From: Cyanobacteria bacterium M_DeepCast_200m_mx_001
Lineage (GTDB): Bacteria > Cyanobacteriota > Cyanobacteriia > PCC-6307 > Cyanobiaceae
NCBI GenBank assembly: GCA_016882415.1
Contig: VGQL01000007.1
Coordinates: 1-37,416, forward strand
Length of the DNA stretch: 37,416 bases
Direction: 5' to 3'
Position numbers and translations under genes: made by a program. Below, piece after piece: positions 1-37,416 of this stretch. The notes under the pieces are model-generated. The model was not told the origin of the DNA. It saw only the letters and a program-made list of their open reading frames with translations, and did no database searches. Position 1 is the first letter of the stretch. Each line of letters opens with the position of its first letter.

Positions 1-671
1 CACCACTTGTGGCCGGTGAAGGCATAGATGTCCGCGGCGGCGGCGGCCTCCGCCACCGGCAGGCTGCCCATCGATTGGGCCGCATCCACCAGCAGCCAGG
101 GCCGGCGAGGATGGCTGTGCAGGAGCTCCGCCACGGCTGGGATCGGCATCACCGAGCCCGTGTTCCAGAGCAGGTGGGAGAGCACCACCAGGCGGGTGTT
201 GGGGGTGAGGGCCCGCTCCAGGGCCTGCAGCACCGCCGCCTCCAGCTGCGCCTGGGGGGTGCTGCGGCAGAGCTCCTGCACCGCCAGGGTGCTGAGGCGG
301 CAGCCCTGGCGCCGCGCCAGCTCTTGGCAGGCGGCTACCACGCCGGGATGCTCCGCATCGCTGATCAGCAGCTCATCACCCGCTTGCCAGGGCAACCCCC
401 ACAGGGGCAGCACGCAGCCGCTGGTGACGTTCTCCGTGAGGGTGATCCGGTGGGGCCCCACCCCGCAGGCGGCCGCCAGGCGCCGGCGCACGCCCCCGGC
501 TTCCTGCTCGATGAACGGCCAAACCGCCGTGGTGAAGGGGCCCAGCTCCTGGATGCGCACCCAGCTGGCGGTGATCGCCTCCAGGGATGGGGTGGGCAGC
601 GGCCCCTGGCCGCCGTAGTTGAAGTAGGTCTTGTTGGCCAGGGCGGGCAGCAGGGCCCGCAGGCTGGGCAT
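1..671 (-). CDS. Class-V aminotransferase / cysteine-cystine C-S lyase-like protein (3' part outside window)
   Basis: PLP-dependent fold-type I enzyme; 223 codons are visible and the gene continues past the left edge. The N-terminus reads MPSLRALLPALANKTYFNYGGQGPLP, split as MPSLRALLPALANKT then YFNYGGQGPLP; the FNYGGQGP stretch resembles cyanobacterial L-cysteine/cystine lyases (C-DES) more than SufS. Later come LTENVTSG (phosphate-binding region), LLVDAAQSMG (the Asp contacting the PLP pyridine nitrogen) and FTGHKW, whose Lys should bind PLP. The start ATG at 671 overlaps by one base the TGA of the small upstream gene (TGATG), so translation is probably coupled. Family assignment is firm; the exact reaction (cysteine desulfurase, cystine lyase or isopenicillin-epimerase-like) is inferred and the C-terminal half cannot be checked. 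Confidence 0.8.
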   Translation of the reverse strand, partial: MPSLRALLPALANKTYFNYGGQGPLPTPSLEAITASWVRIQELGPFTTAVWPFIEQEAGGVRRRLAAACGVGPHRITLTENVTSGCVLPLWGLPWQAGDELLISDAEHPGVVAACQELARRQGCRLSTLAVQELCRSTPQAQLEAAVLQALERALTPNTRLVVLSHLLWNTGSVMPIPAVAELLHSHPRRPWLLVDAAQSMGSLPVAEAAAAADIYAFTGHKW

Positions 672-832
672 CAGAGCACCTGGCCCACCATCACCGCAGC
701 CACGGCGGAGAACAGGGTGATGCCAAGGGCGGTGAAGGGGTTCTGGCCCTGGGCCACCGCGAAGCTGGTGATCACGCCGGCGCCGAGGCAGGCCACGGCC
801 AGTTGGGTGGTGAGGGCGGGGCGCTGTTCCAC
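671..832 (-). CDS. Small two-helix membrane protein, 53 aa
   Basis: A short reading frame with GTG start at 832 and TGA at 671-673. The product begins VEQRPALTTQLAVACLGAG and holds two hydrophobic stretches, roughly residues 8-26 and 31-53, separated by the polar turn AQGQNPF, so a hairpin membrane protein is predicted. The stop overlaps the ATG of the downstream lyase by one base, and the 88 bp upstream separate it from the ycf46-like gene. No ATG exists in frame upstream. I do not recognise a named family, although small proteins at this position are, as I recall, seen in other picocyanobacteria. Support comes from coupling, hydrophobic pattern and tight fit in the operon. Confidence 0.6.
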   Translation of the reverse strand: MEQRPALTTQLAVACLGAGVITSFAVAQGQNPFTALGITLFSAVAAVMVGQVL

Positions 833-921
833 GGAAAACCCAGGTGCTGCAGGCAGTGTGCTGGGGCTCAGCCGATGGCGCTTGGCGCCGCTGCGGGTTC
901 GTTACCTGGCGTTGGGCTTCG

Positions 922-2412
922 TTACGCACCGCAATGGGAGGAGGCGGGGCGGGCCCGGCCGCCGCTGGCCCACTGCTGCAGGCTCTCCAGTTGTTCGCGG
1001 GCGGTGCGCGACAGCGGCACCAGCTGGGCGGCAGCGCTGATCAGGTCGGCTTCCCCGAAGTCGCGCCCATCGCTGAAGGCCTGGTGCATCGCCTCGATCA
1101 CCACCTGCTCCAGCTCCGCCCCGGAGAAGCCCGCGGTGCGATCCACCACCACCTCCAGCGGCAGCCGGTGCTCCGGCCGTCGGCGCTTGAGCTGCAGATC
1201 GAGGATGGCGCGCCGCTCGGCCCCATCCGGCAGGTCGAGCAGGAAGATCTCATCAAAGCGCCCCTTGCGTACCAATTCGCCGGGCAGCCGCTCCACGCCG
1301 TTGGCGGTGGCCACCACGAACACGGCGCTGCTTTTCTCGGCCATCCAGGTGAGCAGGCTGGCCAGCACCCGCTGGCTGGTGCCGCCGTCGCTGCGGCCGT
1401 CGCCGGAGCCGCCGAAGCCCTTGTCGATCTCGTCGATCCAGAGCACGCAGGGGGCCATGGCCTCCGCCCGCTGGATCATGTCGCGGGTGCGGGCCTCCGA
1501 GGCCCCCACCAACCCGGCGAACAGGCGGCCCACATCCAGCCGCAGCAGGGGCATGCTCCAGCTGTGGGCGATGGCCTTGGCGGTGAGCGACTTGCCGGTG
1601 CCCTGGGGGCCCACCAGCAGCACCCCCCGCGGCAGGGGCAGGCCGTAGCGGCGGGCCTCATCGCTGAAGGCCATGTGCCGCTGCTCGAGCCAGCGCTTGA
1701 GGGCATCGAGGCCGCCGATGTCCGCCGGGGTGGCCTCGGTGGGGCAGTACTCCAGCAGCTCGCTGCGGGCGATGGCCTGGCGCTTCTCCTCGAGCACCTC
1801 CTCCAGGTCTTCGATGCCCAGTTGGCCGCGGCTGGCCAGGCCCCGGGCGGCCACCTGGCGGATCCGTTGCTCGCTCAAGCCGCTGCAGCTGTGGGTGAGC
1901 TGCTCCAGCAGATCCTCGGCGAGGCTCTGGCCGCTGGCCTGGGCGATGCTGCGCAGCAGCGCCTGGATCTCCCCCTGGTCCGGCAGGGGCAGATCCAGCA
2001 GGGTGATGCACTCCTCCAGCTCCCGCGGCAGCTGCCATTCCGCTGCGGTGATCACCACGGTGTGGGGCTGCTGGCGCAGGCTGGTGGCCAGGTTGCGCAG
2101 CTTGCGGCAGATGCTGCTGTCGTCGCTGTAGCGGTGGAAATCGTGCAGCACCAGCAGGGCCCCCTGCTCCGGCGGCAGGGCCGCCAGGCTGTCGAGGGCC
2201 GCCAGGGGGTTGCGGGCCGCCTCGCCGTCGCGGCCGGGCCAACCCTTGAGGCCGCCGATGAAATCCCAGCGGGCCAGCTGGCGGTTGCCCAGCCGCTTGG
2301 CCGCCGCCGCCAGCAGGTGGGCGATGCGCTCCTCCTCCTGGCTGCGGATCCAGAGGATGGGGGTGCGCGCCCGGATCAGCAGATCCAGGTGGTCGGCCCA
2401 GGCGCGGCTCAT
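922..2412 (-). CDS. ycf46: Ycf46-like AAA+ ATPase
   Basis: 496-residue AAA+ protein. Residues 1-220 form the variable N-terminal region (ILWIRSQEEERI near the start is typical of Ycf46). The ATPase module follows: Walker A GPQGTGKS at 268-275, Walker B CVLWIDEID at 322-330 with D327/E328, and KGRFDEIF at 383-390 containing the probable arginine finger. The lid domain is around 395-470. Ycf46 proteins are encoded in cyanobacteria and red algal plastids; a role in photosynthetic acclimation to low CO2 has been reported for a Synechocystis member, but the substrate is not settled. The ATG overlaps the stop of the upstream DUF177 gene by four bases (ATGA), placing it in the rpmH-rnpA-yidC transcription unit. 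Confidence 0.88.
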   Translation of the reverse strand: MSRAWADHLDLLIRARTPILWIRSQEEERIAHLLAAAAKRLGNRQLARWDFIGGLKGWPGRDGEAARNPLAALDSLAALPPEQGALLVLHDFHRYSDDSSICRKLRNLATSLRQQPHTVVITAAEWQLPRELEECITLLDLPLPDQGEIQALLRSIAQASGQSLAEDLLEQLTHSCSGLSEQRIRQVAARGLASRGQLGIEDLEEVLEEKRQAIARSELLEYCPTEATPADIGGLDALKRWLEQRHMAFSDEARRYGLPLPRGVLLVGPQGTGKSLTAKAIAHSWSMPLLRLDVGRLFAGLVGASEARTRDMIQRAEAMAPCVLWIDEIDKGFGGSGDGRSDGGTSQRVLASLLTWMAEKSSAVFVVATANGVERLPGELVRKGRFDEIFLLDLPDGAERRAILDLQLKRRRPEHRLPLEVVVDRTAGFSGAELEQVVIEAMHQAFSDGRDFGEADLISAAAQLVPLSRTAREQLESLQQWASGGRARPASSHCGA

Positions 2413-2963
2413 GGCTGCTGCAGGTTGCGGAGGGCGGCCCAGCGGGGGTCGACGGGGCTCGCGTCGGCGGCTGGGCTGAGGTTGGGCCCCGGGCAGTCCG
2501 CCCCGCAGCGGTTCACCACCGGCAGTTGCAGGTGCAGCTGCTCAAACACCCAGTGCTCGGGGTCAAAGCTGCCGCGGGGATCAAGGCTTTCACTGAGGGC
2601 ATCGGGGTCGAGCTCCAGCACCCCGTCACCGCCCTCCAGGATCCGTTCGGGCTCCAGCCCCTGGCTGCGGGCCTCCTCCCCCAGCCAAACCACCTCGCGG
2701 GTGTGGAAGCTGAGGGGGTGGTTGAAATGCTGCAGGCAGCGGTCGCAGCAGAGGGTCACGATCGTGCTGGCCTCCCCCTCCAGCTCCAGCGCGTTGCCCC
2801 GGTGCACCGCCGTCAGCGCGCCCCGCACCGGGGTGAGGCTGTCGAGGGCGCTCAGGGCCTGATCGATGCGCCAGTGGCGGCCCTCCGCCTGCAGCTTCAG
2901 CTCCTGGAGGCTGATGGGCCGCAGCGCATCCCCCTGGGACAACCGGGCTGGAGGCACGCCCAT
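2409..2963 (-). CDS. DUF177/YceD-family protein
   Basis: 184 residues from the ATG at 2963, chosen because it lies just after the yidC stop (2968-2970); an upstream in-frame ATG at 3005 would sit inside yidC. Hallmarks of DUF177 are visible: a cysteine cluster VTLCCDRCL (C72, C73, C76) and a C-terminal RCGADCPG (C153, C157), which could bind a metal. In many bacteria and plastids the family is linked to 23S rRNA/large-subunit accumulation and often sits before rpmF. Here it sits between yidC and ycf46 instead. The stop overlaps the ycf46 start (ATGA). Family call is firm, function is inferred. Confidence 0.82.
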   Translation of the reverse strand: MGVPPARLSQGDALRPISLQELKLQAEGRHWRIDQALSALDSLTPVRGALTAVHRGNALELEGEASTIVTLCCDRCLQHFNHPLSFHTREVVWLGEEARSQGLEPERILEGGDGVLELDPDALSESLDPRGSFDPEHWVFEQLHLQLPVVNRCGADCPGPNLSPAADASPVDPRWAALRNLQQP

Positions 2964-2967
2964 GGCC

Positions 2968-4104
2968 CTACTTCTTGGCCTTCGGTTCGAAGGGCAGGCG
3001 CTCACTGCCGCTCACGGTGGCGGTGACGGTTTTGGCCTCCGAGGCCAGCTGCTGATCGAGGATGGCCTGGAGGTTGTCCGGCAGGGCCTCGCGGGTGAGC
3101 AGGAAAGTCTGCACCGCCTGGAAGATGTTGGCGATCACCATGTAGAGCAGCACCCCGGCCGGCAGCGGGAAGAACAGAAACATCCCCGTGATCATCACGG
3201 GGGTGATCTTGTTGGCGGTGGCCTGCTGGGGGTTGGCGGGCATGCCCATGCCCGAGAGGATCTGGCTCGCAAACAGGCTGGCGCCGAAGGCGGCCACCAG
3301 GATGGCGATGTCCCAGTTGATGGCGCCATCGGTGTAGAAGCCCACCTGGCCCAGGGCCTTGATGAACAGGAAGCCGCTGCGGGCCGCCAGGCCGGGGATC
3401 TTGGCCTCCACCACCGCATCGCCGGCGGCGATGGCATGGATGGTGCCGTTCTGATCCACGCTCACCACCCCCTCACCCTTGGTGACACTCCAGGTGGGGG
3501 TGAAGCTGCTGCCGTCCTCCACGCCGCTAAGCACCGAGGCGAAGCTGGCCCCCTCCTTGGTGTGCAGGCTCACGGTTTCCGTGTCGCCCACACCGAGCTT
3601 GGTGCCCTTCTCCAGGCTGGCGATCACCGGCACGTGCTCGGTGGCCGTCACGAAGATCGAGTGGCTGGCGCTGTTGAAGGGTTTGGGCTCCACCGTGGCG
3701 ATCTGCTCGGCCGGCAGCACCTTCAGGTTGAGGGTGTAGGGCACATCCGCGAACGGTGAGCCCCGCAGCGTGGCGAACAGGGCGAACAGGATCGGCATCT
3801 GCACCAGCAGGGGCAGGCAGCCCGCCAGGGGGCTGCCGAATTCCTGCATCAACTTGCCCAGCTCCTCCTGCTGTTTCTGGGGGTTGTTGGCGTATTTGGC
3901 CTTGATCTCCCCCTGGCGCTTCTGCATCACCGGCTGGGCGATGCGCATGCGGCGGGCGTTGCGGATCGAGCCGGCGCTGAGGGGGAACAGGGCCAGGCGG
4001 ATCACCACCGTGAGGGCAATGATCGCCAGGCCGTAGCTCGGCACCAATCCGTAGAAGAAATCGAGGATCGGCAGCAGCAGGTTGTCGGAGATGTAGCCGA
4101 TCAC
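2968..4104 (-). CDS. yidC: YidC/Oxa1 membrane protein insertase with periplasmic/lumenal Ig-like insert
   Basis: 378 residues, GTG start at 4104. It inserts proteins into the plasma and thylakoid membranes, alone or with SecYEG. TM1 is about 18-44, with the conserved groove arginine in [10 protein letters not shown] (R36). The cytosolic coiled-coil hairpin is about 50-88, TM2 about 92-112, and the remaining TM segments about 264-284, 300-318 and 318-335. Between TM2 and TM3 lies an insert of about 120 residues. Its part around 175-235 ([26 protein letters not shown]) looks like a bacterial Ig-like (Big_2) fold. The large N-terminal P1 domain of E. coli YidC is absent. The gene is 58 bp downstream of the PH-domain gene, and a G-run cluster lies just before its start. 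Confidence 0.93.
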
Positions 4105-4107
4105 GTC

Positions 4108-4134
4108 GGGGGCTGTTGGGGGGAGGGGGACGGG
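4108..4134 (+). other. G-quadruplex-type G-run cluster before yidC
   Basis: Four G-runs (5, 6, 5 and 3 G) separated by 5, 1 and 2 bases, on the strand that is template for yidC, beginning 4 bases upstream of its GTG. It satisfies the simple G3+N1-7 pattern; folding is not proven. Confidence 0.5.
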
Positions 4135-4162
4135 TGTGGAGCCAGTGTGTCAGGCGGGTGGC

Positions 4163-4615
4163 TCAGGCGGCCGCGTTGTCACCGAAGCCGCTCTTGGCGG
4201 CCCCCTTGGCGGCGGGGCTGGCGGCCATGCGCTGCTGGATGAAGGCCTCCGCCTCCTTGTAGCGGGGCACCGCGCGCATCTCGAGCTTCATGCCGTCGTT
4301 GAGCACCAGCACCATGTCGCCCCAGAAGCCGAAGCCGCGGGCCACGGAGCGCACCTCGCGAATCTGGCTGTACACCACCTGGGTGCGGTCGCGCCCCAGC
4401 CAGCCGCCGCTCACCTCCACCCGCCGGCTGGTGATGCGGAAGCGCAGCCAGAGGGCCCGCACCAGGGCCCCCACGGCGAAGGGGATGCCAATCAGGCTGA
4501 GGCCGAACAGCAGATTGAGGATCAGGTCGCCCTTGGCGGGGCCGCCCTCGTAGAACACCTCCTCGTTGATGCTGGCGCCGGGGGCCACCGGTGGGGTCTG
4601 TGCGGCTGCGCTCAT
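4163..4615 (-). CDS. PH-domain (bPH2/DUF304-like) membrane protein
   Basis: 150 residues from ATG 4615, selected because it overlaps the rnpA stop by four bases (ATGA). After a short polar N-terminus, EVFYEGGPAKGD leads into a hydrophobic stretch (LILNLLFGLSLIGIPFAVGALVRA, given here only for position: about residues 27-50). It continues with WLRFRITSRRVEV, GWLGRDRTQVVYSQIREV and VLVLNDGMKLEMRAV, the typical strand pattern of bacterial PH domains. The position between rnpA and yidC is conserved in cyanobacteria and suggests a role tied to membrane biogenesis, but no biochemical function is known to me. Confidence 0.8.
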   Translation of the reverse strand: MSAAAQTPPVAPGASINEEVFYEGGPAKGDLILNLLFGLSLIGIPFAVGALVRALWLRFRITSRRVEVSGGWLGRDRTQVVYSQIREVRSVARGFGFWGDMVLVLNDGMKLEMRAVPRYKEAEAFIQQRMAASPAAKGAAKSGFGDNAAA

Positions 4616-4998
4616 GGCTGAAGCCCTGCCTGGGCGAGGAGTGACGAACATTCTCCCAGCAGGGCCGCTGGCTCGGCGGTTTCGCAGCCCGGTTTCAGGG
4701 AAATCAGCAGCCACTGCCCCCCCTGGCGGGGTGATTGGCGCAGCAGCGCACTCACATGGCCATGCAGCAGACGCCGCAGGCGGTTGCGCTGCACCGCCCG
4801 CTTGCTCACCTTGCTGCTCACCACCACGGCCACCCGGTGGCCGCCGGGGCTGGGATCCCGGGGGTCGGCTTTCAACAGCTGCGGCTCCGCCGCCAGGCAG
4901 CGCAGGGTCATCCAGGTGCCATGCAACCGCTGGCCCCGCTGGTAGAGGCGGTCAAACACAAAACGCCCCCGCAGCCTTTGGTCCCGGGGTAGCACCAT
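4612..4998 (-). CDS. rnpA: RNase P protein component
   Basis: 128-residue basic protein that partners the RnpB RNA in 5' maturation of tRNA. The N-terminus MVLPRDQRLRGRFVFDRLY matches the family (arginine/phenylalanine pattern of the central cleft), followed by HRVAVVVSSKVSKRAVQRNR, which contains the diagnostic RNR motif (KRAVQRNRLRRLL). Length is normal. It follows rpmH after about 68 bp and overlaps the PH-domain gene by four bases. This is the classical rpmH-rnpA order. Confidence 0.95.
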   Translation of the reverse strand: MVLPRDQRLRGRFVFDRLYQRGQRLHGTWMTLRCLAAEPQLLKADPRDPSPGGHRVAVVVSSKVSKRAVQRNRLRRLLHGHVSALLRQSPRQGGQWLLISLKPGCETAEPAALLGECSSLLAQAGLQP

Positions 4999-5066
4999 GG
5001 GAAATGGCGGTCGGGATGGGCTGAGGGGGCGTTGGGGGTGGCCTCGGAGCGGGCCTGGCGCTGGGA

Positions 5067-5204
5067 TCAGACCGCCAGGCGGGCGCGGCCGCGCTTGCGG
5101 CGGGAGCGGATCACGCGGCGGCCGGTGTGGCTGCGCATGCGCACCCGGAAACCGGAGACGCGCTTGCGCTTACGGCTGGTTCCTTCGAGGGTGCGTTTGG
5201 TCAT
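5067..5204 (-). CDS. rpmH: 50S ribosomal protein L34
   Basis: 45 residues, ATG 5204 to TGA 5067-5069. The sequence is extremely rich in Arg/Lys and reads [41 protein letters not shown], the standard L34 pattern in cyanobacteria (the TLEGT N-terminus is typical for this group; other bacteria have MKRTYQPS). First gene of the rpmH-rnpA-PH-yidC-DUF177-ycf46 run. A TAGGGT hexamer 37 bp upstream of the start is the likely -10. Confidence 0.97.
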
Positions 5205-5241
5205 GGCCTGATCTCGGCTGCGGCGTCATGGGCGATCCACC

Positions 5242-5247
5242 ACCCTA
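5242..5247 (-). promoter_or_regulatory. Candidate -10 box (TAGGGT) for rpmH
   Basis: On the minus strand the text is CTGATAGGGTGG, 37 nt before the rpmH ATG, in a 71-bp gap. The same hexamer appears before arnT-like, dciA-like and the PotD-like gene. No convincing -35 was seen. Confidence 0.4.
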
Positions 5248-5261
5248 TCAGTCGGGTTGGG

Positions 5262-5277
5262 GAGCCCCTGAGGGCTC
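5262..5277 (-). terminator. Short GC hairpin at the 3' end of the first DUF2808 gene
   Basis: GAGCCC-CTGA-GGGCTC forms a 6-bp stem that includes the stop codon of the upstream DUF2808 gene. No T-run follows on the minus strand, so intrinsic termination is uncertain; it could equally be a 3'-end protecting hairpin. Confidence 0.3.
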
Positions 5278-5860
5278 ACTCGTTGGGAGAAATCTCGATC
5301 ACCCAACTGCCCAGGTAGCCCGAGATCGGCACATCACCGGGGGCCTGGGCCAGGGCATTGAACTGATACATCCCCGGGCTGTAGGGGTTGGTGAGTTGGA
5401 TGCGCACGCCGATTGAGCGCCCCACCGGCACCGGCTGGTTGGGGAAGATCTCGATGGCGGAGCCATCCTTGCTCACCTCCGCCAGCGCCGGGATCACCTC
5501 CTGGCATTCGGTTTTGCGGGTTACGCCCCCCCGCAGCATGTAGCAGAGCTGGATGCGCTTCGGATCGATGTAGGCGTCGAAGTCCTTGGGCACGGAGATG
5601 GCCAGCTTGAGCAGGGCCGTCTTGCGGTCCTTCGGCCCCAGCACCAGGTAGTAGTCGGAGCGGTTGGTGGCCCGGCCCGAGGACACGTGATACCAGAGCT
5701 TGCGGAACTCCTTGTCGGAGTCCCAGCGGAACTCAAAGCCGCTGCTGTTACCCACATCGGCGCGGGCCGCAGGGGGCTGCAGGGCCGTCAGGCCCGTGGC
5801 GAGGCTCAGGCCGCAGGCCAGGGCTGCCCCCAGCTGACGGGGGCGGATGCTGCGGAGCAT
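5276..5860 (-). CDS. DUF2808 secreted protein, copy 1
   Basis: 194 residues from ATG 5860. This start gives a clean signal peptide: MLRSIRPRQLGAAL, a hydrophobic core, then PPAARADVG with cleavage after ARA. The mature part has the DUF2808 pattern: FEFRWD, KDRKTALLKLAI, PKDF, LCYM, a second Cys in RKTECQE (probable disulfide partner), VPVGRSIGVRI and QAPGDVPISGYLGSW. The family is known mainly from cyanobacteria, without an assigned function. It lies 28 bp after a second copy on the same strand, so the two are probably co-transcribed. A longer start at 5905 would overlap the neighbour and spoil the signal peptide. Confidence 0.82.
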   Translation of the reverse strand: MLRSIRPRQLGAALACGLSLATGLTALQPPAARADVGNSSGFEFRWDSDKEFRKLWYHVSSGRATNRSDYYLVLGPKDRKTALLKLAISVPKDFDAYIDPKRIQLCYMLRGGVTRKTECQEVIPALAEVSKDGSAIEIFPNQPVPVGRSIGVRIQLTNPYSPGMYQFNALAQAPGDVPISGYLGSWVIEISPNE

Positions 5861-5888
5861 GGGGGGGAAGAGCACGGGTTGGCGGGGG

Positions 5889-6488
5889 TCAGTAGACGCT
5901 GGCATCCACCTGAATCAGCCAGCTGCCGAGGTAGCCGCTCACGGGGATGTCGCCGGGGGCCTGGGCCATGGCATTCACCTGGAACATCCCGGCCTGCCGG
6001 GGGTTGAAAATCATCATGTGGACGCCGATGGTCTTGCCGACGGGCACTGGGGTGTTCGGGAACACCTCGACGGTTTTGCCATTGGCGGCCACTTCCACCG
6101 TGGCGGGGATGTCCTTGTCGCAGCGGGTGCGCTTGGTGAAGCTGCCGGCGGCCATGTAGCAGAGCTTGACGTTTTTGGCCTCGATCGTGCTTTCGAAATC
6201 CTTGGGAAAGCTCAGGGCCAGTTTGAGGATGGCGGTCTTGCGGTCCTTCGGTTTGAGCACGAAGTAGTACTCACCCCGCTGCAGTCGCACCGTGCTGGTG
6301 GTGAAGTAGTAGAGCTTGCGGTAATCCCGGCTGGGGTCCCAGCGGAATTCCATGATGCTGGGGGTGCCCTGGGCCCGGGCGCCGGGCAGGCCGGGGTTGC
6401 CCAAAGGGCCGGTTGGGGCCAGCAGCGAAGCCGCGCCCGCCAGACAGGTGGCGGCGGCGCCGAGGGCGGCGGTGCGAAAGAGGGACAT
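5889..6488 (-). CDS. DUF2808 secreted protein, copy 2
   Basis: 199 residues from ATG 6488. It starts MSLFRTAALGAAATCLAGAA and has a signal peptide likely cut after GARAQ. The mature domain parallels copy 1 closely: MEFRWD, KDRKTAILKLAL, PKDFES, LCYM, RTRCD, VPVGKTIGVHM and QAPGDIPVSGYLGSW. The conserved pair of cysteines is kept. It is the upstream member of the pair; a 112-bp gap before it holds a candidate promoter and a strong hairpin. The function is unknown, and an exported soluble or envelope-associated protein is inferred from the signal peptide. Confidence 0.82.
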   Translation of the reverse strand: MSLFRTAALGAAATCLAGAASLLAPTGPLGNPGLPGARAQGTPSIMEFRWDPSRDYRKLYYFTTSTVRLQRGEYYFVLKPKDRKTAILKLALSFPKDFESTIEAKNVKLCYMAAGSFTKRTRCDKDIPATVEVAANGKTVEVFPNTPVPVGKTIGVHMMIFNPRQAGMFQVNAMAQAPGDIPVSGYLGSWLIQVDASVY

Positions 6489-6505
6489 GGTCGGTGTGTG
6501 TGAGG

Positions 6506-6519
6506 GGGGCCAAGGCCCC
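6506..6519 (-). other. Perfect GC palindrome in the 5' leader of the DUF2808 pair
   Basis: GGGGCCTTGGCCCC on the minus strand, 17 nt before the ATG at 6488. It can fold as a 5-bp stem with a 4-nt loop. If transcription starts about 7 nt after the candidate -10 at 6526-6531, this hairpin would lie at the very 5' end of the mRNA. Confidence 0.45.
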
Positions 6520-6525
6520 ATGGAA

Positions 6526-6531
6526 ATTCTC
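6526..6531 (-). promoter_or_regulatory. Candidate -10 (GAGAAT) for the DUF2808 pair
   Basis: Minus-strand GAGAAT matches the sigma-70 -10 consensus at 4 of 6 positions and lies 38 nt before the start codon. No clear -35 was found; weak call. Confidence 0.25.
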
Positions 6532-6600
6532 GTGTGGCACTTGCCCGCGACCGAGGCTGGTGGTCGGCGGGTCAGCTGGCAGGGCGCCGGGGCAGGCCCC

Positions 6601-6978
6601 TCAGGCGCCGGGATCGGCGAGGTCGGGCCGGAGCTTGGCGGCCTCCCGCAGGTAGGCGTGCCGGGGGGGCTGCTCCAGCCAGGCGTGGGCCAGCAGGCGG
6701 ATGCAGCGGGGCAGGTCGCCGGCCACAGCCATCTGCTGGCAATCCAGCAGGGCCACCGCACCCCAGCCGGGGCGCCGCCGGGCGATGGCCGCCGGGAAGC
6801 AGGCATCCAGGTCGGCGGTCACCGAGAAAGTGATCGAGAGCAGCTGCTCACCGCTGAGCTGGTTGCGGTCCGCCAGGGCATCCAGCAGTTCGTTCACGGC
6901 CGCCTCAATGGCCGCCGCCGTGTTGGCGCTGGCGGTGGTGGCGCCCCGCAGGGCCCGCAGGGGGCTGGCGCCGCTCAT
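6601..6978 (-). CDS. aroH: Chorismate mutase, AroH type
   Basis: 125 residues from ATG 6978, which overlaps the sppA stop by four bases (ATGA); an upstream ATG at 6993 lies inside sppA. Converts chorismate to prephenate for Phe/Tyr synthesis. The protein aligns without gaps to the trimeric Bacillus subtilis enzyme: LRGATTASANT supplies R11 (Bs Arg7), TADLDACFPA matches TPDLHAVFPA, and LPRCIRLL supplies R94 (Bs Arg90). In the same register, Bs Glu78 is Q82 and Bs Cys75 is D79, in LLDCQQMAV. Length is normal for the class. The fold call is strong; catalytic details deserve a check. Confidence 0.88.
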   Translation of the reverse strand: MSGASPLRALRGATTASANTAAAIEAAVNELLDALADRNQLSGEQLLSITFSVTADLDACFPAAIARRRPGWGAVALLDCQQMAVAGDLPRCIRLLAHAWLEQPPRHAYLREAAKLRPDLADPGA

Positions 6979-7787
6979 GGGCGATGCAGCCACAGGGGTT
7001 GGCCGCTCCAGGCCAGCTCCAGCCGCAGGGCATCCCCCAGCCGTGCCAGGGCGCTGCGGCCAGGGATCAGGCCGCCGATCCCCTTTTTGGGCTTGCCGAA
7101 TTCCAGGGGCCTGGTTTTCTCCGGGTCGAGCCCCGCCAGCTCGCAGGCCAGGCGGCGGGCGCTCTCCTCATCCCCCAGGGCATCCACCAGCCCCAGCTCC
7201 AGGGCCTGGGCGCCGCTGAACACGCGCCCGTCGGCGAAGCCGCGCACCGTGGCTTCATCGAGGCCCCGGCCCTGGGCCACCGCCGCCACGAACTGGCCGT
7301 AGCTGGAATCGATCAGCTCCTGCAGCAGCGTCCGCTCGGCGCCGGTGAGGGCGCGATCCGGCGAGAGAATGTCTTTGTAGAGGCCGCTCTTCACGGTCTC
7401 GAACTGGATGCCGATGCGCTCCAGCAACCGCGAGAGGTTGTTGCCCCGCAGGATCACGCCGATGGAGCCGGTGATGCTGCCGGGGTTGGCCACGATCTGT
7501 TCGGCCGCCACCCCCACATAAACGCCACCGGAGGCGGAGATGTTGCCGAAGCTGGCCACCACCCGGCAGCCCTTGGCCCGCAGCCGCCCGATGGCGGCGT
7601 GGATCTCCTGGCTGTCGCCCACGGTGCCGCCGGGGCTGTCGATCCGCAGCAGCAGCGCCGGGCATTGCCGTTGTTCCACCTCCCGCAGGGCCTTCACCAC
7701 CCGGGTGCGGGTGCCGGCGGCGATCGGGCCCTCGATGGCGATGCGCGCCAGTTTCCGGCGGGACGTGCGGCGCCAGGGCCAGATCAT
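6975..7787 (-). CDS. sppA: Signal peptide peptidase SppA, short (SppA2-like) form
   Basis: 270 residues, S49 family. LLLRIDSPGGTVGDSQEI is the conserved core; the nucleophile should be S86 in GNISASGGVY and the general base K138 in KSGLYKDIL. GSITGSIGVI is also conserved. The length equals one SppA module, as in short bacterial SppA and cyanobacterial SppA2, rather than the double-length E. coli/SppA1 type. No N-terminal membrane anchor is visible (MIWPWRRTSRRKLARIAIEG). The enzyme may therefore be soluble or peripherally attached. It overlaps aroH by four bases and is divergent from the EamA gene. Confidence 0.9.
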   Translation of the reverse strand: MIWPWRRTSRRKLARIAIEGPIAAGTRTRVVKALREVEQRQCPALLLRIDSPGGTVGDSQEIHAAIGRLRAKGCRVVASFGNISASGGVYVGVAAEQIVANPGSITGSIGVILRGNNLSRLLERIGIQFETVKSGLYKDILSPDRALTGAERTLLQELIDSSYGQFVAAVAQGRGLDEATVRGFADGRVFSGAQALELGLVDALGDEESARRLACELAGLDPEKTRPLEFGKPKKGIGGLIPGRSALARLGDALRLELAWSGQPLWLHRP

Positions 7788-7809
7788 TGCGGCGGTGTGC
7801 AGTGGCTGG

Positions 7810-7815
7810 ATCTTA
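7810..7815 (-). promoter_or_regulatory. Candidate -10 (TAAGAT) for sppA-aroH
   Basis: Minus-strand TAAGAT in the 47-bp divergent gap, 22 nt before the sppA ATG. It matches TAnnnT and is the only A/T-rich patch there. No -35 is recognised because the upstream sequence lies in the opposite gene. Confidence 0.3.
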
Positions 7816-7834
7816 AAAAGGAGCCCGTGGGCCG

Positions 7835-8806
7835 TTGAAGCCGGTGATGCTGCGCTGGCTGTTGATGCTCCTGCCCTTTGCCCTGTGGGGCACCGCCATG
7901 GCGGCGATGAAGCCCCTGTTGGCCGGGGCCGGCCCCCTCACCCTGGCCTGGCTGCGGCTGCTGCCCGCCGGGGCGGTGGTGCTGTTGGCGGCCCAGCTGT
8001 GGCGTGGTGGCCTGGCGGTGGACCGCCGCGACTGGCTGTGGCTGTTGCTGTTCACCCTGGTGGATGCCACGGCCTTTCAGGGGCTGCTGGCCCGGGGCCT
8101 GGGGGGCACCGGTGCCGGCCTCGGCTCCGTGCTGATTGATTCCCAGCCGCTGCTGGTGGCCCTGCTGGCCCGCAGCCTGTTCGGGGAGGCCATCAATCCG
8201 GTGGGCTGGTTGGGGCTGTTGCTGGGGCTGCTGGGGATCCTCTGCCTGGGGCTGCCTGCCCCGGTGCTGCGGCAGTGGTGGCTGATGGGGCCGGAGGCCC
8301 TGGGGGAGCGGGCCTGGAGCCACGGGGAGCTGTGGATGCTGGCGGCCGCCCTGGCCATGGCCCTGGGCACCGTGATCAGCCGCTATGCCTGCCGCCACAG
8401 CGATCCGGTGGCCGTCACCGGCTGGCACATGCTGCTGGGGGCCCTGCCGCTGCTGCTGGCCTCGCTGCTGGCGCCCCTGCTCAACCCCGCCGCAGCCCCC
8501 GCATGGCCCCAGTGGGATGGGGCCGCCTGGGGGCTGATGGCCTATGCCGCCCTGCTGGGCAGCGCCCTGGCCTACGGCCTGTTCTTTTGGTTCGCCAACC
8601 AGGGGGAGCTCACCAGCTTCACGGCCCTCACCTTCCTGACGCCGGTGTTTGCCCTGCTCTGTGGTGTGGTGCTGCTGGGGGAGCAGCTGCGGCCGCTGCA
8701 ATGGCTGGGGGCGGGCCTGGCCCTGGTGAGCGTGGTGCTGATCAACCGCCGCGCCTCCCTGTGGCTGCCGGCCCCGGATCCCCTGCCGGTGGAGGGGGCC
8801 CCATGA
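7835..8806 (+). CDS. EamA-family (DMT superfamily) membrane transporter
   Basis: 323 residues with about ten hydrophobic segments arranged as two EamA repeats. The first starts LRWLLMLLPFALWGTAMAAMKPLL. The second starts after a charged stretch with LWMLAAALAMALGTVISRYA and ends near LLGEQLRPLQWLGAGLALVSVVLI, a standard EamA ending. The start is uncertain: TTG 7835 has AGGAG at 7819-7823 eleven bases upstream, while ATG 7847 is further from it. EamA proteins export or exchange metabolites or lipid-linked sugars; the substrate cannot be read from sequence. The stop overlaps the GT4 start (ATGA), and a GT83 gene follows, which suggests a role in glycolipid handling. Confidence 0.82.
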   Translation: MKPVMLRWLLMLLPFALWGTAMAAMKPLLAGAGPLTLAWLRLLPAGAVVLLAAQLWRGGLAVDRRDWLWLLLFTLVDATAFQGLLARGLGGTGAGLGSVLIDSQPLLVALLARSLFGEAINPVGWLGLLLGLLGILCLGLPAPVLRQWWLMGPEALGERAWSHGELWMLAAALAMALGTVISRYACRHSDPVAVTGWHMLLGALPLLLASLLAPLLNPAAAPAWPQWDGAAWGLMAYAALLGSALAYGLFFWFANQGELTSFTALTFLTPVFALLCGVVLLGEQLRPLQWLGAGLALVSVVLINRRASLWLPAPDPLPVEGAP

Positions 8807-9882
8807 AGCTGTTGGTGGTGGCCTCCCCCCTGGGGCCCCTGGGGAGTGGCGCCGGGGGCGGCGTGGAGCTCACCCTGGCCAACCTGGTGGTGGGGCTGCT
8901 GCAGCGGGGGCACGGGCTCACGGTGCTGGCGGCCGAGGGGTCGGTGTTGCCGCCGGATGCCGCGGCGGCGGATCTGTGGACCTGCCCCGGCACCCCCCAG
9001 GCGAGCCTCCAGCACCAGCCCCGCGAGGCACCGATCACGATCGCCGCCGATGGCCTGCTGCCGCGGCTGTGGCGGCGGGTGCTGGCGGAGGGGCCCGCGG
9101 CGGGGTTCGACGCCGTGCTCAACCTCAGCGCCGATTGGTTGCCCTTCTGGCTCACCCCCACGGCGCCGCTGCCGATCTTCCACCTGGTGAGCATGGGTTC
9201 GGTGCAGGCCGCCCTCGACCGCGAAATCGCTGAGCTGGCCCGCTGGGATCAGCGGCGCCTGGCCTTCCACAGCCGCAGCCAGGCGGCCGACTTCGACCTG
9301 CCCGCGGCCCCCGTGGTGGTGGGCAACGGCTTTGACCTGCAGGCCTACCGCTTCTGTCCGCAGTCGGAACCCCTGCTGGGCTGGGTGGGGCGCGTGGCCC
9401 CCGAAAAGGGTCTGGAGGATGCGGCGGCGGTGGCCGCCAGCCTGGGGCTGCCCCTGGCGGTGTGGGGCCTGCGGGAAGACCCGGCCTACGCCGCGGCGGT
9501 GGAGGCGTCGGTGCCCGCCGGCACCCTGCAGTGGCGCGGCTTTTTGCCCACCGCGGAGCTGCAGGCCCAGCTGGGGCCCTGCCGGGCCCTGCTCAACACC
9601 CCCAAGTGGAATGAGGCCTACGGCAACGTGGTGGTGGAGGCCCTGGCCTGTGGGGTGCCCGTGGTGGCCTACCGGCGCGGCGGCCCCGGCGAGCTGGTGC
9701 AGCCTGGCATCACCGGTGAACTGGTGGAGCCCGATGACCGCGATGCCCTGGCGGAGGCGGTGGGTCGGGTGGAGCGGATCGAGCGGGCCGCCTGCCGCCG
9801 CTGGGTGGAGCAGCACGCCTCCCGGGCCGTGCTGGCGGAGCGCCTCGAGGCCTGGTTGCAGGCCGGCCTGGAGCCCCAGTGA
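8803..9882 (+). CDS. GT4-family glycosyltransferase
   Basis: 359 residues. The GT-B fold is shown by an N-terminal MKLLVVASPLGPLGSGAGGG followed by VELTLANLVVGLLQRGH (nucleotide-free acceptor domain) and a C-terminal domain with GWVGRVAPEKGLEDA, WRGFLPTAELQAQL and NEAYGNVVVEALACGVPVV. The last contains the E-x7-E motif of retaining GT4 enzymes that bind the NDP-sugar. GGPGELV follows as usual. It probably adds a sugar to a lipid or glycan at the cytoplasmic face; donor and acceptor are unknown. It is translationally coupled to EamA and lies 37 bp before the ArnT-like gene. Confidence 0.87.
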   Translation: MKLLVVASPLGPLGSGAGGGVELTLANLVVGLLQRGHGLTVLAAEGSVLPPDAAAADLWTCPGTPQASLQHQPREAPITIAADGLLPRLWRRVLAEGPAAGFDAVLNLSADWLPFWLTPTAPLPIFHLVSMGSVQAALDREIAELARWDQRRLAFHSRSQAADFDLPAAPVVVGNGFDLQAYRFCPQSEPLLGWVGRVAPEKGLEDAAAVAASLGLPLAVWGLREDPAYAAAVEASVPAGTLQWRGFLPTAELQAQLGPCRALLNTPKWNEAYGNVVVEALACGVPVVAYRRGGPGELVQPGITGELVEPDDRDALAEAVGRVERIERAACRRWVEQHASRAVLAERLEAWLQAGLEPQ

Positions 9883-9892
9883 CCAGCGGCGA

Positions 9893-9898
9893 TAGGGT
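9893..9898 (+). promoter_or_regulatory. Candidate -10 (TAGGGT) before the GT83 gene
   Basis: GCGATAGGGTCAG in the 37-bp gap between the GT4 and GT83 genes. Transcription would begin near 9905, giving a leader of about 15 nt before GTG 9920. It suggests the third gene also has its own promoter. Confidence 0.35.
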
Positions 9899-9919
9899 CA
9901 GCGCCGGACGCCTGCCGCC

Positions 9920-11779
9920 GTGACCGACCGCAACCTCGTGAGCGCCGGCTGGCCCCTGGCCCCTCGCCAATGCTGGTGGCTGCTGTTGGCGGTGCTGCTG
10001 CTGGGGTTGGCCCTGTTTGTGTGGCGCGTGGGCAGCATCGGCCTGGTGGATGAAACGCCACCCCTGTTCGCCGCCTCCGCCCGGGCCATGGCCCGCAGCG
10101 GCGACTGGCTCACCCCGCGGGTGAATGGACTGCCCCGCTACGACAAGCCACCGCTGGTGTACTGGCTGATGGGCCTCGGCTATGCCCTGCCGGGGCAGGC
10201 GCGCTGGAATCCGCTGGGCACCTGGGCTTCCAACCTGCCGTCGGCCCTCAGCAGCGTGGCGATGATGCTGCTGCTCACGGCCACCCTGCTGCGCTGGCCG
10301 CAGCCCGCCGCGGGAGACGCCCCGGTGCCGCCGGCCCTGCGGGCCATCACCGCCGCCAGCGCCGCCCTCGCCTTTGCCCTGTCGCCGCTGGTGCTGCTCT
10401 GGAGTCGCATGGCGGTGAGCGACGCCCTGTTCAGTGCCCTGCTGGGGGCGGCACTGGTGCTGTTCTGGTGGCGCTATGCCGGCGGCCGGGCCTGGTGGGC
10501 CGGCTGGCTGCTGCTGGGGTTGGCGGTGCTGGCCAAGGGGCCCGTGGCGGTGGTGCTGGCGGCCCTCACCCTGCTGCTCTTCGCGGTTCTGCAGCGGGAT
10601 GGCCGCGCTCTGCTGGAGCGGCTGCGGCCCCGCCCCGGGCTGCTGATCACCGCCGCCGTGGCCCTGCCCTGGTACGGCCTGGAGCTGCTGGTGGAGGGGC
10701 GCCCCTTCTTCAACAGCTTCTTCGGCTACCACAACCTCCAGCGCTTCAGCGGCGTGGTCAACAACCACCTGCAGCCCTGGTGGTTCTTCCTGCCGGTGCT
10801 GGTGGTGGCGTCCCTGCCCTTTTCGCCGTTGCTGCTGGCGGGGCTCTGGCGACACCTGCGCTGGCCCTCCCCTGGGCAGGCGGCCCCTGCCACCTCCCTG
10901 GGGCGTTTCGCCGGCGCTTGGTTGCTGGCGGTGCTGCTGTTTTTCACCCTGGCGGCCACCAAGCTGCCCAGCTACTGGATTCCCGCCACCCCCGCCGCGG
11001 GCCTGCTGATCGCCCTGGCGGCCCAGGATGTGCTGGTGGTGCCGCCGCTGCGGGGCGGCCGCTGGTGGCGGTTGGCCACCCTGGCCCTGGTGGCGCTGCT
11101 CAGCCTGGGGTTGTTGGGCTCGGCGCGCTGGATTCCGTTGATCGTGGAGCCGGAGCTGCCCACCCTGCCGGCCGAACTGCTCGCCAGTGGGGCTGTGCTG
11201 CGGGCCGGGCTCTGCTTTGGCCTGGCCCTGCTGGCGGGGCTGGTGCTGTGGTGGGCCCCACGGCCCTGGGGATCGCTGTGGCTGCTGGCCCAGCAGTTGG
11301 CCATGGGGCTGTTTGTGACCACCGCCCTGGTGCCTTTGATCGGCCTCGGTGATCGCCTGCGCCAGCAGCCCGTGCGCCGCATGGCCACCGCCGTGCTGCA
11401 GCGCCGCGCGCCGGCGGAACCCCTGGCGATGGTGGGGATCCTCAAGCCGTCGCTGCACTACTACAGCGGCCAGGTGGTGATCTACGAGGGGGTGCAGCCC
11501 AGTGGCCCCGCCAACCTGGCGGACCGGCTGCTGCGGGAGCAGCGCCGGGGCCAGCACCCCAGCCCTGTGACCCCCGGGGCCACGGTGTTGGTGGTGATCG
11601 ACCAGGGCACCGCCCAGCTGCCCCATTGGTCGGGCCTTCCCCACGAAATCCTGGGCTCCGAGGGCCTCTACCGGCTGTGGCGTGTGCGGCGCAGTGCGCT
11701 GCAGGCCTGGGTGGAGGACCTGCGCCGCCGGGGTCTGCCGGGGCCGGATTGGCAGCGGCCCCGGCCCGAGCGCTACTGA
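9920..11779 (+). CDS. ArnT/PMT-like membrane glycosyltransferase (GT83, GT-C fold)
   Basis: 619 residues, GTG start. One N-terminal TM (about 20-36) is followed by the catalytic periplasmic loop: VDETPPLFAASARAM (catalytic Asp/Glu pair of GT-C enzymes), SGDWLTPRVNG and YDKPPLVYWL, all standard for ArnT-like transferases. About eleven further hydrophobic segments follow, then a soluble C-terminal domain of roughly 130 residues (from QPVRRMATAVLQRR). These enzymes use a polyprenyl-phosphate sugar on the outer face of the plasma membrane to modify lipid A or proteins. Acceptor and sugar are not known here. Its end overlaps the convergent dciA-like gene by 7 bp. Confidence 0.85.
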   Translation: MTDRNLVSAGWPLAPRQCWWLLLAVLLLGLALFVWRVGSIGLVDETPPLFAASARAMARSGDWLTPRVNGLPRYDKPPLVYWLMGLGYALPGQARWNPLGTWASNLPSALSSVAMMLLLTATLLRWPQPAAGDAPVPPALRAITAASAALAFALSPLVLLWSRMAVSDALFSALLGAALVLFWWRYAGGRAWWAGWLLLGLAVLAKGPVAVVLAALTLLLFAVLQRDGRALLERLRPRPGLLITAAVALPWYGLELLVEGRPFFNSFFGYHNLQRFSGVVNNHLQPWWFFLPVLVVASLPFSPLLLAGLWRHLRWPSPGQAAPATSLGRFAGAWLLAVLLFFTLAATKLPSYWIPATPAAGLLIALAAQDVLVVPPLRGGRWWRLATLALVALLSLGLLGSARWIPLIVEPELPTLPAELLASGAVLRAGLCFGLALLAGLVLWWAPRPWGSLWLLAQQLAMGLFVTTALVPLIGLGDRLRQQPVRRMATAVLQRRAPAEPLAMVGILKPSLHYYSGQVVIYEGVQPSGPANLADRLLREQRRGQHPSPVTPGATVLVVIDQGTAQLPHWSGLPHEILGSEGLYRLWRVRRSALQAWVEDLRRRGLPGPDWQRPRPERY

Positions 11780-12330
11780 GGGTTGTTGGCTGGCCCCTGG
11801 GCGGTGCCGTCGGCCATGCGTTCCCGCTGGCAGAAGCTGCAGTGGCCCCAGCGCTGCAGTTCTCCGGCGGGGGAGGGGCGCTGGCAGCGGGGGCAATGGG
11901 CCAGGCCGAACACATCAATGCGGCTGGGGTGCCGCTGCCAGACCTGGGCCTCCACGGCGGTGCCCGCCTCCGGCAGGGCCGTGGCCTGGTGCTGCTGAAA
12001 CACCAGCTCCTTGACGCTGAAGCCCGAAGCCCGCAGGGCCCCCAGCAGCTGGTGTTTGTTGAAGCGCAGGGCCTGCAGCCACTGGGGCTGGCTGGCCCCC
12101 ACCACCAGCCGTCCCCCCTGCAACCGCAGGGGGCTGCAGTGGGGGGCCAGCTGGGGCCCCGCCAGGCGGGGCCAGGCTTTCCACAGGGCCGCCAGCCCCG
12201 CATCGCCGTCCCACTGCCGTTGCACAGCCTCCAGGCAGCTGCCCAGCCCCTGCATCGGGGGCCGCGGCGGCGGCAGCAACAGGTTGACGTTCCCCTGCCG
12301 GCGGCTGCGGTTGGGCGGGGCGATGGCCAT
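11773..12330 (-). CDS. DciA-like DUF721 protein with C-terminal zinc ribbon
   Basis: 185 residues. Residues 25-115 carry the DUF721 domain (LWKAWPRLAGPQLAPHCSPLRL, GGRLVVGASQPQWLQALRF, KHQLLGAL), the family of DciA, the ancestral loader of the replicative helicase DnaB. A linker leads to a zinc-ribbon-like end: C146-x2-C149 and C164-x2-C167 in HCPRCQRP and HCSFCQRE. DciA in other bacteria varies widely outside the core. The helicase-loader role is inferred from the family. A TAGGGT box only 6 bases before the ATG points to a leaderless mRNA. Divergent from vipp1, convergent with the GT83 gene. Confidence 0.8.
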   Translation of the reverse strand: MAIAPPNRSRRQGNVNLLLPPPRPPMQGLGSCLEAVQRQWDGDAGLAALWKAWPRLAGPQLAPHCSPLRLQGGRLVVGASQPQWLQALRFNKHQLLGALRASGFSVKELVFQQHQATALPEAGTAVEAQVWQRHPSRIDVFGLAHCPRCQRPSPAGELQRWGHCSFCQRERMADGTAQGPANNPQ

Positions 12331-12336
12331 GGGCCG

Positions 12337-12342
12337 ACCCTA
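12337..12342 (-). promoter_or_regulatory. Candidate -10 (TAGGGT) implying leaderless dciA mRNA
   Basis: Minus strand: TAGGGT-CGGCCC-ATG. With the usual 6-7 nt from -10 to start site, transcription would begin on the A of the start codon. The same TAGGGTCGGCCC string precedes the gene at 23937. Confidence 0.4.
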
Positions 12343-12387
12343 GGGGAGGTGCGGCGATCCCGCTGCACCGTTTCCGGTTGAACTGGT

Positions 12388-12393
12388 TAGTCT
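12388..12393 (+). promoter_or_regulatory. Candidate -10 (TAGTCT) for vipp1/pspA
   Basis: GGTTAGTCTCAG, 26 nt before the ATG; expected leader of about 19 nt. Fits the TAGnnT pattern seen elsewhere in the window. Confidence 0.3.
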
Positions 12394-12418
12394 CAGCCCC
12401 TGCCCCAACCCTGGATCC

Positions 12419-13198
12419 ATGGGCTTTTTTGATCGGCTCAGCCGCCTGGTGCGCGCCAATGCCAACGCGGCGCTGACCCGGGCCGAAGACCCCGTCAAGA
12501 TCCTGGATCAGTCGGTGGCGGACATGCAGGCCGACCTGGTGAAGCTGCGCCAGGCGGTGGCCACCGCCATCGCCAGCCAGAAGCGCATCCAGAACCAGGC
12601 GGAACAGGCCCAGGCCCAGGCCGCCACCTGGTACGAGCGGGCTGAGCTGGCCCTCAAGAAAGGCGAGGAGGAGCTGGCCCGTGAGGCCCTGGGACGGCGC
12701 AAAACCTGCCAGGACACCGCCACCGCCTTGAGCACGCAGCTGCAGGGCCAGGCGGGCCAGGTGGAGCAGCTCAAGCGCAGCCTGGTGCAGCTGGAAAGCA
12801 AGATCGCCGAGGCGAAAACCAAGAAGGACATGCTCAAGGCACGGGCCCAGGCCGCCCAGGCCCAGGAGCAGCTGCAGAGCGCCGTGGGCAACCTCGGTGC
12901 CAATTCGGCCATGGCGGCCTTCGAGCAGATGGAGGAGAAGGTGCAGGCCCTCGAGGCCCGCAGCCAGGCGGCCGCCGAGCTGGCCGGTGCGGATCTGGAG
13001 AGCCAGTTCGCCGCCCTGGAGGGGGCCCCGGAGGTGGATGCCGAGCTGGCGGCCCTCAAGGGCAAGCTCTCCGGCGCCGCCCCTGCCGCGGCCCTGCCCG
13101 CCGCCGCTGCCGCCATGGAGCCGGTGACGGTGGAGGTGCAGCAGCCCGAGGTGGATGCCGAACTGGAGCAGCTCAAGCGCTCCATCGACCAGCTCTGA
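12419..13198 (+). CDS. vipp1: PspA/IM30 family protein (Vipp1)
   Basis: 259 residues, almost entirely helical. It starts MGFFDRLSRLVRANANA (the amphipathic membrane-binding helix), then DPVKILDQSVADMQADLVKL and long coiled-coil segments to about residue 190. Length and the C-terminal extension ending VDAELEQLKRSIDQL favour Vipp1 (thylakoid biogenesis and membrane protection, ESCRT-III-like ring formation) over PspA, which lacks the final helix. An Ala/Pro-rich linker separates the core from the last helix. No pspBC or pspF genes are nearby. Probable own promoter upstream. Confidence 0.9.
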   Translation: MGFFDRLSRLVRANANAALTRAEDPVKILDQSVADMQADLVKLRQAVATAIASQKRIQNQAEQAQAQAATWYERAELALKKGEEELAREALGRRKTCQDTATALSTQLQGQAGQVEQLKRSLVQLESKIAEAKTKKDMLKARAQAAQAQEQLQSAVGNLGANSAMAAFEQMEEKVQALEARSQAAAELAGADLESQFAALEGAPEVDAELAALKGKLSGAAPAAALPAAAAAMEPVTVEVQQPEVDAELEQLKRSIDQL

Positions 13199-13214
13199 GG
13201 CCCGCGATCCTCCA

Positions 13215-13220
13215 TACAAT
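13215..13220 (+). promoter_or_regulatory. Candidate -10 (TACAAT) for the trx-aminotransferase-birA-M23 unit
   Basis: CCATACAATCCC matches the sigma-70 -10 at 5 of 6 positions, in the 55-bp gap after vipp1 and 34 nt before the GTG. Downstream gaps are 5 bp or less, so this may drive the whole unit. The -35 region is poor. Confidence 0.5.
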
Positions 13221-13253
13221 CCCAGCCGACCCCACCACCCCGATCCCGCCGCC

Positions 13254-13574
13254 GTGTCCGTGCTGCACCTGACCGATGCCAACTTCCAGGCCGAGGTGCT
13301 GGATGCCTCCACCCCGGTGCTGGTGGACGTGTGGGCGGAGTGGTGTGGCCCCTGCCGGCTGATGGCCCCGATGATGGATTGGGCCGCCACCGCCTATGCC
13401 GGCCGCCTGGCGGTGGGCAAACTCGAGGCCGACCCCAATCCCGCCACCCGCGACAGCCTGCAGATCCAGGGCCTGCCCACCCTGATCGTGTTCAAGGGCG
13501 GGGTGGAGCTGGCCCGCCATGAGGGCGCCATGGCCAAGCCCCAGCTGCAGGCGTTTCTGGATGCCCACCTCTGA
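13254..13574 (+). CDS. trxA: Thioredoxin
   Basis: 106 residues from GTG 13254, chosen because it gives the usual thioredoxin length and N-terminus (VSVLHLTDANFQAEVL). Active site WAEWCGPC with the redox Cys pair, conserved cis-Pro in IQGLPTLIVF, and GGVELARHEG near the end. It reduces disulfides in target proteins; in cyanobacteria different thioredoxin types exist, and this one is not clearly m-type from what I can see. Followed after 5 bp by an aminotransferase. Confidence 0.92.
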   Translation: MSVLHLTDANFQAEVLDASTPVLVDVWAEWCGPCRLMAPMMDWAATAYAGRLAVGKLEADPNPATRDSLQIQGLPTLIVFKGGVELARHEGAMAKPQLQAFLDAHL

Positions 13575-13579
13575 GCCCC

Positions 13580-14800
13580 ATGCCCGCCGCTGAGGGGATG
13601 GCCGATGGGCTGATCTCCGAGCGGGTGCGGGGCCTGGGCAGCGGGGTGTTCGCCCGCAACGACCGGCGCAAACAGGCCTACGCCGCGGCGGCCGCCGCCC
13701 AGGGGATGCCCCCCCTGCTCGACCTCTCCCTGGGCTCCACCGATCTGCAGCCCCCCGCCGTGGCCCTGGAGGCCATCCGCCAGCAGCTCGCTGAGCCCGC
13801 CAGCGCGGCCTATTGCCTGCATGGCGCCACCCGCCCCTTCCGGGAGGCGGTGGCGGCCTGGGCCCAGCGCCGTTTCGCCGTGGCGGTGGACCCCGACCGG
13901 GAGGTGCTGCTGCTGGTGGGCTCCCAGGAGGGCACGGCCCATCTGCCCCTGGCGGTGCTCAACCCGGGCGACCAGGCCCTGCTGCTCGACCCCTATTACC
14001 CCTCCCACCGCGGCGGCCTGCAGCTGGCCTCGGCCCAGCCCCGGTTGCTGCCGCTGGCGGCCGACCGCGGCTTCGCCCCTGATTGGGATCAGCTCAGCGC
14101 CGGCCAGTGGGATGCCCTCAAGTTGATGGTGCTGGGGTTCCCCCACAACCCCACGGCCACCACCGGCCAGCAGGCCTGGGTGGATGCGGCGGCGGCGCGG
14201 GCGGTGCGCCATGGCCTGGTGTTCGCCCATGACAACCCCTACGTGGATCTGGCCCTGGAGGGGGAGGCGCCGGCGCTGCTGCGCAGCCCCCATTGGCGCC
14301 AGTGCGGCATTGAGTTCTTTTCGTTCTCCAAGGGCTGGTGCCTGGGGGGTTACCGGCTGGCCTTCGCCATCGGTGCCGAGCCCCTGATCACTGCCCTGCG
14401 CCAGCTCAAGGGGGTGGTGGATTTCAACCAATCCCTGGCCCTGCAGGCCGGTGCCATCGCGGCCCTGGAGCAGGCGCCGCAGTGGCCCGAGCGGTTGCGG
14501 CCCATCTACCGGGAGCGCCGGGATCGCATGGCGGCGGCCCTCACGGCGGCCGGTTGGCCCGTGCGGCTGCCGTCTATGGCCCTCTACCTCTGGCTGGAGC
14601 TGCCGCCGCAGGCCCGGGCCGCTGGCCTCGATGCGGAGAGTTTCTGCGCCCGCCTGCTGGAGGCCACCGGCGTCTGCCTCACCCCCGGCAACGGCTTCGG
14701 CCCGGGGGGTGAGGGCCACGTGCGCCTGGCCCTGGTGCATCCCATCGAGCAGCTGGAGCAGGGGGCCCGGCGCATGGGCCAGTGGCTGGCGCAGCTGTGA
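13580..14800 (+). CDS. Class I/II PLP-dependent aminotransferase
   Basis: 406 residues, fold-type I. LDLSLGSTDLQPP near the start, YCLHGATRPFREAVAAW, the Asn of FPHNPTA (substrate/PLP contact), the Asp/Tyr of FAHDNPYVDL, and the PLP lysine in FFSFSKGWCLGGYR are all in order; RLALVHP near the end supplies the carboxylate-binding Arg. Its overall look resembles DapC/LL-DAP-aminotransferase relatives, but the substrate cannot be fixed from sequence alone. It is coupled to birA by a GTGA overlap. Nothing in the operon points to a specific amino acid pathway. Confidence 0.85.
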   Translation: MPAAEGMADGLISERVRGLGSGVFARNDRRKQAYAAAAAAQGMPPLLDLSLGSTDLQPPAVALEAIRQQLAEPASAAYCLHGATRPFREAVAAWAQRRFAVAVDPDREVLLLVGSQEGTAHLPLAVLNPGDQALLLDPYYPSHRGGLQLASAQPRLLPLAADRGFAPDWDQLSAGQWDALKLMVLGFPHNPTATTGQQAWVDAAAARAVRHGLVFAHDNPYVDLALEGEAPALLRSPHWRQCGIEFFSFSKGWCLGGYRLAFAIGAEPLITALRQLKGVVDFNQSLALQAGAIAALEQAPQWPERLRPIYRERRDRMAAALTAAGWPVRLPSMALYLWLELPPQARAAGLDAESFCARLLEATGVCLTPGNGFGPGGEGHVRLALVHPIEQLEQGARRMGQWLAQL

Positions 14801-15549
14801 GCGCTCCGCCGCTGCCCCACGGCGCCGCCCCGGTGCTGCGGGCGCTGCGGCGGTTGCCGGGGGATCATCCCCTGCCCTGGCGGCTGCGGCGGCTGCCGGT
14901 GTGCGCCAGCACGGAGCTGGAGCTGGAGCCCTGGCTGCTCGCGGCGCCGCCGCCCCTGGCGGTGCTGGCGGACCGGCAGCGCTTCGGCCAGGGCCAGCGG
15001 GGGCGTCTGTGGCAGTCACCCCGCGGCGGCGTGTGGCTCAGCGCCGCCCTGCCCTGGCCCGAGCACACGGCGGCGGCCCTCAGCCTGGCGGCCGCCCTGG
15101 GGCTGGCGCTGCAGCTGGAGGCCCTGGGGCTCCAGCCCCGGATCAAGTGGCCCAACGATCTGCTGCTGGGGGGGCACAAGTTGGCGGGGCTGTTGCCGCG
15201 GCTGCGCTGGCGAGGTGGGCGGGTGCGCCATGCCCAGGTGGGGGTGGGCCTCAACGGCTGCAACCCCGTGCCCGCCGGAGCCACCAGCGTGGCGGCGGCC
15301 CTGGGGCACCCCCACCACCCCCAGGCCCGCCCCGATCGCCTGACGGCACGGGTGCTGCGGGCCCTGGAGTGGGCCGTGGCCGCGGCGGATCAGCCCGAAT
15401 TGGTGCGGCGCCAGGCGGAACGCCGCCTGTGGATGCCCGATGGCGTTGAGCACCTGGGGCGCCGCTGGGGCGTGGAGGGGCTGGCGGCCGATGGGGGCCT
15501 GCGGTTGGCCTCCGGCGGCGAGCGGGTCACCCTGCAACGCCATTTCTAG
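14797..15549 (+). CDS. birA: Biotin--[acetyl-CoA-carboxylase] ligase
   Basis: 250 residues from GTG 14797, whose GTGA overlaps the preceding stop; an in-frame GTG at 14782 is also possible. The enzyme attaches biotin to the AccB carrier. Motifs: STELELEPW, ADRQRFGQGQRGRLWQSP (the biotinyl-AMP loop, here GQGQRGR where GRGRxGR is usual), IKWPNDLLLGGHKLAGLL and VGVGLNGC. There is no N-terminal helix-turn-helix, so it is a monofunctional ligase rather than a repressor. It sits between an aminotransferase and an M23 peptidase with almost no spacing. Confidence 0.9.
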   Translation: MSAPPLPHGAAPVLRALRRLPGDHPLPWRLRRLPVCASTELELEPWLLAAPPPLAVLADRQRFGQGQRGRLWQSPRGGVWLSAALPWPEHTAAALSLAAALGLALQLEALGLQPRIKWPNDLLLGGHKLAGLLPRLRWRGGRVRHAQVGVGLNGCNPVPAGATSVAAALGHPHHPQARPDRLTARVLRALEWAVAAADQPELVRRQAERRLWMPDGVEHLGRRWGVEGLAADGGLRLASGGERVTLQRHF

Positions 15550-15575
15550 AGTTGCGGCACCTTCGCCCCTCGCCG

Positions 15576-16607
15576 GTGCCCCCCCGCCACCGCTGGCACC
15601 CCTGGATGGCGCTGCCGCCCCTGCTGCTGGGGGGTGGCTTGGCCTGGGCGGGGCTCGACCCCGCCGCGGCACCGGTTGGGGGGCCGGTGCCCCCACCCCA
15701 GCAGCTGCCCGCCCCCCAGGCGCCCCTGCGCTTCGATCCCCAGCGCCTGGGGGAGGTGAAGCCCCCCAAACGCTTTGACCAGTCGCTGGATGAGCTGGTG
15801 CGCCAGGGGGTGGTGACCCCCGATGAGCGCAGCTTCCTGCGGGGCGGGGCCGGGATGGCGCCCCTGGATGTGGGGGCCTTTCAGCGGGCCTGCCGTGGCG
15901 GCGCCCTGTCGGCCCGGGAGTGCCGCGGCGGCATCGCCCTGCGCTGGGGGCGCCGGCTGCCCGCGGGGGAGGGGCGCCTCGGCGCCGACGGCCAGCCCCT
16001 GCCGCCGATCACCGTGCCGGTGTCGGCCCTGTTGGCGGGGCCCGGCGGCAGCTTCAACCTGGCCAGTGTGTTTCGGGTGACCCCCCGCCCTGCACCGGTG
16101 CTGGGCAACGGCAACCGCAGCCTGCTGCTGCCGGTGATCGGCAGCGCCATCCCCACCAGCGGCTTCGGCTGGCGGCTGCATCCGCTGCTGGGGGCCTGGC
16201 GCCTGCACGCCGGCGAAGACCTGGCGGCCCCTGAGGGCACGCCGGTGGTGGCGGCCCTCAGCGGCAGGGTGGTGAGCAGCGGCCTGGCGGGGGGCTACGG
16301 CCTGGCGGTGGAGCTGGAGCACCAGCGGCCCCTGCGCCGCAGCCTCTACGGCCACCTCTCGGAGCTGTTTGTGCGCGCCGGCGATTGGGTGCGCCAGGGG
16401 GAGGTGATCGGTCGGGTGGGCAGCACGGGGTTAAGCACCGGCCCCCACCTGCACTTCGAGCTGCGCCAGCCCGCCCCCGGGGGATGGGTGGCGGTGGACC
16501 CCGGTGAGTTCGATGCCGGCTCCGGCCTGCAGGGGGGCGATGCCATCGCCCTGCTGATGGGCCAGCTGCTCAGCAGCCTGGAGCGGCCCGCACAACCCCG
16601 CGGTTAG
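15576..16607 (+). CDS. Secreted M23-family metallopeptidase
   Basis: 343 residues from GTG 15576; TTG 15552 and ATG 15606 are other in-frame starts. The chosen start gives a basic n-region (PPRHRWHPW) and hydrophobic core ending near GLAWAG. A Pro-rich stretch and a helical region follow (SLDELVRQGVVTPDERSF). The C-terminal LytM domain has SGFGWRLHPLLG, the zinc ligands H and D in LHAGEDLAAPEG, and HLHFELRQP. It should cut or remodel peptidoglycan cross-links in the periplasm. Its TAG overlaps the TAA of the convergent ABC gene. Confidence 0.88.
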   Translation: MPPRHRWHPWMALPPLLLGGGLAWAGLDPAAAPVGGPVPPPQQLPAPQAPLRFDPQRLGEVKPPKRFDQSLDELVRQGVVTPDERSFLRGGAGMAPLDVGAFQRACRGGALSARECRGGIALRWGRRLPAGEGRLGADGQPLPPITVPVSALLAGPGGSFNLASVFRVTPRPAPVLGNGNRSLLLPVIGSAIPTSGFGWRLHPLLGAWRLHAGEDLAAPEGTPVVAALSGRVVSSGLAGGYGLAVELEHQRPLRRSLYGHLSELFVRAGDWVRQGEVIGRVGSTGLSTGPHLHFELRQPAPGGWVAVDPGEFDAGSGLQGGDAIALLMGQLLSSLERPAQPRG

Positions 16608-17311
16608 GTCTGGGAGCCGGCGCCGCTCTCCACCAGGCGCCCATCGTGGAAGTGCACGATGCGCTCCGCCCGGGCCGCCACATCGTGTTCGTGGGTCACC
16701 AGCAGGATCGTCATGCCCTGCTGTTGATGCAGCTCATCGAACAGGTCGAGCACCTCGGCGGTGGTGCGGGAGTCGAGGGCGCCGGTGGGCTCGTCCGCCA
16801 GCAGCAGGTGGGGCTGGTTGATGATCGCCCGGGCCACCGCCACCCGCTGCTGCTGGCCGCCGGAGAGCTGGTTGGGCTTGTTGTGCAGGCGGGTGGCCAG
16901 CCCCACCCGCTCCAGGGCGGCAATGCCCTGCCGTTGCCGCTGCTCCGCCGGCACCCCGGCGTAGACCATCGGCAGCATCACGTTCTCCAGGGCGGTGAGC
17001 TCCTGCAGCAGGTGGAACTGCTGGAACACGAACCCGAGCTCCCGGTTGCGCAGGTCCGCCAGCTGGTCGTCGTTGAGGTGCTCCACGGCAGTGCCGTTGA
17101 GCCGGTAACTGCCGCTGCTGGGGCGATCCAGGCAGCCCAGGATGTTCATGGCGGTGCTCTTGCCGGAGCCGGAGGTGCCCATCACCGCCAGGTACTCCCC
17201 CCGGTTCACGTTGAGGCAGAGGTCGTCCAGGGCGGTGACGGCGGTGTCGCCCTCGCCGTACACCTTGCGCACGTGCTCCAGCTCGGCGACGAGCACCCCG
17301 GAATCGGCCAT
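16604..17311 (-). CDS. LolD/MacB-type ABC transporter ATP-binding protein
   Basis: 235 residues from ATG 17311, which overlaps the ndhB stop by one base (TGATG). Complete ATPase: Walker [12 protein letters not shown]-loop [12 protein letters not shown], signature [15 protein letters not shown], Walker [13 protein letters not shown], and the switch His in LLVTHEHD. The family (LolD, MacB, FtsE, DevA) powers mechanotransmission-type exporters rather than substrate import. No permease or membrane-fusion gene is next to it; the partner must be encoded elsewhere. The gene following it convergently is an M23 peptidase, a combination reminiscent of FtsEX-type hydrolase control, though this is only suggestive. 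Confidence 0.88.
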
Positions 17312-18888
17312 CAGCCGATGGGAAGCCCGCTGGCCGCCAGGGCCTTCTGCAGCATCGGGGTGCCGGCCACGGCGCCGTTGGCCCAGCCGAACAGGGGGTT
17401 GGAGAGGATGCCGCCCACGGCGGTCACCACCACGCAGGTGACCAGGGCGGCGCGCAGGGGTTGCAGGCCGGCCACGCTCCAGTTCACCTCGGGATAGGCC
17501 TTCACCACCTCGGAGGCCTCCTGGGGCTCCTTCACCACCATCATCTTGATCACCGAGATGTAGTAGTAGATCGACACCACGGAGGTGAGCAGACCCACCA
17601 CCACCAGCAGGTATTGGTGGTCGGCCCAGCCGGCGAAGAAGAGGTAGATCTTGCCGAAGAAGCCCAGCATCGGAGGGATGCCACCGAGGGAGAGCAGGCA
17701 CAGGCTCAGCCCCAGGGTGATCAGCGGATCCTTCTGGTAAAGCCCGGCGTAATCGGAGATGCGATCACTGCCGGTGCGCAGGGAGAACAGGATGATGCAG
17801 GCGAAGGCCCCCAGGTTCATGAACAGGTAGGCCGCCATGTAGAGCACCATGGCGGCGTAGCCGTCCTCGGTGCCGCACACCAGGCCGATCATCACGAAGC
17901 CCGCCTGGCCGATGGAGCTGTAGGCCAGCATCCGCTTCATGGAGGTCTGGGCCAGGGCCACCACGTTGCCCAGCACCATGCTCAGGATCGCCAGCACGGT
18001 GAACAGCAGCTTCCACTGGGCCTCGAAGGGCTCGAAGCAGCCCACCAGGATGCGCAGGGCCAGGGCGAAACCGGCGGCCTTCGACCCCACCGAGAGGAAG
18101 GCCACCACCGGGGTGGGGGAGCCTTCGTAGACGTCCGGCGTCCACTGGTGGAAGGGCACTGCTGCGATCTTGAAGGCCACCGTGGCCAGCACGAACACCA
18201 GGGCCAGGGCCGCCACCGGCGAGGCGCTGCTCTGCAGGGCCAGGGCCACCGCATCGAGGCCCGTGCTGCCGCCGGTGAGGCCGTAGAGCAGGGAGGCGCC
18301 GTAGAGGAACACGGCCGCCGCGGCCGAGCCCACCAGCAGATATTTCAGGGCGGCTTCGGAGCTGCGGGCATCGCGCTTCATGTAGCCCGACAGCAGGTAG
18401 CTGGCCACCGAGAGGGTTTCCAGCGACACGAAGATGCTCACCAGGTCGGTGGAGCCGCACAGCAGCATGGCCCCCAGGGTGGCCGCCAGCAGGATGGCGG
18501 CGTATTCCCCCACGGGGGTGCCGGCCCGTTCCACGTAGCGCCAGCTGATCAGCAGCGACAGCAGCGTGGAGGCGGCCACCACGGCCCGGAAGGCGATGGC
18601 CAGGTTGTCCGCCAGGAAGGCTCCGAGGAAGGAGGGCTCCAGGGGCAGCACATTCCATTGCAGGGCCAGAAGCCCCAGGGCGGTGCCCAGGCCGGCGTAG
18701 GAGAACACCGGCACCCAGCGGGCTGCGGCGCGCTCACCGGCCAGGTCCACCAGCAGGCAGGCCAGCATCGCCAGCAGCACCGCCCCCTCGGGGGCGATGG
18801 CCCCGGCGTTGAGTTGCAGGGAGGTGATGGCGCTCACCGCCGGGGCGGCTGCGTTGCCGAGATCGGCAGCGGCCAGGAGAGAGAGCAC
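17311..18888 (-). CDS. ndhB: NAD(P)H-quinone oxidoreductase subunit 2
   Basis: 525 residues, GTG start at 18888; about 14 transmembrane helices. Antiporter-like proton-pumping subunit of cyanobacterial NDH-1, used in respiration, cyclic electron flow and CO2 uptake. Recognisable segments: [17 protein letters not shown] near the N-terminus, [16 protein letters not shown] (the key TM5 Glu), [10 protein letters not shown] (TM7-region Lys), [22 protein letters not shown] and [15 protein letters not shown]. Length is typical. It is divergent from topA and coupled to the ABC gene downstream. Confidence 0.95.
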
Positions 18889-18916
18889 AGCTGGTCAGGG
18901 TCGCCCGATGGCTGGG

Positions 18917-18922
18917 ACTGTA
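18917..18922 (-). promoter_or_regulatory. Candidate -10 (TACAGT) for ndhB
   Basis: Minus strand GCTACAGTCCC, 29 nt before the GTG, in the 118-bp ndhB/topA divergent gap. Leader of about 22 nt predicted. No strong -35. Confidence 0.35.
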
Positions 18923-18972
18923 GCCGCGTTGCCCCCGGGATTTGGGCGCCGCGGCCGGGGGTTGACCGCCGG

Positions 18973-18981
18973 TGCGATAAA
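18973..18981 (+). promoter_or_regulatory. Candidate extended -10 (TGCGATAAA) for topA
   Basis: TGC followed by GATAAA (4 of 6 to TATAAT with an upstream TGn), 26 nt before GTG 19007. A TTGACC at 18962-18967 is too close to serve as its -35. Confidence 0.3.
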
Positions 18982-19006
18982 GAAGGAAGCGGTTTTCCGC
19001 CTGCCT

Positions 19007-21721
19007 GTGGCGCACACCCTCGTCATCGTCGAGAGCCCTACCAAGGCCCGCACCATCCGCGGGTTCCTGCCGAAGGACTTCCGGGTGGAGGCCTCCATGG
19101 GGCACGTGCGCGACCTGCCCAACAACGCCAGCGAGATCCCCGCGGCCCAGAAAGGGGAGAAGTGGGCCAACCTTGGCGTCAACACCGCCAACAACTTCGA
19201 GCCGCTCTACGTGGTGCCGAAGGACAAGAAAAAGGTGGTCAAGGAGCTCAAGGACGCCCTCAAGGGGGCCGATCGGCTGCTGCTGGCCACGGACGAAGAC
19301 CGGGAGGGGGAATCGATCAGCTGGCATCTGCTGCAGCTGCTGCAGCCCAAGGTGCCCGTCAAGCGGATGGTGTTCCACGAGATCACCAAGGAGGCCATCG
19401 GCCGCGCCCTGGACCAGACCCGCGAGCTCGACATGGAGCTGGTGCACGCCCAGGAGACCCGCCGGATCCTGGATCGGCTGGTGGGCTACACCCTTTCGCC
19501 GCTGCTCTGGAAAAAGGTGGCCTGGGGCCTCTCCGCCGGCCGAGTGCAGTCGGTGGCGGTGCGGCTGCTGGTGCAACGGGAGCGCGCCCGCCGGGCCTTC
19601 AGGAGTGGCAGCTACTGGGACCTCAAGGCTGAGCTGCAGCAGGCCGGCGCCCGTTTTGAGGCCAAGCTCACCCAGCTCAAGGGGGAGCGGATCGCCGGCG
19701 GCTCCGACTTCGACGAGAGCACCGGTGCCCTCAAGGCCGGCAGCACGGTGCGGCTGCTCAGCGAAGCGGAGGCCCGCAGCCTGCGGGAGGCGGTGCTCAC
19801 CGCCCCCTGGCGGGTGGCGGCGGTGGAGGAGAAGCCCAGCGTGCGCAAGCCCGTGGCCCCTTTCACCACCAGCACCCTGCAGCAGGAGGCCAACCGCAAG
19901 CTGCGCCTCTCGGCCCGCGAAACCATGCGCACCGCCCAGGGGCTGTACGAGCGCGGCTTCATCACCTACATGCGCACCGACTCGGTGCATCTCAGCGACC
20001 AGGCCATCAACGCCGCCCGCAGCTGTGTGCAGGCCAAGTACGGCCAGCCCTACCTGAGCCCTTCCCCGCGCCAGTTCTCCACCAAGGCCCGCAACGCCCA
20101 GGAGGCCCACGAGGCGATCCGCCCCGCCGGCGAAAGCTTCCGCGACCCCGGCGCCACCGGCCTCGACGGCCGCGACCTGGCCCTCTACGAGCTGATCTGG
20201 AAGCGCACCGTGGCCTCCCAGATGGCCGACGCCAAGCTCACCATGCTGAGCGTGGATCTGGAGGTGGATGGCGGCAGCCTGGGGCCCGCCCAGTTCCGCT
20301 CCAGCGGCAAGCGCATCGATTTCCCCGGCTTCTTCCGCGCCTACGTGGAGGGCAGCGACGACCCGGATGCGGCCCTCGAGGGCCAGGAGGTGCTGCTGCC
20401 CTCCCTCAAGACGGGTGATCAACCGGCCTGCGGCGCCGTGGAGGCCCTGGGCCACCAGACCCAGCCCCCCGCCCGCTACAGCGAAGCGGCCCTGGTGAAG
20501 ATGCTGGAGAAGGAGGGCATCGGCCGGCCCTCCACCTACGCCTCGATCATCGGCACCATCGTCGACCGGGGCTACGCCACCCTCCAGAACAACGCCCTCA
20601 CCCCCAGCTTCACGGCCTTCGCCGTGACGGCCCTGCTGGAGGAGCACTTCCCCGACCTGGTGGACACGGGCTTCACGGCCCGCATGGAGAACAGCCTCGA
20701 CGAGATCTCCACCGGCAAGGAGCAGTGGCTGCCCTACCTGGAGGCCTTCTTCAAGGGGGACAACGGCCTCGAGACCCAGGTGGCCCAGCGGGAGGGGGAC
20801 ATCGACCCCGGCTCCTCCCGCACGATCGAGCTCGAGGGCCTGCCCTGCGTGGTGCGCATCGGCCGCTTCGGCGCCTACCTGGAGACCAAGCGGGTGGCCG
20901 ACGACGGCAGCGAGGAGTTGCTCAAGGCCACCCTGCCCCAGGAGATCACCCCCGCCGATCTCGATGCCGAGCGGGCGGAGCTGATCCTCAAGCACAAGGC
21001 CGACGGCCCCGAATCCCTCGGGGAGGACCCGGAAACCGGCGAGCTGGTGTACCTGCTGTTCGGCCAGTACGGCCCCTACGTGCAGCGGGGTCAGGTGAGT
21101 GACGACAACCCCAAGCCCAAACGCGCTTCCCTGCCCAAGGGGGTGAAGCCCGAGGAGCTGAGCCTGGAGGATGCGCTCGGCCTGCTGCGCCTGCCCCGCC
21201 ACCTGGGGGAACACCCGGATGGCGGCAAGATTGAAGCGGGCCTCGGGCGGTTTGGCCCCTATGTGGTGCACCACAAGGGCAAGGGGGAGAAGGACTACCG
21301 CTCCCTCAAGGCCGAGGACGACGTACTGATGGTGGGCCTCAGCCGGGCGGTGGAATTGCTGGCCCAGCCCAAGCGGGGCCGCGGCGGCCGCACCGCCCTC
21401 AAGGATCTGGGCACCCCCGAGGGGGCCGACGAGGCCATCCAGCTGTTCGACGGCCCCTATGGCCTCTACGTGAAACAGGGCAAGGTGAACGCCTCCCTGC
21501 CGGAGGGCACCACCGCCGACACCATCACCCTGGAGCAGGCGGTGGAGCTGCTGGCCGCCAAGGCCGCCAGCGGCAAAACCAAGGGCCGCAAGCCGGGCGC
21601 CAAGACCGCCACCAAAGCGGCCCCCAAGGCGAAGGCCGCCGCCAAAAAGGCCCCGGCCACCACCAAAACCGGGCGGCTGCGCGCCAGCGCCGTGCGCATC
21701 ATCCGCGCCGCCGACAGCTGA
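19007..21721 (+). CDS. topA: DNA topoisomerase I (type IA)
   Basis: 904 residues from GTG 19007, chosen because the Toprim domain starts at once ([16 protein letters not shown]). Relaxes negative supercoils. Acidic Toprim triad in [14 protein letters not shown]; the catalytic tyrosine is Y321 in FITYMRTDS. The region [14 protein letters not shown] is conserved. There are no C4 zinc fingers; instead several C-terminal repeats with [24 protein letters not shown] and GPYGLYVK are present, as in actinobacterial and cyanobacterial enzymes. A Lys/Ala-rich tail ends the protein. TGATG overlaps the following lipoprotein gene. Confidence 0.96.
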
Positions 21722-22167
21722 TGCCCCCTGCGCGGATCCGCCGGCTGCTGACCCTGCTGCCCCTGGTGGCCGTGGCCGGCTGCAGCGGCACCCCCTTCGG
21801 CGACCAGCTCTCCCGCAGCTTCTCCACGCCGCCGGCCGCACCCCCCGCCCCCCGGCCCTCGGCTCCGGAGGCTGCGCCGGGCAAGGGCGATCCCGCCGCT
21901 GCTGCGAAGCCCAAGGCCGCCGCGGCGGCCAAGCCTGCGCTCCCCACCCCCCCGCGGCCGCTGCGGGCCGTGCCCGCCGCCACCCCAGCCCCCTACCGGG
22001 TCACCATCAAGCTGCCGGCCGCCGATCCGGCCGCCCCGGCGGAGCGGGTCACCGAGGCCCTGCGGGCCGCTGGCGTGAGCTTTGAGGTGGAAACGATCGA
22101 ACGGGTCAAGCCCGGTGGGGAGGCCTATGGCACGCCGCAGCGCAGCGCAGCGCCGCCGCCGCGATGA
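21721..22167 (+). CDS. Putative lipoprotein, Pro/Ala-rich
   Basis: 148 residues. The N-terminus has RIRR, a hydrophobic core and a lipobox VAGC with C21, so lipidation is predicted. Residues 35-90 are an Ala/Pro/Lys-rich low-complexity linker. The last 60 residues (YRVTIKLPAADPAAPAERVTEALRAAGVSFEVETIERV) look like a small alpha/beta domain with sequence typical of a ferredoxin-like fold. No family is recognised. It overlaps topA by one base and DUF2232 by four. Confidence 0.7.
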   Translation: MPPARIRRLLTLLPLVAVAGCSGTPFGDQLSRSFSTPPAAPPAPRPSAPEAAPGKGDPAAAAKPKAAAAAKPALPTPPRPLRAVPAATPAPYRVTIKLPAADPAAPAERVTEALRAAGVSFEVETIERVKPGGEAYGTPQRSAAPPPR

Positions 22168-22802
22168 GCCTGTCCCGCCGGCAGGCCCGCCAACTCACCG
22201 ACACGGCCTACCTGGCGGCCGCCACCGCCCTGCTCTGGGTGGGGCTCTATTACCTGCCGGTGGGGGGCGCCCTGTTCCGCCTGGCCCTGCCCCTGCCCCT
22301 GGCGCTGCTGCAGTTGCGCCACAACGGCCGTTGCGCCGTGGAGGGGGTCACGGTGACGGCCCTGCTGCTGGTGGCCCTGATGGGCCCGATCCGCGGCCCG
22401 CTGGTGCTGTTCCCCTATGGCCTGCTGGCCCTGTGGCTGGGGTGGTGCTGGCGGCGGCGGTTCAGCTGGTGGCTGAGCTGGAGCATCGGCCTGTTGATCG
22501 GCAGCGCCGGGTTCCTGGTGCGGGTGGCGGTGCTGTCGGTGTTGCTGGGGGAAAACCTCTGGGTGGTGATCACCACCGCCGCGGCCCAGCTGCTGGAGCG
22601 GCTGGCGGGGGTGCTGCAGCTGGGGGGCGGCCCGGATCTGCTGCAGGTGCAGCTGATGGCGGTGGGGTTGGTGCTGCTGCAGAACCTCATCTACGTGCTC
22701 GCCCTGCACGCCGTGGCCCTGTGGATCTTTTCGCGTCTGCAGAGCCCCATCAGCGACCCGCCGGCGTTGCTGCGGCCCCTGTTGGCCCTCGATCCGCTTT
22801 GA
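22164..22802 (+). CDS. DUF2232-like polytopic membrane protein
   Basis: 212 residues, five to six hydrophobic segments after a basic N-terminus (MSLSRRQARQLTDTAYLAA). The pattern (LALPLPLALLQLRHNGR, MGPIRGPLVLFPYGLLALWLGW, WWLSWSIGLLIGSAGFLVRV) fits the DUF2232/YbbA-like cyanobacterial proteins of unknown function. ATG overlaps the lipoprotein stop (ATGA), and its TGA overlaps a TTG that starts the CobT-like gene. Function unknown; a small-molecule transporter component is only a possibility. Confidence 0.65.
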   Translation: MSLSRRQARQLTDTAYLAAATALLWVGLYYLPVGGALFRLALPLPLALLQLRHNGRCAVEGVTVTALLLVALMGPIRGPLVLFPYGLLALWLGWCWRRRFSWWLSWSIGLLIGSAGFLVRVAVLSVLLGENLWVVITTAAAQLLERLAGVLQLGGGPDLLQVQLMAVGLVLLQNLIYVLALHAVALWIFSRLQSPISDPPALLRPLLALDPL

Positions 22803-23926
22803 CGCTGCGGCGCCTCAGCGGCGACCCCGCCCAGGCGGAGCAGTGGTGTGGGCAGCTGGGCCAGAGCCTGGGGGCATCATCCACGGGTCTTCCCCGGCTG
22901 CTGTTGCTGCTGGCCGGCACCGACACCGCCGCCGTGCCGGGGATTTCCGCCGCCGGCTCCACCCCGGCGGCCCGCCGCCAAACGGCCGCCGCCGATGCGG
23001 AGCTGCTGCTGCTCGGCCCCCGGCGGCCCCGGCCCCATGCCCTGCCGCCGCTGCCGGCGGGGGTGAGCCCGGCGCTGATCAGCCATGTGGTGGTGCAGCA
23101 GCTGGCCCTTGAGCCCCTGGTGGTGGACCTGGGGGTGCCGGTGGCTCCGGCGGTGCCGCACCTGCGCTGCGGCGGTGGCCCAGCCCGTTGCCTCAGCGGC
23201 GGTGCGGCCATGGAGCCGGAGCGGGTGCAGCGGTTGCTGGCCCTGGGCCGCCGCTGGGGGGAGCGGCTGGCGGCGCAAGGGGCCCCCGTGGTGCTGGCGG
23301 AGTGTGTGCCCGGGGGCACCACCACCGCCCAGGCGCTGCTGCAGGGGTTGGGGGTGGAGGCGGCGGGTTTGGTGAGCGGCAGCCTGCGGCAGCCGGCCCA
23401 TGGCCTCAAGGGCCAGCTGGTGGCCCAGGGGCTGGCGGCGGCCGGCCTGGGCCCTGATCCGCCCCCGCAGGCGGTGCTGGCGGCGGTGGGGGATCCCATG
23501 CAGGCCCTGGCGGCCGGGCTGCTGCTGGGGGCCCTGCGGGGGGGGCAGCCCCTGCTGCTGGCGGGGGGCAGCCAGATGGCGGCGGTGCTGGCCCTGGCCC
23601 TGGCCCTGGCGCCACCCCCGCAGCGTCCGCAGCTGCTGGCCCGGGCGGCCATCGGCACCACCGCCTGGGTGGCGGGGGAGGCCAGCAGCGACCTGGGGCT
23701 GTTGCTGGAGCGGATCGGCGGCCGTTGGGGCCAGCCCCCGCTGGCCTTCGCCAGCGGCCTGCGGTTCACGCCCTGCTCGGCCCCGGAGTTGCTGGCCTAC
23801 GAGCAGGGCTACGTGAAGGAGGGGGTGGGGGCCGGGGGGCTGGCCCTGCTCTGGGAGTTGAGCGGCCGCAGCCCCCTGCAGCTGGCCCAGGCCTGCGACC
23901 GGGCCTGTGCGGGGTTGCGTTCCTAG
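22799..23926 (+). CDS. cobT: CobT-like nicotinate-nucleotide phosphoribosyltransferase (TIGR00303 type)
   Basis: 375 residues from TTG 22799, chosen because it overlaps the DUF2232 stop as TTGA and no ATG lies nearby in frame before conserved sequence. The family activates the lower-ligand base of cobamides. Recognisable parts: LAGTDTAAVPGISAAGSTPAA, LVVDLGVPVAP, VLAECVPGGTTTAQALLQGLG, AVLAAVGDPMQALAAG, GGSQMAAVLALA and IGTTAWVAGE. Cyanobacteria make pseudocobalamin, so adenine may be the base. The assignment to this subfamily is by pattern memory and is fairly, not fully, secure. Confidence 0.75.
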   Translation: MTLRRLSGDPAQAEQWCGQLGQSLGASSTGLPRLLLLLAGTDTAAVPGISAAGSTPAARRQTAAADAELLLLGPRRPRPHALPPLPAGVSPALISHVVVQQLALEPLVVDLGVPVAPAVPHLRCGGGPARCLSGGAAMEPERVQRLLALGRRWGERLAAQGAPVVLAECVPGGTTTAQALLQGLGVEAAGLVSGSLRQPAHGLKGQLVAQGLAAAGLGPDPPPQAVLAAVGDPMQALAAGLLLGALRGGQPLLLAGGSQMAAVLALALALAPPPQRPQLLARAAIGTTAWVAGEASSDLGLLLERIGGRWGQPPLAFASGLRFTPCSAPELLAYEQGYVKEGVGAGGLALLWELSGRSPLQLAQACDRACAGLRS

Positions 23927-23929
23927 GGT
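23924..23929 (+). promoter_or_regulatory. Candidate -10 (TAGGGT) implying leaderless mRNA for the PotD-like gene
   Basis: TAGGGT-CGGCCCC-ATG. The TAG is also the cobT stop codon. Spacing of 7 bases to the ATG places the expected start site on the A of the start codon. Same string as at dciA. Confidence 0.35.
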
Positions 23930-23936
23930 CGGCCCC

Positions 23937-25031
23937 ATGGAGACCCGTGCCCTGCTGAGCCGCCGCCGGCTGTTGCAGCTCACCGCCGCCGGTGGCGCCC
24001 TGCTGGGGGTCGCCGCCCTGGGGGGCTGCCGGGGGTTGGGGGCGGCGGAGCCGCAGCTGCTGCTGGTGCGCGGCCAGCTGCCGGCGGCCTGGTGGAAGGC
24101 CCTCCCGGAGCCCTGGCGGCCCCGCCCCTTCGACACGCCTCAGGCGCTGCTGCAGGCCAGTGCCGCCCCCCAGCCGGCCCCCACCCTGGTGGCCTTGGGG
24201 GATGGCTGGGCCCCGGGGCTGCCGCCCGCCCGCCTGGCCCCCCTGGCGGTGGAGGGGCTGCTGCGGGAGCTCGATCCGATGGCCCTGGCCCCCAGCCGCC
24301 TGTTCGCCCCGCTGGGGGCGCCCACCCTGGCTTTCCCCTGGGCCTTCGGCACCTGGGTGCTGCTGCTGCGCAACCGTTCCGACCTGCTGCGCCGCCGCGA
24401 CGAGGGCTGGGGTCTGCTGCTGGATTCCAGCCTGCGGGGGCGGCTGGTGCTGCCCTCCAGCCCGCGGGTGGTGATCGAGCTGGCCCTGCGCCAACTGGGG
24501 CTGGCGGCGGCGGACCCAGGGGCCCTGGGGGATCCGCGGCTGCCGCAGCGCTTGGCACAGTTGCGGCGCCAGGCCCTCGCCTTCGATGAGCGCGATGGGG
24601 TGCAGCTGCTGCTGGCAGGCGATGCCGATGCCGCCGTGGTGCCCAGCCAGCGGGCCCTGCCGCTGCTGCTGCGGGATCCGCGCCTGGAGGCCCTGTTGCC
24701 GGAGAGCGGCTCGCCCCTCTCCTGGCAGCTGTTGCTGCAGCTGGCCGCCGATGGCGATGGGGCGGCGCCGATGCCGCTCGAATGGCTCCGCGATGGGTTG
24801 ACGTTGCCCCTGCTGGATCGGTTGTTGGCGGCGGGGTGGGTGCCGCCGCTGCCGCCGCAGCGGCTGGAGCCGGCCCTGGCCCGCTGGCCCCGGCGGCTAC
24901 GGCCGCTGCTGTTGCCCCCGCCCGCGGTGCTGGCCCGCTGCACCAACCTGCCCCCCTTCAGCGCCGCTGAGCAGGGGCGCTGGCAGACCCTCTGGGATGG
25001 GGCCATGGGGCCGGCCCGGGGGGCGGGCTGA
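23937..25031 (+). CDS. PotD-like solute-binding lipoprotein with twin-arginine signal
   Basis: 364 residues. The N-terminus METRALLSRRRLLQLTAAGG has a twin-arginine motif and ends in a lipobox LGGC (C31), so a Tat-exported lipoprotein is predicted. Mid-protein sequence FAFGTWVLLLRNRSDLLRR is close to FGTWVLLLRN as read (the residues are PWAFGTWVLLLRNRSD). Together with LLLDSSLRGRLVLPSSPRVVIELALRQLGL it matches the periplasmic polyamine-binding (PBP2, PotD) pattern. No permease or ATPase gene is adjacent. It lies 10 bp after cobT and 3 bp from a convergent aldo/keto reductase gene. Ligand unknown. Confidence 0.65.
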   Translation: METRALLSRRRLLQLTAAGGALLGVAALGGCRGLGAAEPQLLLVRGQLPAAWWKALPEPWRPRPFDTPQALLQASAAPQPAPTLVALGDGWAPGLPPARLAPLAVEGLLRELDPMALAPSRLFAPLGAPTLAFPWAFGTWVLLLRNRSDLLRRRDEGWGLLLDSSLRGRLVLPSSPRVVIELALRQLGLAAADPGALGDPRLPQRLAQLRRQALAFDERDGVQLLLAGDADAAVVPSQRALPLLLRDPRLEALLPESGSPLSWQLLLQLAADGDGAAPMPLEWLRDGLTLPLLDRLLAAGWVPPLPPQRLEPALARWPRRLRPLLLPPPAVLARCTNLPPFSAAEQGRWQTLWDGAMGPARGAG

Positions 25032-25034
25032 AGC

Positions 25035-26216
25035 TCAGCCCCAGAGCCGGCGCCGCGGCGGTGCCGCCAGGCGCCGGTGGGTATCCGCCAGCAGATCGGG
25101 GATCGGCAGCTGCAAGGGGCAGCGGGGCAGGCAGTCGCCGCAGCGGTGGCAGGCGGAGGCATCCAGCGCCTCCCACCAGTGGCCGGCCCGGCCGATCAGG
25201 TTGTAGCGCTCCTGCGCGAAGGCCTGCATGCCATGGCCCACCGCCAGGTTGCGCAGTCGCAGCAGCTCCGGGATCGGCACGGCGTTGGGGCAGGGCAGGC
25301 AGGCGCGGCACTGGCCGCAGCGCTCCGCCCCCAGCCGCTCCGCACCGGCGTGGGCCAGCCGTTGCAGGGCCTGGCGCTGGGGCGGACTGAGCCAGGGCGC
25401 GGCCGGGGCCGTGGGGCCGGCGATGGCCGCGGCCAGGGCCAGGTCGCTGGGTTGGGCGGCCCCCAGGCTGAGGGTGGAGATGCCCTGGTCCAGCAGGAAG
25501 CGGTAGGCCAGCTCCAGGGGCTGGAAGGGGGCGCAATCCGCCTGCAGGGTCGCCGGTGGGTCGTAGAGCCGGCCCCCCTTGTCGGCGGGGGAGATGGCCA
25601 GCACCCCGATCCCCTGCGCCAGGGCGGCGCGGGCCAGGGGCAGCCGCGTCTGGTCGAACAGGTGCAGATGCAGGCTGCAGAACTGGAAGCGTCCGCTGGC
25701 CAGGGCCGCCTCGATCAGCGCACTGCTGCCATGGCTGGAGAAGCCCACCTGCCCCACCAGCCCTTCGCCCACCGCCCAGCGCAGCAGCTCGGCGCCGGGG
25801 CCGGCGGTGGCCCACTCCAGGTGTTCGGGGCGGTTGAGGCCATGCACCGCCAGGTTGTGCAGGCGCTCGATCCCCAGGCGCTCGAGGATCTGCCGCAGCT
25901 GCTGCTGCCCCTCCGCCAGGTCGGGGCCGGGCAGCAGTTTGCTGGTGATCACCAGCCGCCGGTGCTGCGGCGGCTGCTCCTGTTGCAGGGTGCGCAGGGC
26001 CTGCCCCAGGAACCGCTCCGCTGGGCCGTAGGCGGGGGCGGTTTCGAGGTGCCAGAGGCCCGCCTCCAGGGCCGCCCCCAGCACGGCCGCCATCTGCTGG
26101 GGGCTGCCGGTGGCCCGCATCGTCCCCAGGCTGAAGGGGGAGACGGCGGGCCCTCGGCCGAAGGGTCGCGGCTCAGTCAGGGTCGTCCGTCCCGCCACCG
26201 TCGCCGGGGGCCCCAT
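25035..26216 (-). CDS. Aldo/keto reductase with C-terminal ferredoxin-like Fe-S domain
   Basis: 393 residues. The first 290 form a TIM barrel: SPFSLGTMRATGS, LWHLETAPAYGPAERFLGQAL (Y of the AKR tetrad; the usual Asp is Glu), VITSKLLPG (Lys), LAVHGLN (His). The tail has two cysteine clusters: CGQCRACLPCPNAVPIPELL and CHRCGDCLPRCPLQLPIPDLL, each the pattern of a [4Fe-4S] site. Redox partner is probably ferredoxin, inferred. ATG 26216 lies inside the BFN gene (44-bp overlap); GTG 26198 is an alternative start. Confidence 0.82.
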   Translation of the reverse strand: MGPPATVAGRTTLTEPRPFGRGPAVSPFSLGTMRATGSPQQMAAVLGAALEAGLWHLETAPAYGPAERFLGQALRTLQQEQPPQHRRLVITSKLLPGPDLAEGQQQLRQILERLGIERLHNLAVHGLNRPEHLEWATAGPGAELLRWAVGEGLVGQVGFSSHGSSALIEAALASGRFQFCSLHLHLFDQTRLPLARAALAQGIGVLAISPADKGGRLYDPPATLQADCAPFQPLELAYRFLLDQGISTLSLGAAQPSDLALAAAIAGPTAPAAPWLSPPQRQALQRLAHAGAERLGAERCGQCRACLPCPNAVPIPELLRLRNLAVGHGMQAFAQERYNLIGRAGHWWEALDASACHRCGDCLPRCPLQLPIPDLLADTHRRLAAPPRRRLWG

Positions 26217-26748
26217 CGGTGTCGTCGCCGGGCTCCTCGCCGTTGGCGTCGCTGCGGGCGCGGCCGATCTGCCGCACCAGTTCGGCGGGGCTCACCTGGT
26301 CGAGGAAGCGGCGGAAATCGGCGTCATCCTCCGCATCGGCCTCCGCGTCCACGGGAATCGAGGCGTCGGCCACCACCTCCTCCAGCATCCAGATGCCGCT
26401 GCCGGTGCGCAGGGCCAGGGCGATGGCGTCACTGGGGCGGGCATCCAGCTCGCTGGCCTCCCCGTCACCGTGGTTCAGCTTGAGCACGGCCCGAAAGGTG
26501 CTGTCCTCGATGGTGTGGATGATCACCCGCTCCAGGGTGAGGCCACCGGCCTCCAGCAGCTGGGCCATCAGGTCGTGGCTGAGGGGCCGCGGCGGGAGCT
26601 GCTCGCTCAGGCCGGCCATGATGTTCTGCGCCTGGGCCTGGTCGATCCAGATCGGCACCTGTCGGCGTCCCGAGGGGTCCCGCAGCAGCACGATGGGGCT
26701 GCGGCTGGCCGCGTCCAGGGCAATGCCGGCCACGCGCATCTCAACCAT
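26173..26748 (-). CDS. BFN-domain (DUF151) bifunctional nuclease-like protein
   Basis: 191 residues. Residues 1-135 show the BFN pattern: MVEMRVAGIALDAASRSPIV, LRDPSGRRQVPIWIDQAQAQNI, LLEAGGLTLERVIIHTIEDSTFRAVL and ELDARPSDAIALALRTGSGIWM. Members of the family have been described as having RNase and DNase activity. The C-terminal 50 residues are acidic and Gly-rich with no visible fold. Divergent from ribE across 55 bp. Confidence 0.85.
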   Translation of the reverse strand: MVEMRVAGIALDAASRSPIVLLRDPSGRRQVPIWIDQAQAQNIMAGLSEQLPPRPLSHDLMAQLLEAGGLTLERVIIHTIEDSTFRAVLKLNHGDGEASELDARPSDAIALALRTGSGIWMLEEVVADASIPVDAEADAEDDADFRRFLDQVSPAELVRQIGRARSDANGEEPGDDTDGAPGDGGGTDDPD

Positions 26749-26774
26749 CGCTTGCCCGCAGGCCGTTCTGCCCG

Positions 26775-26780
26775 ATTATG
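26775..26780 (-). promoter_or_regulatory. Candidate -10 (CATAAT) for the BFN gene
   Basis: Minus strand GGCCATAATCGGG; 5 of 6 to the sigma-70 -10, 27 nt before the ATG. The same patch read on the plus strand (GATTATGG) could help ribE. Confidence 0.4.
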
Positions 26781-26803
26781 GCCAGGGTTGGACGGGGCAC
26801 CGC

Positions 26804-27469
26804 ATGTTCACCGGGTTGGTGCAGGCCGTCGGGCAGTTGCAGCGCACCGGCACGGGGGTGGAGCTGCTGATCCCCGCCGGCTCGGCCCTGGATCCCGCCG
26901 CACTGCAGCTGGGGGACAGCGTGGCGGTGGACGGCGTCTGCCTGACGGTGGCGGCTCATTCCCCCCAGGGGTTCCGGGCCGACGTGAGTGAAGAGACCCT
27001 GGCGCGCACCACCCTGGCGGCCAAGGCCCAGCGCCGCGGCTGGGTGAATCTGGAGCCGGCCCTGCGGCTGGCGGATCGGCTCGGGGGGCACCTGGTGAGC
27101 GGCCACGTGGATGGCCAGGGCACGGTGGTGGCGGTGGAGCAACAGCCCGCCTCCTGGAGCCTCAGCCTCCGCTGGGACGATCCCGCCTACGGGCGCTACA
27201 TCTGCGAGAAGGCCAGCGTGGCGGTGGATGGCATCAGCCTCACGGTGGCCGGCTGCGACGGCGATGGTGTGACGTTCTGGATCGCGGTGATTCCCCACAC
27301 CTGGGCGACTACCACCTTGCGGCAGCTGCGCCCCGGAGCTGCGGTGAACCTGGAGGCGGATCTGCTGGCGAAGTACACCGAGCGGCTGCTGCGGCAGGCC
27401 GATCACTCCGGCCCCGAGGCAGCGCCGTTACTCACCGCCGCCTGGTTGGCGGAGCACGGTTGGGGATGA
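26804..27469 (+). CDS. ribE: Riboflavin synthase alpha subunit
   Basis: 221 residues from ATG 26804. It starts MFTGLVQAVGQLQ and holds two lumazine-binding repeats: first GDSVAVDGVCLTVAA to VNLEPALRLADRLGGHLVSGHVDG, second YICEKASVAVDGISLTVAG to VNLEADLLAKYTERLL. The enzyme dismutates two 6,7-dimethyl-8-ribityllumazine molecules to riboflavin. Length and the paired motifs are standard. Other rib genes are not in this window. Upstream space is too short for an FMN riboswitch. Confidence 0.95.
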   Translation: MFTGLVQAVGQLQRTGTGVELLIPAGSALDPAALQLGDSVAVDGVCLTVAAHSPQGFRADVSEETLARTTLAAKAQRRGWVNLEPALRLADRLGGHLVSGHVDGQGTVVAVEQQPASWSLSLRWDDPAYGRYICEKASVAVDGISLTVAGCDGDGVTFWIAVIPHTWATTTLRQLRPGAAVNLEADLLAKYTERLLRQADHSGPEAAPLLTAAWLAEHGWG

Positions 27470-27514
27470 GATTGCAAAACCCTGCCGCCCGCTGACGCAT
27501 GGCGTTGGCCTGAA

Positions 27515-27520
27515 TAGCGT
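27515..27520 (+). promoter_or_regulatory. Candidate -10 (TAGCGT) for the HdeD-like gene
   Basis: TGAATAGCGTCCGG in the 55-76 bp gap after ribE. Expected start site near 27527, which would exclude ATG 27525 and favour ATG 27546. Confidence 0.35.
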
Positions 27521-27545
27521 CCGGATGATGTGCGTTCCATCCGCA

Positions 27546-28124
27546 ATGGCGACCGACCGTGAGGCGTTCGGCCTCGGCTCCCTGCGCAGCTTCACCATCG
27601 CCGAGGGCATCCTGCTGCTGGTGCTGGGTGTGCTGGCCTTGGTGTTCCCCGTGATTGCTTCCGCCTGGGTCACCGTGGTGGTGGCCCTGGCCTTCCTGGT
27701 GGGGGGCATTGTGGGTTGGGTGAATGGGCTCAACCGCTCCCGTCGCCTCAGCCGCTGGCACTGCTTCTGGCGCCTGGTGGTGTCCACCCTGTTCGTGGTC
27801 ACCGGTGCCTGGATTATTCAGCAATTCAGCACCGGCCTGGTGCCAGCTGCGGCCCAGGTGGCGGCCCTGGCTTTCGCCATCGGCATCGTGTTCCTGGTGG
27901 AGGGGGTTGTGGCCGCGATCGTGGCCCTCTCCCACCGGGAGATGGCCGGCTGGGGCTGGGGATTGGCCAATGGCATCGTCACCCTGATCCTGGGGCTGCT
28001 GATCGTGACCATGCAGGCCGGCGGACTGCTCACGGTGCTCGGGATCCTGGTGGGGATCAGCTTCCTGTTCAGCGGGGTGGATCTGCTGGTGTTCAGCGCC
28101 GCCTTCCACGAGCCGGAGGGCTGA
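27546..28124 (+). CDS. HdeD/DUF308-family membrane protein
   Basis: 192 residues from ATG 27546 (ATG 27525 and 27528 are in frame upstream, but the likely promoter argues against them). MATDREAFGLGSLRSFTIAEG is followed by six hydrophobic segments in three pairs, with the loop WVNGLNRSRRLSRWHCFWRL and the repeated VLGVLALVFP / LGLLIVTMQAGGLLTVLGI pattern typical of HdeD (acid-resistance membrane protein of E. coli). Function in cyanobacteria is not established. Ends 4 bp from the convergent cyAbrB stop. Confidence 0.82.
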   Translation: MATDREAFGLGSLRSFTIAEGILLLVLGVLALVFPVIASAWVTVVVALAFLVGGIVGWVNGLNRSRRLSRWHCFWRLVVSTLFVVTGAWIIQQFSTGLVPAAAQVAALAFAIGIVFLVEGVVAAIVALSHREMAGWGWGLANGIVTLILGLLIVTMQAGGLLTVLGILVGISFLFSGVDLLVFSAAFHEPEG

Positions 28125-28128
28125 ACGC

Positions 28129-28530
28129 TCAGCTGGAGCTCTCGTCCTCCAGGGGCAGCAGCCAGATGGAGCCGGTTTCCTTGTGGACTTCAATCTTGAA
28201 TTCCTGGCCCGGCTCCAGACCCATGCGCCGCGTGTAGGCGTGGCCGATCAGCAGGTTGCCGTTGCCGTGGACGCGGGTGCGGAATTCCGCTTGCCGACCA
28301 CGGCTGCCGCCGCCGCCGCCGCTCGAGCTGTGGCTGGGGAGTGCGTAACCCTTCGCCTCCACCAGCGCGCGGTAGAAGCTTTTTTTGAGCAGTCGCCCGC
28401 TGGGGCCCACATAGCCGCAGGCTCGGGCGATCTGATCTTCCGGGCGATTGCTCAGGGAGCGCGCCTTATCGAGCAGGGCCTTGCCTTCCAGCATCTGCAC
28501 TGGGGCGCTGACTTTCTCTTCGACGAACAC
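28129..28530 (-). CDS. cyAbrB-type transcriptional regulator
   Basis: 133 residues, GTG start; an internal ATG at 28494 (MLEGKALLDKARSL) is an alternative. The N-terminal half GKALLDKARSLSNRPEDQIARACGYVGP..FYRALVEAKGYALP is the cyanobacterial AbrB hallmark, and the C-terminal half (EFRTRVHGNGNLLIGHAYTRRMGL, PGQEFKIEVHKETGSIWLLPL) is the AbrB-like fold. The two halves are joined by a SSSGGGGGSRG linker. cyAbrB proteins control nitrogen, carbon and redox genes in cyanobacteria; targets here are unknown. A promoter with -10 CACAAT lies about 27-32 nt upstream. Confidence 0.88.
   Translation of the reverse strand: MFVEEKVSAPVQMLEGKALLDKARSLSNRPEDQIARACGYVGPSGRLLKKSFYRALVEAKGYALPSHSSSGGGGGSRGRQAEFRTRVHGNGNLLIGHAYTRRMGLEPGQEFKIEVHKETGSIWLLPLEDESSS
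28306..28322. repeat. (GCC)n trinucleotide run encoding the Gly5 linker of cyAbrB
   Basis: Five GCC units plus GC within the cyAbrB gene; on the coding strand they encode five glycines between the two domains. Short tandem repeats like this can vary in length. Confidence 0.7.
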
Positions 28531-28556
28531 CGGAGGAGCTGAGGGCCGCTGGCCCG

Positions 28557-28586
28557 ATTGTGCCGATCGTCCGCGAACTTCCGCAA
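28557..28586 (-). promoter_or_regulatory. Candidate promoter of cyAbrB (-35 TTGCGG, -10 CACAAT)
   Basis: On the minus strand TTGCGG and CACAAT are separated by 18 nt, and the -10 ends 27 nt before the GTG. Matches are modest (3 and 4 of 6). It sits in the 116-bp gap after ctaE. Confidence 0.35.
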
Positions 28587-28620
28587 GGGCAGATTGGAAC
28601 GAAAAGATTCAGTTTTTGTG

Positions 28621-28646
28621 AGCCCAGGCCCTGGGGCCCAAGGGGA
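28621..28646 (-). other. GC-rich inverted repeats after ctaE
   Basis: The 3' flank of ctaE contains CCCAG-GGC-CTGGG and the palindrome TGGGGCCCCA. No T-run follows on the minus strand, so it is only a weak terminator candidate; hairpins may protect the 3' end. Confidence 0.3.
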
Positions 28647-29267
28647 TCAGAGCAGATAAAGGATTCCGTAGAGCACCACCCAGATGCCATCCACGAAATG
28701 CCAGTAGAGCTCCGCCGCCTCCAGGGGGAAGTGGTCGCCGCTGCGCACCCGGCCGCCATTGCGGCTCTGCCACCACACGATCAGGATCATCAGCCCCCCG
28801 AGGGTCACGTGTAGCCCGTGGAAGCCGGTGATCGCATAGAAGGTGCTGGCGAACAGGTTGTCGGTGAGGCCGAAGGGCAGGCTGAAGTACTCCTTCATCT
28901 GCCCGGCCAGGAAGCTGAACCCCAGGGCCGCGGTGATCAACAGCCAGCGCTGGCAGCGGTCGGTGTCGTTCTGGCGCAGGGCCGCTCCGGCCCGGTGGAA
29001 CGTGAAGCTGCTCACCAGCAGGATCACGGTGTTGAGCGTGGGCAGCAGCAGTTCGAGCTCGTAGGTGGAGCCTGAGGGCAGCGGGTTCACCGCTCGGAAG
29101 GTGAGGTAGGCGGCGAAGAAGCCGGCGAAGGTCATGCCGTCCGCCACCAGGAAGGTGGCCAGGCCAAACATGCGGTAGTCGCCATGGTGATCGGCGCCGG
29201 CGTGCTCGGCCCCGTGGGCGTCGAGGGCCCCCTGGCGCTGGTCGGGATTGCTGCTGAGGCTGGTCAT
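28647..29267 (-). CDS. ctaE: Cytochrome c oxidase subunit III
   Basis: 206 residues from ATG 29267. Five helices: DYRMFGLATFLVADGMTFAGFFAAYL, LLLPTLNTVILLVSSFTFHRA, RWLLITAALGFSFLAGQMKEY, LFASTFYAITGFHGLHVTLGG and LYWHFVDGIWVVLYGILYLL. The Glu of GQMKEY and His of GFHGLH are conserved in subunit III. The N-terminus is polar and His-rich. Separated from ctaD by 25 bp; last gene of ctaCDE. Confidence 0.95.
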   Translation of the reverse strand: MTSLSSNPDQRQGALDAHGAEHAGADHHGDYRMFGLATFLVADGMTFAGFFAAYLTFRAVNPLPSGSTYELELLLPTLNTVILLVSSFTFHRAGAALRQNDTDRCQRWLLITAALGFSFLAGQMKEYFSLPFGLTDNLFASTFYAITGFHGLHVTLGGLMILIVWWQSRNGGRVRSGDHFPLEAAELYWHFVDGIWVVLYGILYLL

Positions 29268-29292
29268 CGGGCCGCTGCGGGGGAGGGTGCCA

Positions 29293-30975
29293 TCAGGATT
29301 TGCGTTCGGGGTCGCCCACGGCCCAGATCTCACGGCCGCTGGTGGCGGCCAGGCTGAGGGCACCGGGCTCAACGCCGTAGCCATAGGGCTCGTGCACCAG
29401 GGGTGCTTCCCCGTGCCAGTTCTCCACCGGGGGTGGGGAGGTGGTGAGCCATTCGGGGGTGAGGGCGTTCCAGGGGTTGTCGCCCGCCGGTTCGCCGCGG
29501 AAGGCGCTCAGCACCACATTCACCAGGAAGGGCAGGGTGCTGATGGCCATCAGCAGGGCCCCAACACTGCTCACCTGGTTGATCAGCTCGAATTGCGGGT
29601 CGTATTCCGCCACCCGGCGGGGCATGCCGTTCAGCCCCATCCAGTGCTGGGGTGCAAAGCAGAGGTTGAAGCCCACAAAGGTGAGCAGCACATGCAAACG
29701 GCCCAGCGGTTCGTTCATCAACCGACCCGTGACCTTCGGGTACCAGTGGTAAATCGAGGCGAAGATCACGAACACCGTGCCGCCATAGACGATGTAGTGG
29801 AAATGGCCCACCACGAAGTAGGTGTCGTGCACATGGATGTCGAAGGGCACCTGGGCCAGGGCCACCCCGGTGATGCCGCCGAACACGAAATTGAGGATGA
29901 ACCCGCAGGAGAACAGCATGGCGCTGTTGAGGGCGATCTTTCCGCCCCACAGGGTGGCCAGCCAATTGAAGAACTTGATGCCGGTGGGTACGGCGATGAA
30001 GGCGGTGGCGATCGTGAAGAACAGCCGCATCCAGGGGGGGGTGCCACTGGTGAACATGTGGTGCGCCCACACGATCAAACCCAGGAACACGATGCCCATG
30101 ATCGAGTACACCATCGTGGTGTAGCCGAACAGGGGTTTGCGGGCGTGCACTGGCAGGATTTCACTCACCAGGCCGAAGGCCGGCAGCACCATGATGTACA
30201 CCGCCGGGTGTGAATAGAACCAGAACAGGTGCTGGTACACCACGGCATTGCCCCCCAAGGCCGGGTTGAAGAAGCCGGTGTGGGCAATGATGTCGAAGCT
30301 GAGCAGCACCAGGGTGCCCGCCAGCACCGGGGTGGAGAGCACCACCAGGATGCTGGTGCCGAGCATCGCCCAGCAGTACATGGGCAGCTGCATCAGCTTC
30401 AGCCCGGGGCGCCGCAGTTTGAGAATCGTGGCGATGAAATTGATGCCCCCGAAGATGGAGCTGCCCCCCAGCAGCAACACGCTGAGGATCCAGATGATCT
30501 GGCCCGTGGCGGGGGTGGTGAGGCTCAGGGGTGGGTAGGCGGTCCAGCCGGATTGGGCCGCACTGGCGATGAAGTAGCTGCTGATCAAGAGCAATCCCGC
30601 CGGGGGGATCAACCAGAAGGCCACGGCGTTAAGGCGCGGGAAGGCCATGTCCCGGGCGCCCACATAAAAGGGGATCAGGTAGTTGCCGAAGGCCCCATTC
30701 ACCACCGGCACGATCCACAGGAAAATCATCACCGTGCCGTGCAGGGTGAGCACCTCGTTGTAGGTCTCCCGCGGCAGAAAATCGGAGATCGGCGTCAGCA
30801 GCTCGGTGCGGATCGCCCCCGCCAGGGCACCCCCCACCAAATAGAAGATGAAGCTGCACACCAGGTACTGCAGCCCGATCACCTTGTGGTCGGTGCTGAA
30901 GCTGAGGTAACGCAACCAACCCTGGGGTTGCAGCGGTGCGGCGGTGGGGCTCGCCGAGGGGAGCGTCAGGGTCAT
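29293..30975 (-). CDS. ctaD: Cytochrome c oxidase subunit I
   Basis: 560 residues, 12 TM helices. Heme and CuB ligands are visible: LHGTVMIFLW (low-spin heme His), YQHLFWFYSHPAVYI (CuB His and the cross-linked Tyr), WAHHMFTSG (CuB His pair) and VHDTYFVVGHFHYIVYGG (heme a3 and heme a His). The terminal O2 reduction site of the aa3 oxidase. Its ATG overlaps the ctaC stop (ATGA). C-terminal tail of about 50 residues beyond the last helix is Pro/Glu-rich. Confidence 0.97.
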   Translation of the reverse strand: MTLTLPSASPTAAPLQPQGWLRYLSFSTDHKVIGLQYLVCSFIFYLVGGALAGAIRTELLTPISDFLPRETYNEVLTLHGTVMIFLWIVPVVNGAFGNYLIPFYVGARDMAFPRLNAVAFWLIPPAGLLLISSYFIASAAQSGWTAYPPLSLTTPATGQIIWILSVLLLGGSSIFGGINFIATILKLRRPGLKLMQLPMYCWAMLGTSILVVLSTPVLAGTLVLLSFDIIAHTGFFNPALGGNAVVYQHLFWFYSHPAVYIMVLPAFGLVSEILPVHARKPLFGYTTMVYSIMGIVFLGLIVWAHHMFTSGTPPWMRLFFTIATAFIAVPTGIKFFNWLATLWGGKIALNSAMLFSCGFILNFVFGGITGVALAQVPFDIHVHDTYFVVGHFHYIVYGGTVFVIFASIYHWYPKVTGRLMNEPLGRLHVLLTFVGFNLCFAPQHWMGLNGMPRRVAEYDPQFELINQVSSVGALLMAISTLPFLVNVVLSAFRGEPAGDNPWNALTPEWLTTSPPPVENWHGEAPLVHEPYGYGVEPGALSLAATSGREIWAVGDPERKS

Positions 30976-31811
30976 GACTGAACGGCGGTGGGGGCTTCAG
31001 GGCTGGCGGCCGGGCTGTTCTGGGCCACCCAGTCGGCAAAGGTCTGGGGCTCCTCCACCACCACCGTGGAGCGCATGCCGCCGTGGTAAGGGCCGCACAG
31101 CTCGGCGCAGACGATCGGGTAACGGCCGGGGCGGGTGGCGGTGAAGCTGAGCAGGGTGGGTTGGCCTGGGATCACGTCCTGTTTGAGGCGAAACTGCGGC
31201 ACCCAGAAGGCATGGATCACATCGTTGGCCTTCATGGTGAGGGCCACGGGCTGCCCCAGGGGCACGTGCAGTTCCCCGGCCGTGATGCCCGCCTCCGGGT
31301 AGTGGAAGATGAAGGCGAACTGCATCGCCGTCACATCGATCGGCAGCGGTGCACTCTCCCCTTCGCCGACCTGGGCCACCGGGCTGATGCCGGCCCAGGT
31401 GCGCCCATCGGCGGGCTCGCTGTGCATGGCATGCATGCTGTGGTCATTGAGCGGGGCCATGCCGCCCATGCGGTCGTAGATGTCGTAGCTGTAAATCCCC
31501 ACGAACAGCACCACCACGGCGGGGATGGCTGTCCAGAGGATTTCCAGCGGCAGATTGCCTTCGATGGCAACGCCGTCACCGCTGTCGCCACTGACACGGC
31601 GAAAGCGCACCAGGCTGTAAACAATCAATCCGGCAATGCCGATCAGCAGGATCGTGCCAATGCTGAAGAGAACCTTGAAGAGTTCGTCGTAAACCGGTGC
31701 GTTGAGGCTGGCGTCCTCGGGCAGCAGATTGATGTTTTGACCCACCCAGAGCCCTGTCAGGACAAGGGCCATGCCGGCCAGGAGGGTAAGGATGGCGGCG
31801 GGAATCCGCAT
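30972..31811 (-). CDS. ctaC: Cytochrome c oxidase subunit II
   Basis: 279 residues. Signal/TM at about 5-25, TM at 45-68 and 88-108, then a periplasmic/lumenal cupredoxin domain. The CuA ligands are H200 (DVIHAFWVPQ), C235, E237, C239, H243 and M246 in CAELCGPYHGGM. The first loop after the third helix is rich in Met and His (RMGGMAPLNDHSMHAMH, 114-130). It accepts electrons from cytochrome c6 or plastocyanin. First gene of ctaCDE, divergent from ctaA across 206 bp. Confidence 0.96.
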   Translation of the reverse strand: MRIPAAILTLLAGMALVLTGLWVGQNINLLPEDASLNAPVYDELFKVLFSIGTILLIGIAGLIVYSLVRFRRVSGDSGDGVAIEGNLPLEILWTAIPAVVVLFVGIYSYDIYDRMGGMAPLNDHSMHAMHSEPADGRTWAGISPVAQVGEGESAPLPIDVTAMQFAFIFHYPEAGITAGELHVPLGQPVALTMKANDVIHAFWVPQFRLKQDVIPGQPTLLSFTATRPGRYPIVCAELCGPYHGGMRSTVVVEEPQTFADWVAQNSPAASPEAPTAVQS

Positions 31812-31833
31812 GGGACCCGATGCTGATCACCGC

Positions 31834-31839
31834 ACGCTA
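31834..31839 (-). promoter_or_regulatory. Candidate -10 (TAGCGT) of ctaCDE inside a TAGCGTGCG box
   Basis: Minus strand CCCTAGCGTGCGG, 23 nt before the ctaC ATG. Mirror copy lies before ctaA. Confidence 0.4.
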
Positions 31840-31985
31840 GGGAGAAGCATCGCCGCCGGTGCGCGCTTGTCGCCGGTTGCAGCAATCGCGGCCCTTGGGG
31901 TGTGGGATTGCTCACCGAAAGATCACTGTTGGTATCGCTGACGCCCCTCTCGCCACCGCCGTTCACCCAAGTCGAATCCCCTCGT

Positions 31986-31991
31986 TAGCGT
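31986..31991 (+). promoter_or_regulatory. Candidate -10 (TAGCGT) of ctaA-ctaB inside a TAGCGTGCG box
   Basis: CGTTAGCGTGCGACC, 26 nt before the ctaA ATG; with TTCACC 18 nt upstream. GTAGGAGCGGCCC before the start holds a possible Shine-Dalgarno (AGGAG). Confidence 0.45.
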
Positions 31992-32017
31992 GCGACCAGT
32001 CGCGGTAGGAGCGGCCC

Positions 32018-32956
32018 ATGACGAGCATCGGACTGGGTTCAGCGACGCCGCTGCGCGCACGGCTGGCGGCCCTCAGCGCCCACCTGCTGGTGGCCCTGGT
32101 GGCCCTGGTGGCGATCGGTGGGGCCACCCGGGTGATGGAGGCTGGGCTGGCCTGCCCCGATTGGCCGCTCTGTTACGGCTCCCTGCTGCCCGGCCGGCAG
32201 ATGAACTTGCAGGTGTTCCTGGAGTGGTTCCACCGCCTGGATGCCTTTGTGGTGGGGGTGGGCCTGGTGGTGCTGGCGGCCGTGAGTTGCTGGTGCCGGC
32301 GCCAGCTGCCGGCGCTGGTGCCCGCCCTGAGCCTCGCCGCGGTGGCCCTGGTGGCCCTGCAGGGAACCCTGGGGGCCCTCACGGTCACGTTGCTGCTCCC
32401 GTTTTCGGTGGTCACCGCCCACCTGGTGACGGCCCTGCTGCTGGTGGCCCTGCTCAGTGCCTGCACCCAGGCCCTGTGGCTGGCGCCCCGGCAGGCGACC
32501 CCCGCCCCAACGGCTCCCCAGGGGTTGGCGTCCGCGTGGCCATGGCTCACGGCCGGGGTGGCGCTGCTGGTGCTGCTGCAGTGTGCCCTCGGGGGCCTGA
32601 TGGCCAGCCAGTGGGCGGCGGGTTCCTGCCTCGCCTCCGGTGACGGCTGCGGCTGGTTGTGGGCCCATCGCCTCGGCGCCCGGGGGGCAGGCCTGGCGGT
32701 GCTGGCCCTGGCGGGGGGCGGTTTGTGGTGGCGCCCGCAGGAGCGCCCCCTGGCGGCCCTGGCGGCAGCCCTGGTGCTGGGGCAGATCGCCCTGGGGGTT
32801 GTGGCCCTGCGCCTCAGCCTCAGCGTGCCCGCCGTCACCGTGGCCCATCAGATCGGTGCCGCCCTGCTGGTGGCCGTGCTGGCCGCCCTGGTGGTGCGCA
32901 GCCGCCCCATCGCTGGCCCGGCTGGTCCGATCCTTCGCCTTCAAGCCCATGGTTAG
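32018..32956 (+). CDS. ctaA: Heme A synthase (COX15/CtaA)
   Basis: 312 residues, eight TM helices in two halves. It oxidises heme O to heme A. The heme-binding histidines are visible: [11 protein letters not shown] (E-x2-HR), [11 protein letters not shown] in the first half and [23 protein letters not shown] in the second. A conserved Cys pair sits in [17 protein letters not shown] lies before the ATG. Divergent from ctaCDE. Overlaps ctaB by eight bases. Confidence 0.93.
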
Positions 32957-33980
32957 TGCACCGCCCGTCGGCGCCGCCACGCCGCTTCCCCTCAGCCGCG
33001 AGCAGGTGGTGCCTTCCCGCGCCAAGGTGCGGCTGCCCGCCTGGTTGGAGATCGCCAAGCCGCGGCTGATCCCGCTGCTGCTGGCCACCACCCTCGGGGG
33101 CATGGCCCTCTCGGAGGGCTGGCCCCTGCCGCCCCTGCGGCTGGCCTGCACCCTGGGGGGCGGTGCCCTCGCCGCCGCCGCCGCCGGGGTGCTCAATTGC
33201 CTCTGGGAGCAGGAGCTGGATGGGCGGATGCTGCGCACCAGCGGCCGCGCCCTGCCCTCCGGGCGCCTGTCGGTGGGCACCGCCTTTGCCATCGCCGTGG
33301 CCCTGGCCCTGGCGGCCGCCACCCTGCTGGTGGGGGGGGTGAACTGTCTGGCGGCCAGCCTGTCGCTGCTGGGCCTGTGCAGCTATGTGCTGCTCTACAC
33401 GGTGCTGCTCAAGCCCCGCACCCCTCAGAACATCGTGATCGGCGGGGTGGCCGGCGCCATCCCACCCCTGGTGGGGGCCGCCGCCGCCAGCGGCCATCTG
33501 GGCCTGGGCAGCTGGTGGCTGTTTGCCCTGGTGATGGCCTGGACCCCCGCCCATTTCTGGGCCCTGGCCCTGCTGCTCAAGGACGACTACCGCTCCGTTG
33601 GCATCCCGATGCTGCCGGTGGTCAAGGGCAGCACCGTCACCGCCCGCAGCATCGGCGTCTATGCCTGGGCCACGGCGTTGCTCAGCCTGCTGGGGGTGTG
33701 GACCTTGCCCAGCGGCGGGCTGCTCTACGGCGTGCTGCTGTTGCCCTTCAACGCCCGCCTGCTGCAGATGGCCTGGGGCCTGCGCCGTCAGCCGGAGGAC
33801 CTGCAGCGGGCCAAGGGGTTGTTCCGCTGGTCGATCCTCTATCTGTTTGGGCTCTGCCTGCTGCTGATGCTGGCCCGCCTGCCGGCGGGGGAGCAGTTCA
33901 GCCGCCAGGGCCTCGACCTGTTGGCCCTGCTGGGGTCCGGCGATGCAGCCTCCACCCTGGCCGCGCCCGCGGTGGGGTGA
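32949..33980 (+). CDS. ctaB: Protoheme IX farnesyltransferase (heme O synthase)
   Basis: 343 residues, ATG 32949 within the end of ctaA. A UbiA-family membrane prenyltransferase with about nine helices that adds farnesyl to heme b. Key parts: [16 protein letters not shown]; the first prenyl-diphosphate site [23 protein letters not shown], where the usual first Asp is Glu (N-x3-E-x3-D); [13 protein letters not shown]; and [11 protein letters not shown] with [15 protein letters not shown] as the second site. Its partner CtaA is just upstream, and it serves the divergent ctaCDE oxidase. Confidence 0.93.
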
Positions 33981-33986
33981 GCTTTC

Positions 33987-33992
33987 TAGATT
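33987..33992 (+). promoter_or_regulatory. Candidate -10 (TAGATT) before the ABC-2 exporter genes
   Basis: TTTCTAGATTTGAG in the 36-bp gap after ctaB. Start site near 33999, leader about 18 nt to TTG 34017. Confidence 0.3.
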
Positions 33993-34016
33993 TGAGCCTC
34001 GTCGGGCCGAAGGGGG

Positions 34017-35069
34017 TTGTCAGCGGTGCAGGGTGCGGGGGCCGGTCCGGTGATTGAGCTGCAGGACATCCGCAAGCGCTACGGCAAGGGTGACCGCGCC
34101 GTGGAGGCGCTGCGGGGCCTCGACCTGGCGGTGCCCCAGGGGTGCCTCTACGGCCTGCTGGGGCCCAACGGGGCCGGCAAGACCACCACGCTGCGGATTC
34201 TGGCCACCCTGCTGGCCCCCTGCAGCGGTGTGGTGCGGGTGGCGGGCCTGGATGCCCTGGCGGATCCGCGGGGCGTGCGGGAGCGACTGGGCTACGTGGC
34301 CCAGGAGGTGGCGCTCGACAAAATCCTCAGCGGCCGGGAGCTGCTGGCCCTGCAGGGTGATCTTTATCACCTGCCCCGCCAGCAGCGCGATGGGCGCATC
34401 GCTGAGCTGATCAGCCTGCTGGGGATGGAGGGCTGGATCGACCGCCGCTGCGGCACCTACTCCGGAGGCATGCGTCGCCGCCTGGATTTGGCCTCGGGTC
34501 TGCTGCATCGCCCCCAGGTGCTGGTGCTGGATGAGCCCACCGTGGGCCTCGACATCGAAAGCCGTGCCGCCATCTGGCAGGTGCTGCGGCAGCTGCGCGA
34601 TCAGGGCACCACGGTGCTGCTCAGCAGCCACTACCTGGAGGAGGTGGATGCCCTGGCGGATCACCTGGCGATCATTGAGGACGGCCGCGTGATCGCCGCC
34701 GGCCGTCCCCAGGAGCTCAAGGCGGCCCTCGGCGGTGACCGGGTCACCCTGCGGGTGCGGGAGTTCAGCGATGAACCGGAAGCCCTGCGGGTGCAGCAGC
34801 TGGTGCAGGCCTGCCCCGGCGTGCGCCAGGTGGTGGTGAACCGCGCCCAGGGCTATTCCCTCAACCTGGTGGTGGAGCACGACGGTGTGGTGGAGCAGCT
34901 GCGCCGCCAGCTGAGCGAGGCCTCCCTGCCGGTGTTTGCCCTGGCCCAGAGCCGCCCCAGCCTCGATGACGTCTACCTGCAGGCCACCGGCCGCACGCTG
35001 ATGGATGCGGAGCTGGCGGTGGCCGGTAGCCGTGATGCCAAGGCGGAGCGCAAGCAGGCCATGCGCTGA
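34017..35069 (+). CDS. ABC-2 type exporter ATP-binding protein (DrrA-like)
   Basis: 350 residues; TTG 34017 as start, with GTG 34026 or GTG 34050 as alternatives. Walker [12 protein letters not shown]-loop [11 protein letters not shown], signature [15 protein letters not shown], Walker [13 protein letters not shown], switch His in [11 protein letters not shown]. The C-terminal 100 residues ([22 protein letters not shown]) are the usual DrrA regulatory tail. The permease follows 41 bp later. Located right after ctaA-ctaB, as I recall also in other picocyanobacteria, but substrate is unknown. Confidence 0.9.
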
Positions 35070-35110
35070 CCCCGAGTCCCCGTTGTTGTTCCGCCGTTGA
35101 TTCCACCGCC

Positions 35111-35977
35111 ATGACCAGCGCCGTCCCCTCCCTGCTCAGTCCCGATGGCAGCCAGTCCCCACCGCGCTCGGCGGCGGCGGACCTGGCCCAGGAAACCTTG
35201 GCCCTCTGCCGGCGCCTGTTCCTGCAGCTGCTGCGCCGCCCCTCCACCCTGGTGGCCGGGGTGCTGCAGCCCCTGATCTGGCTGGTGCTGTTCGGGGCCC
35301 TGTTCGCCAATGCCCCCGCCGGCCTGCTGCCCGATGGCCTCAGCTATGGCCGCTTCCTGGGGGCTGGGGTGATCGTGTTCACCGCCTTCAGTGCCGCCCT
35401 CAATGCCGGCCTGCCGGTGATGTTTGATCGGGAATTCGGCTTCCTCAATCGCCTGCTGGTGGCGCCCCTGCGCTCCCGCAGCTCGATCGTGTTGGCCTCC
35501 GTGCTCTACATCACGGCGTTGAGCCTGGTGCAGAGCCTGGCGATCATGGCCACGGCCGCCGCCCTGGGCTACGGCTGGCCCGGGGGCGGTGGCCTGCTGC
35601 TGGTGCTGGTGACGTTGCTGCTGCTGGTGTTCGCCGTGACCGGCCTCAGCCTGGGCCTGGCCTTCGCCCTGCCGGGCCACATCGAGCTGATCGCGGTGAT
35701 CTTTGTGGCCAACCTGCCCCTGCTGTTCGCCAGCACCGCCCTGGCGCCGCTGACCTTCATGCCCCCCTGGCTGGGGTGGCTGGCGGCCCTGAATCCCCTT
35801 ACCTTCGCCATTGAACCGATACGGGCCGCCTACGCGGGCCAGTTCTCCCTCTCCGCCGTGGTGTTGCAGGCCCCCTATGGGGATGTGACCGCCAGTGGTT
35901 GTCTGGGGGTGCTGGCGGTGCTGGCGGTGGGCCTGTTTCTGCTGATCCGGCCGCTGCTGGATCGCAAGCTCTCCTGA
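35111..35977 (+). CDS. ABC-2 type transporter permease (DrrB-like)
   Basis: 288 residues. After a polar N-terminus, six TM helices: STLVAGVLQPLIWLVLFGALFA, YGRFLGAGVIVFTAFSAALNAG, IVLASVLYITALSLVQSLAIMATA, GGGLLLVLVTLLLLVFAVTGLSLG, IAVIFVANLPLLFASTALAPL and the last near GCLGVLAVLAVGLFLLI. The coupling segment MFDREFGFLNRLLVAPLRSRS is the ABC-2 hallmark, and LNPLTFAIEPIRAAY is also characteristic. Paired with the ATPase gene upstream. Exports an unidentified compound. Confidence 0.9.
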   Translation: MTSAVPSLLSPDGSQSPPRSAAADLAQETLALCRRLFLQLLRRPSTLVAGVLQPLIWLVLFGALFANAPAGLLPDGLSYGRFLGAGVIVFTAFSAALNAGLPVMFDREFGFLNRLLVAPLRSRSSIVLASVLYITALSLVQSLAIMATAAALGYGWPGGGGLLLVLVTLLLLVFAVTGLSLGLAFALPGHIELIAVIFVANLPLLFASTALAPLTFMPPWLGWLAALNPLTFAIEPIRAAYAGQFSLSAVVLQAPYGDVTASGCLGVLAVLAVGLFLLIRPLLDRKLS

Positions 35978-35990
35978 CCCCTCCCCCGCC

Positions 35991-36359
35991 GTGACGCCGC
36001 GTCCCGCTCCGCCCCTTTCCCCCCAGGCCCGCCGCCAGGCCCACCAGGCGGCCTTGCGGGAGGCCCTGGGCCGGCGCGATGCGGCTGGGGTGGAGCGGTT
36101 GCTGGGCCAATGGGTGCACCGCCAGGGCCACCCGGCCCTGCAGGCGCTGCTGCAGGAGCTGGGTCAGGCGGATCCCGAGGCCATGGCCTGGTGGCAGGGG
36201 CATCAGCAGGGGGCCGCTGCGCCCGCGGCCACCGTGCCGGAGTCCAGGCCTGCGCCCCCGCAGCCGAAACCAGCCCCCATCACCCCCCAGGCCAACCCGG
36301 AGTTGGCCCGCCTGCGCTCCTGGCTGCCGGATCGGGTGGAGCGCCGCCGTGCGGCTTGA
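35991..36359 (+). CDS. Hypothetical protein, 122 aa
   Basis: GTG start, 13 bp after the permease gene. Residues 10-70 are predicted helical with Arg/Gln-rich heptads (RRQAHQAALREALGRRDAAGVERLL, then HPALQALLQELG and PEAMAWWQGHQQG). A Pro/Ala-rich linker (PESRPAPPQPKPAPITPQ) leads to a short basic end (ELARLRSWLPDRVERRRAA). I do not recognise it. Its end overlaps the NanE-like gene by 11 bp in another frame, so the two are likely translated together. Confidence 0.55.
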   Translation: MTPRPAPPLSPQARRQAHQAALREALGRRDAAGVERLLGQWVHRQGHPALQALLQELGQADPEAMAWWQGHQQGAAAPAATVPESRPAPPQPKPAPITPQANPELARLRSWLPDRVERRRAA

Positions 36360-37038
36360 GCGCCAGCGCCTGCAGGGCGGCCTGATCGTGTCGGTGCAGG
36401 CGCCGGAGGGCTCCCCCATGCGCCACAACGATGTGATCGCCGCCATGGCGGAGGCCAGCCTCAACAATGGGGCCGTGGGGGTGCGGTTGGAAAGCCCGGA
36501 GCACATCGGTGCCGTGCGGCGCCGCTGCCCAGAGGCCCTGATCATCGGCCTGTGGAAGCGCACGTTCCCCGGCAGTTCCGTGTACATCACCCCCCGCTGG
36601 CAGGAGATCCAGGCGGTGTGGGCCGCCGGGGCCGATGTGATCGCCCTGGATGCCACCGAGCGGGTACGCCCCGATGGGGAGGAGCTGGCCACCCTGGTGC
36701 GCCGCGCCCGTGAGGAGCTGGGGGCACCCTTGATGGCCGACATCGACAGCACGGCCAACGGCCTGCGGGCCGCGGAGTTGGGGTGCCCCTGGGTGGGCAC
36801 CACCCTCTACGGCTACACCGAGGCCACGGCCCAGCAGGCTCCTCCGGCCTGGGGGCTGTTGCCTGAGCTGCGCCGGCAGCTGCCCGCCGACACCCTGCTG
36901 ATCTGCGAGGGGGGCATCGCCAGTGCCCCGCAGGCCCGCCAGGCCCTGGAGGCCGGCGCCGATGCGGTGGTGGTGGGTACCGCCATCACCGGGGTGGATC
37001 TGCAGGTGGCGGCCTACCGGCGCCAGCTGGAGGCCTAG
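36349..37038 (+). CDS. nanE: NanE-like N-acetylmannosamine-6-phosphate 2-epimerase
   Basis: 229 residues from GTG 36349. TIM-barrel epimerase. GGLIVSVQAPEGSPM, NNGAVGVRLESPEHIGAVR, IIGLWKRTFPGSSVYITPRWQEIQAV (with the catalytic Lys in GLWKR), ADVIALDATERVRPDG, LMADIDSTANGLRAAELGCPWVGTTLYGYTE and ICEGGIASAPQARQALEAGADAVVVGTAI match the family. NanE normally links ManNAc-6-P to GlcNAc-6-P; no nanA, nanK or nagA/B is nearby, so a separate sugar-nucleotide role is possible. Overlaps the unknown protein upstream. Confidence 0.82.
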   Translation: MRLERQRLQGGLIVSVQAPEGSPMRHNDVIAAMAEASLNNGAVGVRLESPEHIGAVRRRCPEALIIGLWKRTFPGSSVYITPRWQEIQAVWAAGADVIALDATERVRPDGEELATLVRRAREELGAPLMADIDSTANGLRAAELGCPWVGTTLYGYTEATAQQAPPAWGLLPELRRQLPADTLLICEGGIASAPQARQALEAGADAVVVGTAITGVDLQVAAYRRQLEA

Positions 37039-37055
37039 CCGCCGCTCAAAACGCC

Positions 37056-37084
37056 CGGCCTGCAGGCCGTTTGCTGTGGCCGGG
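37056..37084 (+). terminator. Possible terminator/alternating hairpins after nanE
   Basis: CGGCC-TGCA-GGCCG (37056-37069) is followed by TTT and could terminate transcription weakly. A second 7-bp stem, CCCGGCC (37054-37060) with GGCCGGG (37078-37084), is mutually exclusive with the first. Confidence 0.4.
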
Positions 37085-37122
37085 AAGGGAAGCTGAAGCC
37101 TGGGCCACCGGATCGGAATTGC

Positions 37123-37135
37123 CCCCACAGTGGGG
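37123..37135. other. Short hairpin CCCCA-CAG-TGGGG
   Basis: 5-bp stem with 3-nt loop in the 151-bp gap between nanE and the last gene; otherwise the gap shows no recognisable RNA. Confidence 0.25.
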
Positions 37136-37177
37136 AGGTCTCACCAGTCTCGTCCGTTGAGATGCTGCCCTGTTGCC

Positions 37178-37183
37178 AGGAGG
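37178..37183 (+). promoter_or_regulatory. Full Shine-Dalgarno AGGAGG deciding the start of the last gene
   Basis: AGGAGG followed by six bases and GTG 37190. Most other starts in the window lack a recognisable Shine-Dalgarno, so this one stands out and fixes the start. Confidence 0.7.
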
Positions 37184-37189
37184 TGTGCC

Positions 37190-37384
37190 GTGGCCTCTCC
37201 CCGCCTGTTGTCATTGCTGCCCATGGCCCTCGGGGGGCTGTTGCTCACCACGGGGCCGGCGGTGGGGCTGTCGCTCGACGACCTTCAGTCCCTGAACCGG
37301 GAGCTGGGGCGCCTCTGCAGTGATCCGCCGCGGCAGGCCCTGGCGGTCTGCCGGATCCACGCCCGGCTGGTGCGGGCGATGTAG
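37190..37384 (+). CDS. Small secreted protein with two cysteines, 64 aa
   Basis: GTG start set by the AGGAGG six bases upstream. Signal peptide: MASPRLLSLLPMALGG followed by LLLTTGPAVGLS, with cleavage likely near AVG/L. The mature part is about 38 residues (LDDLQSLNRELGRLCSDPP, then ALAVCRIHARLVRAM) and is helical, with two Cys that could form a disulfide in the periplasm. No family is recognised. A GC hairpin (GGGGC-GGCT-GCCCC, 37384-37397) begins at the last base of the stop codon. Confidence 0.65.
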   Translation: MASPRLLSLLPMALGGLLLTTGPAVGLSLDDLQSLNRELGRLCSDPPRQALAVCRIHARLVRAM

Positions 37385-37397
37385 GGGCGGCTGCCCC
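37384..37397 (+). terminator. GC hairpin at the end of the last gene
   Basis: GGGGC-GGCT-GCCCC begins on the last base of the stop codon. No T-run is visible before the window ends, so termination is uncertain. Confidence 0.3.
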
Positions 37398-37416
37398 CGG
37401 GGATCACATCATCCCG

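Follow-up and report, generated by a model that had tools for sequence, protein, structure and literature searches.

In the window analysed here, a stretch of 37,416 nucleotides from Cyanobacteria bacterium M_DeepCast_200m_mx_001 (contig VGQL01000007.1), two mirror-image boxes lie between ctaC and ctaA. The explanation that we favour, and regard as probable from the comparison of related loci, is that these boxes are the -10 elements of two divergent promoters, that their match to each other is coincidental, and that a palindrome located between them is the site of a shared activator. A sequence-only reading had proposed, as one of two options, that the boxes themselves keep the oxidase subunits and heme A synthesis in step; shared control of the two is still likely, not through the boxes but through the palindrome at 31900-31915.

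The ctaC-ctaA locus and the loci compared

The host is a picocyanobacterium, and the closest relatives that protein similarity revealed are other picocyanobacteria, recorded as Cyanobium, Synechococcaceae, Vulcanococcus and Synechococcus. The host's ctaC and ctaA are divergent and separated by an intergenic region of 206 nt, with oxidase subunits I and III encoded behind ctaC and a UbiA-family protein (ctaB-like) encoded behind ctaA:

30972..31811, minus strand: ctaC, cytochrome c oxidase subunit II (COX2 and COX2_TM matches; CoxB over its cut-off)
32007..32011, plus strand: AGGAG, likely ribosome-binding site of ctaA, judged from the sequence (GTAGGAG is kept in L084 and L085)
32018..32956, plus strand: ctaA, heme A synthase (COX15-CtaA, E 7.2e-34)

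The ctaA gene is present in 24 of 25 genus genomes and in 280 of the 300 family genomes sampled. A single in-frame TGA lies inside the ctaA match in three genomes (G153, G168 and G193). In eight loci (L145, L148, L150, L151, L158, L199, L210 and L222), ctaC was not found in the approximately 800 nt before ctaA, and the divergent pair may there be split or farther apart.

The intergenic alignment comprises 22 genomes of the same genus (L083-L104), the more diverged L105 and L106 being left out. Eighty further loci of the family were taken mostly by best score, so that they are biased towards near relatives; without the eight of these 80 that have no ctaC before ctaA, and together with L105 and L106, they form the 74 loci outside the 22. 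The set of 96 loci referred to below includes the 22 and shares some strains with a set of 44 loci from another collection.

The boxes as probable -10 elements

As had been noticed from the sequence, the boxes are exact inverted copies, CGCACGCTA at 31831-31839 and TAGCGTGCG at 31986-31994, the first lying 20-28 nt upstream of ctaC and the second 24-32 nt upstream of ctaA, in a nearly symmetric arrangement. The first six bases of each form the predicted -10 element:

31834..31839, minus strand: TAGCGT, putative -10 element of the ctaC promoter, in the first box
31986..31991, plus strand: TAGCGT, putative -10 element of the ctaA promoter, in the second box

All 22 genus genomes keep the T, A and T of TANNNT at both boxes, and the third base is G in 21/22 and 20/22; a hexamer of this form kept between relatives, the mark of a cyanobacterial -10 element, is thus found on both sides. 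The mean column conservation of the hexamers (0.894 and 0.833) can be compared with 0.678 for the whole intergenic region over the same genomes. On the ctaC side, CATANNNT occurs at most 60 nt from the gene in 92 of the 96 loci, against 2.5% of shuffles, and within the same distance in 34 of the 44 loci of the other collection (partly the same strains), against 5.6% of shuffles; the window itself carries CCTAGCGT there, not CATANNNT. The earlier suggestion that the boxes could be -10 elements is supported by the invariant T, A and T and by the recurrence of CATANNNT near ctaC.

Mapped promoters of S. elongatus are reported to have the -10 motif --Ta-aaT and to lack a strong -35 (PMC3219970). 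The boxes resemble such cyanobacterial sigma-70-type elements (TAN3T, --Ta-aaT) in that both open with TANNNT shortly before the genes, and the ctaC and ctaA promoters resemble those of S. elongatus in the absence of a conserved -35. They differ in that TAGCGT is G+C-rich and that the start sites are predictions from the sequence alone. Because the invariance of TANNNT and the recurrence of CATANNNT are accompanied by this S. elongatus-like form without a conserved -35, each box is predicted to be the -10 element of one of two divergent promoters.

No conserved -35 was found across the 22: when the best -35-like hexamer is taken at 16-19 nt, it agrees with TTGACA at a mean of 2.3 positions at both promoters, against 2.5 in shuffles. 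Since the -35 is not conserved, both promoters may need an activator. This dependence is not certain, given a -35-like TTCACC (4 of 6 matches) placed 18 nt before the ctaA -10 in the window and in L084, alone among the 22. A consensus promoter scan gave no match, but promoters of this kind would escape it, as TAGCGT shares only 3 of its 6 bases with TATAAT.

A conserved palindrome between the promoters

Three blocks were compared between the boxes:

31900..31915, no strand: palindrome GTGTGGGATTGCTCAC in the centre (consensus of the genus, GTGnGGGATTGCnCAC), proposed as a shared activator site on the basis of its conservation and helical-turn spacing
31877..31887, no strand: conserved block TTGCAGCAATC, lying from the palindrome towards ctaC, which may be a second site (conservation over 31869-31888 averages 0.789)
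31922..31940, no strand: block ATCACTGTTGGTATCGCTG on the ctaA side of the palindrome, which most of the genus retains in recognisable form and one clade has replaced

The palindrome, with a column mean of 0.864 over 31899-31916, is the best conserved of the three and exceeds even the ctaA hexamer, while the ATCACTGTTGGTATCGCTG block (0.684) is about as conserved as the intergenic region as a whole. In L096, L097 and L102-L104, where about 10 nt are inserted between this side block and the palindrome, TTGCAGCAATC or a variant of it keeps its distance to the ctaC -10, and this block may be a ctaC-specific element.

Exact matches to GTGNGGGAWTGCNCACC number eight over the 25 genomes, seven of them at ctaC-ctaA, and a reversed control gave none; the eighth lies inside a stop-free frame of 319 codons. 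When up to two mismatches in the palindrome were allowed, 12 of the 30 loci looked at, out of a larger number of hits, were at ctaC-ctaA and 18 elsewhere. All of these 18, and also 6 of the 12 copies at ctaC-ctaA, fall in stop-free spans 159 codons long or longer, and therefore such spans do not separate coding from intergenic matches. This check not being discriminating, and the first -35 scan being blind to these promoters, we slightly lowered our confidence both in the favoured explanation and, by a similarly small step, in the more specific reading of a locus-specific activator discussed below.

The search for an RNA family in the intergenic region returned one match, at 13.2 bits against a cut-off of 45 (E 3.9), plasmid records gave no match, and no literature on a ctaC-ctaA palindrome was found, as judged by titles and abstracts. 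Five loci (L204, L206, L209, L211 and L218) apparently carry two GTG-N10-CAC-like motifs in one intergenic region, the better-scoring of which is 37.5 bp from the ctaA -10.

Spacing of the palindrome in helical turns

Each distance is that between the centre of the palindrome and the first T of the -10 element. In the 22 genus genomes, the ctaC -10 lies at 67.5-69.5 bp in 17 and at 78.5-79.5 bp in five, and the ctaA -10 at 57.5 bp in eight, at 78.5-79.5 bp in 11 and at 89.5 bp in three. The spacing classes differ by about one or two helical turns, with an equal phase on both sides.

For the 74 loci outside the 22, a motif was called strong at a score of at least 16.9, which 0.36% of shuffles reach, using a scoring matrix made by hand after the sequences had been read; 26 loci have a strong motif and 48 do not. 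Seven of the 26, which carry two other genus labels, fit the spacing (ctaC at 67.5-69.5 or 77.5-78.5 bp, ctaA at 67.5 or 77.5-78.5 bp), and four have no assigned ctaA -10. In the remaining 15, the site stands 30.5 bp (L159, L162, L168, L188, L191, L203, L207 and L208) or 22.5 bp (L169, L173, L175, L179, L196, L212 and L213) from the ctaA -10, and the distances to ctaC have no common phase (R 0.317). As far as their sequences indicate, these near-ctaA loci represent a second architecture, in which the same kind of motif stands near the ctaA -10 and not at a far upstream position.

The six class centres of the genus and the seven fitting loci are in phase with one another at a period of 10.5 bp (R 0.979, a value that 12 of 200000 random phase sets attain), and 531 of 200000 such sets reach the common phase of the ctaA side alone; both figures are post hoc, as the far-site class was defined after the distances had been seen. 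Among the periods tried, the phase values peak at 10.5-10.75 bp. The weak motifs of L105 and L106, of the same genus, fit on the ctaC side (47.5 bp) and do not fit on the ctaA side (127.5 and 104.5 bp).

In the marine relatives, TGTCAG was found in 34 rows, five of which (L015, L055, L068, L168 and L188) were set aside by eye as unlike the marine element. In 25 of the other 29 rows, which include related strains that are not independent, it lies 66.5-69.5 bp from the ctaA -10, and in two at 78.5 bp; the distance is 43.5 bp in L040 and also in L032, where it was measured to a probable decoy. The distances to ctaC range from 57.5 to 136.5 bp, and share a phase only weakly (R 0.514 for 11 distinct values). 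In the marine loci, the tighter constraint is thus on the ctaA side. No equivalence of TGTCAG with the GTG palindrome is implied.

Steps of whole helical turns, of the kind expected for class I-type activation, are seen in the 22 genus genomes and the seven further loci and are absent from L105 and L106 on the ctaA side, from the near-site loci and from the marine ctaC side; the pattern, recognised post hoc, is suggestive and not universal.

A putative shared activator and its rivals

According to the explanation that we favour, the ctaC promoter would serve ctaC and then ctaD and ctaE, and the ctaA promoter ctaA and then ctaB. One dimeric activator would bind the palindrome GTGnGGGATTGCnCAC, roughly midway between the promoters, and contact RNA polymerase at both on one face of the helix, which would raise heme A synthesis together with the oxidase subunits. 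Because the spacing changes in steps of helical turns with the same phase on both sides, the comparison suggests, post hoc, one face-specific activator for both genes. If the first -10 base is placed at -12, the window's site is centred near -80 for ctaC and near -90 for ctaA. Class I positions of CRP are usually near -61.5, -72.5, -82.5 and -92.5, and face-specific activators usually show a pattern of far sites, near -70 to -100, in helical-turn steps. That a protein binds the palindrome, and activates rather than represses, we infer from these spacings and sequences.

We put forward only tentatively the more specific proposal that the activator on GTGnGGGATTGCnCAC would be previously undescribed and locus-specific, or nearly so, and would couple oxidase and heme A synthesis in picocyanobacteria by acting on both promoters from one helix face, its spacing evolving by whole turns in one architecture and the site having moved next to ctaA in another.

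The regulator could also be a known one, and the form of the favoured explanation that names RpaA, the output regulator of the clock, is possible but doubtful. A review table lists ctaAB and ctaCDE among the RpaA targets of Synechococcus elongatus PCC 7942 (PMC13421787), and cytochrome c oxidase genes are placed in the Early dusk cluster (PMC5785211); the same two operons are thus listed under one regulator there. The RpaA link of PCC 7942 is a reported one, whereas the palindrome described here is known from sequence; no RpaA motif for comparison was found in the literature consulted. The palindrome is inverted, unlike the direct repeat that the same review gives for the RpaB motif HLR1 (PMC13421787), and the near absence of exact palindrome matches elsewhere in the genus would be odd for a global regulator.

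CRP-family proteins may be further candidates, the genus genomes having 3-6 Crp-type helix-turn-helix matches each. The arrangement resembles cyanobacterial CRP/NtcA-type promoters in combining a dimer-type palindrome with a TAN3T box, which in CRP-activated cyanobacterial genes is reported to follow the site at about 22 bp (PMC2633013); the 30.5-bp class likewise leaves 22 bp between the motif and the TA of the -10, whereas the window's own site is far upstream. As these sites are given in the sources, the palindrome, GTGnG-N6-CnCAC in the alignment, lacks the half-sites of the CRP site TGTGA-N6-TCACA (PMC2633013), and its GTG and CAC, 10 bp apart, do not form the NtcA site GTA-N8-TAC (PMC3898017). 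The ctaA named in PMC4182526 is, in that source, a copper ATPase and not heme A synthase.

We consider it rather unlikely that the palindrome serves as the operator of a repressor or has a structural role, with a spacing kept constant by ancestry and few indels rather than by activation. The 15 strong-motif loci in which the site lies at 22.5 or 30.5 bp, so near the ctaA -10 that a bound protein could block polymerase, and the small number of independent spacing changes speak for it, but far sites in helical-turn steps are typical of face-specific activators and the -35 is not conserved, both of which argue for activation.

The nine-base match of the boxes

Beyond the hexamers, the boxes extend into three further bases, to which the sequence-only reading had given an extra meaning:

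31831..31833, minus strand: GCG tail in the first box, lacking conservation (its columns average 0.545, those of the intergenic region 0.678; GCG in 3/22)
31992..31994, plus strand: GCG tail in the second box, likewise lacking conservation (its columns average 0.621; GCG in the window only among the 22)

These frequencies do not support such a meaning of the tails; the middle tail base on the ctaA side is A in 19 of the 22 genomes and C in the window. A shared operator would keep the whole 9-mer at both places. All nine bases agree between the boxes in one genome of the 22, that of the window, and the hexamers are identical in none of the 33 loci of another collection in which both were found. 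Alignment of the intergenic regions, proposed earlier as a check, shows that the tails vary even in the two nearest relatives, whose boxes are TAGCCTGCG and TAGCGTGAT (88% CtaA identity) and TAGCGTGCG and TAGCGTGCC (82%). A shared operator formed by the 9-mers was therefore rejected on its conservation across relatives.

The search for the 9-mer elsewhere, also proposed earlier, had a divided outcome. This genome assembly (1.18 Mb, approximately 63% complete) contains just the two copies at the locus, while 62 of the 65 copies in the 25 genus genomes lie elsewhere and three at ctaC-ctaA (two in the window and one in G006). As an inverted repeat, the pair shows no excess over chance by shuffles of the 206-nt intergenic region: at least one exact inverted 9-mer pair arises in 301 of 3000 dinucleotide shuffles (10%). 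Over the whole window, inverted 9-mer pairs at most 165 nt apart number 103, against a mean of 77 (58-98) in 20 shuffles, and the box with at most one mismatch occurs six times, against 7.1 expected.

The tails do co-vary within genomes (agreement of 36, against 23.4 in shuffled pairings, none of 10000 of which attained it). Of the tail positions, the first was mapped on the tree, and there the split between the sides corresponds to one branch, that of the T_C clade of eight genomes (support 100/99), which has T on the ctaC side and C on the ctaA side, together with one change in L104. The excess at this position thus appears to be essentially one event, and, on the mapping of position 1 only, we take the co-variation as probable shared ancestry rather than the trace of a paired operator. 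That the TAGCGTGCG boxes form a pair of operators through which one regulator covers both promoters, as their exact nine-base identity, near-symmetric placement, confinement to this locus in the incomplete assembly and co-varying tails would allow, is very improbable in view of the identity in one genome of 22, the ctaA-side GCG seen in the window only, the single branch behind the tail split, the lack of identical hexamers in the other collection and the frequency of such pairs in shuffles. The nine-base match of the boxes is a coincidence of this genome.

Implications for picocyanobacterial respiration

The boxes themselves are ordinary, and the palindrome is the better candidate for shared control. 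If the palindrome is indeed a shared activator site, its natural series of spacings (57.5, 67.5, 78.5 and 89.5 bp) would make face-of-helix activation in cyanobacteria directly testable, and it would be a single switch keeping the oxidase and its heme cofactor in step in these abundant phototrophs.
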